Source of the DNA: Myxococcales bacterium
Lineage (GTDB): Bacteria; Myxococcota_A; UBA9160; UBA4427
Direction: 5' to 3'
Length of the DNA: 64,000 nt
Assembly (NCBI GenBank): GCA_022563535.1
Contig: JADFNE010000006.1
Span: forward strand, 1-64,000
Shown: positions 1 to 64,000 of the stretch, in pieces
Layout of the letters: each line of letters opens with the position of its first letter
Position numbering within the stretch: position 1 is the stretch's first letter
Position numbers and translations under genes: made by a program
Notes under the pieces: generated by a model
What the model was told of the DNA's origin: nothing
Databases searched by the model: none
What the model saw: the letters and a program-made list of their open reading frames with translations, nothing else

Positions 1-43
1 TCTGACCATTGCCGGAGGCGTCCGGCGGTGCGACGTTTCCGAA

Positions 44-57
44 GCCGAATTTTCGGC
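44..57 (+). terminator. weak terminator-like hairpin at the left edge
   Basis: GCCGAA and TTCGGC form a six-base-pair stem with a two-base loop, followed by GGG and then TTTTCT. A TGA at 3-5 could end a gene that lies to the left of the window, which this hairpin would terminate. The stem is short and its loop is tight, so the call is weak. Confidence 0.25.
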
Positions 58-90
58 GGGTTTTCTGTGGAGTGGGCGGAGGTCGTGGGG

Positions 91-2280
91 GTGAGGTCGA
101 ACTTGCTGAACAGTCTGCGGCTGGGCGCGGTCTTGATTGTGCCGCTGCTTCTAGTGGGGTGTGCGGGGCCTGGGGCGCGCGAAGCGAGCGACGCCGAGGC
201 GCGCCAGTATCAAGCCGCGGTCAAGCTTGCCAAGCAGCACCCGGAAGAAGCCACCCGGTTGCTGACCGAGTTCTTGAACCAAAATCGCAAGAGTTCCCTG
301 GCCGACGACGCCGCGGCCCGGCTGGCCGAACTCGCGCTGCAGGCGGCGGACGAGAAACGGGCGATGGACTGGCTCTATTTCATTGTCAACGACTACCCCA
401 ACGCGGAGAACGCCGACCGCGCCCGTGTGTTGCTGGCGGGCATGGAGGCGCGCGCCGACCGTCCCCGGGACGCCCTGCGCTTGCTCGGCAAGGTCCGCTT
501 TGGTCGGCTCAGTGCGGCCGAGCGCAGGCTTGCGTTCCGACTCTTTGCAGATCTCAGCGACGATCCGGTCGACCATCTGGGTTGGCAAGTGCGCGAACGC
601 GACGCGGTGATCGAAGAACTGAAAAACGCCGACTACGAGTCTCCGGTTCTCGGCGGGGGCCTCGAAGATCTCGAGCGGGAGATCGCCGCGTCGGTCGACG
701 ACATGGCGGACGAAGATCTCGAACGCGCGGTGCGGGTCTTGCGGGGCCAGCTTCCAGCCGGGCGCGTGCTGTTGCTGCTGTCGCGCCGGGCGTTGCAGCA
801 GGGAGACTTTTCGAAGGCGAGCAAGAAATTCCGCCGGACCGCGTCGCTCGAGTTCATGAAAGAAGACGAAGAGCTGTTTGAAGAGGTATCCCTCGCCCTG
901 CAACTGCGGGAACGCATCGTAGACGGTGACGGCGTGTTGCCGAGCTTTGCTGAAGTGGCCGCCATGCCCCAACCCGATTTCAAAAACGCGACGGGTGTGA
1001 TCGGGGTGGTGCTTCCTTTGAGCGGCCGCTTTGCAAAGTACGGCGAAGAGAGCTTGAAGGGCATCATGCTGGCCGCGAGTGTGTTCGATCCATCCCCCGA
1101 ACCCGCCGAACGAGAAGGCGAACCAGAACCTCCGCCTGCTGTCAGTCGAGGGCCCGCATCCAACAAGATGAATCGAGCGGCGGGTGACAGTCTCGCGGTG
1201 ATGGAGCGCAAGGAAATACTTCGCCTGGTGATCCGCGACAGCGAAGGCACTCCCGAAGCCGCGGCGCTGGCAGTCGAGTCGCTGGCCGCAGAAAAGGGGT
1301 TGGTCGCGATCATCGGTCCACTGCTCGGAGACACCGCCGAAGCGGCGGCGCCCATCGCCGACGCACTGGGGATCCCGCTGCTCGCGCTGACATCCCGAGA
1401 AGAAGTGCCCAAGAATCGCAGCTATGTATTCCGCTTGCGGACCTCGCCCCGGGACGAAATCCGCACGCTCATCGACTACGCGTCCAATGAACTCGGTGCC
1501 AAGCGCTACGCCATTCTTTATCCCAAGGACAACTACGGCCGCGGCATGCGAGACCACTTCTGGGAGGCGGTTCTGGAGCAGGACGCCATGGTGGTGGCGT
1601 CTTCGGGATACGATCCGGACGCGACTGACTTTGCCAAACCTATCCGCAGCATGATCGGTTACACCCTGCTCACCGAGGGCGAGCAAGCCGCTCTAGAACG
1701 TCGCAGCACGCTCTTGCGTCGCGCGCGAAGGCTCGAGCCTACCGTTGCCCGGCTCGTGCGCACGATCGCCTACGCGATCCTCGGACCCGAAGGCGACCCG
1801 CTTCCACCGCAAGTCGATTTCGATGTGCTTTTCATTCCCGATTCCCACGACAAGATCGTGCTGATTGCGCCGCAACTCTCCTTTCATGAAAGCGGCAGCG
1901 TCCATTTGATGGGACCCAGCGGATGGAACCATCCCGATCTGCTTTCGATTGGTCGCAATCACGTGCGCGGCGCGGTGATCTCTGCGCTCTTCCACGAGCA
2001 GAGCCAGTTTCCCTTCGTGTCCGAATTTAGCCAAGGCTTCAAGAACACCTTCAACGAATCAGCGGATGTATTCGCAGCCCACGGTTACGACGCTGCGCGG
2101 CTCATCATGGTCCAGTTGAAGGCCGGTGTTAAGTCCCGGGAGGGCGTGAGAAATGGGATCTTGCGCACTCAGGCATTCCCCGGTGCCTCGGGTGTGATCA
2201 ATATGGCGCCCGACGGCAATGCGCAAAAGCGACCTTTTTTGCTGAAGGTACGGGGCGGGCGTTTGATCTCCCTGGACTAG
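91..2280 (+). CDS. LpoA-like lipoprotein: TPR-type N-terminus and periplasmic-binding-protein C-terminus
   Basis: Probable outer-membrane lipoprotein of the LpoA/LppC type, a family that activates class A penicillin-binding proteins. The GTG at 91 is chosen because GGAGG lies 8 bases upstream and it puts a lipoprotein signal at the N-terminus, with lipobox LVGC and the lipidated Cys near residue 24. An ATG at 28 in the same frame would add 21 poorly signal-like residues. Residues ~35-290 are helical and TPR-like. From ~300 (GVIGVVLPLSGRFAKYGEE) a type I periplasmic-binding fold begins, broken by a Pro/Glu-rich insert near 335-370. Alternatively it could be a generic branched-chain-amino-acid-type binding protein, but the TPR-plus-PBP layout favours LpoA-like. 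Confidence 0.72.
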   Translation: MRSNLLNSLRLGAVLIVPLLLVGCAGPGAREASDAEARQYQAAVKLAKQHPEEATRLLTEFLNQNRKSSLADDAAARLAELALQAADEKRAMDWLYFIVNDYPNAENADRARVLLAGMEARADRPRDALRLLGKVRFGRLSAAERRLAFRLFADLSDDPVDHLGWQVRERDAVIEELKNADYESPVLGGGLEDLEREIAASVDDMADEDLERAVRVLRGQLPAGRVLLLLSRRALQQGDFSKASKKFRRTASLEFMKEDEELFEEVSLALQLRERIVDGDGVLPSFAEVAAMPQPDFKNATGVIGVVLPLSGRFAKYGEESLKGIMLAASVFDPSPEPAEREGEPEPPPAVSRGPASNKMNRAAGDSLAVMERKEILRLVIRDSEGTPEAAALAVESLAAEKGLVAIIGPLLGDTAEAAAPIADALGIPLLALTSREEVPKNRSYVFRLRTSPRDEIRTLIDYASNELGAKRYAILYPKDNYGRGMRDHFWEAVLEQDAMVVASSGYDPDATDFAKPIRSMIGYTLLTEGEQAALERRSTLLRRARRLEPTVARLVRTIAYAILGPEGDPLPPQVDFDVLFIPDSHDKIVLIAPQLSFHESGSVHLMGPSGWNHPDLLSIGRNHVRGAVISALFHEQSQFPFVSEFSQGFKNTFNESADVFAAHGYDAARLIMVQLKAGVKSREGVRNGILRTQAFPGASGVINMAPDGNAQKRPFLLKVRGGRLISLD

Positions 2281-2372
2281 GGTTTTCACACTCGTCGCGA
2301 TTATGTTTCGTTTCGAGTAATGACAACGAGAAGCGATTCAGCGCGCGTGTCGCGAGGTTCGGACCGGTCGTT

Positions 2373-2413
2373 GCCGGTTAGTCTGGGCGTCTTGATTTAT
2401 TTCGCCGGTTAGT
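2373..2413. repeat. 10-bp direct repeat upstream of lon
   Basis: GCCGGTTAGT occurs at 2373-2382 and again at 2404-2413. The copies are 31 bases apart, close to three turns of the helix. They lie in the 237-base gap between the lipoprotein gene and lon, about 105 bases before the lon ATG. The spacing would suit a regulator binding two sites on one face of the DNA; no factor is recognised. Confidence 0.4.
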
Positions 2414-2517
2414 TGCCAACGCCCCGCGTTCGCGAGAGTCTTTTGCCCCCACCCCAATTCCGATCGATCTTTCTCGCTGCCTCAAGTCACTTGGCCGCCC
2501 GGTCGAAACGCGTTTTG

Positions 2518-4929
2518 ATGATTGAATCTCCCCCCGAGAATTTGTCGCACGAAGTGCTCCCCATTCTTCCGTTACGGGAATTTGTTCTCTATCCCTACAT
2601 GGTCATTCCGCTGTTCGTCGCGCGGGAGTCTTCGATTGCGGCCGTACAAGATGCGCTCGCCGCCGACCGCTTGATCCTACTCGTTGCCCAGCGAGACCCC
2701 GAAACCCAGGAACCGACCAACGAAGACCTCTACAGTGTGGGAACCGTCGCCATGGTGATGCGAAGCCTGCGCATGCCGGACGGTCGCTTGAAGGTGATGC
2801 TTCAGGGGCTCAACAAGGCCAAGATCGATGCATTCGTCGATCGCGAGTCGAGCACCTGGGCCCGGGTGACTTCGATCCCCAACGACGACATCAATGACTG
2901 GAGTGTCGAGAGCGAAGCGCTGGTGCGCGCAGTTCGCACCAGGGTAGAAGAGCTTCTGCCTCTCAAGAATTTGCCTCCTGAAGTGTTGTCGATCACCACG
3001 AACATCGACAAGCCCGGGCGGCTCGCAGATCTCGTCGCGTCCAACCTGCGCTTGCGCCTGGCGGAAGCCCAGGAGGTACTCGAGGTCCAGGATCCGATCG
3101 CGCGGCTGCGCAAGGTCGACGCGTTGGTGCGTCGCGAGCTCGAAGTCACCACCATGCAGGCCGAGATCCAGTATCAGGCAAAGGAAGAGATGTCTCGCGG
3201 TCAGCGCGAGACGTTCTTACGTGAACAGCTGCGGGCGATCCAAAACGAATTGGGTGAAGTCGATCCGCGCGGCGAAGAATCTGACGAGTATCGCTTCAAG
3301 GTCGAAGAGGCAGGGCTTCCCCCGGAAGCCCTGGAAGAGTCTCTGCGCCAGCTGCGAAGGCTCGAACGCATGCACCCCGACGGCCCCGAAGCCCAGGTGG
3401 TGCGCAACTATCTCGACTGGGTGGTGGACCTGCCCTGGTCCACGACGTCACCCGATCGCCTTGATCTCAAGAACGCCCGCAAGATTCTTGACGCCGATCA
3501 CGCGCATCTGGACGGAGTGAAGGAGCGCATCCTCGAATTCCTCGGCGTGCGCAAGCTGCGCCAGGATTCCCGCGGTCCGATCCTGTGCTTTGTGGGCCCG
3601 CCCGGAGTGGGGAAGACTTCGCTAGGACGTTCGATCGCGCGAGCCATGGGACGAGAGTTCATTCGCGTGTCTCTCGGTGGCATTCGCGACGAAGCCGAAA
3701 TTCGCGGTCATCGCCGCACCTACGTGGGAGCGCTTCCCGGCCGCATCATTCAGGGTCTGAAGACTGCCGGGACCAACAACCCGGTCTTCATGCTCGACGA
3801 ACTCGACAAGCTCGGCGCCGATTTCAGGGGCGACCCTTCGGCGGCATTGCTCGAAGTCCTCGATTCCGAGCAGAACGAAAAGTTCAGCGATCACTTCTTG
3901 AACGTTCCGTTTGATCTTTCCAAGGTGCTCTTCATCGCCACGGCGAACAACCTCGAAACCATTCCGGCGCCGTTGCGCGACCGCATGGAGATCATCCGGC
4001 TGTCGGGCTACATGCCCGAAGAGAAGTCTGCCATCGCGACCCAGTTCTTGATTCCCCGCCAGGTTGCCGAACACGGGCTGCTGCCGGCCAACGTGATCTG
4101 GTCCCGCTCCGCGGTAGACGAGATCTGCCTGGGCTACACCCACGAAGCCGGTGTGCGGAACCTGGAAAGGCAAGTCGCGCGGGTGTGTCGGAAGATCGCC
4201 AAGCGCGCGGCCGAAGGACATACGGGCGTTGTGAACGTCACCAAGCGCAACCTCAAGAGTTTCCTCGGTCCCGCCCCAATTGGACACACCAAGGTGTCGG
4301 GCAAGGACGAAATCGGGGTTGCAAACGGCCTGGCCTGGACGGAGAGCGGCGGTGAAGTGTTGACGATCGAAGCCGCCCTCACCAACGGCGAAGGGCTATT
4401 GCTCACAGGACAGCTCGGCGACGTCATGAAGGAGTCGGTGCAAACCGCGCTCAGCTATGTGCGTTCGATTCTCGGTGACCTGGGTCTCGACGAGCGGGCG
4501 CTGACCGGAAACCAGATTCATGTCCACGTTCCCGCCGGTGCGACTCCCAAAGATGGTCCGTCGGCTGGTGTGACCATGGCCGCGACCTTGCTGTCCCTGG
4601 CGACCAAGATCCCGATCCGCGGCGATGTGGCGATGACCGGCGAAGTCACCCTGCGCGGACACGTGCTGCCCGTGGGCGGAGTGCGGGAAAAGGCCTTGGC
4701 TGCACTTCGCAGCGGCATCACCAATGTGATCGTGCCGAAGTCGTGCATGCCCGAAGTCGACGAGATCCCGGCCAAGCTCAAGCGCAAGATCACGTTCATT
4801 CCGGTCGAGACCATGCGCGAAGTGCTCGACGTATGTCTGGTGCATCCCCTGACCTGGCGCAGCGACAACCCGGGCCCGCCGATCGTGACCCACAGCCACG
4901 GTCCGGTGGTGTCGGTGAAAGAACGCTAA
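2518..4929 (+). CDS. lon: ATP-dependent protease La (Lon)
   Basis: Cytoplasmic AAA+ serine protease that degrades misfolded and short-lived regulatory proteins. The order is N-terminal substrate domain, AAA+ module with Walker A GPPGVGKTS near residue 360, and peptidase domain with catalytic Ser ~682 (KDGPSAGVTMA) and Lys ~725 (VREKALAAL). These match the usual Lon Ser-Lys dyad. From this ATG the protein is 803 residues, typical for Lon. An in-frame TTG at 2413 would add 35 residues without family resemblance and overlaps the upstream direct repeat. No strong Shine-Dalgarno sequence precedes the ATG. Confidence 0.95.
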   Translation: MIESPPENLSHEVLPILPLREFVLYPYMVIPLFVARESSIAAVQDALAADRLILLVAQRDPETQEPTNEDLYSVGTVAMVMRSLRMPDGRLKVMLQGLNKAKIDAFVDRESSTWARVTSIPNDDINDWSVESEALVRAVRTRVEELLPLKNLPPEVLSITTNIDKPGRLADLVASNLRLRLAEAQEVLEVQDPIARLRKVDALVRRELEVTTMQAEIQYQAKEEMSRGQRETFLREQLRAIQNELGEVDPRGEESDEYRFKVEEAGLPPEALEESLRQLRRLERMHPDGPEAQVVRNYLDWVVDLPWSTTSPDRLDLKNARKILDADHAHLDGVKERILEFLGVRKLRQDSRGPILCFVGPPGVGKTSLGRSIARAMGREFIRVSLGGIRDEAEIRGHRRTYVGALPGRIIQGLKTAGTNNPVFMLDELDKLGADFRGDPSAALLEVLDSEQNEKFSDHFLNVPFDLSKVLFIATANNLETIPAPLRDRMEIIRLSGYMPEEKSAIATQFLIPRQVAEHGLLPANVIWSRSAVDEICLGYTHEAGVRNLERQVARVCRKIAKRAAEGHTGVVNVTKRNLKSFLGPAPIGHTKVSGKDEIGVANGLAWTESGGEVLTIEAALTNGEGLLLTGQLGDVMKESVQTALSYVRSILGDLGLDERALTGNQIHVHVPAGATPKDGPSAGVTMAATLLSLATKIPIRGDVAMTGEVTLRGHVLPVGGVREKALAALRSGITNVIVPKSCMPEVDEIPAKLKRKITFIPVETMREVLDVCLVHPLTWRSDNPGPPIVTHSHGPVVSVKER

Positions 4930-4960
4930 ACAGGTCGCGCGGAAGGCTACACTCCGGCCG

Positions 4961-5923
4961 ATGTCCACCCTCGGCCAACTCGGCGAATTCGAACTCATCT
5001 CCCGCATTGCGGCCCGCGCGGCGGGTCTAGGCACCCCCGAAATCGTTGTGGGTATTGGAGATGATGCGGCCATCCTGCGCCCGCGCCGGGGTGAAGACCT
5101 GGTGGTCTCGACCGATGCGCTTGTAGAAAACACCCATTTTTGTTGGGACAATCAAGCCCCGGCGACGATCGGTCGCCGTGCGCTTCTCGTAAACCTTTCC
5201 GATCTGGCTGCAATGGGCGCGCGACCCGTGGGCTTTACGCTCGCGCTCGCGGCGCCGCCGTCCCTCGAGATTGCCCGCATCGACGCCTTTCTCACCGGCT
5301 TGCTGCGCGAAGCCAAGACCCATGCTTGCCCTCTGGTCGGTGGAAATTTGAGTCGCGCACGCGAAACCTGCTTGACGCTCACGGTAGTCGGTGCGGTCAA
5401 GCGCGGTCGCGCGCTGCTGCGCGGTTCCGCCCGCCCGGGCGACCGCATCTTCGTCACCGGCACCCTCGGTGGTGCGGCGCTAGCACTCGCCAACAGCCAG
5501 CTGCGGGGAGGAAAGCTTCGCCACCTCCCCACGCCGCGCATTGCGGCCGGCAGGGCCCTGGCGCGCATGACGCGGCCCGGTGCGTGCATTGATCTCTCCG
5601 ACGGATTCGAAGCGGATCTCGATCACGTGCTGCAAGCGTCTGGCGTTGGCGCTGCCATCGACACGGCCCGCATCCCGCTGCCCCGAGGTTTTCTCACTGC
5701 GTGTGCGAAACGAAAACTCGACCCCATCCAGACCGCGATTCGAGCCGGGGAAGACTACGAACTGTTGTTTACCCTGCGTCCCTCCGCAGCAAAGCGGACG
5801 ACTGAAGCCGTGCTCAGCAAGCGTTTGGGCGCAAGAGTGAGCGAGGTGGGGTGCATCACCAAGTCCCGGGGCGTGACGGGATTGCCGCGTCGGGTGAAGG
5901 CTGTGGGGTATCGCCACTTCTGA
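4961..5923 (+). CDS. thiL: thiamine-monophosphate kinase
   Basis: ThiL uses ATP to phosphorylate thiamine monophosphate to thiamine diphosphate, the last step to the active cofactor. The N-terminus (FELISRIAARA, then GIGDDAAIL near residue 30) and the STDALVENTHF segment are the metal and nucleotide-binding signatures of the family. LVGGNLSRA and the later DLSDGFEADL follow in the expected order. Its 320 residues are normal length. It starts 31 bases after lon and no other thiamine gene is in the window, so it is probably co-transcribed with lon by position rather than function. Confidence 0.9.
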   Translation: MSTLGQLGEFELISRIAARAAGLGTPEIVVGIGDDAAILRPRRGEDLVVSTDALVENTHFCWDNQAPATIGRRALLVNLSDLAAMGARPVGFTLALAAPPSLEIARIDAFLTGLLREAKTHACPLVGGNLSRARETCLTLTVVGAVKRGRALLRGSARPGDRIFVTGTLGGAALALANSQLRGGKLRHLPTPRIAAGRALARMTRPGACIDLSDGFEADLDHVLQASGVGAAIDTARIPLPRGFLTACAKRKLDPIQTAIRAGEDYELLFTLRPSAAKRTTEAVLSKRLGARVSEVGCITKSRGVTGLPRRVKAVGYRHF

Positions 5924-6014
5924 AGTTGCACGTTGGTGTAGTGCAGTTGCCGGATCGAGTTTCGGCATCTCATACGCCATCAAGGTGCCACTCGGGAGGG
6001 CCGATAGGCCGTAG

Positions 6015-7301
6015 GTGAGAATCGCCTTGACCCACAAGTTTGTCTTCGGATCGCTCTTGGTCGCTGCTTCGGCAGCGGTATTGCCATGGGGTATCCGCGC
6101 GTTCGGACTCGACTTTCCCGAATGGGGATCGGTCTTCATCGCGCTCGGAGTCGGGGGCGGTTTGGGCTTCGTGTTGTCCCGAAGCCTTGGGCAAAAATTT
6201 GAAATCCTGAGCCGGGCCACCGACCGCATTCGCAACGGTGATTTGACCGTCGAACTCCCGGTGGGCCGCACTGCTGTTTTTCCGGACGAAACCGATGACC
6301 TGGCCAAGAGCGTTCATGAAATGTTGGCCAAGCTCAACACCTTCGTCGGCCGGGTGCAGGAAAACGCCGACGTCGTGACCGCCTCGGCGCACAATCTCAA
6401 TCGCGAGATTGAACACGTCCGCGAAGGCAACGAAGGCATTTCGAGCACCATAGCGGCCGCCGCAGAGGGAACCGCGCATCAACGCGATTTGCTGCAACGG
6501 GTGACGGAACTGATCGGCCAGATCTCGATGGAAATTGAACTCAACGCCGGCCGCGCCCGGGAAGCCTTTGGTTTTGCGGCCGAGGCCAATCAAAAGGCGA
6601 GCAGTGGTGTCGACGTGTCCCGGTTGGCGATCGAAAAGATGCGCACCGTGTTCGAACGCGTCGAACAAACGGGTCTCATGGTCTTCGATCTCGAAGCCAA
6701 GACGCGACACGTTCACCAGATCACGGAGATCATCACCAGTGTCGCGCACCGCACCAACTTGCTGTCGCTGAACGCGTCAATCGAAGCGGCCCGCGCCGGT
6801 GAAGCCGGACGCGGCTTCTCGGTCGTGGCAGACGAGATTCGCAAGCTCTCCGAAAGCGCGGGACGCAGCGCGGACGAGATCTCAAAGCTCATCAACGAAA
6901 TTCAATCGGACACCAACGACGTGGCCGACGAAATGCGAAAGTCGAGCGAGATGATCAGCGAAGGGCGCGAAGACGTGAACACCATCGCGGATTCGCTCGG
7001 CCAGATCAGCATGGCGGTCGGCGAAGCGGCGACCCGCTCCGAAGAAATTTTTCACGGCGCAGACACCCATGTGATGAGCGCCGAGCGCATGGTGACCGCC
7101 ATGAGCGAACTCAGGACGAGTGCCGAGGGCAGCGACTCCGCACAAGAGGATGTTTCGCGCATGGCGCGCGGCCAACTCAGTGCAGTGTCAAAGATCGTCG
7201 ACGGTTCCCAGGATCTTTTGACCGTGGCCGAAGAGTTGCGCGAGTTGTTGAGCTTCTACCGTACCGCGACGGCCCGACCCGGCTGGGAGGCTCAGTCATG
7301 A
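6015..7301 (+). CDS. methyl-accepting chemotaxis protein with a minimal periplasmic part
   Basis: Receptor of the chemosensory operon. Two hydrophobic segments (about residues 10-28 and 37-55) are joined by fewer than ten residues, so there is no periplasmic ligand domain. A HAMP-like segment follows (to ~110) and then the long coiled-coil signalling domain. The signature tip lies at ~250-290 ([19 protein letters not shown], then ADEIRKLSE). No CheR-binding pentapeptide is seen at the C-terminus. The start is GTG, with GGAGG a little far upstream. Its stop overlaps the start of the CheW gene by four bases, so it is the first gene of the operon. Confidence 0.88.
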
Positions 7302-7774
7302 GCGAAATGGGCGGCGAAATGGCTGGAGCGCTGAGCACCGATCGTCTGATGGTCTTCGACGTCTCGGGCACCAGCTACGCGCTCCCGATCGCCGGCATCC
7401 TCGAAGTCGTCGAAGTCACGGGAGTGAACTGTGTGCCCATGGTCCCGCGCGATCGGGGCGGAATCATCAACTGGCACGGCGAAGCGCTGCCGGTGGTGGC
7501 TCCTCACCTGCTGCTCGGAGGCACCGCAATCGCTCTCCGCGCTCCTGGAGAGGCTCAGCCCTACCTGGTGGTGTCAGATCGCCCGGATGCCTCCGCTTCG
7601 CTCGGATTACCTATCGATTTTGTCTCCGGATTGGTCGATGGGGTACCGGGAAGACCGCACGACAACCAAGTTGTAATTGAAAGACGGCCAGTGGATGGCC
7701 GAGTAGTCAGTGTGATTGATCCGCGGCGTCTCGTGACGCGTGCGGCAGAAGTCATTGAGAGTGCTGCCACCTGA
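7298..7774 (+). CDS. cheW: CheW-like coupling protein
   Basis: CheW domain adaptor linking the receptor to CheA. The fold signature is visible in [20 protein letters not shown] and in [19 protein letters not shown]. The protein is 158 residues, about the length of a stand-alone CheW. The ATG overlaps the receptor stop (ATGA), which implies translational coupling. A second in-frame ATG lies nearby at 7319. The last ~30 residues ([18 protein letters not shown]) form the usual final strand and helix. Confidence 0.85.
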
Positions 7775-7801
7775 ACGTGGTGCAGCCGACTGGGAGTAAT
7801 G

Positions 7802-8173
7802 ATGAAAGCTCGAATTCTGATCGCCGATGACGCTTCGTTCATGCGCCAGATGATCCGTGAGATCATCGAGCCTGAAGGCTACGAGGTCGTGGGAGAAGCG
7901 ACCAACGGGATCGAAGCTGTGGAGCAATTCCTGGAACTGCGTCCGGACCTCGTCACGATGGACATCGTGATGCCCAAGAGGTCGGGGATCGACGCGGTCA
8001 AGGGCATTCTCGCCGAAGACCCGCAGGCCATGGTGGTGATGTGCAGTGCGCTGGGTCAGGAAACCCTGGTGATGGAGGCGCTGCAGGCTGGCGCAAAGGA
8101 CTTCATCGTAAAGCCGTTCAAGCCCGACGCGGTGATTTCCACCTTGGACAAGATTCTCGGCAAGGGCGAATAA
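7802..8173 (+). CDS. cheY: CheY-type single-domain response regulator
   Basis: Stand-alone receiver domain that would be phosphorylated by CheA. Counting from the second of two adjacent ATGs, it carries the acidic pair Asp9-Asp10 (ILIADDAS), phospho-acceptor Asp54 (VTMDIVMP), Ser82 (MCSALGQ) and Lys104 (IVKPFKPD), so all key residues are present. The ATG at 7802 is preferred over the one at 7799 because GGAG then sits five bases upstream. There is no output domain, so it acts by protein contact on a motor or another partner. Confidence 0.9.
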   Translation: MKARILIADDASFMRQMIREIIEPEGYEVVGEATNGIEAVEQFLELRPDLVTMDIVMPKRSGIDAVKGILAEDPQAMVVMCSALGQETLVMEALQAGAKDFIVKPFKPDAVISTLDKILGKGE

Positions 8174-8176
8174 CGA

Positions 8177-8686
8177 GTGGCTCTCGACATGGCCAAATTC
8201 CGGGCGCTCTTCTTGGAAGAAGCGGCTGAGCATCTCTCCGAAATCGGCAGCGCGCTGCTCGATCTCGAGAAGGATACGGCTTCGGCCGATTCCATCGATG
8301 TGATATTCCGGATGGCCCACTCCATTAAATCGATGGCCGCTTCGGTTGGCTATGAATCGGTCACGGAGTTGTCGCACGCCCTCGAAGATCGCATGGAAAT
8401 CATTCGCACCGCTGGTTGTGTTCCAGCTGGCGATACGCTGAGCGTGCTGTTCCGGGGCCTGGAAGGGCTCGAACAGATGGTCGCGATCGTGAGTGAAACC
8501 GGAGAGACGCCCCCAGAACGTTTCGACTTGATCGCGTTGTTGAGCGAGTCGCTCGAAACTCCCCCGGTCCCGGCCCCCTCGCGTGAACCCGAGCCGGCCG
8601 ATGCAGCGGAACTCGATGTCGAGCTCGTCGCCGTAATGGCAGCCCTCGAGGCGGAGTCCGGAGCAAAAAAAAAACACTTGAACTGA
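8177..8686 (+). CDS. cheA: CheA, N-terminal part (Hpt domain), frame ends after an A10 tract
   Basis: The first 130 residues are a histidine-phosphotransfer domain with phospho-acceptor His48 in RMAHSIKSMAASVGY. A Pro/Glu-rich linker follows. The frame then runs into ten consecutive A residues at 8665-8674 and stops five codons later. The rest of CheA is in the -1 frame, which is open right through the A tract. Read normally this gives a 169-residue stand-alone Hpt protein. With a one-base slip it gives a full CheA of ~580 residues. The GTG start overlaps nothing; an ATG at 8189 is an alternative. Confidence 0.82.
   Translation: MALDMAKFRALFLEEAAEHLSEIGSALLDLEKDTASADSIDVIFRMAHSIKSMAASVGYESVTELSHALEDRMEIIRTAGCVPAGDTLSVLFRGLEGLEQMVAIVSETGETPPERFDLIALLSESLETPPVPAPSREPEPADAAELDVELVAVMAALEAESGAKKKHLN
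8653..8674 (+). other. putative -1 frameshift or transcriptional slippage site in cheA
   Basis: Ten A residues at 8665-8674 give AAA codons in the incoming frame that can re-pair one base back. The incoming frame reads AKKKHLN-stop; the -1 frame reads KKKTLELTP and continues into the CheA kinase. GGAG at 8653-8656 lies 8-11 bases upstream, in the range where an internal Shine-Dalgarno sequence stimulates -1 frameshifting at the E. coli dnaX site. A run of A9 or longer is also a known substrate for RNA polymerase slippage. A sequencing error or a true null mutation would look the same from one sequence. Confidence 0.5.
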
Positions 8687-8796
8687 CACCGGTCGTCCCG
8701 AGTAACGATCGCGAAGAGTTCCCCCACGAATGCGAAGATCCGGCCCAGTCGCCAGGCAAACTTTCGGGCATCCAGGCGCCAAAACCCGCGGCCACC

Positions 8797-9930
8797 GTGC
8801 GGGTGCGGACCGAGACCCTGGACCGCTTTCTCGGTACCGTGGGCGAGGTCATCCTGAGTTCGCGCCAATTGCGTGGCGCCACCGATCACGGCGCGCACAG
8901 CGCTGAACAATCCGAGCACTTCGATCGAGTCGAACGTCGGGTCAATGAACTTCAACGGCGCGTGCTCGATCTGCGTACCACGCCGCTGCTGCGAGTGATG
9001 GAAAATCTTCCCCGAGTGGCGCGTCAAATCGCGGAATCGCTCGGCAAGCGTGTGGATGTACAACTGCTGGGCACCGAACTCGAACTCGATCGCTCGATTC
9101 TCGACCGCCTGAACGAGCCGCTGCTGCATATCGTGCGCAATGCGGTCGATCACGGGCTGGAGAGCGTCGAAGACCGGATCCGCGCCGGCAAAACCGAAGT
9201 CGGGCACCTCGTGATCGAAGCGCGCAGGGAACAAAATTCGATCGTGATCGAAGTCAACGACGACGGTGGTGGGATCAACCTCGACGCGGTGCGCAGGCGG
9301 GCGATCGAGGCGGGCCTGTTGCATTCGAATCTTGCCGACGACTTGCCGGACGAAGAGATCGCGGCCCTGATCTTCAAGCCGGGGCTCTCGACCTCAGAGA
9401 GCGTCACCGATATTTCCGGCCGCGGCGTGGGCATGGATGCCGTCAAGGCCACGATCGAAGCCCTCGGCGGCGCGGTGAGCCTGCTCACAACCCAGGGCCA
9501 GGGAACCACCACTCGCCTCGAAGTGCCGATTACAGCCGCCGTACAGCGTGTCCTGCTGGTGGAGGTTTCCGGCGAGCGCGTAGCCCTGCCGATCTCCAAG
9601 GTCGAACGCATCCTCGAAGTTCCTGCGGCTTCGATCGAAGAGAGTGGCGGTGAAACGTTCACTCTAGTCGACGATGAGCCGATCTTGGTACTGGATCTTG
9701 CGCGTTGTATTGAACTCGAGAGTACGGATCATCCGGACCCGGTCCCGCTGGCGGTGACCGACGTTCGTGGTGAGATCGTCGCCCTACGGGTCAACAAGTT
9801 TGTGAGTCAGCACGAAGTCTACGTCAAGCCCGTTCCCGACCTGCTTTCACCCGTGAAGGGGCTGGCGGGCATGACGATTTTGGAAGACGGAATTCCCGTT
9901 TTTTTGTTGGATCTCAATCACCTGATCTGA
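8797..9930 (+). CDS. cheA: CheA, C-terminal part (dimerisation, kinase and CheW-like domains)
   Basis: Continuation of CheA in the -1 frame. That frame is open from the A10 tract at 8665, so the GTG at 8797 is probably just an internal valine codon; no Shine-Dalgarno sequence precedes it. Visible in order are the dimerisation helices (RVRTETLDRFLGTVGEVIL), the HATPase N box (LLHIVRNAVDHGLE), a G box (VNDDGGGINLDAV), a second G box (GRGVGMDAVKATIEALGG) and a C-terminal CheW-like domain. All ATP-binding elements are intact, which argues that the gene is functional despite the frame break. Confidence 0.85.
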   Translation: MRVRTETLDRFLGTVGEVILSSRQLRGATDHGAHSAEQSEHFDRVERRVNELQRRVLDLRTTPLLRVMENLPRVARQIAESLGKRVDVQLLGTELELDRSILDRLNEPLLHIVRNAVDHGLESVEDRIRAGKTEVGHLVIEARREQNSIVIEVNDDGGGINLDAVRRRAIEAGLLHSNLADDLPDEEIAALIFKPGLSTSESVTDISGRGVGMDAVKATIEALGGAVSLLTTQGQGTTTRLEVPITAAVQRVLLVEVSGERVALPISKVERILEVPAASIEESGGETFTLVDDEPILVLDLARCIELESTDHPDPVPLAVTDVRGEIVALRVNKFVSQHEVYVKPVPDLLSPVKGLAGMTILEDGIPVFLLDLNHLI

Positions 9931-9946
9931 AGAAAATGGAACTCGC

Positions 9947-10552
9947 GTGACAGCTCTGCAAGAAACAGACATCGATCGACTGAGCGAACTCGCCAACATC
10001 GGCGCGGGTCACGCAGCGGGGGCGTTTGCCCAGCTCACGGGTCGGTCGATCAAGATGAAAGTGCCGCGGATTCGTTTGTCGGGTCTGCCGATCGACGTCC
10101 GCCAGGGTGAGATCGTGATCGGTGAAGCGACGCCATCGGGCTGGGAAGATCGCGACTGGACGACCGGAGTCATCTTCGAGTTCGACGGCTGCCTGAACGC
10201 CGTCGTGGCCATTCTCTTCCGACGCTCCATGCGCGACGCAGTCGTGCGAAACCTGATCGGCCAGGAAGAGGGATATCTCCCGCCCGAGACCGTCGAATCG
10301 GCGCTGATGGAAGTTGGCAACGTGCTCGCCTCACACGTAGCCAGCGCAATTGCCGAGACCCTCGGCGCCCGGCTACTCCCCTCCATCCCGATGCTGGCCC
10401 TCGATTCCGCCTTCGAGCAACTCGAAAGCGTGACAGAATTCCGCAACAGCGCCGGCGAACTCTGGATAGAGTGCGAGTTGGTAGACGACGAAGGAAACCT
10501 GGGCGGAATGGTAGTCCTGGTCCCCGACCTCGAACCCACCGAGCCCAGCTGA
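9947..10552 (+). CDS. cheC: CheC-type CheY-phosphate phosphatase
   Basis: CheC/CheX/FliY-family protein that removes phosphate from CheY-P. Both copies of the family E-x2-N catalytic motif are present: Glu14/Asn17 in LSELANIGAGHAAGAF and Glu122/Asn125 in LMEVGNVLASH. The 201 residues match CheC rather than the longer FliY. It starts 16 bases after cheA and closes the operon. It would give signal termination in a system that shows no CheZ, CheB, CheR or CheD nearby. Confidence 0.82.
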   Translation: MTALQETDIDRLSELANIGAGHAAGAFAQLTGRSIKMKVPRIRLSGLPIDVRQGEIVIGEATPSGWEDRDWTTGVIFEFDGCLNAVVAILFRRSMRDAVVRNLIGQEEGYLPPETVESALMEVGNVLASHVASAIAETLGARLLPSIPMLALDSAFEQLESVTEFRNSAGELWIECELVDDEGNLGGMVVLVPDLEPTEPS

Positions 10553-11327
10553 CGCCACTCCAGCACCCCCCATCAGCTTTTGATACCGTGAACCTTCTGT
10601 AAAGAAGGAAGTTTCATGGACCGCGACCGCATCAGGCAGTTGTTAGAGGACGTAAAGCAAGGCGATGTCGAAATCGATGCCGCCATGCAGTCCCTCGCGA
10701 GCTTCCCCTTTGTCGATACGCCGAGTGCACGCGTCGACACCCAGCGCTCGCTCCGCATGGGGATTCCTGAAGTCGTGTACGGCCCCGGAAAAACCGTGGA
10801 GCAAATTATCGAAATCGTGACCGCGTTGCGCGAAGCGGAACAGGACGTGCTCGTAACCCGGGTCGAAGAAGCGGTAGCGACTGAGGTGCTCGGTTTATTC
10901 CCGTCGGGCGAATACGACTCCCTCGCGCGGCTGCTCTGGTTCGGCAGGGCAGAGGTTCCTATTGTGGGCAAGGGAACCATCGCAATCGTGTGTGCCGGGA
11001 CGAGCGATCTCCCGGTGGCGACCGAAGCCGCCGTGGTGGCCCGCCGCTTCGGAAACAAAGTCGAAACCCTGACAGATGTCGGGGTCGCGGGCATCCATCG
11101 CCTGTTTGCATCGCAAGAGCTTCTCTACTCGGCGCGCGTACTGATCGTGGTCGCGGGAATGGAAGGGGCGCTGCCTTCGGTGGTGGGTGGCCTGGTGGAC
11201 AAGCCGGTCATCGCGGTACCGACGAGCGTGGGCTACGGAGTGGCCCTGGGCGGCGTGACTGCTTTGATGGGCATGCTGACCAGCTGTGCCTCCAATGTAA
11301 CCACGGTCAACATCGACAACGGATACG

Positions 11328-12760
<1,433 letters not shown>

Positions 12761-12764
<4 letters not shown>

Positions 12765-13540
12765 GCGAAACCAGCGGGCCGGTGGTAGATCGCTCTGCAT
12801 TCGAGATGACACCGCCAGGCTACGACGGGCGTGTCTCCGTTTTGTGCTTGCACGGCCTTACGGGCACGCCGTACGAGATGCGTCCGATCGCCGAAGCATT
12901 GGTGCGTCGAGGGATTCGCTGCGTGGGCCCCGTCATGGCCGGCCACGAACGCACGGCCGAGGAACTGGCCAAGACGCCTTACCGGGCATGGATCGAACTT
13001 GCACGCGCCGCACTCGTCAAGTTGCGGGCCGACTCCGAGCAGGTGTTCATCTCGGGCATGTCCATGGGCGGGCTCGTGACCCTCGCGCTGGCCGCAGAAA
13101 ATTTGGCCGATGCCGTGGCGGTCATGGGCACTCCATTGCGACTGAGTCTGCCGATCCGGTTGGCAGTTCCGTTACTGAAGTTCGTTGTGCCCCATCGCAA
13201 AAAATCGGGCAACACCGATATCCAGAACGAAGAGGCCCGGGCGCGTCATCCCTCTCTCGACGCCCTTCCCCTGGCCAGCGTTCACGAGCTCATCAAAATG
13301 CAAAAGGTCGTGCGTCAGGGGCTGCCAAAGATCACGGCGCCGGTCTTTGTCGGCCACGGAGCGCTCGATCGGACCGCGAATCCCCGGGATGCGCGCGAAA
13401 TTTTTGCTGAAGTCAACGCGAGCGAACGGGCGCTACACATCGGTCATCGTTCGGGGCATGTCGTCTCGGTAGACCACGACGGTCCCGAAATCGCCACCGC
13501 AATCGCAGATTTCTTTGGGCGCCAGGTTTCGAGCGACTAG
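12761..13540 (+). CDS. alpha/beta hydrolase, Est30-type carboxylesterase
   Basis: Serine hydrolase of the small carboxylesterase/monoacylglycerol-lipase type. Oxyanion motif HGLTGTPYEM is near residue 30, nucleophile Ser101 lies in ISGMSMGG, the acid is probably in HGALDRTANP and the His in HRSGHVVSVDHD. The length is 259 residues from the GTG at 12761, which overlaps the larC stop by four bases (GTGA). An in-frame start at 12344 would lie deep in larC and is not credible. There is no signal peptide, so it is cytoplasmic. The substrate is unknown; the link with larBC may only be transcriptional. Confidence 0.82.
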
Positions 13541-13550
13541 CGCGGCAAAA

Positions 13551-14951
13551 TCAGTGCAAGCAGTGCAGGTATTCGATCAAACTGGCCTCGTTCTCGGCCG
13601 TCATCGACTGAAAGCGAAAACCAACGCCCCGCCGACCGGAGCCGTTTACCCGGTACAGCACTTCGGCGTCCAGCTGCAGGTTCCTGCCCAGCTCGGACAA
13701 GACAAGATCACAGCTGTGAATACTGTTGATCGAGAAATTGTCGTCTGTGTGGATCATCATGCCACCGCGACCGATCGTCACTGCGGTCGAATGCGCGCTC
13801 GAGCCCTGGATCTTCACCGCGGTCCGCTGGGGATAGCGCGTAAAGCGTCGGCGTTTGGGCCGCTCGATGATCTCCTCGAGTCGCTGAGAAATTTTGGCAA
13901 CTTGGATCGGATAGGTGAGATAGCCGATTGCCCCCGCCTGTTGCGCCGCTGCGCGTCGCTTGCTGCGGCGGTGATCGTCTACCAGAATCACCGGGATTTC
14001 TTCGATCCCTACCACCGTGCGCAGGGCAGCGATCAGCTCGATGCCATCTGAACGTCCGAGGTTGACGTCTGCAATGACCAGTTCGGGCGAAATGTGGTTG
14101 TAGAGATCGACGGCTTCATTCAGGCTGCGCGCAATCTCGACTTCGTATTTGCGCAGGCGCAGGGAGTCGATGCAGGAGCGTTCGGTTGCGAGTCTTTGGC
14201 CGACGAGCAAGATGCGCAGAGGTCGATCGGATGCGCGTTCATGGTTGGTTGCCGTAAGGTCAGCGGAATCCCACATCGCCTTGCGCCGCTGCTCTTCTTT
14301 CAGACGTTTGTCCATGCTCGACAACTCGTCCAGGCGCGAGGTGATGATGATCTCGAAGTCGACCGCAGAGTCGACACACGGATCGATCTCCAGGATGCGA
14401 TCTTCGGGGCGCATCAGGGTGACTCCGGACAGGGGTCCGTCGCTCGGCAAGATCACCTTCCGCGGTTGGTTGACTTGAACCTTGACCGCCTGGCACTCCC
14501 CGGCGATGGCGACATTGAGCATGGCTCCGTTGCTCGCGGCGTTGACATCGACCCCCAGGCCGCGAAGCCAATCTTCTGCGCTGCGAAGCTCTTGCATGTA
14601 GCTGGCCCAGGCCCCGAGGATTCGGGCTTCGAGCGACTCTGCGTCGGTACAGTTCGTCATGCGCACAATTGGCAGCATGAACAACGCCTGAGGGCGCAGG
14701 CACTTGATCCGGTCGTGTCCCACTGTCGAAAAGACGAATTCGCTGAACGGAAGGCTTCCGTTGAGGGTTTCGAGCGGGCGCCCGGAGGAGCGCATCGACG
14801 CCAGCACACAGCGGCCACCCGGGAGTGGGCGGACACGGATCCCCATCGCCTCGAGTCGCCGCGAGACGCGGGCCTGGTTCGATTCGTTGCTGGCTTCGTT
14901 CACGAGCAGTCGCGCCTCCAACCTTCTCAACTGCTTTCGTTTTCGGCACAA
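13551..14951 (-). CDS. receiver-like plus PilZ domain protein
   Basis: 466-residue protein in three parts. Residues 1-240 have no recognised domain. About 245-360 is a response-regulator receiver fold (LRILLVGQRLATE, acceptor Asp295 in LVIADVNLGRSDG, VILVDDHR). The last ~100 residues form a PilZ domain, the usual cyclic-di-GMP binder, beginning RRRFTRYPQRTAVK. The first strand of the receiver ends LLVGQ instead of LLVDD, so the Mg-binding acidic pair is missing and phosphorylation is doubtful. In PilZ the RxxxR motif fits RRRFTRYPQR; the second motif is less clear. It faces convergently toward the esterase gene with a 10-base gap. Confidence 0.7.
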   Translation of the reverse strand: MCRKRKQLRRLEARLLVNEASNESNQARVSRRLEAMGIRVRPLPGGRCVLASMRSSGRPLETLNGSLPFSEFVFSTVGHDRIKCLRPQALFMLPIVRMTNCTDAESLEARILGAWASYMQELRSAEDWLRGLGVDVNAASNGAMLNVAIAGECQAVKVQVNQPRKVILPSDGPLSGVTLMRPEDRILEIDPCVDSAVDFEIIITSRLDELSSMDKRLKEEQRRKAMWDSADLTATNHERASDRPLRILLVGQRLATERSCIDSLRLRKYEVEIARSLNEAVDLYNHISPELVIADVNLGRSDGIELIAALRTVVGIEEIPVILVDDHRRSKRRAAAQQAGAIGYLTYPIQVAKISQRLEEIIERPKRRRFTRYPQRTAVKIQGSSAHSTAVTIGRGGMMIHTDDNFSINSIHSCDLVLSELGRNLQLDAEVLYRVNGSGRRGVGFRFQSMTAENEASLIEYLHCLH

Positions 14952-15024
14952 CTGAGGCTTGTCTTGAAGGCGCTGCCGGCGGCTTCCGCGAGGCGGTTCG
15001 ACCCCGAGAAGGCAAGCAACAGAA

Positions 15025-15054
15025 AGGGCCCCGGAGCAGTTGCTCCGAGGCCCT
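15025..15054 (-). terminator. rho-independent terminator of groES-groEL
   Basis: Fourteen-base arms (15025-15038 and 15041-15054) pair with a single mismatch around a tight loop, giving a very GC-rich hairpin. On the minus strand it is followed by TTTCTGTTGCTT. It lies just after the groEL stop and before the receiver-PilZ gene, so it should end the chaperonin transcript. Confidence 0.75.
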
Positions 15055-15087
15055 CAAATTGACACTGTGATTCTGCTGGGAGCAGAA

Positions 15088-16743
<1,656 letters not shown>

Positions 16744-16746
16744 CTA

Positions 16747-17034
16747 CTACTCGATGATCCCGAGGATGTCGTCCTCGCGAATGATGAGGTGCTCTTCACC
16801 GCCGACAGTGACTTCCGTTCCGCCGTACTTGCCGAACAGAACTCTGTCGCCCTTCTTTACGTCCAGGGGACGCACGGTGCCATCCTCGGCCACACGGCCA
16901 CTGCCAACTGAAACAACCCTTCCTTCCTGGGGTTTCTCTTTGGCGCTATCGGGAATGATGATCCCGCCTTTTGACTTGTCTTCCTCGTCGATGCGCTTCA
17001 CGAGAATGCGATCTTGGAGCGGACGAATCTTCAT
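16747..17034 (-). CDS. groS: co-chaperonin GroES (10 kDa)
   Basis: Heptameric lid of GroEL. The start is the ATG at 17034, giving 95 residues from [15 protein letters not shown] to the end; the mobile loop is [19 protein letters not shown]. An upstream in-frame start at 17073 would add 13 residues outside the family. GAGGA lies about 10 bases before the chosen ATG. First gene of the groES-groEL operon. Confidence 0.97.
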
Positions 17035-17133
17035 GAGTCCGTTTTCCTCTTCTTTTGTGTCTGGGCCCCGCACGCATGGCCGCTTTGGGCCGCGCGATGA
17101 AAGGGCTTGGGTGAACTTTTAATACCTGCCGAT

Positions 17134-17161
17134 CGAAACGACGCGTTTACCGATCGTTTCG
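17134..17161. promoter_or_regulatory. second inverted repeat in the groES leader
   Basis: CGAAACGA at 17134-17141 and TCGTTTCG at 17154-17161 are perfect inverted repeats, 12 bases apart. They lie between CIRCE and groES, about 100 bases before the groES start. This could be an additional operator or an RNA hairpin in the leader. No known factor is assigned. Confidence 0.4.
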
Positions 17162-17174
17162 GCGGATTGTGATT

Positions 17175-17201
17175 TTGGCACTCGAACCGCTCGACTGCCA
17201 A
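17175..17201 (-). promoter_or_regulatory. CIRCE operator (HrcA-binding site)
   Basis: TTGGCACTC, nine bases, then GACTGCCAA. The CIRCE consensus is TTAGCACTC-N9-GAGTGCTAA. Arm length and spacer match exactly, and the two arms are complementary at eight of nine positions. CIRCE binds the heat-inducible repressor HrcA, which explains groESL control here. No hrcA gene is in this window. Confidence 0.85.
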
Positions 17202-17211
17202 CAGGCGGCGA

Positions 17212-17239
17212 AACTTATTCGCTGCGCCGAGAGCGTCAA
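17212..17239 (-). promoter_or_regulatory. candidate housekeeping promoter of groES-groEL
   Basis: On the minus strand TTGACG (17239-17234) is followed after 16 bases by TAAGTT (17217-17212). The -35 matches five of six consensus bases; the -10 is weaker. The CIRCE element starts about ten bases downstream, where transcription would begin, which is the classic arrangement for HrcA repression. Confidence 0.4.
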
Positions 17240-17380
17240 GTCGCAGGCCCAAAATTTTCCTGTCTGCGGCGGCCAAGAGCGGGTTCTGTGGCGCCTAAGC
17301 GGTCAGTTTTCCTGGCGGTTTGGTCGATGAATACAGAGCAGGCCCAGCTGGAATAAATCCGCTAGAACTCGATAAAAACA

Positions 17381-17989
17381 TTGAAAAATCAAATACTTAA
17401 GAGAAATTTCCGAGCGCCGCGACCGCTCGATCCCGGCGCCGAGATCACCCGCATGGGTCGCTTTTTCAGCGAACTCTACGATCTCGAAATCGATCTCACA
17501 GGAGACGATTTTCTGATCTCCCCCCAGCTCGCTCGAGCACAACTTCCGGCGGGCCCGAGCCCCCGGACTGGGGTGTTGGTGATCGAGCAGGACGACGAGT
17601 TGCAGCTCGGGGTCTACCTGGATCCCAGCGATCGAGATGATCCCGTTACCCTGGTGGAAGAAGCCAGTCACCTGGTTTGCCTGCTGTGGCACGCTACGCA
17701 CGATTTACCCGTCTCTGCCCTGATTCTCGAGCTCCAGTCCGAAATCGACCGTTTCCTCTACTTTTGTCACGAATCCGGGCAGCTGAGCTTTGACTGCTTC
17801 GAAATCGACACATGGGCCGACTGGATGGACGCCGAAACTCGGGAGCGCTACGAGGTCGCGCGCCGGCGGGCCCATCGCTATTGCCGCGAGCTGGCTCGGC
17901 GTTTTGCCGAACGCGGCGACACCCCAGGGCTGGCCCGAGAGCTGCGCCGCTTCTACCGGGCATCCCCCGAGACCAAGCTCGCCAGCTGA
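17381..17989 (+). CDS. hypothetical protein, no recognised family
   Basis: 202 residues, soluble, no signal peptide and no membrane segment. The middle (TLVEEASHLVCLLWHATHD, then LELQSEIDRFLYF) is helical with several acidic and His residues, and the C-terminal third is Arg-rich. The first possible start is the TTG at 17381; an ATG at 17454 (MGRFFSELYDLEIDL) is an alternative that would remove 24 basic residues. Codon use matches its neighbours, so it looks like a real gene. It sits between groES and lexA, which says little about its role. Confidence 0.6.
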   Translation: MKNQILKRNFRAPRPLDPGAEITRMGRFFSELYDLEIDLTGDDFLISPQLARAQLPAGPSPRTGVLVIEQDDELQLGVYLDPSDRDDPVTLVEEASHLVCLLWHATHDLPVSALILELQSEIDRFLYFCHESGQLSFDCFEIDTWADWMDAETRERYEVARRRAHRYCRELARRFAERGDTPGLARELRRFYRASPETKLAS

Positions 17990-18041
17990 CCCCCCACCCC
18001 CCGCTTCTGAGGGCAGTGTTGCCAGAAATCCACCCAATCCA

Positions 18042-18070
18042 TTGACTTTCGTCTCATTTTCGTGAATCCT
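18042..18070 (+). promoter_or_regulatory. candidate lexA promoter
   Basis: TTGACT (18042-18047), a 17-base spacer and AATCCT (18065-18070), 33 bases before the lexA ATG. The -35 is near consensus and the -10 is poor. The spacer holds two TTTCGT motifs, which could be part of an operator. I do not recognise a known LexA box. Confidence 0.35.
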
Positions 18071-18103
18071 GCGGGGCGAAACTAAAGAGAAAGGGCGGCC
18101 ACC

Positions 18104-18823
18104 ATGGCACTCACGAGACGACAGCGAGAAATCTTCGATTTCATTTCCTCGTTCGTGGACGAACAGGGCTACTCCCCGAGCCTGGAAGAGATCGCCGCGC
18201 ACTTCGGGCTCTCGTCCGTCGCCACCGTGCACAAGCACGTGCAGCACCTGGTGGAAAAGGGCCTGCTGCGAAAGGCGTGGAATCGATCGCGCTCGGTCGA
18301 GCCCGTGCCTCTACATGAAAGAACAGATGAAAGAACAGATGAAAGAACAGATGAAAGAACAGATGAAAGAACAGATGAAAGAACAGATGAAAGAACCCAG
18401 GAAAGAACAGAGCAGGCGGAAGACGCCGGGATCACGATGTTGCCGCTGGTCGGCACAGTCGCTGCGGGGACACCCATTGAAGCGATCGAGAATAGCGAGA
18501 CCACGGCGGTCCCCAGCGAGATGGCCGGTAGACCCGGTGAGAGCTTCGTACTCCGGGTGCGGGGAGATTCGATGATCGAGGACCAGATCTGCAGCGGCGA
18601 TCTCGTCGTCGTGGAAAAACGCTCCGAGGCGCGCAACGGACAGACGGTCGTCGCCCTGATCGACGGCAGTGACGCCACCCTCAAACGCTTCTACCACTTC
18701 AAAGACAAAGACGGGGACCAGGTCAAGCTGGTTCCGGCCAACGAGAAAATGGAGCCGATCGTGGTGGCCGCCGAGCGCGTCACCATCCAGGGCATCGTGC
18801 GCGGCCTGCTGCGCACCTATTAG
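18104..18823 (+). CDS. lexA: LexA repressor with an expanded repetitive linker
   Basis: SOS-response repressor that cleaves itself when RecA is activated. Residues 1-65 are the winged-helix DNA-binding domain (LTRRQREIFDFISSFVDEQG). The cleavage site is Ala121-Gly122 (GTVAAGTP); the catalytic dyad is Ser156 (RGDSMIED) and Lys194 (ATLKRF). Spacing from cleavage site to Ser and Lys equals that in E. coli LexA. The 239 residues exceed the usual ~200 almost entirely because of a 32-residue linker of ERTD repeats between the two domains, encoded by a 12-bp tandem repeat. Both functional domains look intact. Confidence 0.95.
   Translation: MALTRRQREIFDFISSFVDEQGYSPSLEEIAAHFGLSSVATVHKHVQHLVEKGLLRKAWNRSRSVEPVPLHERTDERTDERTDERTDERTDERTDERTQERTEQAEDAGITMLPLVGTVAAGTPIEAIENSETTAVPSEMAGRPGESFVLRVRGDSMIEDQICSGDLVVVEKRSEARNGQTVVALIDGSDATLKRFYHFKDKDGDQVKLVPANEKMEPIVVAAERVTIQGIVRGLLRTY
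18317..18412 (+). repeat. 12-bp tandem repeat GAAAGAACAGAT in the lexA linker
   Basis: Six perfect units at 18317-18388, then two imperfect units (GAAAGAACCCAG and GAAAGAACAGAG) to 18412. In the lexA frame each unit reads Glu-Arg-Thr-Asp. Because the unit is four codons, copy-number change alters linker length but not frame. The A-rich unit stands out in this GC-rich gene. Confidence 0.97.
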
Positions 18824-18865
18824 CCTGGGACCCAAGCTTGACGCTCTCAATCCCCGGCCGCTATC

Positions 18866-18903
18866 CTGGGAGCCTGCGCGGCTTCTACCGCGCAGACTTC
18901 TAG
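18866..18903. repeat. dispersed palindromic element, copy 1
   Basis: Hairpin with GCCTGCGCGG paired to CCGCGCAGAC around loop CTTCTA. It shares GAGCCTGCGC and CTTCTACCGCGCAGACT with two other intergenic copies (30300-30333 and 37003-37039). Here it lies 43 bases after the lexA stop. It could end the lexA transcript, but there is no good T tract after it. Confidence 0.65.
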
Positions 18904-18939
18904 TCTCCTCATTCTCTTTTAAATCAAGGAGTTATCGCT

Positions 18940-19338
18940 GTGGTGCGGGTAACCCGTGCGATCGAGTTTTCGGCCTCACTGCGCTATTGCGCGGACGGGC
19001 TGAGCGACGCCCAGAATCGAGACCTCTTTGGCCTGGACGCCGAGCAGCACGGCCACAACTACCGTCTGGAGGTGACGGTGCGGGGCGAGCCGGACGCGAA
19101 GTCCGGCATGGTGATCAATCTGACCGAACTCAAGGCCATTCTGGAGCGCGAGGTGATGTCGCGCTTCGACCACAAGGACCTGAACGCCGACACCGAGTTC
19201 TTCAAGGATGTGCCCCCGACCCCAGAAAACCTGGCTTCCGTGATTCACGAAATCATTGCTGCCGCGTTGCCGGCGGGAATGTTCGATCGGCTGCGCCTCT
19301 ACCAGGACGCCAACTTCTACGTCGAAGTCGTGGCGTAA
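18940..19338 (+). CDS. divergent 6-pyruvoyl-tetrahydropterin synthase (PTPS) family protein
   Basis: 132-residue T-fold protein of the PTPS/QueD family. HGHNY (His37, His39) and FDHKDLN (His78) are present. The usual catalytic Cys is absent; Glu35 sits two residues before HGH, the feature of PTPS-III enzymes, which replace dihydroneopterin aldolase in folate synthesis. The first zinc His expected in the FSAxH segment is also absent (EFSASLRYC). It may therefore be a PTPS-III, a divergent QueD, or an inactive partner of the next gene. GTG start; first of three pterin genes. Confidence 0.72.
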   Translation: MVRVTRAIEFSASLRYCADGLSDAQNRDLFGLDAEQHGHNYRLEVTVRGEPDAKSGMVINLTELKAILEREVMSRFDHKDLNADTEFFKDVPPTPENLASVIHEIIAAALPAGMFDRLRLYQDANFYVEVVA

Positions 19339-19359
19339 ATTGAGCGGGGATAGACACCA

Positions 19360-19788
19360 ATGCTGGAACCAATGCTGGAATTGACCCGCCGCTACAGCTT
19401 GCCCGCCGCGCACGTGCTGGCGAACCCGCTGCTCACCGAACTGGAGAACGATAAACTCTTTGGCAAATGCGCAAACGAAAATGGTCACGGCCATAACTAC
19501 GAGTTCGAGGTGACGATCACCGGGCCGGTGGACGCTATGACCGGTCAAATCCTCGCGCCCGAGCGTTTCGACAGCATCTTTGCCGAGACGATTGTCGATC
19601 GATACTCCCACAAGCTTTTGAATCAGTGCGAGTCGTTTGACGCGCTGGTTCCAACCACGGAAAACTTCGCAGAAATCGTGTATCAAGATCTTGCGCCCGC
19701 CTTTGCGCGCTGCGGTTCGGTCCGACTGGTTCGGGTTCGACTCACCGAAACCCCGCGCAATATTTTCGAATTTGGAGACCCCCGATGA
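19360..19788 (+). CDS. 6-pyruvoyl-tetrahydropterin synthase, PTPS-II type
   Basis: 142-residue paralogue of the previous gene with a complete active site: zinc His18 (SLPAAHVL), His43 and His45, and catalytic Cys37 in [16 protein letters not shown], the C-x5-HGH spacing of animal PTPS. That spacing marks the tetrahydrobiopterin-type enzyme rather than queuosine QueD (C-x3-HGH). His84 (YSHKLLN) and Glu in TTENFAE complete the site. The start is the ATG at 19360, with a duplicate ATGCTGGAA at 19372 as alternative. It overlaps folE by four bases. Confidence 0.85.
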
Positions 19789-20357
19789 GCGACCCCATCG
19801 AAGCCGCAGTCACGACCATCCTGACAGAAATCGGCGAAAAGCCGGAACGCGATGGTCTGCAGAAGACCCCTGCCCGGGTTGCGGCGGCCATGCGCTTCTT
19901 TACCAAGGGCTATGCCCAGGACCCGATGGAGACCCTGAACAACGCACTGTTCGAAGTGGACTACGACGAGATGGTGCTGGTCAAGGACATCGACTTCTAC
20001 AGCTTGTGCGAGCACCACATGGTTCCGTTTTTCGGACGGGTGCACGTGGGATACATCCCGGACGGCAAGGTGGTCGGGCTGTCAAAGATCCCTCGCCTGG
20101 TCGAAATGTTTGCGCGACGGCTTCAGGTACAGGAGCGGTTCACCATGCAGGTGGCGAGCATCATAGAGGAAGTCCTGCGCCCGAAAGGTGTCGCGGTGGT
20201 GGTCGAAGCCAAACACTTGTGCATGGTGATGCGCGGCGTTGAAAAACAGAACTCGATCGCGACCACGAGTTCCATGCGCGGTAGATTCAAAACCGATTCG
20301 AAGACCCGTTCCGAGTTCATGGAACTGATTCGACACCGTTCAGATTCTTTTTACTGA
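19785..20357 (+). CDS. folE: GTP cyclohydrolase I
   Basis: Converts GTP to dihydroneopterin triphosphate, the substrate of both folate and biopterin routes and of PTPS enzymes. Zinc ligands Cys75 ([18 protein letters not shown]) and Cys146 (HLCMVMRG) and the QERFTMQVA segment are intact. It is 190 residues, typical of the bacterial type I enzyme. The ATG overlaps the PTPS-II stop (ATGA). Position directly behind two PTPS genes implies a dedicated pterin pathway. Confidence 0.95.
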
Positions 20358-20380
20358 GCGCACCTGAGCGCACGGACGGC

Positions 20381-21907
20381 TCAGCGATCTACGATCAAGG
20401 CCGCCCGGACCAGCAGTCGCTGCTGGTTTTGGAATTCGTCTCGGCGATCGTCGATCCAGGCCTGGAGCAAATCGTTCGCGCGTTGATCCGAAAGTGCTTC
20501 CTTGGCCACCGTGACGGCGACAGCAAGCGTTGCCGTGTCGGGCTTCTGGCGTTCGAGCAATTGGATCAGGACGTGTTTATCTCCCACGTAAAAGATCTGC
20601 TTTGAACTCGGCGCCTCGAGGGTGAGGGCAAACGCCGTGGCGAGGAGTTCGAGTGAGGGCCTCGGGAGCCCGGGGATGAAACCGTCGCGTCTCCGCGTGA
20701 ACAGGCCGGTCCGTTCGAGGGTCAATCCCGCATTGCGCGCTGCATATTCGAGGCTCTGCCCTCCAGCGACTGCGTCGGAGAGTTCTTGTGCGAGCCGGGT
20801 CGCCGCTTCCGCGGCGGCTCCTGCTGCCGCGAGGGTCATGCCCGCTTCGTCAAAGTCGAGCTTGCTCGCTTCGATCTTTTCGTCGACCCAAACGATGTGC
20901 AGTCCATCTCTTCCTTCGATGATCTCACTCGGCGTTTCCAATGCGAGATCAAAAGCCACGGCTTCGAGGTTGGCTGCGACGTCGCCCCGACTGATCGCTC
21001 CGAGCTTGCCCCCATCGTTTCTGGAACTCGAATCGTCTGAAAGCTCTCGGGCCAGATCGCCAAACTTCTCGCCCGCGGCGAGTCGCTCGAGGACCTGCTC
21101 GGCGCGCATGCGATTGTCTGCAGCCGCAGTGTCTCCGCCTGCGTCTGCGGGCCGCAGCAGGATGTGTCGCATCATCAGTTGTTCGGGGGTACTGAAGCGA
21201 CTGTTCTCCGCGTCGTACTCGTCCTGAAGCGACTCTCGATTGTCTTCGAGGTAGCGCGTCACCGCGTCATCTCCGGCCCGCTGGGACTCTGGGAGCGTCT
21301 CCGCTGAGACTGCGACAAACGCGATCCGCACCTCCTCGGTCCTGAATTCCACCGCGCTCAGAGCCTCGGCATCGCCGATCTGGACCTGTCCAATCAACAA
21401 CTCGAACAATTTCTGTCGTAACAGGTCTCGTTGCACGGTGCTCATGAAGGCAGCCTGGCTGCCGTAGTTCCATTTCACGTTGGCGTCGAAATTCGCCTGA
21501 TCGAATCGTCCATCGGCATCGCGCAGGCTTGGATCGTGGCGCAGCAGATCCTTGACCTCATCGGGGCTCGCGACCAGGCCCAGGTCGCGTGCGGACTGGG
21601 CCAGCACCACCTTGCTGACGATCGAGTTCAAGGCTTGGGCGTCGAGGTACGCGGAGAGTGTCTTTGCGTCGTATTCTGCCCCGAGAGACTCCTTGATCTG
21701 CTCTTCCTGCTCAGCGCGAACGCGCAGGTAGTCGGCGAGCTGGATCTGCGTGTCGTCGAGTTCGACCACGATATCGGCCCCGGGCGACGAGGCACCCGGA
21801 CCGGGCGCTGAGCCCCCCTGGCCGAGAAAGAATACGAACACGATGCCGATTGCGAAAATGAATATCACCGTGAGCCAGCGCTGACTCTTGCGAATTAGTT
21901 TGAGCAC
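20381..21907 (-). CDS. ppiD: membrane-anchored peptidyl-prolyl isomerase/chaperone, PpiD/SurA type
   Basis: Inner-membrane anchored periplasmic folding factor. The GTG at 21907 is chosen because AAGGAG lies five bases upstream; the longer frame to 21961 lacks one. One membrane segment follows the start (WLTVIFIFAIGIVFVFFLG), then a SurA-N-like domain (~50-230) and a parvulin domain (MMRHILLRPAD, FGDLARELSDDSSSRNDGG, LGAISRGDV). The C-terminal ~150 residues are a degenerate second PPIase-like part. The 508 residues are somewhat shorter than E. coli PpiD (623). Divergent from mreB. Confidence 0.82.
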   Translation of the reverse strand: MLKLIRKSQRWLTVIFIFAIGIVFVFFLGQGGSAPGPGASSPGADIVVELDDTQIQLADYLRVRAEQEEQIKESLGAEYDAKTLSAYLDAQALNSIVSKVVLAQSARDLGLVASPDEVKDLLRHDPSLRDADGRFDQANFDANVKWNYGSQAAFMSTVQRDLLRQKLFELLIGQVQIGDAEALSAVEFRTEEVRIAFVAVSAETLPESQRAGDDAVTRYLEDNRESLQDEYDAENSRFSTPEQLMMRHILLRPADAGGDTAAADNRMRAEQVLERLAAGEKFGDLARELSDDSSSRNDGGKLGAISRGDVAANLEAVAFDLALETPSEIIEGRDGLHIVWVDEKIEASKLDFDEAGMTLAAAGAAAEAATRLAQELSDAVAGGQSLEYAARNAGLTLERTGLFTRRRDGFIPGLPRPSLELLATAFALTLEAPSSKQIFYVGDKHVLIQLLERQKPDTATLAVAVTVAKEALSDQRANDLLQAWIDDRRDEFQNQQRLLVRAALIVDR

Positions 21908-23383
<1,476 letters not shown>

Positions 23384-23487
23384 GCCCAATTTCGCCTTGC
23401 ACCGGTGCGGAGTGTCGCGCCGCAGTCGGCTGCACTTCGCTGGAGTTGTTGGTTTATTTGCGATCTTGACTGTCGCAGCGGGGGAAC

Positions 23488-24465
23488 ATGCTCGAGTTCC
23501 TGAAGCGCTTCAGCGCACCCATCGCGTTTGTCGGCCTGCTGCTCATCGCAGCGGTCGCGATGGTGGGCGACACCCAGAACCCAGATCAGAAACTCCCGTG
23601 GTGGCGGGAACTGGTGCTCGAGGTCGTGGCGCCCGTGCAGCAGCTGGTTTCTGTTCCTGCGACCGCGGTTCGCAACGTGTGGGGCCGGTACATGAACCTG
23701 ATCGACGTCGGCATCGAGAACGAACGCCTGCTCGAGCGGGTCGCTGAACTCGAAGAGATCAGTCTTCAGTATCAAGAAGCCCTGGTAGCGAGCGGGCATC
23801 TGCAGCGGATTGCCGCCATGCGCGGAGATTTCGAAATCCCCATGCTGCCGGCACAAGTCGTGGGTCTCGACATCTCGCTCTGGTTTCGCACGGTGGTGGT
23901 CGACCGCGGACGCAACGACGGCGTCAACGCGGGCAATCCGATCATCACCAACAACGGAGTGGCGGGCCTAGTCACTGCGGCATCGAGCCATGTGGCCAAG
24001 GTCATGTTGTTGCTCGACCGACAGAGCGCGGTCGACGGCGTCGTGCAGCGCAGCCGCACCCGGGGCGTTGTGCACGGTACTGGTGCCGGAAAACTCGAGT
24101 TCGAATTCGTGGCCCGAGAGGGTGACATTCTTCCCGGCGATATTGTGCTCACGTCGGGTCTCGATGCGGTCTATCCCAAAGGGCTGCGCATCGGTTCGGT
24201 GAGCGAGATTCGCGATCGCGGAAGTGATCTGATCCAGGTCGCAATCCTCACCCCTGCGGTCGACTTCGAACGTCTCGAGCAAGTGTTTGTGATGTTCCAT
24301 CAGGGTCCGACGATGGAACTGCTTTACGGAACTTCCACTGCGCTCACCGGGGACGAAGAAGACGACGACCCGGCCCCGAGTGACGACGAATCGGGCAACA
24401 AGTCGGGTACGGAGTCCGCCGCTGCAGTTGCCGCCGGTCCCGACCCGCCAAGTCCTGCGTCATGA
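23488..24465 (+). CDS. mreC: rod-shape determining protein MreC
   Basis: Bitopic scaffold that activates PBP2-RodA. It has a short cytoplasmic N-terminus, one membrane helix (IAFVGLLLIAAVAMVG), a coiled coil around residues 75-110 (IENERLLERVAELEEI) and the beta domains (VVDRGRNDGVNAGNPIIT). The last ~40 residues form an unusual acidic, disordered tail rich in Asp, Ser and Gly (GDEEDDDPAPSDDESG). The start follows GGGGGAAC; the 104-base gap to mreB shows no clear terminator. Confidence 0.92.
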   Translation: MLEFLKRFSAPIAFVGLLLIAAVAMVGDTQNPDQKLPWWRELVLEVVAPVQQLVSVPATAVRNVWGRYMNLIDVGIENERLLERVAELEEISLQYQEALVASGHLQRIAAMRGDFEIPMLPAQVVGLDISLWFRTVVVDRGRNDGVNAGNPIITNNGVAGLVTAASSHVAKVMLLLDRQSAVDGVVQRSRTRGVVHGTGAGKLEFEFVAREGDILPGDIVLTSGLDAVYPKGLRIGSVSEIRDRGSDLIQVAILTPAVDFERLEQVFVMFHQGPTMELLYGTSTALTGDEEDDDPAPSDDESGNKSGTESAAAVAAGPDPPSPAS

Positions 24466-24499
24466 GGGCCGTGGCAGCCAGGCCCAGCGGAGAAGTTCG

Positions 24500-25039
24500 A
24501 TGAAGCGCCTGCTCTCCGTGTTGGTGGTCGGTTTGATCGCACTCGGAATTCAGAGCGGCCTGTCCATGGTCATTCCACGTCAACTCTGCCCAGACCTTGG
24601 CTTGTTGGTGGTGATCGCAATCGGCCTTCACTGGCGAGATGTGACGAGTGGATTGTTCATCGCCTCGGTACTCGGCTTTACGGCGGACATGCTTTCGAGT
24701 TCGATCTTCGGTGGACACGCATTGATGCGCGTTCTCATTTATGCGGCGACCGCAATCTCGCGTCAGCGGATGGACCTGCGAAGTGGGGTGGCACTGGCTT
24801 TGTTTGCGGGCGGTATGACAATTTTTTACGCCCTGGGGCTGTTTGTCTTGATGCGATTCTTCGGCGCCGACTCAAACGGCTTCCGATGGACGGGGATCGG
24901 GGGATTGTTCCCACATACGTTCGTCAACGCCGTTTGTGCGCCGCTCGTATCCGCGCTTGTGCTCCGAGTCTGCGAGTGGGCGGACGGTGAAGCCAGTCCG
25001 CGCGGCCTCGAAATCGAAGCCAGGAGGCCCACCTCATGA
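24500..25039 (+). CDS. mreD: rod-shape determining protein MreD
   Basis: Small polytopic membrane protein of the elongasome, 179 residues with five or six hydrophobic helices. The ATG at 24500 (MKRLLSVLVVGLIAL) has GGAGAA upstream; an in-frame start at 24380 would add an implausible hydrophilic stretch inside mreC. The stop overlaps the mrdA ATG. Confidence 0.88.
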   Translation: MKRLLSVLVVGLIALGIQSGLSMVIPRQLCPDLGLLVVIAIGLHWRDVTSGLFIASVLGFTADMLSSSIFGGHALMRVLIYAATAISRQRMDLRSGVALALFAGGMTIFYALGLFVLMRFFGADSNGFRWTGIGGLFPHTFVNAVCAPLVSALVLRVCEWADGEASPRGLEIEARRPTS

Positions 25040-26988
25040 GTTCCGGCTATGGCGATGGCCGGCTCTCCGGGGGCGGGTCCCAGGAAAATTCGGGAAGTCT
25101 TGGCGTGATCGCTGCGGTGCTGATTCTGACCTTCTTCACTTTCTCGCTGCGGCTGTTCCAGCTGCAAATTGTCGATGGGGCGCAGCTTCGGAGTCGTTCC
25201 GAACAGAACTTCGTGCGAACCGTCCGTCTGGAAGCGCCGCGCGGAGATATCGTGGATCGCGAGGGCCGTATTCTGGCCTCCACCCGGCCAGCGTATCGCG
25301 TGCAGATCATCCCCAACGAACTCCACCGCGGCGATCGCACGTTCCGCGCGCTGAGTCAGATTCTGGGTGAGGCGCCGGGGGAGATCTCGAAACGGGTGGG
25401 CCACCCCACCGGGCGCCGACGCTTCCAACCTGTCGTGTTGCGCGGCGATCTCGGTTACGAGCGCTTCGCCCAGGTCGAATCACACCGCTACGCACTGCCC
25501 GGGGTCGTGACCAACATCGGTCCGAGGCGTCATTACGTCGAAGACGATCTCGCGGCTCATTTGTTGGGAACCATTGGTGAAGTGGGGACGCGACAGCTCG
25601 CCCTGCCACAGTTTAGCGATTACATCGCGGGGGAAATCGTGGGACAGTTCGGTCTCGAAGCCGAGCTCGAGGCCCATCTGCGCGGTCACGCCGGTGGCCG
25701 CAACCTGGTCGTGGACGTGGCGGGCCGTGAGATCGAATTGCTCGACGAGATCAAGCCAATCCCCGGCGGCCGCGTGGTGTTGACCCTCGACCTGGATCTG
25801 CAGCGCGTTGCAGAGGAAGCTTTTCGCTCCTCCGATCCCGAAGTGCCGGACCACATGGGGGCACTCGTCGCGATCGACCCGAGCAACGGCGAAATCTTGG
25901 CTTTAGTTTCACTACCCTCCTACGACCCGAACTCGTTCGCTGGCGGTATCGATTCGAAAACCTGGGATCAACTGATCTCCGATCCCTGGAAGCCGCTGCG
26001 AAACCGGGCGGTGTCCGGCGAATATTCTCCCGGTTCGACCTACAAGGCCGTGATTGCGGCGGCTGGACTGGCGGAGGAGGAGATCACCCAGGAGGAGGAG
26101 ATCTTCTGTCCCGGTTACTACCGCATGGGGCGGCGGGTCTATCGCTGTTGGAAGCGAGGAGGTCACGGAGACGTGGCCATGGAGCAGGCGCTCAAGGAAT
26201 CGTGTGATGTGTACTTCTATAATCTGGGGGTCCGCCTCGGAATTGATCGCATGGCGCATTACGCCAAGGGTTTTGGTTTTGGCAGGGCCACGGGCATCAA
26301 TCTCGCCGCCGAGAAGGCTGGCTTGATTCCCACCATGGAATGGAAGCGGCGCGTCAAGGGTGAGGAGTGGATCAAGGGCGAGACGGTCTCGGCCGCGATC
26401 GGGCAGGGCTACAACCTCGTTACTCCAATTCAGCTCGCGGTGGCGTATGCGGCCATCGCCAACGGGGGACGCGTGCTCCGCCCACAACTCGTCAAACGCT
26501 TCGAGACCTGGGACCGGGAGGTGCTCAAGATCATGATCCCCGAAGAGCGGTCTCGGGTGCCGGTTTCGCGGGAGATCATCGAAGTGGTGCGAGATGCTTT
26601 GATCGCCGTGGTCGAAGGCGAACGGGGAACCGGTGGAAGGGCTCGCGTGCCCGGGATTATCGTTGCGGGCAAGAGCGGTACGACCCAGGTGGTGAGCCTC
26701 GATCTCGTCAAGAACCTGGAACCCGAGGAAATCCCCATTGGCTATCGCGACCACGCATTGTTTGTGGCGTTTGCTCCGGCCATGGAGCCGGAGATCGTCG
26801 TTGTGGCCCTGGTCGAGCACGCGGGTAAAGGCGGTGGGACCGTGGCCGCGCCGATCGTTCAAAAGGTGCTCGCGCGCTATTTCGAAAAACATCCCCGGGA
26901 GCCTGCCCCAGAGCCGACTCAGGTCGTGCTTGTGCAGGAGCGTCTACAAGGGCATCCACAAGGTCATGCGCAGGAAGGGCGGCAATGA
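25036..26988 (+). CDS. mrdA: penicillin-binding protein 2, elongasome transpeptidase
   Basis: Class B PBP that cross-links peptidoglycan during elongation. One N-terminal membrane segment, a pedestal domain (RGDIVDREGRILASTRPAYR) and the transpeptidase domain with SxxK nucleophile in SPGSTYKAVIAAAGL, SxN-like motif ESCDVYFYNLG and KSGTTQVVS. The 650 residues are normal. GGAGG is eight bases before the ATG, which overlaps mreD; rodA overlaps the stop in turn. It ends in a Gln/His/Gly-rich tail. Confidence 0.95.
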   Translation: MSSGYGDGRLSGGGSQENSGSLGVIAAVLILTFFTFSLRLFQLQIVDGAQLRSRSEQNFVRTVRLEAPRGDIVDREGRILASTRPAYRVQIIPNELHRGDRTFRALSQILGEAPGEISKRVGHPTGRRRFQPVVLRGDLGYERFAQVESHRYALPGVVTNIGPRRHYVEDDLAAHLLGTIGEVGTRQLALPQFSDYIAGEIVGQFGLEAELEAHLRGHAGGRNLVVDVAGREIELLDEIKPIPGGRVVLTLDLDLQRVAEEAFRSSDPEVPDHMGALVAIDPSNGEILALVSLPSYDPNSFAGGIDSKTWDQLISDPWKPLRNRAVSGEYSPGSTYKAVIAAAGLAEEEITQEEEIFCPGYYRMGRRVYRCWKRGGHGDVAMEQALKESCDVYFYNLGVRLGIDRMAHYAKGFGFGRATGINLAAEKAGLIPTMEWKRRVKGEEWIKGETVSAAIGQGYNLVTPIQLAVAYAAIANGGRVLRPQLVKRFETWDREVLKIMIPEERSRVPVSREIIEVVRDALIAVVEGERGTGGRARVPGIIVAGKSGTTQVVSLDLVKNLEPEEIPIGYRDHALFVAFAPAMEPEIVVVALVEHAGKGGGTVAAPIVQKVLARYFEKHPREPAPEPTQVVLVQERLQGHPQGHAQEGRQ

Positions 26989-28085
26989 ATATTGATCGCC
27001 GATCGCTGCAGTACTTCGACTGGGTGTTCTTTTCGATTGCGGCGATCCTGATCGTGTTTGCGTTCGTCAATCTCACGTCGGCGACCAACTCTGGCGTCGA
27101 AGGCGGCACCTCCGACATCGTGCGCCGCCAGGGCATGGTCGTCGGACTGTGCAGTGTCGTGATGGTCATCATCTTGATGATCGATTATCGACACTTCGAA
27201 CGCTTCGCCTTCCTGCTCTACATCGGCAGCCTGCTCCTGCTGGTCGCCACGCTGGTGATCGCGCCCGAAACCCGCGGCGCACGCGCGTGGTTGTTCGAGG
27301 GACGCATGCAGCCTTCGGAGTTGGCAAAAATCACGCTGGTGCTCGTGCTGGCGCGCCACTTCCACCGCAATCCCCCCGAGGCCAACGCAGGGTTACGTCA
27401 GTTGATACGCCCGGTCTTGATCGCGGCACCGCCCGTGGGGCTGATCATTGCGCAAAAGGACATGGGGGTCGCGTTGCTGACCCTGTTGGTGGCGATGACG
27501 TTCCTGCCTTTCGTGCGCATTTCTTTGCGTGCCTGGGTCGGCATTGCGGCGGCCGGGGTCGGGGCGCTCACCGCGCTTTGGGCCTATGGCCTGAGGCCAT
27601 ATCAACAGCAGCGGATTCTCGATTTTCTGGACCCCGAACGCGACCCCCTCGCTTCGGGCTACCAGGCGATGCAGTCGCGAATCGCGATCGGTGCAGGTGG
27701 CATGTTTGGCCGGGGATGGATGGAGGGCACCCAGACTCAACTGCGCTTCCTCCCCACCCAGCACACGGACTTTATCTTTTCAGTGCTCGCCGAGGAGTGG
27801 GGTTTCGTCGGCAGCATTCTGATGCTTTCGCTGTTCTTGTCGATGTTGTTGTGGGGGCTGTGGATCGCATCCAGTTCGAAGGACCAGTTTGGCGCCATGC
27901 TCGCAGTGGGCCTGGTGGGGACGCTCTTCTGGCCGGCCGCGATCAATATCGCGATGGTGCTCGGGCTCGCCCCCGTCATCGGCGTGCCGCTGCCGCTGTT
28001 TTCCTATGGTGGGTCGGCCATGCTTTCAGCCTTCATTTCGCTGGGCTTGTTGCTGAACATTTCCATGCGCCGGTATCTATTTTGA
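26985..28085 (+). CDS. rodA: peptidoglycan polymerase RodA (SEDS family)
   Basis: SEDS-family glycosyltransferase that polymerises lipid II with PBP2. 366 residues with about ten membrane helices. Family motifs are visible at RGARAWLFEGRMQPSELAKI, QKDMGVALL and the end loop IGVPLPLFSYGGSAMLSAF. ATG overlaps the mrdA stop. Its own stop overlaps the next start (TTGA). Confidence 0.95.
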   Translation: MNIDRRSLQYFDWVFFSIAAILIVFAFVNLTSATNSGVEGGTSDIVRRQGMVVGLCSVVMVIILMIDYRHFERFAFLLYIGSLLLLVATLVIAPETRGARAWLFEGRMQPSELAKITLVLVLARHFHRNPPEANAGLRQLIRPVLIAAPPVGLIIAQKDMGVALLTLLVAMTFLPFVRISLRAWVGIAAAGVGALTALWAYGLRPYQQQRILDFLDPERDPLASGYQAMQSRIAIGAGGMFGRGWMEGTQTQLRFLPTQHTDFIFSVLAEEWGFVGSILMLSLFLSMLLWGLWIASSSKDQFGAMLAVGLVGTLFWPAAINIAMVLGLAPVIGVPLPLFSYGGSAMLSAFISLGLLLNISMRRYLF

Positions 28086-28750
28086 GTCGCGGTCAAATCG
28101 CTGCATTCTTCGACATGGACAAGACGATCATTTCGGAGAACTCGGGATCGATCTTCTTGCGCCATAGCTGGGAGCGCGGCGAAATTACTGTTTGGGATCT
28201 CGTGCGGGGCGCGGGTGCGTTTTTGCAGTACAAGCTCGGGACCCTGGACATTCAGGCCTGGACCGTCCAGATGCTGCGCGGTCTCGAGGGACAACCCGAG
28301 AGCGAGTTGCTCGAGGACGGGCGCGCCTTGTTCGAAAAATACATGGCCCCAAAAATCTATCCCGAAGCCGCGCGCCTGATCGCCGAGCATCTGGACAAGG
28401 GCCACGTCGTGGCGATCGTTTCTGGTTCGGTCCGCTTCCTGGTCGAACCGCTGGCGGAATCGCTCTCGGTCAAGCACGTGCTGTGTACCGAACTCGAAAC
28501 CTTCGACGGTATCTTGACCGGCCGTTGTGTCGAACCGGTCTGCATGGAGGAGGGGAAGATCTATTGGCTTCAGGGTTTCATCGAACGCCACCAGATCGAT
28601 CTCGCCCGCAGTTGGTTCTATACGGATTCGATCACTGACCTGCCGGTGCTCGACCTGGTCGGTCATCCGGTCGCAACCAATCCCGACCCGATGCTCTACC
28701 TCACCGCAACCCGACGCGGCTGGCCGATTCGCATTTTTGATGAACCGTAG
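28082..28750 (+). CDS. HAD-superfamily IB phosphatase
   Basis: Phosphoserine-phosphatase-like hydrolase, 222 residues. Catalytic motif I is AAFFDMDKTIIS (Asp11, Asp13), motif II VSGSVRFLVEPLAE and motif IV YTDSITDLPVLDLVG. A TTG at 28082 overlapping the rodA stop is the only start that keeps motif I; the next ATG (28115) falls inside it. A longer open frame back to 27149 is a rodA shadow. Similar HAD-IB enzymes include SerB and lipid phosphatases; the substrate cannot be told from the sequence. Confidence 0.82.
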   Translation: MSRGQIAAFFDMDKTIISENSGSIFLRHSWERGEITVWDLVRGAGAFLQYKLGTLDIQAWTVQMLRGLEGQPESELLEDGRALFEKYMAPKIYPEAARLIAEHLDKGHVVAIVSGSVRFLVEPLAESLSVKHVLCTELETFDGILTGRCVEPVCMEEGKIYWLQGFIERHQIDLARSWFYTDSITDLPVLDLVGHPVATNPDPMLYLTATRRGWPIRIFDEP

Positions 28751-28765
28751 CCCGGTGTCGGGGAT

Positions 28766-28784
28766 GTCTAGCGGGCTGCTAGAC
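28766..28784. terminator. perfect palindrome between convergent HAD and trxA genes
   Basis: GTCTAGC, five bases, then GCTAGAC. The right arm includes the trxA stop codon (minus strand). It lies 16 bases after the HAD gene. It may act as a two-way terminator, but neither strand has a strong T run after it. Confidence 0.45.
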
Positions 28785-29102
28785 GAGCTTCTCAGCCATC
28801 TCGACAAAGTCGCTCTTCGGCCGGGCGCCTTGGATTTGTTGTACGACCTGGCCGCCCTGAAAGGCGAGGACCGTCGGCACCGCGCGGACTCCGTACTGAC
28901 CCGGGGTGCCCGGCGAATTGTCTATGTCGACCTTGACGATCTTGATCCGTCCTTCGTATTGCTCGGCGAGCTCCTTGAGCACCGGAGCGATCTGCTTGCA
29001 GGGTCCGCACCATTCGGCCCAAAAGTCGACAATCACCGGAATATCCGAATCGAGAACCTCAGCCTGAAAAGTCGCGTCAGTTGCATCGGTGATGGTTGCC
29101 AT
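28779..29102 (-). CDS. trxA: thioredoxin
   Basis: Cytoplasmic disulfide reductase of 107 residues with the canonical active site Trp31-Cys32-Gly33-Pro34-Cys35 (FWAEWCGPCKQIAP) and the cis-Pro loop (GVRAVPTVLAF). GAGGAG lies about eight bases before the ATG. It faces the HAD gene convergently. Confidence 0.97.
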   Translation of the reverse strand: MATITDATDATFQAEVLDSDIPVIVDFWAEWCGPCKQIAPVLKELAEQYEGRIKIVKVDIDNSPGTPGQYGVRAVPTVLAFQGGQVVQQIQGARPKSDFVEMAEKLV

Positions 29103-29291
29103 GGGATCGTCTCCTCGAAATGATCGTCTCGCTGGGCGTTGAGGTTATAGCCCGCATTCCTTCGACTCGGTATCTTTCCCCCCAAGGTGATCTCGATTAC
29201 GCGAGACAGCATTGCGAGGTAGCGACTCCATGGCGCAAGCCGAAGAGCGAGTGCAGAAAATACGCGGCGTGTTTCGGAAAACCTCAAAGTC

Positions 29292-30287
29292 GTGAACCGA
29301 AAACTGCGCGCGATCGATCGTGCAAAGGTCCAGACAATTCCCGCGCGGAGCCGACACAGCAAGGTCACGCTCCGGGACGAGGCGACGCCATACGAGGCGG
29401 GGACTTCGTTCTCGCAGTTCCTGAAGGGGTTGCCCGATATCCTCGGCGCAAAAGATTTGCGCGAAGTCGTGGGAGCCTGGGACAAGGCCTGGACGGGTGA
29501 CCGAAGCGTCCTCTGGGGCTTCGGCGCACATCTGATCAAAGTGGGACTCGCGCCCGTCGTCGTCGACCTGATGGAGCGCGGTGCCATCTCGGCAATCTTC
29601 ATGAACGGGGCGGGGAGCGTGCACGATCTCGAAATTGCGCTGATGGGACGCACCAGCGAGGAAGTCGGCGAGGCGCTGGACGACGGCAGCTTCGGCATGG
29701 CCCGAGAAACCGGAGAGCAGCTCAACGGCGCGATCAACCGGGGTGCGGGCGAAGGCCTGGGCATGGGAGAGAGCATCGGTCGCGAGATTCTCGAGGGTAA
29801 ATATCGCTACAAAGACCGGTCTGTTCTCGCGGCTGCGGTTCGCCTCGGCATTCCAGCCACGGTCCACATCGCAGTGGGGAGCGATATCCATCACATGCAC
29901 CCCAGCGCCGACGGTGCCGCGCTGGGGGAGACGAGCTTTCGCGACTTTGAAAAATTGTCTTCGGTGGTGGCGGGACTCGAGGGCGGGGTGGTGTTCAACG
30001 TGGGTTCCGCGGTGATCTTGCCGGAAGTGTTTTTGAAAGCGCTTTCACTGGCGCGCAATCTCGGCAATCCGGTTCGGCGCATCACCGCCGTGAATCTCGA
30101 TTTCATTCGACACTATCGGCCCCAGGTGAACATCGTCGAAAGGCCCACGCGACTGGGGGGCAAGGGCTACTCGCTGGTGGGACAACACGAGATCATGGTT
30201 CCGCTGATGTCGGCCGGGGTGATCGAGGCGCACGAAAAGTCTTCGGCTCGCGGTTCCCGGAAATCTGGACGTGGCCGCAAACGCTGA
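29292..30287 (+). CDS. deoxyhypusine-synthase-like NAD-binding protein
   Basis: 331-residue soluble protein that resembles the deoxyhypusine synthase family in its middle: GFGAHLIKVGLAPVVVDLME, IFMNGAGSVHDLEIALMG and VFNVGSAVILPEVFLKAL line up with the NAD-binding parts. The active-site Lys segment of the true enzyme (SWGK) is not found, and bacteria lack eIF5A, so it must do something else. A striking segment is GSDIHHMHPSADGAALGE, with three close His. The GTG start at 29292 is the best available. The C-terminus is Lys/Arg-rich. Family assignment is by eye only. Confidence 0.55.
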   Translation: MNRKLRAIDRAKVQTIPARSRHSKVTLRDEATPYEAGTSFSQFLKGLPDILGAKDLREVVGAWDKAWTGDRSVLWGFGAHLIKVGLAPVVVDLMERGAISAIFMNGAGSVHDLEIALMGRTSEEVGEALDDGSFGMARETGEQLNGAINRGAGEGLGMGESIGREILEGKYRYKDRSVLAAAVRLGIPATVHIAVGSDIHHMHPSADGAALGETSFRDFEKLSSVVAGLEGGVVFNVGSAVILPEVFLKALSLARNLGNPVRRITAVNLDFIRHYRPQVNIVERPTRLGGKGYSLVGQHEIMVPLMSAGVIEAHEKSSARGSRKSGRGRKR

Positions 30288-30299
30288 GAAATGAAGGGC

Positions 30300-30333
30300 T
30301 AGGAGTCCGCGCCTTCTGCCGCGCAGGCTCCTA
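30300..30333. repeat. dispersed palindromic element, copy 2
   Basis: TAGGAGTCCGCGC and GCGCAGGCTCCTA form a long stem with one mismatch and a wobble, around loop CTTCTGCC. Same family as the copies at 18866 and 37003. It lies between the deoxyhypusine-synthase-like gene and the macrodomain gene, both rightward. Confidence 0.7.
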
Positions 30334-30361
30334 TCGTGAGGGCACAGAGAAGGGGAGATCC

Positions 30362-30913
30362 TTGGGCCGTATCAACTTGGTGGAGGGCGACATCAGTGAT
30401 CAGGATGTCGACGCGATCGTCAACGCAGCGAACAGTGAGTTGCTTCTCGGTACCGGAGTCGCCGGAGTCATTCGGGAAAAGGGCGGCCCGACGATCCAGC
30501 AAGAGTGCGACGAGATCGGACCGATCGAAGTCGGCACTGCGGTGGTAACCAGCGCGGGTAATCTCAAGGCGCGATACGTCGTGCACGCGGCGGGCATGAC
30601 GCCGGGAGGTGCTGCCGAGGAAGCGAATGTTCGAGATGCGCTGCGTGCATCCCTGGTGCTCGCCGCCGAGAAGGGGCTTCGCACGATTGCGATTCCGGCC
30701 ATCGGGACCGGTATTGGAGGTTTCGCGGTGCAGCGTTGCGCCGAAGTTTCCCTCGAAGAGGCCAGGCTTCACCTGGCCGGTGAGACCTCCCTCGAAGAGA
30801 TTCGCTTCGTGCTGTTCGGTGAGCCCGCGTTTCGGGTCTTCGAGATGGTCAACGACTCGGCCAAGGTCGCTGCCCAAATGGAGCGCATGGCCAAACTGCG
30901 CAAGCGCGATTGA
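30362..30913 (+). CDS. macrodomain protein, ADP-ribose or O-acetyl-ADP-ribose hydrolase
   Basis: 183-residue macrodomain of the MacroD/YmdB type. Signatures are DAIVNAANSELLLGTGVAGV (Asn pair near residue 20 in the ADP-ribose pocket) and IPAIGTGIGGF near 120 for the phosphate loop. Such enzymes remove ADP-ribose from proteins or deacetylate O-acetyl-ADP-ribose. The start is a TTG with GGGGAG about six bases upstream. The C-terminal ~40 residues are a helical extension. Confidence 0.85.
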   Translation: MGRINLVEGDISDQDVDAIVNAANSELLLGTGVAGVIREKGGPTIQQECDEIGPIEVGTAVVTSAGNLKARYVVHAAGMTPGGAAEEANVRDALRASLVLAAEKGLRTIAIPAIGTGIGGFAVQRCAEVSLEEARLHLAGETSLEEIRFVLFGEPAFRVFEMVNDSAKVAAQMERMAKLRKRD

Positions 30914-31024
30914 GGGATTCCCCTCCCGGCGGATCCGGCCATCCAATCCTATACTGAACCGCTGATCTTTCGCCTGAAATTGCCGATGTACGGACTTGGC
31001 GAATTTCCAGATCGTGTCTAAACC

Positions 31025-31051
31025 AAGTACACCAAGTACACTAAGTACACG
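31025..31051 (+). repeat. three tandem 9-bp repeats before hemX
   Basis: AAGTACACC, AAGTACACT and AAGTACACG follow one another without a gap. The last base of the array is the first G of the GGAG that serves the hemX GTG at 31062. If the upstream TTG at 30996 were used, the array would be translated as a Ser-Thr-(Pro/Leu) repeat. Confidence 0.9.
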
Positions 31052-31061
31052 GAGACAGCTG

Positions 31062-31859
31062 GTGGTTGAGTTTCAGCAACTCGCGGCCGCGATTTATCTC
31101 GCAGCGGGGATCGGGGCCTTGGTGGGTGTCGTATTGCCTGCGCCGCGCATGAGTCGAGGTGCGGTCTGGGGACTCGTGTTCGGAGCGGCGGTGCAGACCG
31201 CCGCCTTCGCCACGCTACATCGAGTCGCGGATTCGCCTCCAATCACGTCGCTGTCCGTGGTGCTGGCTTCGAGTGCCTGGATGACCGTGGTCTTCGCCGT
31301 GCTGCTCAGTTTAAAGGTTCGGTTGCCGGGACTTGCTGCGGTGGTGGGTCCACTGGCGTTTCTCGGTGTCTTTGTCGCGTCGCTCGGTTGGAAGGCCGGG
31401 GGTGGCGTTCCGATCGACGTCAGCGAGACCGGCACCTGGCCGCATATTCATGTCTTGTTGGCCAGCGGGGGCATCGCGTTGCTGGGAATTGCCGGCCTGG
31501 CGGGTCTCTTCTTTCTGCTGGAACACCGAAGACTCAAAGCAAAGCCACCCGTGGCCGCGAGCATTCCGCTGCCCTCCCTGGAAGCGCTCGACCGAGTCAA
31601 CGTCGTCACCACCGCGGTGGGCTTTGCGCTACTGACCCTCGGAATCTTGACGGGCATGATCTGGCTGCACGAGACCCGGGGCATGGCTTGGATGGGGACC
31701 ACCCACGAAGCCTGGATGGTAATCTCGTGGACCATCTATGCCGGTCTGGTCGCGGCGCGCTATGCGGGTAGACAAGGTGCGCGACAAGCTGCGGCGAGTG
31801 CCCTGGCGGGTTTCGCCTTCCTGTTGTTCGGGGTCATGGGCGTGGGAGTCATGAGTTGA
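31062..31859 (+). CDS. hemX: HemX/CcsA-type membrane protein of the haem operon
   Basis: Polytopic membrane protein (about eight helices) of the CcsA/HemX family, often the first gene of hemA operons, where HemX affects glutamyl-tRNA reductase levels. The family tryptophan segment is present in altered form (GMAWMGTTHEAWMVISWTIYA), unlike the WGxxWxWD motif of true cytochrome c assembly CcsA. GTG at 31062 is chosen for GGAG seven bases upstream; this gives 265 residues. A TTG at 30996 would add 22 residues encoded by the repeat array. Overlaps hemA by four bases. Confidence 0.78.
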   Translation: MVEFQQLAAAIYLAAGIGALVGVVLPAPRMSRGAVWGLVFGAAVQTAAFATLHRVADSPPITSLSVVLASSAWMTVVFAVLLSLKVRLPGLAAVVGPLAFLGVFVASLGWKAGGGVPIDVSETGTWPHIHVLLASGGIALLGIAGLAGLFFLLEHRRLKAKPPVAASIPLPSLEALDRVNVVTTAVGFALLTLGILTGMIWLHETRGMAWMGTTHEAWMVISWTIYAGLVAARYAGRQGARQAAASALAGFAFLLFGVMGVGVMS

Positions 31860-33292
31860 AGATCCTGCTGATCGGCATGAATCACCGCACCGCGCCCCTC
31901 GAGGTTCGCGAGCGCTACGCCGCGGAGGACCCGGGTCCCGCGCTGCGCAAACTCGTAATGTGCGAGGAGATCGAAGAAGCGGTCCTGGTATCGACCTGCA
32001 ACCGGGTCGATCTCGTGGTGACGACTCGGCAAATCGAAGATGCAGTACTTCGAGTGCATCGATTCTTTCGCACCGATCTAGTCGGCGACAGCGCAGGTGT
32101 CACGGGAGCGTCCCTCGACGATTTCACCTATGAACACCGGGATCGCGACGCGGTCCAACACGTATTTCGGGTGGCGTCCTCCCTCGATTCCATGGTGGTT
32201 GGCGAACCGCAGATCCTCGGCCAGATGAAGGACGCGTACCGTCTCGCGGTTGAGAACGAAGTCTGTGGCCCTGTACTCTCCCGGCTCTTTCAGCGCGCCT
32301 TCGCGACTGCGAAGCGGGTCAAGAACGAAACGCGGATTGCCCAACGCCCGGTGTCGGTGGCCCGGGTCGCGGTCGATCTGGCTCGGCAGATCTTCGAGAA
32401 CCTGGGGGACAAGAGCGCGTTGCTGCTGGGTGCAGGCGAGATGATCGAGCTTTCCCTGATTGCACTGCAGCGTGAAGGCTTGCGCGAGATTCGGGTTGCC
32501 AACCGCACACTCGCCAATGCGGAGGAACTCGCCGCTCGGTTTTCTGCGACTCCCCATCGGCTCGATGAGATAGAGTCGCTCTTGCCCGAAGCGGACGTCG
32601 TGCTCTGTTGTGTTGGTGGAGACCAACCGCTCCTCGGCTATTCAATGGTCAAACGTGCCCTCGATGCTCGCCGGAGTCGTCCTGTCTTCTTCATCGACAT
32701 GGGTGTGCCGCGCAACGTCGATCCGCGGATCGAATCCCTGGACAACGCCTACGTCTACGACATGGACGATCTCCAGAGCGTCGCCGATGCCAATGCGGGA
32801 GAACGTCGCCGAGAGTCGGATCAAGGGGAAGCCATCGTTCGCCAGGAACAGCTTCAGTTCGATAGCTGGATGGCGGCCTTGAGGGCGGTGCCGACCATTC
32901 GTCACTTGCGCGCGCGAGCGGAGCAGATTCGCACCGGCGAAATGGAGCGCATGGCCGGACGACTGCGACTCGACGAACAACAGCGCCAGGGGGTTGAAGC
33001 CCTTACCCGCGCGATCGTGAACAAGCTCCTGCACGCACCCCTTTCCCACTTGCGCAACGAAGCCGAAGGTGGACTGGGTGTCGAATCTCTCGAAGTAGCG
33101 CGCGTCCTGTTTGCGCTGGACGACGACGCAGCTCCCGGCGCCGCAGCCGACGATGCCCTGCGTCAAGAGATGGAGCGCACTCGCCTGGCAGAAGCGGCGT
33201 CAGCAGAAGCCGGTACCAGTGGTGCGACGGAAGTCGCTGAGGACGACAGTTCGTTTGACCCTGCGCTCGATGAAGACGGGGAAGACCGATGA
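31856..33292 (+). CDS. hemA: glutamyl-tRNA reductase
   Basis: Reduces glutamyl-tRNA to glutamate-1-semialdehyde, the first committed step of haem by the C5 route. Catalytic Cys48 is in LVSTCNRVDLV, the GEPQILGQMKDAYRLA segment and the NADPH-binding motif LLLGAGEMIEL are intact, and the C-terminal dimerisation domain is followed by an unusual acidic tail of ~50 residues (EDDSSFDPALDEDGEDR). TTG start overlapping the hemX stop. Confidence 0.96.
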   Translation: MKILLIGMNHRTAPLEVRERYAAEDPGPALRKLVMCEEIEEAVLVSTCNRVDLVVTTRQIEDAVLRVHRFFRTDLVGDSAGVTGASLDDFTYEHRDRDAVQHVFRVASSLDSMVVGEPQILGQMKDAYRLAVENEVCGPVLSRLFQRAFATAKRVKNETRIAQRPVSVARVAVDLARQIFENLGDKSALLLGAGEMIELSLIALQREGLREIRVANRTLANAEELAARFSATPHRLDEIESLLPEADVVLCCVGGDQPLLGYSMVKRALDARRSRPVFFIDMGVPRNVDPRIESLDNAYVYDMDDLQSVADANAGERRRESDQGEAIVRQEQLQFDSWMAALRAVPTIRHLRARAEQIRTGEMERMAGRLRLDEQQRQGVEALTRAIVNKLLHAPLSHLRNEAEGGLGVESLEVARVLFALDDDAAPGAAADDALRQEMERTRLAEAASAEAGTSGATEVAEDDSSFDPALDEDGEDR

Positions 33293-34215
33293 GCGTGATT
33301 CGGATCGCCACCCGGGGCAGCGAACTGGCGCTGGCCCAGGCCCGTTTTGTCGCGGACCGCATTCAGAAAGAACTCGACCACGAGACCGAGTTGCTGGTGA
33401 TCAAGACGCAAGGCGACAAGATCTTGGATGTTCCCCTGGCCGAAATCGGGGGAAAGGGTCTGTTCGTCAAGGAAATTGAAGAGGCGCTGCTCGACGGTCG
33501 CGCGGACGTCGCCGTCCACAGCGCAAAGGATCTGCCCGCGCAACTCGAACCCGGGCTCGTATTGACTGCGTTTCCCGAGCGTGTGGATCCCCGGGATGCG
33601 CTGGTTTCGCGGGACCGCACTCTCACCCTGGAAAGCCTGCGAAAAAACGCACGGGTGGGTACCGGGAGTACGCGCCGTGCTGCGCTGCTGTTGGCGCATC
33701 GACCCGATCTCGAGATTGTTCCCCTGCGAGGAAACGTTCCAACCCGGGTCGCAAAACTGGAAAGCGAAAATCTCGACGCGGTCATCCTCGCTTGCGCGGG
33801 TCTCGAACGGCTCGGCATGGATGACTTGATTTGCGAGCGCATCAGCTGCGAAGTCATGCTTCCCGCGGTCTGCCAGGGAACGCTCGCACTCGAAACCCGC
33901 AAAGACGACGCGGTGGCGCAGTTGATCGCCCGGCTTGACGAACCCAGCGCGGCATTGTCCGTTGCCGGGGAACGGAGCTTTCTTTTGCGAATCGAGGGCG
34001 ATTGCACGGTTCCGATGGCCGTTCATCTGGTCGAGCGCGGCGAAGGACGCGTCTGGTTGCGGGGACTCGTCGCGAGTTTGGACGGCAAGCGGATCGTTCG
34101 CGCCGAAGAAGAGGTGGCGTCGTCCGAAGCGGCGGCGGCGGGTCGCCGGGTTGCGGAAGCGGTCCTCGAAGGAGGGGGGGCCGAGATTCTCCGCGAACTG
34201 CAGAGCACTCGGTGA
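33289..34215 (+). CDS. hemC: porphobilinogen deaminase (hydroxymethylbilane synthase)
   Basis: Joins four porphobilinogen units into hydroxymethylbilane. 308 residues, with IATRGSELALAQARFVAD at the start, KDLPAQLEPGL near residue 82 and dipyrromethane-attachment Cys239 (IEGDCTVPMAVH). ATG overlaps hemA by four bases. Confidence 0.96.
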   Translation: MSVIRIATRGSELALAQARFVADRIQKELDHETELLVIKTQGDKILDVPLAEIGGKGLFVKEIEEALLDGRADVAVHSAKDLPAQLEPGLVLTAFPERVDPRDALVSRDRTLTLESLRKNARVGTGSTRRAALLLAHRPDLEIVPLRGNVPTRVAKLESENLDAVILACAGLERLGMDDLICERISCEVMLPAVCQGTLALETRKDDAVAQLIARLDEPSAALSVAGERSFLLRIEGDCTVPMAVHLVERGEGRVWLRGLVASLDGKRIVRAEEEVASSEAAAAGRRVAEAVLEGGGAEILRELQSTR

Positions 34216-34222
34216 ATTCCTG

Positions 34223-35794
34223 ATGGCAGTCAAGAAACAAACCAGCCCTGGGGAAGGGCGAGTGACCCTGGTCGGTGCGGGTCCCGGGGATCCCGATTTG
34301 ATCACGGTTCGCGGCGCTGCGGCGCTGGCCTCGGCCGACGTCGTGCTGTTCGACGAGCTTGCCACTGAAGAGCTTCTCTATCTGGCGCCCGAGCGCGCCG
34401 AGCGGATCAACGTCGGCAAGCGCGGCCACGACCTGCCGACGCGAAGCCAGGCGGACATCAACGCCTTGATCGTCGAACGCGCAAAGCTCGGACAGTCGGT
34501 CGTGCGGCTGAAGGGCGGAGATCCCTTCGTGTTTGGTCGCGGCGGAGAAGAGGCGAGCGTCTGCGCTGAAAACGGAATCCCATGCGAGGTGGTGCCCGGG
34601 GTGAGTTCGCCCATCGGCGCGCTCGCGTATGCGGGCATTCCCGTGACCGATCGCCGCCATGCGGCATCGTTTGCCGTGGTGACCGGACACAAAGATCCCG
34701 TGCCCTCGGCGGAGATGACGCGCTGGCAAGAGTTGGGAAGCGCGGTCGATACCCTCGTGATCTTGATGGGAATGCAAAAGCTTCCGCAGTTGATCGAGCG
34801 CATCATCGAAGGCGGCCGCTCTCCTGCGACTCCGTCCGCGGTGGTCATGAACGGCACCCTGGCAACACAACGTGTTGTCGTTGCCCCATTGTCCGAACTC
34901 GCTACCCGGGTCGCCGAAGCGGGACTCACAGCACCGGCTGTCATTGTAATCGGCGACGTGGTCAAGCTGCGCAGCCAACTCGCCTGGTGGGAGCGAACGC
35001 CATTGTTCGGCAAGCGCGTGCTCGTCACCCGCACCCATGCCCAGGCCGGAGAGATGAGCAGTGCACTGAGGGCGGCGGGTGCAGAACCCGTCTTGATTCC
35101 GATGATCGAACTCGTGCCGACCGAAGATACGAGCGCGCTCGATCTCGCTCTGTCTCAACTCGATCGCTACGACGGGCTACTTTTTACCAGCGCCAACGCG
35201 GTGCGGTTCTTTGCCGCGCGCGCGAGAGAGTTGGGGCGGGCCGCAGCATTTTCGGCTCTGCGTGCTCAGGTTCTATGTGTGGGTCCGCAGTCGGCCCGGG
35301 CCGCCCTGGAAGCGGGACTGCCTGTTCATTTGACCGGGTCGGGCCGCGGAGACTCCGAATCTTTCCTGCGCGAACTGATCGCGATTCTGCCGCCCTCGGG
35401 TCGTCGTTTTCTGCTGCCCCGATCGGACATCGGTCGCAACGTGGTTCCCGACACGCTGCGAGAGGCCGGCGCCGAGGTGGATGTCGTCGAGGCGTATCGC
35501 AACATTGCGGCGGACGTCGATGCCGCAGCGCTGCGCCGGGCGATACTCTCGGGCGACCTCGATGTACTGACTTTTGCGAGCCCCTCGGCCGTGGTTAACT
35601 TCTTCGCGCTGCTCGACGAATCGGCCAAAACGGCTGCGAAGGGTCTGTTGATTGCGGCGGTGGGAAAGACCACGAGTCAGGCCCTCGAGCAACAGGGCGC
35701 GGTAGCGCAGGTAATTCCCGCGCGACCTGGCGGCAGCGAGTTGGTTGCGGCGCTGGCAGAATATGTGGCGCAAACTCGGGGTAGTTCGGGATAG
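34223..35794 (+). CDS. fused uroporphyrinogen-III methyltransferase and uroporphyrinogen-III synthase
   Basis: Bifunctional CobA/HemD fusion, 523 residues from the ATG at 34223. Residues ~10-255 are the SAM-dependent methyltransferase ([55 protein letters not shown]), which diverts uroporphyrinogen III to sirohaem or cobalamin. Residues ~265-515 are uroporphyrinogen III synthase ([29 protein letters not shown]). It begins eight bases after hemC. This fusion is known in several deltaproteobacteria and Clostridia. Confidence 0.94.
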
Positions 35795-35807
35795 TGGAGA
35801 TGAAGTC

Positions 35808-36782
35808 ATGAGTTTTCCCAAAAATCGTATGCGGCGCTTGCGCCGAACCGAAACCCTGCGGCGGATGTCTCGCGAAACCCGGCTTTCCCGGGACAATCTC
35901 GTGTTGCCCCTCTTTGTCGTCGAGGGCGGCGGGGTGCGGGAAGAAGTGTCGTCGATGCCCGGGGTGTTTCGATACTCGGTCGATCAGGTCGTCGATGAAG
36001 CAAAGCGCGTCTTCGATCTCGGTGTCCCAGCCGTAATCTTCTTCGGTATTCCCGACACCAAGGACGCCATTGGCAGCGGTGCCGATGCACCTGACGGAGT
36101 CGTCCAACGTGCAGTCTCCGAGGTCAAACGCTCCGTGCCCGAGCTGTGCATCATGACCGACGTGTGTCTGTGCGAGTACACAGACCACGGTCACTGTGGT
36201 TTGATCGAAGATGAAACGGTATTGAACGATCCCTCGTTGGAACGCCTGGCCAGTACCGCACTCTCCCACGCGCGCGCCGGGGCGGACATCGTTGCACCTT
36301 CGGACATGATGGACGGCCGCGTTGCCGCAATCCGTCAGCGCCTGGACGATAATGAATTCGAGGACACCATCATCCTCGCCTACGCGGCCAAGTTCTCGAG
36401 CGCCTACTACGGCCCGTTCCGCGATGCAGCCGAATCCACCCCCCAGTTTGGCGATCGACGTTCCTACCAGATGGATCCGCCGAACCGCCGCGAAGCACTG
36501 CGCGAGATGCGACTAGATCTCGAAGAGGGTGCAGACGTCTTGATGGTCAAGCCCGCGCTGCCCTATCTGGACATCCTTGCAGACGCCCGTAGAGAGTTCG
36601 ACGTGCCCCTGGCCGCGTATCATGTTTCCGGGGAATACGCGATGATCCACGCCGCGGCCGAACGTGGCTGGATCGACGGAGACCGGGCCATGGAAGAGGC
36701 GTTGATCTCGATCAAGCGAGCGGGAGCCGACTGGATCCTCACCTACGCCGCCGCCGACATGGCGGCAAAGCTGAAGTCTTGA
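35808..36782 (+). CDS. hemB: delta-aminolevulinic acid dehydratase (porphobilinogen synthase)
   Basis: Condenses two 5-aminolevulinate molecules to porphobilinogen. 324 residues from the ATG at 35808 (GGAG eight bases upstream). Zinc-binding Cys are in [14 protein letters not shown], so this is a zinc-dependent form. Schiff-base Lys lies in [12 protein letters not shown], with the second Lys in [16 protein letters not shown]. Last gene of the haem operon; the steps from hemA to uroporphyrinogen III are complete except hemL. Confidence 0.97.
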
Positions 36783-36815
36783 ACGTAGACAGTTTTGTTT
36801 TTTTAGGAGCCAACT

Positions 36816-37007
36816 GTGGCAGTGGTGTACAAGGTCGTAGAACTCAGCATGGTCTCTGCGGAAGACATCGAGAAAACGCTCAACTCGTGGACCGCCAAGG
36901 GGTGGACATTTGACACGATTCAGTTTGCGATGAGAGACTCTTCGAAGCGACCCGCCATGGCGTTCGTGACGTTCGTGCGGGATGACGAGGAGTCGGGCGA
37001 GGCCTAG
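36816..37007 (+). CDS. DUF4177 small protein
   Basis: 63-residue protein of the DUF4177 type: YKVVELSMVSAEDIEKTLN, then GWTFDTIQFAM. AGGAG lies just before the GTG start. It follows hemB by 33 bases and is probably co-transcribed. It is followed at once by a palindromic element. No function is established. Confidence 0.75.
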   Translation: MAVVYKVVELSMVSAEDIEKTLNSWTAKGWTFDTIQFAMRDSSKRPAMAFVTFVRDDEESGEA

Positions 37008-37039
37008 GAGCCTGCGCCTTCTACCGCGCAGACTCTAGG
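37003..37039. repeat. dispersed palindromic element, copy 3, between convergent stops
   Basis: CCTAGGAGCCTGCGC and GCGCAGACTCTAGG pair with one bulge and one mismatch around loop CTTCTACC. It overlaps the DUF4177 stop codon and ends one base before the aarF stop (minus strand), which suggests a bidirectional terminator. Same family as the copies at 18866 and 30300. Confidence 0.75.
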
Positions 37040-38374
37040 TCACTTCCGCCCAACCAGGAACGGCAACATCATCCGCATCAGGTTCGTCCGTACCCCCAAG
37101 GTCTTCGCCAGTCCCGACAACAAACCGAGAACCCGCCCCAGCAAGTAAACATGGTTGGGCATCTGCACGATCGGGTTCTCTCGCACGAGTTTTACGATCT
37201 TCCTCCCATACCGGCGCACCTCGGGCGGGCTTGAATCGTCGGCGTCCCGCACCTCGATTGCGCTTTCCAGCACGACCTTCGAGATCTCTCGCAGCGAGTC
37301 CGAGTCCCCGTCCCGGGTCTCGAACCCGACCGCAATCAGTGCTTCTGCCATTGCGCCTGCGTCGTTCTTGAAAATCGCAGTCGTGAAGTCCGTGATTCCG
37401 GCGCGAAAAGACGGAGGCAATTCTTTGGCGAGCCCGAAGTCGAGAAAGACGATCTCGGCCCCGATCCCATCGGTGCGCCTGCGCACGAGCAGGTTTCCGG
37501 GGTGGGGGTCGGCGTGAAAAAAACCGCGGCGCAGTATTTGTTCGGCGTAGGCTGCGCCGATGATCTGCATGACTTCGGCGGGGTCGATTCCCGCATCGAC
37601 CATGCCCTGGCGGTCGCCGATTTTGATTCCGTCGATGAACTCCATGACGAGGACTTTTTTGGTGCTGAAGGCTTCGTAGATGAACGGAACTGCGACGTTG
37701 GGGGAATTTTCGAAGAAGCCCGCGATTCGGTGGGCGTTCTGGGCTTCGTTGAGAAAGTCGAGTTCCTTTGGCACATGGGTTCCGAGTTCGTTGAGTAGCG
37801 GCAGGAGATCGAGTTCTTGTTCGATCAGGCCTACGGCTCCGATCAGAGCGCGCAGGTTGGCGAGATCTGAACTCACGGTGGCTGCAATCTCGGGGTACTG
37901 AACCTTGACTGCGACGCGTTCTCCACTCAGCAGGCGAGCTTCGTGCACCTGGGCCAGGGAGGCGGCGGCGACGGGCACCTCGGAAAACTCGCTGAAGATC
38001 TCGTGAAGCTGGACTCCGAGTTCTTCTTCGACCGTATCGCGCACGACGCGAAAGGAGCGATGAGGGACGCGATCTTGAAGTTTCGAGAGTTGTTCTACGT
38101 ACTCGACGGGAACGACGTCCGCTCGCGAGCCGATGAACTGACAACCCTTGAGGATGAGGCCCTGCAGATCAATTGCAGTCTGGTAGATCGCGCGAGCCGA
38201 TACTTGGTGATGATGCGACCAACGCTTCGACATGTTGGGGGGATCGATGTACTTGGCGATCCATTGGTTGGTCTTGATGCCCAGGTAGACTTTGCCGAAG
38301 GTGAGGCTGATGCGGCGGACGCGTTCGGCACGTTCTTTCAAGCTGAACGCAGTCGTGAGCGCGTCCATCGCCAT
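37040..38374 (-). CDS. ABC1/AarF/UbiB-family atypical kinase
   Basis: UbiB-type protein-kinase-like ATPase linked in other bacteria to ubiquinone or lipid metabolism. 444 residues. The family KxGQ motif appears as LKGCQFIGSR, the Ala-rich loop as AAASLAQVHEA, nucleotide-binding Lys in VAVKVQYPEI, the catalytic loop as FHADPHPGNLLV and the metal Asp in FLDFGLAKEL. The C-terminus carries a hydrophobic segment. The start could be either of two close Met (MAMDAL). No quinone-synthesis gene is nearby. Confidence 0.85.
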   Translation of the reverse strand: MAMDALTTAFSLKERAERVRRISLTFGKVYLGIKTNQWIAKYIDPPNMSKRWSHHHQVSARAIYQTAIDLQGLILKGCQFIGSRADVVPVEYVEQLSKLQDRVPHRSFRVVRDTVEEELGVQLHEIFSEFSEVPVAAASLAQVHEARLLSGERVAVKVQYPEIAATVSSDLANLRALIGAVGLIEQELDLLPLLNELGTHVPKELDFLNEAQNAHRIAGFFENSPNVAVPFIYEAFSTKKVLVMEFIDGIKIGDRQGMVDAGIDPAEVMQIIGAAYAEQILRRGFFHADPHPGNLLVRRRTDGIGAEIVFLDFGLAKELPPSFRAGITDFTTAIFKNDAGAMAEALIAVGFETRDGDSDSLREISKVVLESAIEVRDADDSSPPEVRRYGRKIVKLVRENPIVQMPNHVYLLGRVLGLLSGLAKTLGVRTNLMRMMLPFLVGRK

Positions 38375-38391
38375 GGGATCCAGCCTCCTAT

Positions 38392-39753
38392 TTATTCGTC
38401 TTCGTACCCACTTTTGTTTTCGTATTCATCTTCGGATTCAACACCAGCGTCAAAGAGCATCGGAGTCTTGTTCAGGCAGGTCCAGTCGGGAGCATCTTCC
38501 TGGAGTTCTTCAGCTTCGTCATCGAAGTAGTAGTTTCCACTATAGGCGCACTGAACCCAGTAGTTCGAGTCAAATTCGAGGATGAAGCTGCTTCCATACT
38601 CGTTGTAGCGATACTTGACCTCGTCGGCGAGACCGATTTTCTCGAGAAAACCGAATCCGATGCGCGGTCTGGGCGACTCCGAGAGGTATCCGGCTTTGAC
38701 CAGATCGTCGAGGGTCTCGGGGTAGAACTCCTCGGCCATGATGTGCTGCTGCAGGGCGTGAATGACCTGGGGCGCGCGCACGAAGCGATTGACCGCGTAG
38801 TCTCCCGCCGCCAGAGAATGACCGGCGAACACCGGAACAAAGACCAAGGTCGCCCCGAGCCCCAGGTGAAAGCCGCGGTTCAGCGCGGTTTCTCTTCGCT
38901 TGCGGCTTTGCCGATCGATCGAGCAGGCGGCGATCAAAGCCGCCGCGAGCAAAGCGGACGGCCCGGCGGTTCCAATCGCCAATTCCGGCAGTCCGATCGA
39001 TGTACAGGCTCGCGCGACCCAGAAACCAGGCACCCAGAGCGCGGCCAGAACTCCCACCACGGCCGCGATGTCGACTTTTCGACGAGCCACGGACACCACC
39101 CCGAGTGCTACGGAAAACAAGAATCCGGCGACGACGAGAACGCAGTCATCGAGACACATTGTCGTGAACAACGGCCACGGCGAAATCATGAACATCAGGT
39201 GTTCACTGGTCCCGGTGGCACCCCGCACCGCGGCCATCGTGCAAAAAAAGATTGGGAGATAGACAATGCAGCGCGCTCGCGACGAAAGCCGAAGCCAACT
39301 TGCTACCAGCAGGGGTGCGACCACGGCGGCGGCAAGCGACAGGCCAGTCAAGGCCAGCACCGCTGTAAATCGCCAACTGAATAGTTCCCACGGAGAAGCC
39401 GCGGCGTAGCCCGCAACCGCGAAAAGTGTCGAAGTCAGCGCGAGTGAAAGTGAAAGCATGCGGGCGATCGCCGACCTGCTGCTGAGAAACGTCGCGAGAC
39501 AGACGCCGATCGCGGGCAGGGCGAATAGGAAGGCGCCCATGAGCGGGTTGTCGACGTACCCGCCCATACTCTCAAAATCCAGGATGTAGGTTCGCCCATG
39601 CCACCAGTCGGTGGGCATGCCTCCGGGGGGCGGCGCGAAACCGTAATAGCCGAACACCGTATAACCAAAATTGACGACCACGCTGAGCCAGCCCCAAAGC
39701 CCTCGAGTCTTCAGCGCTTCACGCGTCGGTTCATGCTCAGCCGTGGGAGTCAT
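38392..39753 (-). CDS. polytopic membrane protein with a C-terminal soluble domain
   Basis: 453 residues. About ten hydrophobic helices lie between residues 20 and 330. The last ~120 residues are soluble and acidic; the segment QHIMAEEFYPETLDDLVKAG, then GYLSESPRP resembles the small periplasmic domain of type II secretion pseudopilins (GspG) by eye. The end is very acidic and Tyr/Glu-rich (EDEYENKSGYEDE). No family is recognised with confidence. It begins 17 bases after the aarF-like start and may be co-transcribed with it. Confidence 0.6.
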   Translation of the reverse strand: MTPTAEHEPTREALKTRGLWGWLSVVVNFGYTVFGYYGFAPPPGGMPTDWWHGRTYILDFESMGGYVDNPLMGAFLFALPAIGVCLATFLSSRSAIARMLSLSLALTSTLFAVAGYAAASPWELFSWRFTAVLALTGLSLAAAVVAPLLVASWLRLSSRARCIVYLPIFFCTMAAVRGATGTSEHLMFMISPWPLFTTMCLDDCVLVVAGFLFSVALGVVSVARRKVDIAAVVGVLAALWVPGFWVARACTSIGLPELAIGTAGPSALLAAALIAACSIDRQSRKRRETALNRGFHLGLGATLVFVPVFAGHSLAAGDYAVNRFVRAPQVIHALQQHIMAEEFYPETLDDLVKAGYLSESPRPRIGFGFLEKIGLADEVKYRYNEYGSSFILEFDSNYWVQCAYSGNYYFDDEAEELQEDAPDWTCLNKTPMLFDAGVESEDEYENKSGYEDE

Positions 39754-40068
39754 CTTCGGTTGGCGCTCCAGCAGTGATCTTCAAAAAATTGGCGACAGGA
39801 TCCAGCGGGGAGATCGAGCACAAAAATCTTAACATCCAACGCTTTCCAGTCCGGCAGCCCGAATCGGCACATGGGCCAACGACCTGTCTCCCCTGGGTCG
39901 TGAGGTTTGCGTGTCCCTCGGGGGTGCCGTATTCTCCCGATCTGCCCCCCGGGCACCCGCGCGGGGAAAATTTCTTCCCTCAGGGAATGTTTTCGGGGGA
40001 GGTCAGGGAAGACATCCGGTCGGATCGCCAATCACATCCGGGTTCGGCGAAATTGTAGGGAGCTGAAT
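39754..40068. other. 315-base intergenic region upstream of the universal stress gene
   Basis: Divergent region between a membrane protein (minus) and a universal stress protein (plus). A perfect 13-base palindrome TTCCCTCAGGGAA is at 39975-39987, about 80 bases before the plus-strand gene, and could be an operator. G/C runs surround it. No gene or clear -35/-10 pair is seen. Confidence 0.5.
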
Positions 40069-40890
40069 ATGATCGAAACAATCTTGGTCGCGTCTGACGG
40101 ATCGCAGTGTGCCCAGGCCGCCGAGGGATGCGCCATCACGCTGGCTTCAAAGCTCAGCGCGAGCCTTACCGCAATGACGGTGATCGAAGATCGACTCGTT
40201 CGACCGCCGGCAAGCGAAGGTCTGAGTCTCCCAGCATTCCCCGAGACTGAACTCGCCGCTTATCATCGCGCCCGCGCCGACGCCGTCCTGCGCCGGTTCA
40301 ACGAGCGCGCCCGGAACGCGGGTCTCAATGTCAGCTGTGATGTCGTGCAGGGCACTGCCGACGATCGCATCGTCGAACGCTCTCTCGCCTCGAGCCTCAC
40401 CGTCTTGGGTCGCGACAGTCGTACCGAGGCAGTGCGCGGCGGTTTGTTTGGGTCGACCGCCGAGGCAGTTACCCGCAAGACCACCAAGCCCGTGCTGATT
40501 GTCCCGTCGGGAGCAACACTCTCGGGACCCATCGTATTGGGCTTCGACGGATCACCCGGGTCCAGGCTCGCCGCCAAGCTGACCGTGTTCCTCGCCAATG
40601 GCCTCGGCGAACAGGTTCATGTGTTTGTCGATTCCAAGGACAAGGGGCGCGCAATCACTCGCTTTGAGGAAGTGCGAAAGCTCGTAGTCGGGCTCGCGAA
40701 TCCGATCCGCGAGACTTCTTCGACCTTGGGCCGCCCGGACGTCAAGCTGGTCGACGCAGCGCGTGATGCGGGTGCGGGATTGATCATCATGGGTGCATTC
40801 GGGCGCAACCGAATTACCGATTTCTTCACCGGGAGCAACGCCGCGGCGGTGGCTCGCACCTCTCCGGTCGCCGTTCTACTCGCGCGGTAG
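40069..40890 (+). CDS. universal stress protein, tandem UspA domains
   Basis: 273 residues from ATG 40069, with GGGAG six bases upstream. Two UspA folds: residues 1-145 (ILVASDGSQCAQAAEG) and 150-273 (IVLGFDGSPGSRLAAK). The second domain ends with the ATP-binding signature IIMGAFGRNRITDFFTGSNA. The first domain has lost part of it. Such proteins support survival under stress. It starts a run of five rightward genes. Confidence 0.86.
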   Translation: MIETILVASDGSQCAQAAEGCAITLASKLSASLTAMTVIEDRLVRPPASEGLSLPAFPETELAAYHRARADAVLRRFNERARNAGLNVSCDVVQGTADDRIVERSLASSLTVLGRDSRTEAVRGGLFGSTAEAVTRKTTKPVLIVPSGATLSGPIVLGFDGSPGSRLAAKLTVFLANGLGEQVHVFVDSKDKGRAITRFEEVRKLVVGLANPIRETSSTLGRPDVKLVDAARDAGAGLIIMGAFGRNRITDFFTGSNAAAVARTSPVAVLLAR

Positions 40891-40900
40891 TCGGCGCGCC

Positions 40901-42007
40901 GTGCCGGAAGTCCGTCTCCAAGACCTGGCCGAAACTCTCGGTTGCCGGTTTACAGGAGACCCACATTTCAAGATCTGCGGAGTCGGCTCACTCGAGAGTG
41001 CGGGGCCGAGCGATCTCGTCTACGTGCGGGACGCCTCACATGTCGCGGGCCTCGACGCCTGCTCGGCTGGGGCTGTCATCCTTTCCGATGGTTTCGATCC
41101 CGGCGCGAAGGCCGCAATCTTTTCGAACAATCCCCTGCTCGACTTTGCCAAAGCGATCGAAAAGATTTGTCCCGCGCCGCGCCCGCCCGCCGGAGTGGAT
41201 CCCGGTGCGTTCGTCGCCGAGAGCGCCGAAGTTGCCGAAAGCGCCAGCATCGGACCCGGAGTGAGCATTGGCCCGCGCAGTCGCATCGGTGCGCGCTGCG
41301 TTGTATATCCCAACGCGACCCTCTACCCCGATGTTGTGCTCGGAGAGAGTTGTACGATTCACGCGGGCGTGGTGATTCGCGAGGGCTCGGTGCTGGGGGC
41401 CCGCGTGATTCTTCAACCGGGTGTCGTGATCGGCGGAGATGGCTTTGGCTACGTACCCGACGAAACCGGTGTCCTGCACAAGGTTCCGCAGATCGGTTGT
41501 GTCGTCATTGGCGACGACGTCGAGGTCGGTGCCAATACCACGATCGACCGCGCGGCCCTTACCGAGACTTTGCTTGACGATCGTGTGAAGCTCGACAATC
41601 TCATTCAGGTCGCGCACGGCTGCAGGTTTGCTCCCGATGTGATCGTGGCTGCCCAGTCGGGGTTCAGCGGCGGCGTCCAGATCGGTCGCGGGACGATCGT
41701 GATGGCCCAGGTCGGTGTTGCGGGACACCTCGAGATCGGGACGCGGGCCTTCCTGGGCGCGCGAGCGGGCCTGCACAAGGACGTGGCCGATCACGCGCGG
41801 GTTTACGGCACGCCCCAGATGGAAAATCGACAATGGCACCGCGCCATGGCGGCGCTCAAGCGGCTTCCCGATATGTTGAAGCGCCTGCGCGCACTCGAAC
41901 GAACCCTGGGGTTGCGGGGCAGTACGGATTCGCCGAGAGTGACTTCGATAGATGATCTGCCGGAGCCAAGTAAAAAGCCAGAGCCAGAAGATCCGCCGGA
42001 GAAATGA
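40901..42007 (+). CDS. lpxD: UDP-3-O-acylglucosamine N-acyltransferase
   Basis: LpxD adds the second acyl chain of lipid A. It has an N-terminal uridine-binding domain, a left-handed beta-helix made of hexapeptide repeats from ~100 ([19 protein letters not shown]), and the catalytic His in [11 protein letters not shown]. The GTG at 40901, ten bases after the previous gene, gives 368 residues. The C-terminal tail is Pro/Glu/Lys-rich. It is not surrounded by other lipid A genes. Confidence 0.93.
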
Positions 42008-42852
42008 CAATTCCATCAGACGAATCGACTCCCCTGAAAGCGCAGTCTCTCGACGCGTTGCGACGACGCTTGCGCGGGATCGTCGCGCTGGAGGCGGAAA
42101 ACGAGCTGCAGAAGTTTGCCGATGCGCTGACGGATGATCCAAGGCAGGGAGCGCAGAGCCTGGTAAAGAGCGTGGTGCGACGCCTCGCGGCCGCAAAAGA
42201 CGAGCGCGATCGAGTTGCTCGCCTGTTCGCTCTGCGGCACTCGCTGTTCGAAGCCGGGTGGCAGAGGATTGCCGGGGTCGACGAGGTCGGGGTTGGACCG
42301 CTGGCAGGTCCAGTGGTTGCGGCCGCGGTGATTCTTCCCAACGACGTCGAACTGCCCGGCATCAACGATTCAAAGAAGCTCAGCCGCGCTGCACGGGAGA
42401 AACTCGACCTCGCGATTCGGCAACAAGCCGTGGCAATCTCGATTGGCGAAGTATCGCATCAGGAGATCGATCATTTGAACATCTTCCAGGCGTCCCTCGA
42501 AGCCATGCGGCGTGCGGTCGCAGGGCTCGACCCCGCACCCGACTATTGTCTGGTCGACGCCCGCACGATTCCCGGGGTTCCGGGCGAATCGCCAACCTAC
42601 GAGCAGCAGGCACTGATTCACGGCGATGCGATCGATGGATCCGTCGCGGCCGCGTCGATCGTTGCAAAGGTCCACCGGGACCACTTGATGCGGGAACTGG
42701 ACACGCGCTATCCGGGATACGGCTTTGCGCGTCACATGGGGTACGGAACCGCCTTGCATCTCGAAGCGCTACAGCGCCTGGGCGCCAGCCCCGTTCATCG
42801 TCGTTCCTTTGCGCCGGTGTCTGCCGTGGCGACCCGAACCGCCAGACCCTGA
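42004..42852 (+). CDS. rnhB: ribonuclease HII with an N-terminal extension
   Basis: Removes ribonucleotides from DNA-RNA hybrids. The catalytic Asp93-Glu94 lie in [16 protein letters not shown], followed by DSKKLS, DAR and SIVAKVHRD. The family motif G-R/K-G is Gly-Val-Gly here, so the basic side chain near the 2'-OH site is missing. The first ~80 residues are an extra helical domain not found in E. coli RnhB (198 residues). ATG overlaps the lpxD stop. Confidence 0.9.
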
Positions 42853-43859
42853 TGGCATTGCCCACGATCAAATCCAGCCCCGAGGATTTCGTTGTCGACG
42901 AGATCCCGCTGTACGAAGCCCAGGGCAGCGGACCCCACACCTTCTTGCGCATCGAAAAACGCATGCGCACAACCGAAGAAGTCATCGGCGACCTCGCCCG
43001 GGTGTTTGGGGTCAAGCGTCGCGACATTGGTTGCGCCGGGCGAAAGGATCGGGTCGCGCTCACGCGTCAATGGTTTTCAGTTCCCGATCTCGACCCCGAT
43101 CGCGCCAGCGAGTTCGAAGTCTCCGGTGCGCAAGTGCTCGAAGCCATTCGGCATCAGAACAAATTGCGAACCGGACATCTGAAGGGAAACCGCTTCTCGA
43201 TCTGGGTGCGCGATCTGACGGACGAACAGATCAAGCGGGCGCAGGGCAAGATCGAGACGTTCGCGGTCACGGGTTTTCCCAATCGTTTTGGCGCCCAGCG
43301 ATTCGGACGCGACGGAGACAACGCCAAGCGCGGGCTAGCCGTCCTGCAGGGAAAAGCGCGGCCGAGAGAGCGCAAGCAGGCGCGGTTTCTGGTCTCGGCG
43401 CTTCAATCTCTCGTGTTCAATCACGTCCTCGAATCTCGGCCGCTGCCACTGGATCAGTTCGAAGTCGGCGACCTCGCCATCAAACACGAATCGGGTGGTT
43501 CCTTCTGCGTCGAAGACGTGGCCACGGAAAATGAACGCGCCCGGAGCTTCGAAATCAGCCCAACTGGGCCAATCTTTGGGACCAAAGTGTCCAGACCCCT
43601 TGGGGCGCCCGCAGAACGAGAGAGGGATGCCCTGATGGCCTACGGAATTCCTGATCCGGCAAATCTAAGGCCGCCTCGTGGACTTTCGCTGCGAGGGGCC
43701 CGCAGAGCGCTGCGCGCGCGCCCACTTGAGTTGGCGTTCTGCGCGGGTGACGGGGCGGCTAAGCTCGACTTCACCCTAGTTAGCGGCACTTATGCCACGG
43801 TATTGCTCGAAGAAGTCTTCGGTCCGCTGCAAATAGAGCTAGGTGTGGATAGTCACTGA
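42852..43859 (+). CDS. truD: tRNA pseudouridine synthase D
   Basis: Makes pseudouridine 13 in tRNA-Glu. The catalytic Asp66 is in CAGRKDRVALTRQWFSV; FPNRFGAQRFG, then GRDGDNAKRGLAVL is the other conserved block. 335 residues from the ATG at 42852, which shares one base with the rnhB stop. A longer frame to 42258 is a shadow of rnhB. Confidence 0.92.
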   Translation: MALPTIKSSPEDFVVDEIPLYEAQGSGPHTFLRIEKRMRTTEEVIGDLARVFGVKRRDIGCAGRKDRVALTRQWFSVPDLDPDRASEFEVSGAQVLEAIRHQNKLRTGHLKGNRFSIWVRDLTDEQIKRAQGKIETFAVTGFPNRFGAQRFGRDGDNAKRGLAVLQGKARPRERKQARFLVSALQSLVFNHVLESRPLPLDQFEVGDLAIKHESGGSFCVEDVATENERARSFEISPTGPIFGTKVSRPLGAPAERERDALMAYGIPDPANLRPPRGLSLRGARRALRARPLELAFCAGDGAAKLDFTLVSGTYATVLLEEVFGPLQIELGVDSH

Positions 43860-43962
43860 GGGTTACCCTTAACACCAGGATGACGGGACAGCCTCCGGCC
43901 CTGAAGCGCAGCTAGCGCAGTGGCCGCGGACCGAATCGGGAACCGACGAATTTTGAGAAGAG

Positions 43963-44928
43963 GTGCTCAAATTGGGTAGCTATCGCGACGTCACCGAGCT
44001 GATCGGAAACACGCCCCTGGTGCGCCTGAATCGGGTGACCGACGGAGCCACGGCCGAAATTTTCGTGAAGCTCGAATCCGCGAACCCGAGCAACAGCGTC
44101 AAGGACCGCATCGGGCTGGCGATGATCGAGGCCGCTGAGAAAGAGGGCGTCATCACGCCGGGCAAGACGGTGATCGTCGAGCCGACCAGCGGAAACACCG
44201 GTATTGCCCTCGCAATGGTCGCGGCGGTCAAGGGTTACGACTGCATTCTCACCATGCCCGACACCATGAGTCCTGAGCGCCGGGTCACCTTGCGTGCCTT
44301 TGGCGCGAAACTGGTTCTGACCGAAGGCGCCAAGGGAATGAACGGCGCGGTCGAACGGGCAAACCAGATTGCCGACGAAATTGAGGATTCATTCGTTCCC
44401 CAGCAGTTTCGCAACCCCGCCAACGTCGAGATCCACCGACGAACGACTGCGGAAGAACTCTGGGCGGACACCGACGGCAAGATCGATGCCCTGGTTGCAG
44501 GAGTGGGAACAGGCGGCACGATTACCGGCGTTGCGCAGGTACTCAAGAAGCGGAAGGCGTCCTTCGAGTCGATCGCAGTCGAACCCGAAGCCAGCCCAGT
44601 GCTTTCTGGCGGTGCTCCCGGACCACACAAGATTCAGGGAATTGGCGCGGGTTTCATTCCCGAGGTGATGGACACGAGCCTGCTGAGCGGCGTGATCACT
44701 GTTTCAAACGAAGCCGCCATCTCAATGGCCCTGCGCATGGCGCAGGAAGAGGGGATTTTGTGCGGCATCTCCTCGGGTGCCAACGTAACCGCCGCAATCG
44801 AATATGCGAAACGGCCGGGTAATGAAAAGAAATTGATCGTGACAGTAATTGCTGATTTTGGTGAGCGCTACATTCAGACGGCTCTCTTTGAAGCCTGTCG
44901 ATACGAAGGGAGTGATGATATTGGCTAG
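43963..44928 (+). CDS. cysK: cysteine synthase A (O-acetylserine sulfhydrylase)
   Basis: PLP enzyme that makes cysteine from O-acetylserine and sulfide. PLP Lys near residue 47 (SNSVKDRIG), [12 protein letters not shown] for phosphate binding of PLP and [10 protein letters not shown] are intact. 321 residues. The start may be GTG 43963 or, better by ribosome-binding site (AAGAGGTG), TTG 43972; both give the same enzyme. A 100-base leader precedes it; I see no known riboswitch in it. Confidence 0.95.
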
Positions 44929-45646
44929 TCCGACTATGCCCCCCGCGGCCGGTCTTAGCGAAACTGGACCCAAGAAAATGACACGTGACCCCAAAGAGTA
45001 CGTAGAACGAAGCTCGAGAGAAGAAAAGAAAATGCAGTCGCGTCGACGGATACTCGACGCAGCACGCGACGTCTTTTTTCGCGACGGTTTCATGCTGGCC
45101 AACCTCGACGAGGTCGCAACCCGAGCCGGCGTGGCAAAGGGAACCCTCTATCGATACTTCGAAAGCAAGGCCGATCTCTACGTCGCCGTGTTGGCCGAAA
45201 ATGGAATGCGATTCGTAGCCAAGATGAGAGAAGTTGCGGAAAACGGCGGTCCGGCTCGCGAGACCCTGCGAAGCCTCGGCGACTTCTACATCGAACACTG
45301 GACGGCGAACACCGAATACTTCCAGATCTTTTGGGCGGTCGACAATCAATCGCTGATCGGTGGCCTGCCAGACGCTGCCCTGCGTGAAGTCTCCAACCTC
45401 TGGGAGGGATGTCTCTCCATAGTCAAGGAAGTGCTCGATCGCGGTGTCGAAGAGGGAGATATCGCTCCCTGTGACACATGGGAGGTCGCGTACATATTCT
45501 GGACGATGTCAAACGCTCTAATCCAGTCCGATTACTCTTCGGCCCTTCACAAGGAACTGCGGGGACGCCCCCTGCGTGAGGTCTTTCGCGACGCAATCGA
45601 CTTGATGTTGCTAGGGATTTCGCGAGTCAAAGAAGACGCATCCTGA
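44915..45646 (+). CDS. TetR/AcrR-family transcriptional regulator
   Basis: About 240-residue regulator. The HTH is at [17 protein letters not shown], then [20 protein letters not shown]. The C-terminal ligand domain ([19 protein letters not shown]) resembles the fatty-acid type TetR. The start is uncertain: ATG 44915 and TTG 44921 overlap the cysK end, ATG 44978 begins just before the helix. The gene order TetR-ACP suggests a role in lipid or acyl metabolism, by context only. Confidence 0.85.
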
Positions 45647-45733
45647 CTAGGTCCGGGTGATGGCGGCATTTTGTTGCTATGCCCTGTCCGATCGATGAGA
45701 ATGACGCTCTGTCAATATGGGGAGGTGAGAGCC

Positions 45734-45976
45734 ATGGGTGATGGATTGGTCGAACGCGTACGCGGATTGATGTCGGATCAACTCGGGATCGATCCCGCTG
45801 AAATGAAGTCGGAAGCCAATATTCTGGAAGACCTTGGTGCCGACTCGCTGGATGTGGTCGAGCTCGTCATGGCGATCGAAGAAGCCTTCGATATCGAGAT
45901 TTCAGACGAAGATGCCGAAGCCATGCAGACGGTCGGGGATATCGAGCGGTACATCATCACCAAGGTTGCGGCCTGA
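45734..45976 (+). CDS. acpP: acyl carrier protein
   Basis: 80-residue acidic ACP. The 4'-phosphopantetheine attachment Ser38 lies in [18 protein letters not shown] at 45734 has a near-perfect GGAGGTGAG seven bases upstream. It is close to canonical AcpP of fatty-acid synthesis but stands apart from any fab genes. In-frame Met upstream (45671) would add a non-family stretch. Confidence 0.93.
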
Positions 45977-46019
45977 GCGCGGCTCCACGATTTCCTTCAA
46001 GACCTTCACAAACCGAGAA

Positions 46020-46358
46020 CTAACCGCGAAATCCAGGCAGTAGTTTGAAGTGCGTGCCGACCGCCGTGGCAGCCAATGCCATTACCAGGGCGATTGGCAA
46101 GCGAGGTCGGAAAACCTCGTGCACGGCCTGCTGTGCGGCGGCCTGTTGTTCCGGACCTGGCGCGATTTCTTCGAACACCTGAACGAGTTCAGGTACGACC
46201 AGCAGCAAGCCAAAACCCAAAAATAGCAATGCGAAATAGAGCAGGCCCAACAGGGCCACGGGTCGATACCGCGGTCCGTCGCGCTGGGTCGTCCTCGGTG
46301 GGTTTGGGTCGAGATTCACGTTGCGAACCCTACAGTCTCCTCTCGCCGCGAGCGACAA
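46020..46358 (-). CDS. small two-helix membrane protein, unknown
   Basis: 112 residues with two hydrophobic segments (VALLGLLYFALLFLGFGLLL and LPIALVMALAATAVGTHF) joined by a Gln/Ala-rich loop. The first ~30 residues may not belong if translation starts downstream. No family recognised. It is divergent from polA and convergent with acpP. Confidence 0.5.
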   Translation of the reverse strand: MSLAARGDCRVRNVNLDPNPPRTTQRDGPRYRPVALLGLLYFALLFLGFGLLLVVPELVQVFEEIAPGPEQQAAAQQAVHEVFRPRLPIALVMALAATAVGTHFKLLPGFRG

Positions 46359-46439
46359 ATTCTGGCGAGTGGGCTGCTAGTCTCGTTCGCGAGCACTTTC
46401 TGAGATGAAAGCCATACGCAGCACGAGGCGAGGTGCGCC

Positions 46440-49220
46440 GTGGTAGCCAAAGGCAAGAGCAAAACCGCAACGCAAAAGTCTGCGTCCAAGAAGCAGCGAC
46501 GGCTCGTGGTGATCGACGGAGCCAACGCGATTTTTCGCGCCTTCTTCGGCATCCCGGGATTGCGCGCGCCGGACGGCACGCCCAGCAACGCCGTCCTCGG
46601 CTTTGCGAACATCCTGAACAAGCTCATCCGAGAGGAAGCGCCCGATTTCATCGTAGTTGCGATGGATCCGAAGGGGGGCTCGTTTCGCAACGAGATGTAT
46701 CCCGAATACAAGGCCAACCGCGATGCGACGCCAGAGGATCTGATCGTCCAGTTCCCGTTGGTTTGCGAGCTGATCGATGCGTTTCAGATCCCGCGCATCG
46801 AAGTGCCGGGCTTCGAGGCGGACGATGTCATCGCCACCCTGGTTCGCTGCGCACCAGAAGATGTGTCGATTTCGATCATCTCTACGGACAAGGACTTGAT
46901 GCAGTTGTGCAGCGAGCGAGTCGAGTTGGTCGATGGCATCAAAGATCGCCGCTTCGGCCCAGCCGAAGTAGCCGAAAAGTTTGGCGTGCCCCCGGATCAG
47001 ATGCTCGACCTGCGCGCGCTGGTCGGAGACCCCAGCGACAACATTCCCGGTGTAAAGGGAATCGGCGTGAAAGGGGCGGCGAAGCTCATAGGAGAATGGG
47101 GCACCCTGGAAAACCTTCTCGCCCATGCCGAAGAGGTGACGGGCAAGCGTGCGCGCGAAGGGTTGATTGAACACGCCGATCTCGCGGTGCTTTCAAAGGA
47201 GTTGTCGACCCTGCGCGACGACGTAGATCTGGGAATCGAGTTCGACGCTCTCGCAATCGCCGCACCGGATCTGGAAGTCTTGCGTGCGCTCTACCAGCGA
47301 CTCGGGTTTACGCGTCTGCTCGAAAGTCTCGGGTTGGGCGAGGGAGCTGGCGAGACGCAAGCCGCTGAGGCCCAGGTGCTGACCGCGGCAATTAACCTCG
47401 AAGTGGTTCGAGATCCAAAGCGGCTTCGCAAGGCCACTGCCGAGTTTGCGAAGGCCGAATGCCTGGTCGTATGGGCCGTCGAAGGGCAGGGAAGCGCGGT
47501 CGATGCGCCGATTGTGGGCCTGGCGATCGGACCCGAATCCGGTGAAGGTGCAGTCTATCTCCCCATTGCAGAAGTGGTCTCCGCTCAGGAGGATCTGCCT
47601 CTCGGCCAGGATCAGGCGGTGACACTACCGATCGAAGAGGTGGTCGAATCGCTGAGACACCTGTTCGCATCGGCCTCCGCCAAGCCTTGGTTCGGTTGGA
47701 GTACGAAGCGCGTTCAATCGCTGTTCTCGGAACACGGTCTCGAAGTCTCGCCCCCGTGTTTCGACGTGCGCATTGGCGCGTTTTTGCTCGACCCGGGCGG
47801 CTCCCACGAGCTGGCCCCGCTCGCGATGCAGTTCCTGGGTCAGTCGATCCAGTCCTGGGAGGATCTCGCGGGACGCGGCGCAAAGGCGATTCCGGCACAG
47901 GAGGTCCCGGTTGACGACGTCGCAGCCTGGGTGGGACAACAACTCTCCGCGGCGACTGCGCTGCGGGGCAAGATCCACCAGCGACTGGAACAGGATGGCT
48001 TGCTGCCACTGTTCGAAGACGTCGAACTGCCCTTGACCGCGGTACTGGCGCGAATCGAGTGCAATGGCGTGCGGGTCGATGAAGCGCAGCTCGCCCTCCT
48101 CTCGCAGGAATACGAAGTGAGCCTCGCCGCGCTCGAGAAGGAAATCTACGCACTCGCGGGAGAGGAGTTTCTCGTCAGTTCGCCCAAGCAGCTTCAGGTC
48201 ATCTTGTTCGAAAAGTTGCGCCTGACCCCTCTCAAGAAGACAAAGACTGGGTTTTCGACGGCCGAGTCGGTGCTCGAGCAACTGGTTTCGGAACACGAGC
48301 TGCCGGGGAAAATCTTGCAGTGGCGCCAGCTGTCAAAATTGAAGAGCACGTACATCGATGCGCTGCCGAAACTCATTAGCGAGAAAACTGGGCGCATTCA
48401 TCCGAGCTTCAATCAGATCGGCGCGGCGACTGGGCGCTTGTCGGCTTCAGATCCTAACGTGCAGAACATTCCAATCCGCACCGCAGAGGGGGTGCGGATT
48501 CGCGAGACGTTCATTCCCGCCGAAGACCGGCTGTTGCTTTCGGCCGACTACTCTCAGGTCGAACTCCGCATTCTCGCGCACTACTCCGGCGATGAGAGCC
48601 TGGTCGACGCCTTCCAGAAGGGCGAAGACATTCATCGTCGCACCGCCGCAGAGGTGGCCGGGATTTCAGTGGACGACGTCGATGCGGATCAGCGAGCTCG
48701 GGCCAAGGCGGTCAACTTTGGAATCATCTATGGATCGTCTGCCTTTGGATTGGCGAACAACCTGGGGATTGCCACCGGTGAAGCGCAGGCCATCGTCGAT
48801 GCCTACTTCGCGCGATATGTAGGGGTTCGTCGGTTTCTCGACGAGACGGTGAAGAATGCAAAGGCGGTGGGCCATGTGACGACGTTGCTCGGGCGGCGTC
48901 GATATTTCCCGGACCTCGGGTCGAAGAATCGGGTCTTGCGACAGGCGGCCGAACGCATGGCGGTCAACACGGTGATTCAGGGTACGGCTGCGGATTTGAT
49001 CAAGACGGCGATGGTCGCGGTGGATACGGCGCTCGCCAGTTCTGGCCTCGACGTGATCATGACGCTTCAGGTCCACGATGAACTTGTATTCGAAGTGCCG
49101 AAGCAGGAGGTGGACTCGCTTTCGGGTTTGGTGCGGGAGAACATGGAAGGGGTATTTGAGTTGGCAGTTCCTTTAGTGGTCGATATTGGCATTGGTGAAA
49201 ACTGGCGGGTTGCTCACTAG
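46440..49220 (+). CDS. polA: DNA polymerase I
   Basis: 926 residues in three parts: 5'-3' flap nuclease (1-~300; VVIDGANAIFRAFFGIPGLR, EVPGFEADDVIAT), a 3'-5' exonuclease-like domain (~310-550) and the polymerase (~560-926; motif A SADYSQVELRILAHYS, motif B AKAVNFGIIYGSSAFG, motif C VHDELVFEVP). In the middle domain the D-x-E pair of the first exonuclease motif is replaced (VVWAVEGQGSA), so proofreading is probably lost, as in Thermus and Bacillus Pol I. GTG start. Confidence 0.96.
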   Translation: MVAKGKSKTATQKSASKKQRRLVVIDGANAIFRAFFGIPGLRAPDGTPSNAVLGFANILNKLIREEAPDFIVVAMDPKGGSFRNEMYPEYKANRDATPEDLIVQFPLVCELIDAFQIPRIEVPGFEADDVIATLVRCAPEDVSISIISTDKDLMQLCSERVELVDGIKDRRFGPAEVAEKFGVPPDQMLDLRALVGDPSDNIPGVKGIGVKGAAKLIGEWGTLENLLAHAEEVTGKRAREGLIEHADLAVLSKELSTLRDDVDLGIEFDALAIAAPDLEVLRALYQRLGFTRLLESLGLGEGAGETQAAEAQVLTAAINLEVVRDPKRLRKATAEFAKAECLVVWAVEGQGSAVDAPIVGLAIGPESGEGAVYLPIAEVVSAQEDLPLGQDQAVTLPIEEVVESLRHLFASASAKPWFGWSTKRVQSLFSEHGLEVSPPCFDVRIGAFLLDPGGSHELAPLAMQFLGQSIQSWEDLAGRGAKAIPAQEVPVDDVAAWVGQQLSAATALRGKIHQRLEQDGLLPLFEDVELPLTAVLARIECNGVRVDEAQLALLSQEYEVSLAALEKEIYALAGEEFLVSSPKQLQVILFEKLRLTPLKKTKTGFSTAESVLEQLVSEHELPGKILQWRQLSKLKSTYIDALPKLISEKTGRIHPSFNQIGAATGRLSASDPNVQNIPIRTAEGVRIRETFIPAEDRLLLSADYSQVELRILAHYSGDESLVDAFQKGEDIHRRTAAEVAGISVDDVDADQRARAKAVNFGIIYGSSAFGLANNLGIATGEAQAIVDAYFARYVGVRRFLDETVKNAKAVGHVTTLLGRRRYFPDLGSKNRVLRQAAERMAVNTVIQGTAADLIKTAMVAVDTALASSGLDVIMTLQVHDELVFEVPKQEVDSLSGLVRENMEGVFELAVPLVVDIGIGENWRVAH

Positions 49221-50236
49221 GGATTTGCTGTTGATCCGGGGGCGAAGAGGTTTAGGGTGTAGAGGCCTTGGTTGTCCAGCCAGCGGGTTTCGCAGTGCAT
49301 GTTTCCGCCATCGGCCAGGGCTTCGATTTCTTCGATTGAGTATTTGTAGGAATTTTCGGTGTGGATTTCTTCGCCTTGTTGAAAGCTGAAGCTCGCGTCG
49401 AGTGCGCCGATAGCAACTTTCTGATCGCATAGACTCACCAGGAAACTCTCCACCGAGCCCGAGTCTTCTCGGTAGCGGGCGCGGAACGAGAACTGATCCG
49501 GTTGGAAATTTCCTGCGAGTTCGCGGTTGATTCGCAGCAGCAGGTTCAAGTTGAAGCGAGCGGTCACGCCCTGGGCGTCGTCGTAGGCGCGCTCGAGTCG
49601 CTCGCGGTCTTTGCGCAGATCGATCCCGATCAGCATCCGGTCTTCCTCACCCATTTTCGCGCGGAGTTGTGCGAGGAAGTCCTGCGCTTCCGGTTTGTGA
49701 AGATTGCCGATCGAAGAGCCGAGCCACAGGATCAAGCGGGGAGTCGTGTGTCGATCGTTCAAGATGGACAGGGCCGCTTCGTATTCGCTGCAGATCGCGT
49801 GGACCTCGAGCCGCGGATGATCGAGCAAGAGTGATTCGCTGCTCTCTTCGAGGGCGGTCCGCGAGATGTCAATCGGGACATAGACCAGCGATTGCTGTCT
49901 GGCGAGAAACGACTCGATCAAGAGTCGCGTCTTTTCCGCACTGCCGCTTCCCAGTTCAACGAGCTCAATGTCGCGGTTGAAGTGCTCGCGGATGTGTTGC
50001 GCCTGGTCCTGCAGAATGCTCCGCTCGACCCGGGTGAGGTAGTACTCCTCGAGACCGCAGATCTCTTCGAAGATCTTCGAGCCGGCGTCGTCATAGAAAA
50101 AACGACACGGCAGGCTGCGAAACTTCGCGGACAATCCCCTGCGGACTTCGTCGGCGAACGACGGCAATTTGGCGTCGGCCTGGGGCGCGGTGAGGTGGAA
50201 TCGATCGGAGTGGGGGCGGCTTGCACTGTCCAACAA
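49217..50236 (-). CDS. EgtD-like histidine N-alpha-methyltransferase
   Basis: SAM-dependent methyltransferase of the EgtD/DUF2260 family (339 residues), which makes hercynine in ergothioneine synthesis. Family marks: FFYDDAGSKIFEEICGLEEY, YLTRVERSIL (PTR in EgtD is LTR here), the SAM loop ELGSGSAEKTRLL, PIDISRTALE and LWLGSSIGN. No EgtB or other ergothioneine gene is near, so the product and pathway stay open. It overlaps the polA stop by four bases on the opposite strand. Confidence 0.78.
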   Translation of the reverse strand: MLDSASRPHSDRFHLTAPQADAKLPSFADEVRRGLSAKFRSLPCRFFYDDAGSKIFEEICGLEEYYLTRVERSILQDQAQHIREHFNRDIELVELGSGSAEKTRLLIESFLARQQSLVYVPIDISRTALEESSESLLLDHPRLEVHAICSEYEAALSILNDRHTTPRLILWLGSSIGNLHKPEAQDFLAQLRAKMGEEDRMLIGIDLRKDRERLERAYDDAQGVTARFNLNLLLRINRELAGNFQPDQFSFRARYREDSGSVESFLVSLCDQKVAIGALDASFSFQQGEEIHTENSYKYSIEEIEALADGGNMHCETRWLDNQGLYTLNLFAPGSTANP

Positions 50237-50329
50237 AGCTTGCTCCGGGCAGAGTTCAGTCGAAGCGAAAAGCTAGCAGTTCAGTTCGGAAGTCGCGCGA
50301 AGGACTCGTTGGGCTCGTGACCCTGGGCG

Positions 50330-50914
50330 TTAGCTGAGCAGCTTGGCCTTCGCGATCGTCATCTCTTCTTCAGTGATGATGCCGCTCTCTCGGAGCTGAT
50401 GGAGCTTCATGATCTGCTCTGCGAGAGAATCCTGTTCCTGAACCTCGAGCGGAAAGGACACGTCGGTGACGACCTTGAAGTCGTCCTTTCCTTCCATGCC
50501 ACTGTCGGCGTCTACTTCGTACAGGACGAGGTCTGGTGCGGGTCCGTCTTGACTCGGAGCAACAGCCTGGGACCGTGATTGAGCCGGTGCAGAATGGACT
50601 TGGGCGTCGACCGATCCGTGCGCGTCGATGTTTTCTTTTTGCTGTTGGGCTTGTTTCTCCGCCGACTTGTTTCGCAGACGGGGAGCCACGATGCGCGCGG
50701 CGCGAGCCTCAGCTTTGTTGATCGCTGCGCGACTGCCTTTGAAGAACAGCAGTCCGCCGATCGGGTAGAGGAAGAGTCCTGCGAAGAACGCCTCGGGCGG
50801 CAAGGCTTCAGTGGTATTGCCGAGCATGATCACCACACCGAGGAAGATCAGGGCAAGGCCAACTTTTCGCGGTTCTTTCATCACGGTCTCCAACAACTCG
50901 AGCCAAAGCCCCAC
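50330..50914 (-). CDS. SHOCT-domain membrane protein
   Basis: 194 residues: two N-terminal hydrophobic helices (VGLALIFLGVVIMLGN and FFAGLFLYPIGGLLFF), a charged, low-complexity middle and a C-terminal SHOCT motif (QIMKLHQLRESGIITEEEM). ATG could be the first or the Met at residue 12 (50881). Function unknown; SHOCT is a small oligomerisation segment found in many bacterial membrane proteins. Confidence 0.65.
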   Translation of the reverse strand: MGLWLELLETVMKEPRKVGLALIFLGVVIMLGNTTEALPPEAFFAGLFLYPIGGLLFFKGSRAAINKAEARAARIVAPRLRNKSAEKQAQQQKENIDAHGSVDAQVHSAPAQSRSQAVAPSQDGPAPDLVLYEVDADSGMEGKDDFKVVTDVSFPLEVQEQDSLAEQIMKLHQLRESGIITEEEMTIAKAKLLS

Positions 50915-51168
50915 GGGGATTCAGAGCGTTCGAGGATTCGTTCTCGCTGTCTACCTATCGACTGCGCGAGGCATTGCACTTGAGCGGCAGAGACCCGAAT
51001 CCGGGCCCTGGGCCCGGTTTCCTGAGATAAAACGAGAAATCTTCGCCCTCCATTGCCCTTTTCCGCTCGATTTCTCGCCTCTCTAACTGGGCAGCCTCAT
51101 GCAAACCCCCGACTCCGCGAATGGGCTGCCAGCGGACCAAGAAGATGAGTATTTGGAGGAAATACAAA

Positions 51169-51756
51169 ATGACAGCCCCCCTCGAGGACCCCAATGAAGT
51201 GGATGACGACCGTCTCGTCCGCGAAATATTGGCAGGCGTGGAATCGGCCTTCGACGATCTCTGCCGGCACTACGAGCGGCGAATTTATTTCTTTGCACTC
51301 AAGCGGATGCGCGACCCATCGGATGCGGAAGATGTCACCCAGGAAGTGTTCCTCCAGGTGTTTCGCGGTCTCGCAAAGTTCGAAGGTCGATCGTCGCTAC
51401 TGACCTGGATGTTCGGTATCGCGCACAATCAAATATGTCGCCGCTACCGACGCCGACGGCCCCTGTTGCTTTCGCTCGACTCCGATGAAGTCGATGCGCT
51501 CGCCACCGACCAGACCCCGGCTGACCAGAAAACAGACTTTGTTCGCATCCTGCGCAACTGCAGTCGGCTACTCAATGAGAAGGTTTCGGACACGCAGCGC
51601 GAAGCATTCGAAATGCGCTACATCGAAAATCTCTCGATGCGCGAGATTGCCGAATCAATGGGCAAGTCGCCTCAGGCCGTAAAGATCAGCCTGTTCCGCA
51701 CCCGTCGCACGCTGGCAGACAACAATCGAAAATTGCACCAGGTGCTGAGCGTTTGA
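51169..51756 (+). CDS. ECF-type RNA polymerase sigma factor
   Basis: 195 residues from the ATG at 51169 (GGAGG nine bases upstream). Region 2 is DDLCRHYERRIYFFALKRM, then DAEDVTQEVFLQVFRGLAKF; region 4 is TQREAFEMRYIENLSMREIA, then ESMGKSPQAVKISLFRTRR. No anti-sigma gene follows it. The next gene is the convergent second sigma factor. The upstream SHOCT membrane gene (divergent) has no obvious anti-sigma features. Confidence 0.88.
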   Translation: MTAPLEDPNEVDDDRLVREILAGVESAFDDLCRHYERRIYFFALKRMRDPSDAEDVTQEVFLQVFRGLAKFEGRSSLLTWMFGIAHNQICRRYRRRRPLLLSLDSDEVDALATDQTPADQKTDFVRILRNCSRLLNEKVSDTQREAFEMRYIENLSMREIAESMGKSPQAVKISLFRTRRTLADNNRKLHQVLSV

Positions 51757-51769
51757 CTCCACGGGAGTC
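51755..51769. terminator. short hairpin between two convergent sigma factors
   Basis: GACTCC, ACG, GGAGTC: a six-base perfect stem with a three-base loop, starting in the first sigma stop. It may terminate either gene, but no T run follows. Confidence 0.35.
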
Positions 51770-51783
51770 GCATCAATGAACTG

Positions 51784-52353
51784 TCAGTGATTTTGGAGGA
51801 TGTTCTTCAGCCGCACTCGCGCGACTACCCAGTCGCTCTTGACCGTTCGTTCAGAGATCGAGAGTTCCTCGGCGATCTCTTCGATCGTAAGGCCGCCGAA
51901 GACTCGCAGGGAGACGACGAGTGCCGCGCGCTCGTTCTCGAACGCGAGTTGATCCAGGGAATCTCGGGCTTCGCGATACCCTTGCTCAGAAGTGGGAACG
52001 GCAGGGAATACGTTCTCGTCCAGGGTTTCCCGCACCGAACCTCCGCCGCGTTTATCAGCGGCGCGCGCTCTCGCGTGATCGACCAATACGTGCCGCATGA
52101 TTCCCGAAGCCACCGAGTAGAAGTGAGTGCGATCTTTCCATTCTCGCGCCGAAGCGGTGGTGAGGCGCACAAAGACTTCGTTGATGACTGCCGTGGCCGA
52201 GAGGGTGTGATCGGCGCGCTCGTTCTTGAACAGGTTCTTCGCCCGGCGGCGGAGCTCGGGGTAGACCAGTTCCCAGAGCTGATCGGCGGGACCCCCTGAC
52301 GGGTCAGGCCGATTGAGCAGAGCCGTGATCTCGTCGTCGTTCTTTGGGGTCAT
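51784..52353 (-). CDS. ECF-type sigma factor of the TIGR02999-like group
   Basis: 189 residues from the ATG at 52353 (MTPKNDDEITALL). ELVYPELRRRAKNLFKNERA, then HTLSATAVINEVFVRL is the region 2 pattern typical of the Sig70-ECF TIGR02999 group, and VVSLRVFGGLTIEEIAEELS, then ISERTVKSDWVVARV is region 4. An in-frame extension to 52671 would overlap the aldehyde dehydrogenase gene and is rejected. No partner Ser/Thr kinase gene, often linked with this group, is present. Confidence 0.85.
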   Translation of the reverse strand: MTPKNDDEITALLNRPDPSGGPADQLWELVYPELRRRAKNLFKNERADHTLSATAVINEVFVRLTTASAREWKDRTHFYSVASGIMRHVLVDHARARAADKRGGGSVRETLDENVFPAVPTSEQGYREARDSLDQLAFENERAALVVSLRVFGGLTIEEIAEELSISERTVKSDWVVARVRLKNILQNH

Positions 52354-52502
52354 CGCGGGAAAGCTTAGTGTGCTGGCCGGGGTGCTGCTGGAGCATTCGC
52401 GACAACCAGTACGGTCCTCCCCCGGGCGGGGGTCGGATCCCGCGTGTGGTGGTAGACTCTGGGAGAGATTCGACCTAATCCCCCACATCGGAGACCCGCG
52501 AG

Positions 52503-54044
52503 ATGGCGATCGTTGAACCCGTAGCCTCAACCCCAGCAGGAGAGCCCCGTCGCTTGCGTCTTCGCAGTGTTGTGGACAGCCAACCCATCGGCGAGATCGA
52601 AGTCCAGGCAGAAGCCGAAGTTCGCGCGGCGGTCGAACGTGCCCGAAAGGCGCAGCCGGAATGGGCGGCACTTTCGGTCGAAAGTCGCGCCGGCTACCTG
52701 CGCAAAGTTTTGAAGATCGTGATCGAACGCCAGGAAGACGTGATCGAGACCGTCATTCGCGAAACCGGCAAGACTCGCAGCGAAGCGATCACGATGGAAG
52801 TCTTCTCGGCTTGCGATTCGCTTGCATACTATGCGAAGCGCGCGTCGAAGCTCCTGGCTCCCCAAAAGCGAAGCCTTCATGGTGTCATGCGCTTCATGAA
52901 GAAGATGACGATCCACCAGGTTCCACTCGGAGTGGTGGGGGTCATCACGCCCTGGAATGGTCCCTTCATCCTCGCCGTCAATCCCGTCGCGCAGGCCCTG
53001 GTTGCGGGAAACACGGTATTGCTCAAGCCTTCGGAAGTCACCCCCTTCTCGGCCCAGCTGCTCGCGGAGTTCTTCGAGCAGGCCGGATTGCCCGAAGCTG
53101 TCTTCCAGGTCTTGACGGGAGACGGCGAGACCGGCGCGGCGTTGTGCGAAGCCGACATCGACAAGATCACGTTTACCGGCAGTGCCGCCACGGGACGCAA
53201 AGTGGCCGAGGTCTGCGGACGTCGCCTGGTTCCCTGCACCCTCGAACTCGGGGGCAAGGATCCGATGATCGTCTGCGAAGATGCCGACATTGAAAGCGCC
53301 GCCGCCGGGGCGTTGTCCGGCGCGTACATGAACACCGGACAGTATTGCTGTGGTACCGAGCGTGTCTACGTCGTCGATTCGGTTGCCGACGAATTCATCG
53401 AAGAAGTGGTAAAGCGCGCCGGGGCATTGCGTCAGGGGGATACCGGCGAGAGCGATGTCGGGGCGATCTTCTGGCCGCGCCAAATGGAGATCATCGAGGC
53501 TCACATGGCGGATGCGGTGGCCAAGGGAGTGACAGTGCGGGTGGGCGGACGCCGCAACCCCGATCTCAAAGGTCTCTACTACGAACCCACGGTGCTGACC
53601 GACGTCACTCACGACATGCAAATCATGGTCGACGAAACCTTCGGTCCCATTCTCCCCATCATGCGGGTCAAGGACGAAGACGAGGCGATCCGACTCGCCA
53701 ACGACTCGCACTATGGCCTCGGCGCCACAATCTGGACGTCGGACAATCAGAGGGCGGTTCGACTCGCGCAAAAGATCGAATCGGGCAGCGTCTGTATCAA
53801 TGACATGACCATTACCTATGGCTGTCTCGAAGCTCCTTTTGGTGGGCGCAAGTCGAGCGGAGTGGGTCAGATCAACGGCGACAACGGAATTCGCGGCTAT
53901 TGCCACCAGATGCCCGTGATTGTTGATCGCTTCAAGGGCAAGAACTCGCGCTCGTTCTATCCCTTCAGTGTTCAGAAGGACGACCAGATACAAAAGGCCG
54001 TACGCTTCTTGTTCGGAACCTCGCTTGGTAAGTGGATCTCATGA
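52503..54044 (+). CDS. NAD(P)-dependent aldehyde dehydrogenase
   Basis: 513 residues. Cofactor segments ITPWNGPFILAVNPVAQALV and FTGSAATGRKVAEVCG, general base Glu in LELGGKDPMI, catalytic Cys282 or Cys283 (NTGQYCCGTER) and EAPFGGRKSSGVG at the end. The C-terminal ~40 residues are an extension after the usual end. Such enzymes oxidise aldehydes to acids; the substrate is not told by the sequence. It runs divergently from the second sigma factor. Confidence 0.92.
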   Translation: MAIVEPVASTPAGEPRRLRLRSVVDSQPIGEIEVQAEAEVRAAVERARKAQPEWAALSVESRAGYLRKVLKIVIERQEDVIETVIRETGKTRSEAITMEVFSACDSLAYYAKRASKLLAPQKRSLHGVMRFMKKMTIHQVPLGVVGVITPWNGPFILAVNPVAQALVAGNTVLLKPSEVTPFSAQLLAEFFEQAGLPEAVFQVLTGDGETGAALCEADIDKITFTGSAATGRKVAEVCGRRLVPCTLELGGKDPMIVCEDADIESAAAGALSGAYMNTGQYCCGTERVYVVDSVADEFIEEVVKRAGALRQGDTGESDVGAIFWPRQMEIIEAHMADAVAKGVTVRVGGRRNPDLKGLYYEPTVLTDVTHDMQIMVDETFGPILPIMRVKDEDEAIRLANDSHYGLGATIWTSDNQRAVRLAQKIESGSVCINDMTITYGCLEAPFGGRKSSGVGQINGDNGIRGYCHQMPVIVDRFKGKNSRSFYPFSVQKDDQIQKAVRFLFGTSLGKWIS

Positions 54045-54137
54045 TTCCGAATCGAGCGGATCGACACGCGAAATGATCGATTGCCATTTCGGCAGCTGAA
54101 GAGATCTTTCGCGTCGCAAAACGCCTAGGGGGGCAGT

Positions 54138-54932
54138 GTGGCGGACGAAGCGCTAATCGCGGTATTTGTGGACTATGAAAATCTCGCTCTCGGTGTCCGG
54201 GACGCGAAGATCGGTAAATTTCAGATCGATTTGATCCTCAAGCGTCTGCTCGAAAAGGGGCGTGTCGTATACAAGCGTGCGTATTGCGATTGGAGTCAGT
54301 ACCGCACCGAAGTGCGGGAGTTTCACGGTCACGGGATCGAGATGATCGACATTCCGCGCACCAAAATGAGTGGGAAAAACAGTGCGGACATTCACATGGT
54401 CGTCGACGCACTCGATCTCAGTCACTCCAAGGACCATATCGATGTCTTTGCATTGCTCACGGGAGACAGCGACTTTTCGCCCCTCGCCTCGAAGCTCAAG
54501 GAAAACAACAAGCGAGTCATCGGTTGCGGAGTCAAGAGTTCGACCTCGAACCTCCTGATTGGCTGTTGCGACGAATTCATCTACTACGATGATCTCGTAC
54601 GCGCCTCCGAAAAGTCCAGGCCCAGGAAAAAGCGCCTGAAGGCCTCCAAGGACTCGAGCGGCAAGGGCCGCGGAAAGGCGGCGACCGAGGAGGAGCCGGA
54701 GGTTTTGGGCCAACTCATCGAGATTGCTCGTTCGCTGGAGCAAGACTATGACCCGCTGTGGGGATCGATGATCAAGCAGACCATCCGGCGTGTCTACCCC
54801 GGGTTCAACGAACTCAACTCCGGCTACAAAAATTTTGCGGATCTACTCAAGGACGCGGAAGATCGCGGCTACCTGAAACTCGAGTACGACGAGAGCCGAG
54901 GCAACTTCAAGGTGCGCATGGGTGATGACTAG
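54138..54932 (+). CDS. NYN-domain RNase with C-terminal OST-HTH/LOTUS domain
   Basis: 264 residues. Residues 5-155 are a PIN-like NYN (LabA/DUF88) domain with acidic residues in AVFVDYENLA, SADIHMVVDAL and LLTGDSDFSPLASKL. A Lys/Arg-rich linker follows, then a C-terminal OST-HTH (LOTUS) RNA-binding domain (LIEIARSLEQDYDPLWGSMI, NSGYKNFADLLKDAEDRGYL). Proteins of this make-up are thought to be RNA-degrading nucleases. GTG start; no neighbour suggests a substrate. Confidence 0.85.
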   Translation: MADEALIAVFVDYENLALGVRDAKIGKFQIDLILKRLLEKGRVVYKRAYCDWSQYRTEVREFHGHGIEMIDIPRTKMSGKNSADIHMVVDALDLSHSKDHIDVFALLTGDSDFSPLASKLKENNKRVIGCGVKSSTSNLLIGCCDEFIYYDDLVRASEKSRPRKKRLKASKDSSGKGRGKAATEEEPEVLGQLIEIARSLEQDYDPLWGSMIKQTIRRVYPGFNELNSGYKNFADLLKDAEDRGYLKLEYDESRGNFKVRMGDD

Positions 54933-54950
54933 CAGGTTGCCCGTTTGCGC

Positions 54951-55880
54951 TCACGAAGCATCGCGTAGCAGCTCCGGATTGCGCGCCCGCACCATTCGCT
55001 CGATGCCCTCGCGCCAATCGACCCGAGTCTTGTCCACCAACTCGTGCATCTTGCTCGGATCCAGGGTCACGCTGGCGAGGGTGTCCTCGGTGTAGTTGAA
55101 CTTGGGCTCGAGGCCCGTCAGCTCACCCATGTAGCCGCACCACTCTTCGATGCTCGTCGGCTCGCTCCCACCCCAGTTGATCGTCACCGGAGGTACGTCG
55201 GCGAGGTCCAGAAGTTTGGGAATCATGGAAATGTAGTCGTCTTCATGAATCAGGTTGTAGATGCTCGGCTTGTCCTTGTGAACCGGGATCGGTACGCCGC
55301 CCTTCATCATCATGAGGTGGAACCATGGCCAGCCTCCGTTGTCACCGTAAGGGACACTGAAGCGAGCAATCACGCTTGGAACGTTCCACTGGCGTGCAGC
55401 AAAGCGCACCACGGTTTCTGCCGCGATTTTGCAGATGCTGTAGGTCGGCATCAGGACGCGATGGTTGTCTCCGAGAGGGTCGGTTTCTTTTAGCGCGTGA
55501 TGTCCCGCAGATTCATAAACTCCGGCTGTCGAACAGTGGAGAAAACCCTTCGCGGGTCGACAGTGCGCAATCAATCGGCCCACACCTTCGGCATTCGCGG
55601 CGAGGTCGTATTCGAAGTCCCCGCTCTTCACCACTGCAAAATTGAGCACGATTGAGAAGTCTCGGGGAACTGCGTCGAGATCAGCGCCGGCGAGATCGAC
55701 TGCGAGGGTTTCGACGCCCAAGGCTTCAATCTTTTCTCGGTCTTCCTGCTTGCTGAATCTCGCGAGGCCAAAGACCTGATTGTTCTGGGCGAGGGCTTTG
55801 ACAATGGGGAGCGCGACCTGGCTGGTCGGGCCCGTGATCAGAATCTTCTCACCTTCGAGCTGGGGGGTTGCGTTTGACAC
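54951..55880 (-). CDS. NAD-dependent epimerase/dehydratase (extended SDR)
   Basis: 309 residues. Rossmann segment ILITGPTSQVALPIVKALA has a variant glycine motif (Gly-x-x-x-x-x-Ala), with LNFAVVKSG and the catalytic YSICK pair at ~145-150. FLHCSTAGVYES supplies the Ser. It may act on nucleotide sugars or isoprenoid-like substrates. Same strand as the three genes to its right. Confidence 0.8.
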   Translation of the reverse strand: MSNATPQLEGEKILITGPTSQVALPIVKALAQNNQVFGLARFSKQEDREKIEALGVETLAVDLAGADLDAVPRDFSIVLNFAVVKSGDFEYDLAANAEGVGRLIAHCRPAKGFLHCSTAGVYESAGHHALKETDPLGDNHRVLMPTYSICKIAAETVVRFAARQWNVPSVIARFSVPYGDNGGWPWFHLMMMKGGVPIPVHKDKPSIYNLIHEDDYISMIPKLLDLADVPPVTINWGGSEPTSIEEWCGYMGELTGLEPKFNYTEDTLASVTLDPSKMHELVDKTRVDWREGIERMVRARNPELLRDAS

Positions 55881-55930
55881 CGTGTTTCTCCCTTTCTCTG
55901 ACTCTCCCGAGCTAATGCCTGGTTACCGGC

Positions 55931-56686
55931 CTATCCGAAAAAGCGTACCGCTACTCCAGCGCGCGCGCGATCGTTCGCCGTGCCTGCTTCCTCACTGCTG
56001 CGTAAGGGACGGATGCTGGCGGTGCGAAACATTCTGAATGTACCTACGCGGGAGCCGTCGCGATCGTATCGACCCGCAAACTCCAGGCCAGCTACATCTC
56101 CCGACTCGACGACATAGGACGTTCTGCCCTCGGCATCAGCTCGCTGCGAGTTTCCGATCACCTCGCTGATCGCGAATTCGCGCCACTCGCCATGGGGGGC
56201 GATGGTCCATTCTTCGTGGAAGCCCAACACGTTGACTCCGGCGACGCGACCCCGGCCGGTCGTTTTCCAACCCATCGCGTCGTTGCCCCGGAGCGAGTTC
56301 GATTTCATCCCCCGAGTGTTGACCCGCGGCCCATCCATGATCTCGGCCAGCTGAGCGACGTTTGGCTCCCACTTGCCGAGAACACGGCTGCGCGGGTTTC
56401 CCTTGTACGCTTCGAATCGGCCGGCGGTGCTCTCGAACACGACGATCGGATACTCGACCCAGTACAGCCGGCTGCCCTTCATGGCAAACGTCCACACCCT
56501 GTCGAGCCAACGATCGGAAGTCTCGTTATAGGTATTGGCGTCCCGGTAGTGGACCAGGACGAACCAGGTTCCCACGAGATCAGATCCGTCGCGTTTGCTT
56601 TCCGCCGCATCAGCGATCGCCGTCGCACAAATGACCCACGCGAACACAAAGACCAGGATCGTCGCGCTGGCGATTCGCTCGAACAA
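55931..56686 (-). CDS. secreted protein of unknown function, coupled to lysA
   Basis: 251 residues from a TTG two bases after the lysA stop, with GAGGTC upstream. That start gives a signal peptide (ERIASATILVFVFAWVICA, TAIADA). The mature part has a lipocalin or DUF-like beta pattern (DLVGTWFVLVHYRD, VYLWK-like WTFAMKGSRLYWVEYPI) without a recognised family. An in-frame extension to 56836 would lie inside lysA. Confidence 0.6.
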   Translation of the reverse strand: MFERIASATILVFVFAWVICATAIADAAESKRDGSDLVGTWFVLVHYRDANTYNETSDRWLDRVWTFAMKGSRLYWVEYPIVVFESTAGRFEAYKGNPRSRVLGKWEPNVAQLAEIMDGPRVNTRGMKSNSLRGNDAMGWKTTGRGRVAGVNVLGFHEEWTIAPHGEWREFAISEVIGNSQRADAEGRTSYVVESGDVAGLEFAGRYDRDGSRVGTFRMFRTASIRPLRSSEEAGTANDRARAGVAVRFFG

Positions 56687-56688
56687 GG

Positions 56689-57978
56689 TCAGACCTCGTT
56701 TTGCAGCATTTGCTCGAGGGTCTGGCGCCGACGAATCAGCTCGGCGCGACCGTCGCTGCGCAGCAGAACCTCCGCGCATTCGGGAAAGGCGTTGTAGTTC
56801 TTTGCGGACATTCCCGCGCAATAGGCGCCCGCGCATTCGATCACCAACGCGTCGCCAACCCGGGGTTCGACCACGGTGCGCGTCTCCAGGGCTTCGGGAT
56901 TGCCGGGCGCGGGAGTCAAGACGTCACCGCTCTCGCAACAATGGCCCACGATCAGGTACTCGCCAGTGCCCCGCGACTCATCATTGCCCGGCACCACGAT
57001 GATCGGATGCTGACCGCCGTACATGCTGGGTCGTATCATTTCCGACATCCCCGCATCGATCTTGATGAAGCGGTAGCCATCGTTCGCGCTGGTTTCCACG
57101 AGGTCGGTCACGGTACACACCAACGCACCGCAGCTCGCCGCAATGTAGGTTCCAGGTTCGACCTCGAGGGTGAGTTCGCGTCCATGCTCCCGCGCAAAAG
57201 CTTCGATCTCGGGAACAATCTTCTGGCCGATGGCCACGAGATCGGTCGTGTCTTCGTTGGCCATGCGTCCGACCTTGAATCCACCCCCCAGGCTCAGGTT
57301 GCGGACATCGGGCAGTCGCGCCGCGATGGCGAGGGACATCTTTGCGCACACCACCCATTTATCCGGATCCGAGCCCGACCCGATGTGAGTATGCATCCGG
57401 GTAATGGACAGATCTTTCTGGGCGGCAATTTCCAGCACCTGGTCGAGTTGTTCGTGCCAGATCCCGAAGCTCGCCGAGGGACCGCCAACGTTCGTGCGGT
57501 TGCTGTGGCCCGAACCCAGACCCGGATTGATCCGCACCGACACCTCGCGGCCCGGATACAGCTCTCCGTAGCGCTCCAATTGCAGCAGGGAGCAGGCGTT
57601 GAACATCACTCCCTGGTCGATCAACTGTTCGAGGTTACGGGGAAGCTCTTGTGCGGTGATCTGAATGTTTTCTGCCGGGACACCGGCAAGAAGTGCGCGG
57701 TCTGCTTCGAAGCCGCTGCTCGCATCAATCATGAGACCCGCTTCGGTGAGCAGTCGCAGAATGGCGGCCGTGGGCAGCGCCTTCATTGCGTAGCGACCCA
57801 CCAACCCGTAGGGATTCGGAAACGCGAGGACTTCCCGAGCTCGTCGCAGCAGGGTGTCTTCGTCGTAGACGTAGAAGGGGGTGCCGAACTCGCGTTGGAG
57901 CTCGAGGGTACGTTCAGCGTCCAGGAATTGCAGCGCTTCCATTTCGTCACTTTCATTTTGTGCGGAGTCGATTGGCAC
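56689..57978 (-). CDS. lysA: diaminopimelate decarboxylase-like PLP enzyme
   Basis: Fold-type III decarboxylase of 429 residues, probably meso-DAP to lysine. PLP Lys66 is in GRYAMKALPT, with the HTHIGSGSDPDKW segment, glycine loop SLGGGFKVG and GHCCESGDVLTPA. Other members of the fold (ornithine, carboxynorspermidine decarboxylase) cannot be excluded by eye. It precedes the secreted protein gene by two bases. Confidence 0.86.
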   Translation of the reverse strand: MPIDSAQNESDEMEALQFLDAERTLELQREFGTPFYVYDEDTLLRRAREVLAFPNPYGLVGRYAMKALPTAAILRLLTEAGLMIDASSGFEADRALLAGVPAENIQITAQELPRNLEQLIDQGVMFNACSLLQLERYGELYPGREVSVRINPGLGSGHSNRTNVGGPSASFGIWHEQLDQVLEIAAQKDLSITRMHTHIGSGSDPDKWVVCAKMSLAIAARLPDVRNLSLGGGFKVGRMANEDTTDLVAIGQKIVPEIEAFAREHGRELTLEVEPGTYIAASCGALVCTVTDLVETSANDGYRFIKIDAGMSEMIRPSMYGGQHPIIVVPGNDESRGTGEYLIVGHCCESGDVLTPAPGNPEALETRTVVEPRVGDALVIECAGAYCAGMSAKNYNAFPECAEVLLRSDGRAELIRRRQTLEQMLQNEV

Positions 57979-58121
57979 GCCGATCTCGCGGGGTAGTCCG
58001 CACCGGTCTACGGATCAGGGAGTTGAGGATATCACTCCTGTTGTGCTTTATCTCTTCCTACAGCAGTTTCGCAGACTTGGAGAAGTGAAACCAGGTGCGG
58101 CATCGGCCCGGGAAGGCGGAT

Positions 58122-59171
58122 TCAAATGGGCAGGTTGTGTGCGCGTTCTTCGTGCGTGGCCCGCGCTTGTCGATAGAGATCGAACTGTCCCAGCGCGCGC
58201 AGGTGATTGTGTTCGCCCGCTCTTTCGAACCGGTTGCGATCCCAATCCCAGTGGCACTCCCGCAGCATGTCGCTGGCAAAGCGGGCGCTCAGTTCGAGAG
58301 ACACGATCTCCAAACCCCAACTGAGCGATTCGAGTTCGGCGGGAGTTGGCTTTTCCTCCGGCGTACCCGGCTCGAATACGGTCATCAGGCCCTCAGTCGC
58401 TGCGCTTGCGAGAGAGAGATCGAGTTCGGCTTCGGGTTCGTCTTCGGCTCGCAGGTTGCACCAGGAGCGCAGCGCGTCGCCCCAATCAAATGCCAGGGGC
58501 AAACGAGCGAGGGTGTCGAGGTCGATCAATGCGACCGGACGGAAGTTTCCAGTCGAACTCTCGGGTTCGAACAGGAGATTGTTGAACTTGAGATCACCGT
58601 GGATGACCCGGTGCGGTGCGGCGTCGAGAGATGCAAGCCCGGCTGCTGCTTCGAAGATCTTGTTTGCGAGATCGACGGTCTTTCTATGAAGCGGGTGGCC
58701 CTCGTTTTCCCGCAGAGCCACAGCCAGATCTTCGAAGTGTTGATTTGTGTCGTGAAATGGAAACCCGATTGGATGCAGCGCTGCATCGAAGTCGAACATC
58801 GCCCGATGAAAAGACGCCACCAGTCTTCCCGCATCGCGGATCTGTTCCGGGTCCTTCGGGCGGTCGAATGCTGTGCCCTTGATCCGGGTCATGAGTCGCC
58901 ACAGGCCGTCGGATTCGAGATCTATGAATGGGAGGCCATCGCTCTCAACCAGGGAGAACGTCTCGATGCCCCGATCGGCCAGGTGTCGAGTCACTGCCTG
59001 GATGTTGTAGTTGATGTCGCGGGAGAACATGGGATTGACACGCTGAAGGATGAACTCGTGGTCTTCGCGATCCCGGACTTCGTAGGTCTCGTGGATCAGT
59101 CCAGTCGAAATGGGGGTAGCGATTGGATCAACGAGTTCACTGAACGCACGCAGCGCGCGCGAGAGAACCAC
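58122..59171 (-). CDS. APH-family phosphotransferase (sugar or amino-sugar kinase-like)
   Basis: 349 residues of the aminoglycoside phosphotransferase fold. The catalytic loop is VIHGDLKFNNLLF and the metal motif ALIDLDTLARLPLAFDWGDA. N-terminal phrases GLIHETYEV and FILQRVNPMFS are typical of the bacterial N-acetylhexosamine kinase/desulfatase-like group (NahK type). The substrate is not settled. No resistance role is implied. Confidence 0.8.
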   Translation of the reverse strand: MVLSRALRAFSELVDPIATPISTGLIHETYEVRDREDHEFILQRVNPMFSRDINYNIQAVTRHLADRGIETFSLVESDGLPFIDLESDGLWRLMTRIKGTAFDRPKDPEQIRDAGRLVASFHRAMFDFDAALHPIGFPFHDTNQHFEDLAVALRENEGHPLHRKTVDLANKIFEAAAGLASLDAAPHRVIHGDLKFNNLLFEPESSTGNFRPVALIDLDTLARLPLAFDWGDALRSWCNLRAEDEPEAELDLSLASAATEGLMTVFEPGTPEEKPTPAELESLSWGLEIVSLELSARFASDMLRECHWDWDRNRFERAGEHNHLRALGQFDLYRQARATHEERAHNLPI

Positions 59172-59191
59172 AGTGGGTTGATCAGCACCGG

Positions 59192-59890
59192 TCAGGGCTG
59201 ATCCGGCGAACTCGATGCGACGGGACTGTCGGCGTCTTTATCGACATACGTGTCCCCTGCAAAATCAGCGAGCTTCTTCTCTACTGCGGCGATCAGGGTC
59301 TCGAAGCCTTCGCGCTTGACCGTTGAAGAATACTCCGACCGTCGAAGGGAAAGTTCGCTGACCGTTCCATTCATGTAGACATCGATGATCTTCCAACTGC
59401 CATCCGTCTCGCGCAACCGGTAGTTGAGTCTGACGTCGTCGTCGTTCGGCAGGATCAACATCGTCTTGACCAACTTGGTGTCGTGGGGAGCATCTTCTTC
59501 CCCCTCGAGGACGAAGTGCTCGCCCGAATATCCCTTGAAGCGTCCCGCGTAGTTGGCCACAGTGAGGTTGGAAAAAATCTTGAGCCAGCGCTCTTGTTCA
59601 TCGGGAGTGAGTTTCTTCCAGTGACGTCCAATCGACTTGGCCGCCATGAACTTCTGGTCGATGTAGGTATTGACCGCCGGCGCGATCATTTCAAATCGCC
59701 CCTGGTAACCGAGCGCGTCCGCTTCCTTCATTGCGCCGGTCAACGTGTCGTGAAGACTTTGGACGGCAGCACTCGCGGTGCCTTGGTTGGAAGCCAGACT
59801 TCTGGTTGGCGCCAGCAAGAGAGCGCACACAGCGACATTCACAACAACACACCCAACAACACTGAAAAATCTCGCGTAAATAAATCGCAC
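59192..59890 (-). CDS. MlaC/Ttg2D-type periplasmic phospholipid carrier
   Basis: 232 residues from a GTG at 59890 with AGAGGT nine bases upstream. The signal peptide is VVGCVVVNVAVCALLLAP, then TRSLAS. The mature part follows the MlaC fold: FMAAKSIGRHWKKLTPDEQE, then NLTVANYAGRFKGYSGEHF and GSWKIIDVYMNG. Family members carry phospholipid or hopanoid lipids across the periplasm. No mlaABDEF genes are in the window. Same strand as the APH gene, 20 bases before it. Confidence 0.82.
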   Translation of the reverse strand: MRFIYARFFSVVGCVVVNVAVCALLLAPTRSLASNQGTASAAVQSLHDTLTGAMKEADALGYQGRFEMIAPAVNTYIDQKFMAAKSIGRHWKKLTPDEQERWLKIFSNLTVANYAGRFKGYSGEHFVLEGEEDAPHDTKLVKTMLILPNDDDVRLNYRLRETDGSWKIIDVYMNGTVSELSLRRSEYSSTVKREGFETLIAAVEKKLADFAGDTYVDKDADSPVASSSPDQP

Positions 59891-60232
59891 GGCAGTCGTA
59901 CCTCTGAGCGGGGGGGAGTAAATGAATGCTGACGAACAGTGTCTCGAGCCGATTCTAGAGTCGGCGACGATTGCCTTGTTGGCCTCGCTGGGCGCGGGCA
60001 GTTTAGTGCGTTGCACGCGCGTCTGCTGCGAAAGCCACGAAGCCCCGCGGGGTTGCTGCAACACGACGACTCCTCACCGGTTTGTTTGGGCGTGTGACGC
60101 AGGACCGCAGCAATTTATTCGCAGAAGATTCGCATCGGGATGCTTCCGCCCGGCGGCCAGGTCGCTCGCAAGTCGAGCTGACAAGCTGCTTCGCCACAAC
60201 GGGATCCGTGTGCTGGGTTATGTTCGCCCGCG
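59891..60232. other. 342-base intergenic region between mlaC-like and SCO1 genes
   Basis: Divergent region. It contains an 18-base near-palindrome at 59948-59965 (GCCGATTCTAGAGTCGGC, one mismatch), 58 bases upstream of the MlaC-like start; this could be an operator. No gene is called here: two short frames to 60236 lack a usable ribosome-binding site. Confidence 0.5.
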
Positions 60233-60910
60233 ATGAGAGGCTTCTATTTTGTTCATGTCGCGACCGGGGTCATTCTGATCGCCGTTCTGGTGGCGTTTTT
60301 TGGCCTGCGCAACGAATGGGGTGGGCGCAGTGGGGTGGTGGACATCGTCTCGGCCCCCGGCACTGCGCCGGTATCCAGCCTGCCGTCTCGGGGCGACCCG
60401 AAGCCCCTGACCTTTACCAATCATCTCGGCGAAACCGTGAGCGAGCTCGATTTCCGGGGGGGTCATTCGCTCGTCTTCTTTGGTTATTCGAGTTGTCCCG
60501 ACGTCTGTCCCGGCAATCTCATGGTGATGTCGCGAGCATTGACGACGCTCGGTGAGGCCGCCGAACAGGTGCGACCGATCTTCATCAGCTTCGACCCCGA
60601 GCGCGATACGCCGGAAGTCCTGAACAGCTACGTCTCACACTTTCACCCTCGGCTCATCGGGCTCACGGGAACCCCCGCGGAGATCGAGGCCGCGACCAGG
60701 GCCTACGGTGTCTTTTTTGAACGGAGTGAGAATTCGGATGGAAGTGCGGGCAGCGGCGAGATCCAGCACACATCGAACACATTTCTCATCGGCCCCGACG
60801 GTCAAGCCCTTGCGATCTTCCGGCACAACACACCGCCGGACGAAATGGCTGCGGTAATCCTGGAGAAAATTCAGCAGAGCCAAGACCAGAACACGGCTGC
60901 GCTACCTTGA
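60233..60910 (+). CDS. SCO1/SenC copper chaperone for cytochrome c oxidase
   Basis: 225 residues. One N-terminal membrane helix (TGVILIAVLVAFFGL), then a thioredoxin-fold domain with the copper motif CPDVC (Cys88, Cys92) in FGYSSCPDVCPGNL and the third ligand His in EIQHTSNTFLIG. Sco proteins deliver Cu to the CuA site of cytochrome oxidase. The next gene (DUF420) is often part of the same assembly. Confidence 0.92.
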   Translation: MRGFYFVHVATGVILIAVLVAFFGLRNEWGGRSGVVDIVSAPGTAPVSSLPSRGDPKPLTFTNHLGETVSELDFRGGHSLVFFGYSSCPDVCPGNLMVMSRALTTLGEAAEQVRPIFISFDPERDTPEVLNSYVSHFHPRLIGLTGTPAEIEAATRAYGVFFERSENSDGSAGSGEIQHTSNTFLIGPDGQALAIFRHNTPPDEMAAVILEKIQQSQDQNTAALP

Positions 60911-60914
60911 CGCA

Positions 60915-61325
60915 ATGCTCGACTGGCTCCCTCACTTTGGCGCTCTCTGCAATTTCACGATCACGATCCTGATCGTCTGGGCCTTCATCGCGATCCGTCG
61001 CGGAGACCGGGAACTCCACCCCAAACTGATGAAGTTTGCGATCGGTCTGGGCGCCGTATTCCTGGTTTCGTATTTGGTGCAGATCACCACGACCGGACAC
61101 GGAGAGGCACCCGGAACGGGGCTCTACCGAAATACGTTTCTCGTCATCCTCGCGACCCACACCGTTTGCGCCGTACTCATGCTTCCGTTGATCTTGCGAT
61201 CAGCCTATCTGGGCATCAACGGTCGATTTGCCGAACACCGAAAGATCGTGCGCTTTGCCTACCCGGTGTGGCTCTACGTGGGGACAACCGGCGTGGTCAT
61301 CTATCTGATGATGTACCAGCTTTAG
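60915..61325 (+). CDS. DUF420 membrane protein (CtaM-like)
   Basis: 136 residues with four hydrophobic helices and the family His pattern (ILATHTVCAVLMLPLILRSA, GRFAEHRKIVRFAYPVWLYV). DUF420/CtaM proteins are required for haem-copper oxidase assembly. It begins four bases after the SCO1 stop, which supports a shared role. Confidence 0.85.
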   Translation: MLDWLPHFGALCNFTITILIVWAFIAIRRGDRELHPKLMKFAIGLGAVFLVSYLVQITTTGHGEAPGTGLYRNTFLVILATHTVCAVLMLPLILRSAYLGINGRFAEHRKIVRFAYPVWLYVGTTGVVIYLMMYQL

Positions 61326-61339
61326 TTCGCATTATCGCG

Positions 61340-62281
61340 ATGTCACTCCATCGAACCTCTGGAAACCAACGTCGGGGCTTGCTGCTCGCGACGAACGTGT
61401 TGCTGATCTGGTCGGTGCTACCCCACGTCCTCAAAGTTCTGCTGTCCTACATGGATCCGTACTCTGTCACCTGGTTTCGCTTCGTAATTGCGAGTGTGGG
61501 CTTTGGCTGGATACTCCAGCGAAGGGGTGAACTCCCGCGGTTGCGAAACCTGAGTGGACGAGAATTCTTGCTGCTCGGAATTGCGATCGTCTGTCTTGCG
61601 GCAAACTACATCGGCTTTCTCGTAGGCCTCGATCTCACGTCAGCCGCAACCTGCCAGGTCTTGATTCAAATTGGCCCCGTGATGCTTGCGCTCGGTGGCA
61701 TCGTGATCTTTCGCGAACGGTTCAGCAGGGTGCAGTGGCTTGGTTTCGCGATCCTGATCGCGGGTCTGTTGGTCTTCTTTGGCAGCCAGATCTCGCAGTT
61801 GGCCGATCGCGCCGGTGAAGCGGAGCAATACCGACTGGGGGTGCTTGCGATCATCGTCGCCGGACTGACCTGGGCGATCTATGGCCTGGCGCAGAAGCAA
61901 CTTCTCGTGTCCATTCCCTCGCAGCCTCTGATGCTCTGCCTGTTCGTGGGCTGCGCCATCATTTTTACTCCGGCCGTCGAAATCGGGGCAGTCCGAGATC
62001 TCGATCGAATCGGCTTGATCGCGCTCGTGCTGTCGGGCCTGGCAACAGCAGGGGCCTACGGCAGCTTCGCCGCAGCGCTCGAACACGTAGAAGCCTCCCG
62101 AGTAAGCGCAGTCATCGCACTCGTCCCCCTAGGCACACTCGCCTCCAGTACCCTGTTGAGCGAACTAGTCCCCCAACTTTTCCCCAGCACTCCTCTGCCC
62201 CTACTGAGCTTCGCCGGAGCCGGCGCAGTAGTAGCCGGCTCCCTGATCACCGCGCTTTTCGGCCGCTCCCCCACTCGCTAA
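61340..62281 (+). CDS. EamA-family drug/metabolite transporter
   Basis: 313 residues with ten expected membrane helices in two EamA repeats (LLLATNVLLIWSVLPHVLKV; ALEHVEASRVSAVIALVPLG). It probably exports a small metabolite. The ATG at 61340 is 14 bases after the DUF420 stop. An in-frame extension to 61166 is a shadow of DUF420. Confidence 0.85.
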   Translation: MSLHRTSGNQRRGLLLATNVLLIWSVLPHVLKVLLSYMDPYSVTWFRFVIASVGFGWILQRRGELPRLRNLSGREFLLLGIAIVCLAANYIGFLVGLDLTSAATCQVLIQIGPVMLALGGIVIFRERFSRVQWLGFAILIAGLLVFFGSQISQLADRAGEAEQYRLGVLAIIVAGLTWAIYGLAQKQLLVSIPSQPLMLCLFVGCAIIFTPAVEIGAVRDLDRIGLIALVLSGLATAGAYGSFAAALEHVEASRVSAVIALVPLGTLASSTLLSELVPQLFPSTPLPLLSFAGAGAVVAGSLITALFGRSPTR

Positions 62282-62328
62282 TCAAATTTGCACCGTCCAA
62301 ACCCACGAATCCGTTACCCTCGCCCCCA

Positions 62329-63999
62329 ATGAAGGCGAACTCGAGCCCCAACGCTTTTATCTTCCTGGACGAGCCCGCCTCGCATCCCGATCAGCAAGAA
62401 CTGCAAATGGTCGGGGGCATCTGGTTCGCAGCCTTGATGCTGCGGCTCTTCAATTTGCTGGAGATCCGAACTTCCGACCCGTTCTTTCAGCAGCCTTCGG
62501 TCGATCCGCTCTTCTATCACACCTGGGCGACTCAGATCTCGGCAGGTGACTGGCTGGGCGAAGGTGTGTTCCTCCAGGGCCCTCTCTACCCGTATCTTTT
62601 GTCATTGCTCTACACCCTCACGGGTCCCGGTCTTTATCTGCCTCGCTTCCTGAACTGCGTCATCGGTTCATTGACATGCGTGTTGGTATGGCGGATCGCT
62701 CGCGAATTTTTCGGCAGACGTACGGGTCTGGTCGCCAGTGCGATTGCAGCGATCTACGCGATGTTCATCTTTTACGAAGGCAGTCTGCTGATCGTCAACA
62801 TTTTGCTGCCACTCAATCTATGGGTCGTTTGGTGCGGCATGCGCGCAATGGAAGCACCGAGCAACGGTCGTTGGCTCGGCCTGGGCATGCTGATCGGTCT
62901 GACGGCTCTCGCCCGCCCCAATATGTTGCTCTACGGCCCAGCGGCCTTGGTCTTGCTCTTCGCGTTGTTGCCCAATGCGCAGGGTCTGTCGCGCAGGTTC
63001 GTTCTGGCGGGGTGTTTGTTGGCGGGAATCGGCACGACTGTCTTTCCCGCCACCTTGCGCAATTACGTCGTTACCGGCGACCGGGTGCTGGTTTCTGCAT
63101 CTGCGGGCATGAATTTCTTCAATGGCAACAATCCGGATGCGAACGGAACTCACAATGTACCGCGTATATTCGATCGCTCGACGGCCGATCATCCTCGAGA
63201 ACAGAACTTGATCTACCAGGCCTATGCCGAGCACGAGTTGGGAAGGACACTTCTGGCCTCCGAGGTGTCGACCTATTGGATGGGCCGGGGGATCGATTAT
63301 GTCATTGCAAATCCAGCCGAATGGTTGCGGCTTACGGGACGCAAGTTTCTCTACTTCATCAATGCCCACGAAATTTGGAACAACCGTTCCTATACGGTGA
63401 CGCGTCAGTTCTCCTGGGTGTTGCGCCTGCCGTTGATCGGCTTCGGATTGGTGGGGCCGCTGGCGATGTTGGGCTTTGTCGTCACCGCCAACCGATGGCG
63501 AAAACTCGCGCCGCTGTACGCCTTGATCGGGGTTCATCTCGCAACCTGCCTGATCTTCTTCGTGCTTTCCCGCTACCGCATTCCCGCCGTCCCCGTGTTG
63601 ATCATGTTTGCAGCGGCGGCCTGCGTCTGGCTCTTCGACGCGATGCGCGCGCGTCGAACCTCTTTTGCAATCGCGTTGGTCGCGTTGCTAGGGGCTGCGG
63701 GGGCCTGCAACGTAGATCTGCGAAATGAAGACTTGTCGGTCGCCTACTACAACCTGGGCAACCGGTACCGCCTGTCGAATCAGCACGAAAAAGCGATCGA
63801 CCAATATCGCGAGTCACTGAGGATCGACAGCCAATACATCTCCGCTCGAAACAACCTCGCGATCTCGCTGGAATTGAGCGGCAATCATCACCAGGAGGCG
63901 ATCGACGCCTGGCGCGCTCTCGGTGAGATGGGTCGCAAGCGGGGACTCAGTCGCTACGTCGAGAGAGCCGAACGGCACCTGCGCGTCTTGGACCACTAG
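62329..63999 (+). CDS. GT39-like integral membrane glycosyltransferase with C-terminal TPRs
   Basis: 556 residues. About nine hydrophobic helices. The first periplasmic loop has the PMT-2/GT39 pattern (PSVDPLFYHTWATQI, GVFLQGPLYPYLLSLLYTL) with the acidic residue expected for dolichyl- or polyprenyl-phosphate sugar donors. The last ~100 residues hold two TPR-like units (AYYNLGNRYRLSNQHEKAID, ARNNLAISLELSGNHHQEAI). The stop is the last codon of the window, so the gene is complete. Confidence 0.78.
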   Translation: MKANSSPNAFIFLDEPASHPDQQELQMVGGIWFAALMLRLFNLLEIRTSDPFFQQPSVDPLFYHTWATQISAGDWLGEGVFLQGPLYPYLLSLLYTLTGPGLYLPRFLNCVIGSLTCVLVWRIAREFFGRRTGLVASAIAAIYAMFIFYEGSLLIVNILLPLNLWVVWCGMRAMEAPSNGRWLGLGMLIGLTALARPNMLLYGPAALVLLFALLPNAQGLSRRFVLAGCLLAGIGTTVFPATLRNYVVTGDRVLVSASAGMNFFNGNNPDANGTHNVPRIFDRSTADHPREQNLIYQAYAEHELGRTLLASEVSTYWMGRGIDYVIANPAEWLRLTGRKFLYFINAHEIWNNRSYTVTRQFSWVLRLPLIGFGLVGPLAMLGFVVTANRWRKLAPLYALIGVHLATCLIFFVLSRYRIPAVPVLIMFAAAACVWLFDAMRARRTSFAIALVALLGAAGACNVDLRNEDLSVAYYNLGNRYRLSNQHEKAIDQYRESLRIDSQYISARNNLAISLELSGNHHQEAIDAWRALGEMGRKRGLSRYVERAERHLRVLDH

Positions 64000-64000
64000 T

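Follow-up and report, generated by a model that had tools for sequence, protein, structure and literature searches.

A conserved -1 frame transition at an A run in cheA suggests programmed recoding in one bacterial class

Background

Why should a chemotaxis gene with an intact kinase part be divided between two reading frames that meet in ten consecutive A residues? In the cheA locus studied here the Hpt part and the kinase part are arranged in this way. The locus lies within 64,000 nucleotides of a Myxococcales bacterium (assembly GCA_022563535.1, contig JADFNE010000006.1, positions 1 to 64,000), and this whole stretch is called the window below. Such a join may reflect a sequencing error, two separately started proteins, a phase-variable switch, or a site at which the ribosome or the RNA polymerase slips.

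Both kinds of slippage are known from dnaX. The gene of E. coli combines a shift heptamer with a Shine-Dalgarno (SD) element and a stem-loop, and that of Thermus uses polymerase slippage and has stops in both other frames (PMC5009743). The same review of recoding from 2016 gives an SD spacing of 9-14 nt for -1 shifting, and nine A as sufficient for polymerase slippage.

Methods

Orthologues were collected by protein search of relatives, resulting in 68 loci, from one class of uncultured bacteria, with both halves present, and the halves were re-mapped. The assemblies are draft metagenome assemblies. The usual anti-SD sequence was assumed, and all energies are predictions. The thresholds (the split into A7-8 and A9-10 loci, the 45-nt window, and 7 codons) were set after the data had been seen. 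Because of the kinship among loci, counts of sites exaggerate their independence; the tests on stops, lysine codons and A runs likewise count related genomes as separate, and their significance is overstated, but the effects are large.

Frame layout of the window locus

The following features were located, all on the + strand; domains were assigned with Pfam.

6015-7301, +: MCP, upstream neighbour
7298-7774, +: CheW, upstream neighbour
7799-8173, +: CheY-like receiver, upstream neighbour
8177-8686, +: Hpt (P1) ORF in the 0 frame, 169 aa, GTG start at 8177, Hpt E-value 3e-14
8177-9930, +: trans-frame CheA, 584 aa, read 8177-8671 and then 8671-9927
8653-8663, +: SD-like GGAGTCCGGAG; the 16 nt upstream have a predicted duplex energy of -6.1 kcal/mol, beating 92% of control windows
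8665-8674, +: A10 run, putatively slippery; a run of A7 or longer stands at the equivalent place in 57 other loci
8671-9930, +: -1 frame with linker, dimerisation (P3), HATPase (P4) and CheW (P5) parts of CheA
8679-8681, +: TGA, stop of the third (+1) frame one codon past the A10, fitting the class-wide pattern of A9-10 loci
8684-8686, +: TGA, stop of the Hpt (0) frame three codons past the A10; class-wide, sequence comparison shows selection for an early stop
9947-10552, +: CheC/CheX-like phosphatase, downstream

The Hpt frame crosses the run as GGA GCA AAA AAA AAA CAC TTG AAC TGA, and its product ends in GAKKKHLN; the phosphoacceptor histidine is residue 48, in HSIKS. Two A_AAA_AAA heptamers are in phase within the run (8665-8671 and 8668-8674). 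The four CheA domains Hpt, dimerisation, HATPase_c and CheW are all present over the two frames, and no P2 domain was found in this cheA with Pfam. The in-frame full-length homologues of G080 and G082 match the trans-frame protein end to end.

An earlier sequence-only reading had claimed that the two frames differ by -1 and join at the ten A of 8665-8674, and that the -1 frame is open from the run into an intact kinase. Both claims held, the frame being open from 8587 to 9930 with H-kinase_dim, HATPase_c and CheW domains. A GGAG placed 8-11 bases upstream was confirmed only in part: the position was off by one for the copy at 8653-8656, which lies 8 nt 5' of the run and 11 nt 5' of the last heptamer, and there is a second GGAG at 8660-8663, 1 nt 5' of the run, which is kept in 4/4 congeners.

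Two further observations were made in the window. A T7 run at 9899-9905, shortly before the kinase frame ends, is a possible second slippery site, and an ORF at 11328-12764 carries a histidine-threonine repeat (HTHTHTHTH) and, by eye only, has a LarC-like nickel-insertion look.

Rarity of the A run

The same reading had called a ten-A run rare in such DNA. This held: the run at 8665-8674 is the sole A10 of the 4.6-Mb genome, in which only four sites of A9 or longer were counted on both strands (draft of 147 contigs). The other three, L215, L216 and L217, are A9 sites possibly in coding sequence. The other cheA copies of the genome are single ORFs of 708 and 689 aa, and the dnaX locus, searched for a comparable run, has none of seven or more A. 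Across the orthologues, 58 runs of A7 or longer were observed in the linkers where 0.04 were expected, and two in the remaining 142 kb of the same loci. All lysine codons in the run are AAA, compared with only 15% of lysine codons elsewhere in both domains. The A10 at the join of Hpt and kinase is thus far beyond chance.

Conservation of the frame transition

Comparison of run length and frame in relatives, which the reading had proposed as a check, revealed the same -1 transition, with a run of A7 to A10, in 54 of the 68 orthologues; three were at +1 and 11 in frame. The initial call was 53, 3 and 12, and G049 was moved to -1 on inspection. This locus (L194) has a second frame break in the kinase, well 3' of its A9 run, probably an assembly error. 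An in-phase A_AAA_AAA is present in all 53 loci first called -1, in which the runs are A7 (23 loci), A8 (9), A9 (4) and A10 (17). Runs of A9-10 occur in 22/56 loci, and A10 in the window and all its congeners.

The reading would have been refuted by relatives with an in-frame cheA, no A run and no sign of slippage. This was met in part, as 10 of the 11 in-frame orthologues have no A run, but these lie inside or beside frameshifted clades and do not undo the -1 pattern. In-frame and shifted states changed at least seven times on the tree of the kinase part (direction unresolved). The existence of 11 in-frame orthologues implies that recoding is dispensable. In a sample of 237 genomes of the phylum, no orthologue was found outside the class at an E-value below 1e-74.

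Several loci stand apart. The remaining in-frame orthologue, in G080 (L167), has an A10 followed after two codons by a stop in the -1 frame. Slippage there would yield the shorter protein, which is also the outcome in E. coli dnaX. In a small clade (L150/G042, L170/G074 and L174/G073) the kinase lies in the +1 frame at NAA AAA AAG NNN TGA, accompanied by SD-like elements, of which those of G073 and G074 are strong, and by hairpins of 9 to 12 bp directly 3' of the run; the shift may be +1 or -2, and its direction and mechanism are unexplained. In G006 (L128, L197) and G010 (L196, L200) the contigs break off close to an A10 run, with Hpt on one side and the kinase on the other, possibly through a mixture of run lengths in the reads or difficulty in assembly.

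Stop and start codons around the junction

The Hpt-frame stop lies a median of 5 codons past the shift site, compared with 28 after shuffling of the kinase-frame codons (p 2e-10). In 39/53 loci it is carried by a kinase-frame CTA (22/53) or GTA (17/53); in the rest of the kinase these two codons have frequencies of 0.17% and 0.32%. Selection for an early 0-frame stop, placed through rare codons, is shown by this comparison of sequences.

Kinase starts were surveyed in the same loci. In 13/56 shifted loci the stretch between the run and P3 residue 11 holds no ATG, GTG or TTG; in seven shifted loci the first start codon of the kinase lies 24-48 residues into P3, and in eight there is no ordinary start even when the stretch is counted from the upstream stop. 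The first start codon of the window's -1 frame 3' of the run is GTG 8797, with weak SD pairing, and the closest sister, G001, has none before P3 residue 14. The lack of an own start in many loci implies that the kinase needs the frame change.

Two layouts of signals

Signals around the run differed with its length. At A7-8 loci, predicted anti-SD pairing in the 16 nt before the heptamer was -7.0 kcal/mol, compared with -3.7 in controls (genus-level p 1e-4), and the 45 nt directly after the run folded at a mean z of -1.8, compared with -0.15 for other windows of the same genes (p 2e-12). The modal SD spacing in orthologues, about 5 nt, is below the range reported for -1 shifting. In one genus most members carry GTGGGGGGCGA upstream and a 9-bp stem downstream with 95% pairing; this is the best hairpin, and its covariation is weak, barely above shuffles (18-19 of 500). 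At A9-10 loci the hairpin signal was weak (z -0.8), and the third-frame stop came after a median of 4.5 codons, compared with 84 for A7-8 and 29 in shuffled sequences (p 0.027), which is modest evidence by itself. A ribosomal layout for all loci was considered and rejected, the SD-like signal being absent from A9-10 loci at genus level (p 0.51).

Run-length class changed at least eight times on the tree. Only five independent contrasts of a short with a long run had good support; on average 4.6 of them went in the expected direction for SD, 3.6 for the hairpin and 3.0 for the third frame, against 0, 0 and 0.1 in the opposite direction, and sign tests could not reach 0.05.

The A7-8 layout, with SD-like element, in-phase A_AAA_AAA and hairpin, probably resembles ribosomal -1 frameshifting. 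The A9-10 layout, mostly without strong stimulators and with both wrong frames soon closed, is likewise likely to resemble RNA polymerase slippage. Both assignments are inferred.

Proposed recoding of cheA

Programmed recoding of the cheA of this class, giving free Hpt and full CheA, is very likely, though inferred from sequence alone, without reads, RNA or protein. Under standard decoding, translation would stop just past the A run and yield a free Hpt (P1) protein. In a fraction of events, one A inserted by the RNA polymerase would bring translation into the -1 frame and yield full CheA; alternatively, full CheA could arise by -1 slippage of the ribosome on A_AAA_AAA. The frame relation, its conservation, the selection on stops, the need to cross frames and the two layouts of elements are shown by comparison. 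Slippage, including its expression, the product ratio and the product roles are inferred. Free Hpt may act as a phosphate shuttle or sink; recoding may instead simply lower CheA relative to CheW and the receptors.

The sequence-only reading had proposed this recoding, by ribosome or polymerase, with the two products in a fixed ratio. Recoding is supported, by sequence evidence only, because of the conservation in 54/68 loci, the selected stops, the missing kinase starts, the SD-like elements and the hairpins. The fixed ratio remains an inference, as does the function of the short product.

Alternative explanations

An error of sequencing or assembly in the homopolymer would make the true run A11 or A8 and cheA one ordinary ORF. 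Homopolymers are error-prone, the genome is a draft, and the contigs of some relatives end near the junction. Against this stand the net -1 shift in 54/68 loci at run lengths of 7, 8, 9 and 10 with matching flanks, the early stops selected via rare codons, and the hairpins and SD-like elements at the run; an error is very improbable, and the window cheA is almost certainly neither an error nor a pseudogene. There is also little to recommend a bipartite CheA, in which Hpt and kinase are separately started as proposed for some CheAs (PMC10782961). The survey states that Hpt on its own functions in E. coli, and a GTG stands near the start of P3 in some loci, the window included. However, the start codons missing from 13/56 loci, and from eight even when counted from the upstream stop, speak against it, as do the weak SD pairing of GTG 8797 and its absence in G001, and the A run, its phase and the hairpin would be left unexplained. 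Phase variation, that is, an on/off switch through replication slippage in the run, can draw on the ease with which long A runs mutate and on a frame-transition survey (PMC3711429) that labels clusters of HisKA-type kinases phase variable. Yet only 1/58 run-bearing loci (G080) is in frame, where about one third would be expected if the states were free (p 2e-9, not corrected for kinship), and A7 runs are short for such switching and bear translation stimulators. It too is very unlikely.

The choice between ribosome and polymerase in the window's own genus is much closer. Slippage by the RNA polymerase is somewhat favoured as the main route in the window, on inference, because the run is long, both wrong frames have stops and the predicted hairpin 3' of the A10 is weak (G000). 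Ten A are enough for it, nine having been reported (PMC5009743), and closure of the third frame after one codon in 4/4 congeners is not needed for ribosomal -1 shifting. The rival view makes ribosomal -1 frameshifting the main route here too, with polymerase slippage minor, and is somewhat less likely. It is supported by moderate downstream folding in G001 and G003 and by A7 sister lineages with clear ribosomal layouts. Ribosomal slippage, alone or jointly, remains possible in the window because the heptamer is in phase and a GGAG precedes the last one by 11 nt, inside the reported 9-14 nt.

Relation to known systems

As in dnaX of E. coli and Thermus thermophilus, an A-rich site would let one gene encode two proteins, one short and one long, and by analogy the two cheA layouts may parallel the two known dnaX mechanisms. 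In cheA, a different gene, the short form is usually the 0-frame product, a reversed order reported for a few dnaX genes, and both layouts occur among orthologues within one bacterial class. In tssM1 of Citrobacter rodentium, the complete protein is recovered by transcriptional slippage at A11, and neither form is dispensable (PMC4256274). The cheA loci share with it a stop just past a long A run and a gene seemingly interrupted early; tssM1, however, is a secretion gene with experimental proof, whereas the evidence for the chemotaxis kinase is comparative only.

The survey of CheA proteins (PMC10782961) attributed the absence of Hpt from some CheAs to contig ends or to bipartite systems, and did not mention frameshifting. 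Hpt and kinase core are on different ORFs of one operon here as in bipartite CheA and in CheA3/CheA4 of R. sphaeroides, but in the present loci a putative recoding site connects the two, and the kinase has no own start in many genomes. Conserved transitions near poly-A/T stretches also form frame-transition clusters in GeneTack (PMC3711429), the main text of which mentions neither CheA nor chemotaxis; no mention of CheA was found in PMC5009743 either. No report of cheA recoding or frameshifting was found in the open-access literature searched.

Implications

A bolder reading, for which the arguments are evenly balanced, is that the recoding site of cheA is ancient and class-wide, has switched several times between ribosome and polymerase while giving the same products, and that free Hpt works in the pathway. 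CheA sets the output of chemosensory arrays. If recoding is true, gene predictors will have reported cheA as two genes across the whole class, and recoding may account for some of the CheAs now regarded as bipartite. The orthologues with short and long runs would be a natural test of one gene moving between ribosomal and polymerase slippage, a switch for which distant dnaX genes have until now supplied most of the discussion.
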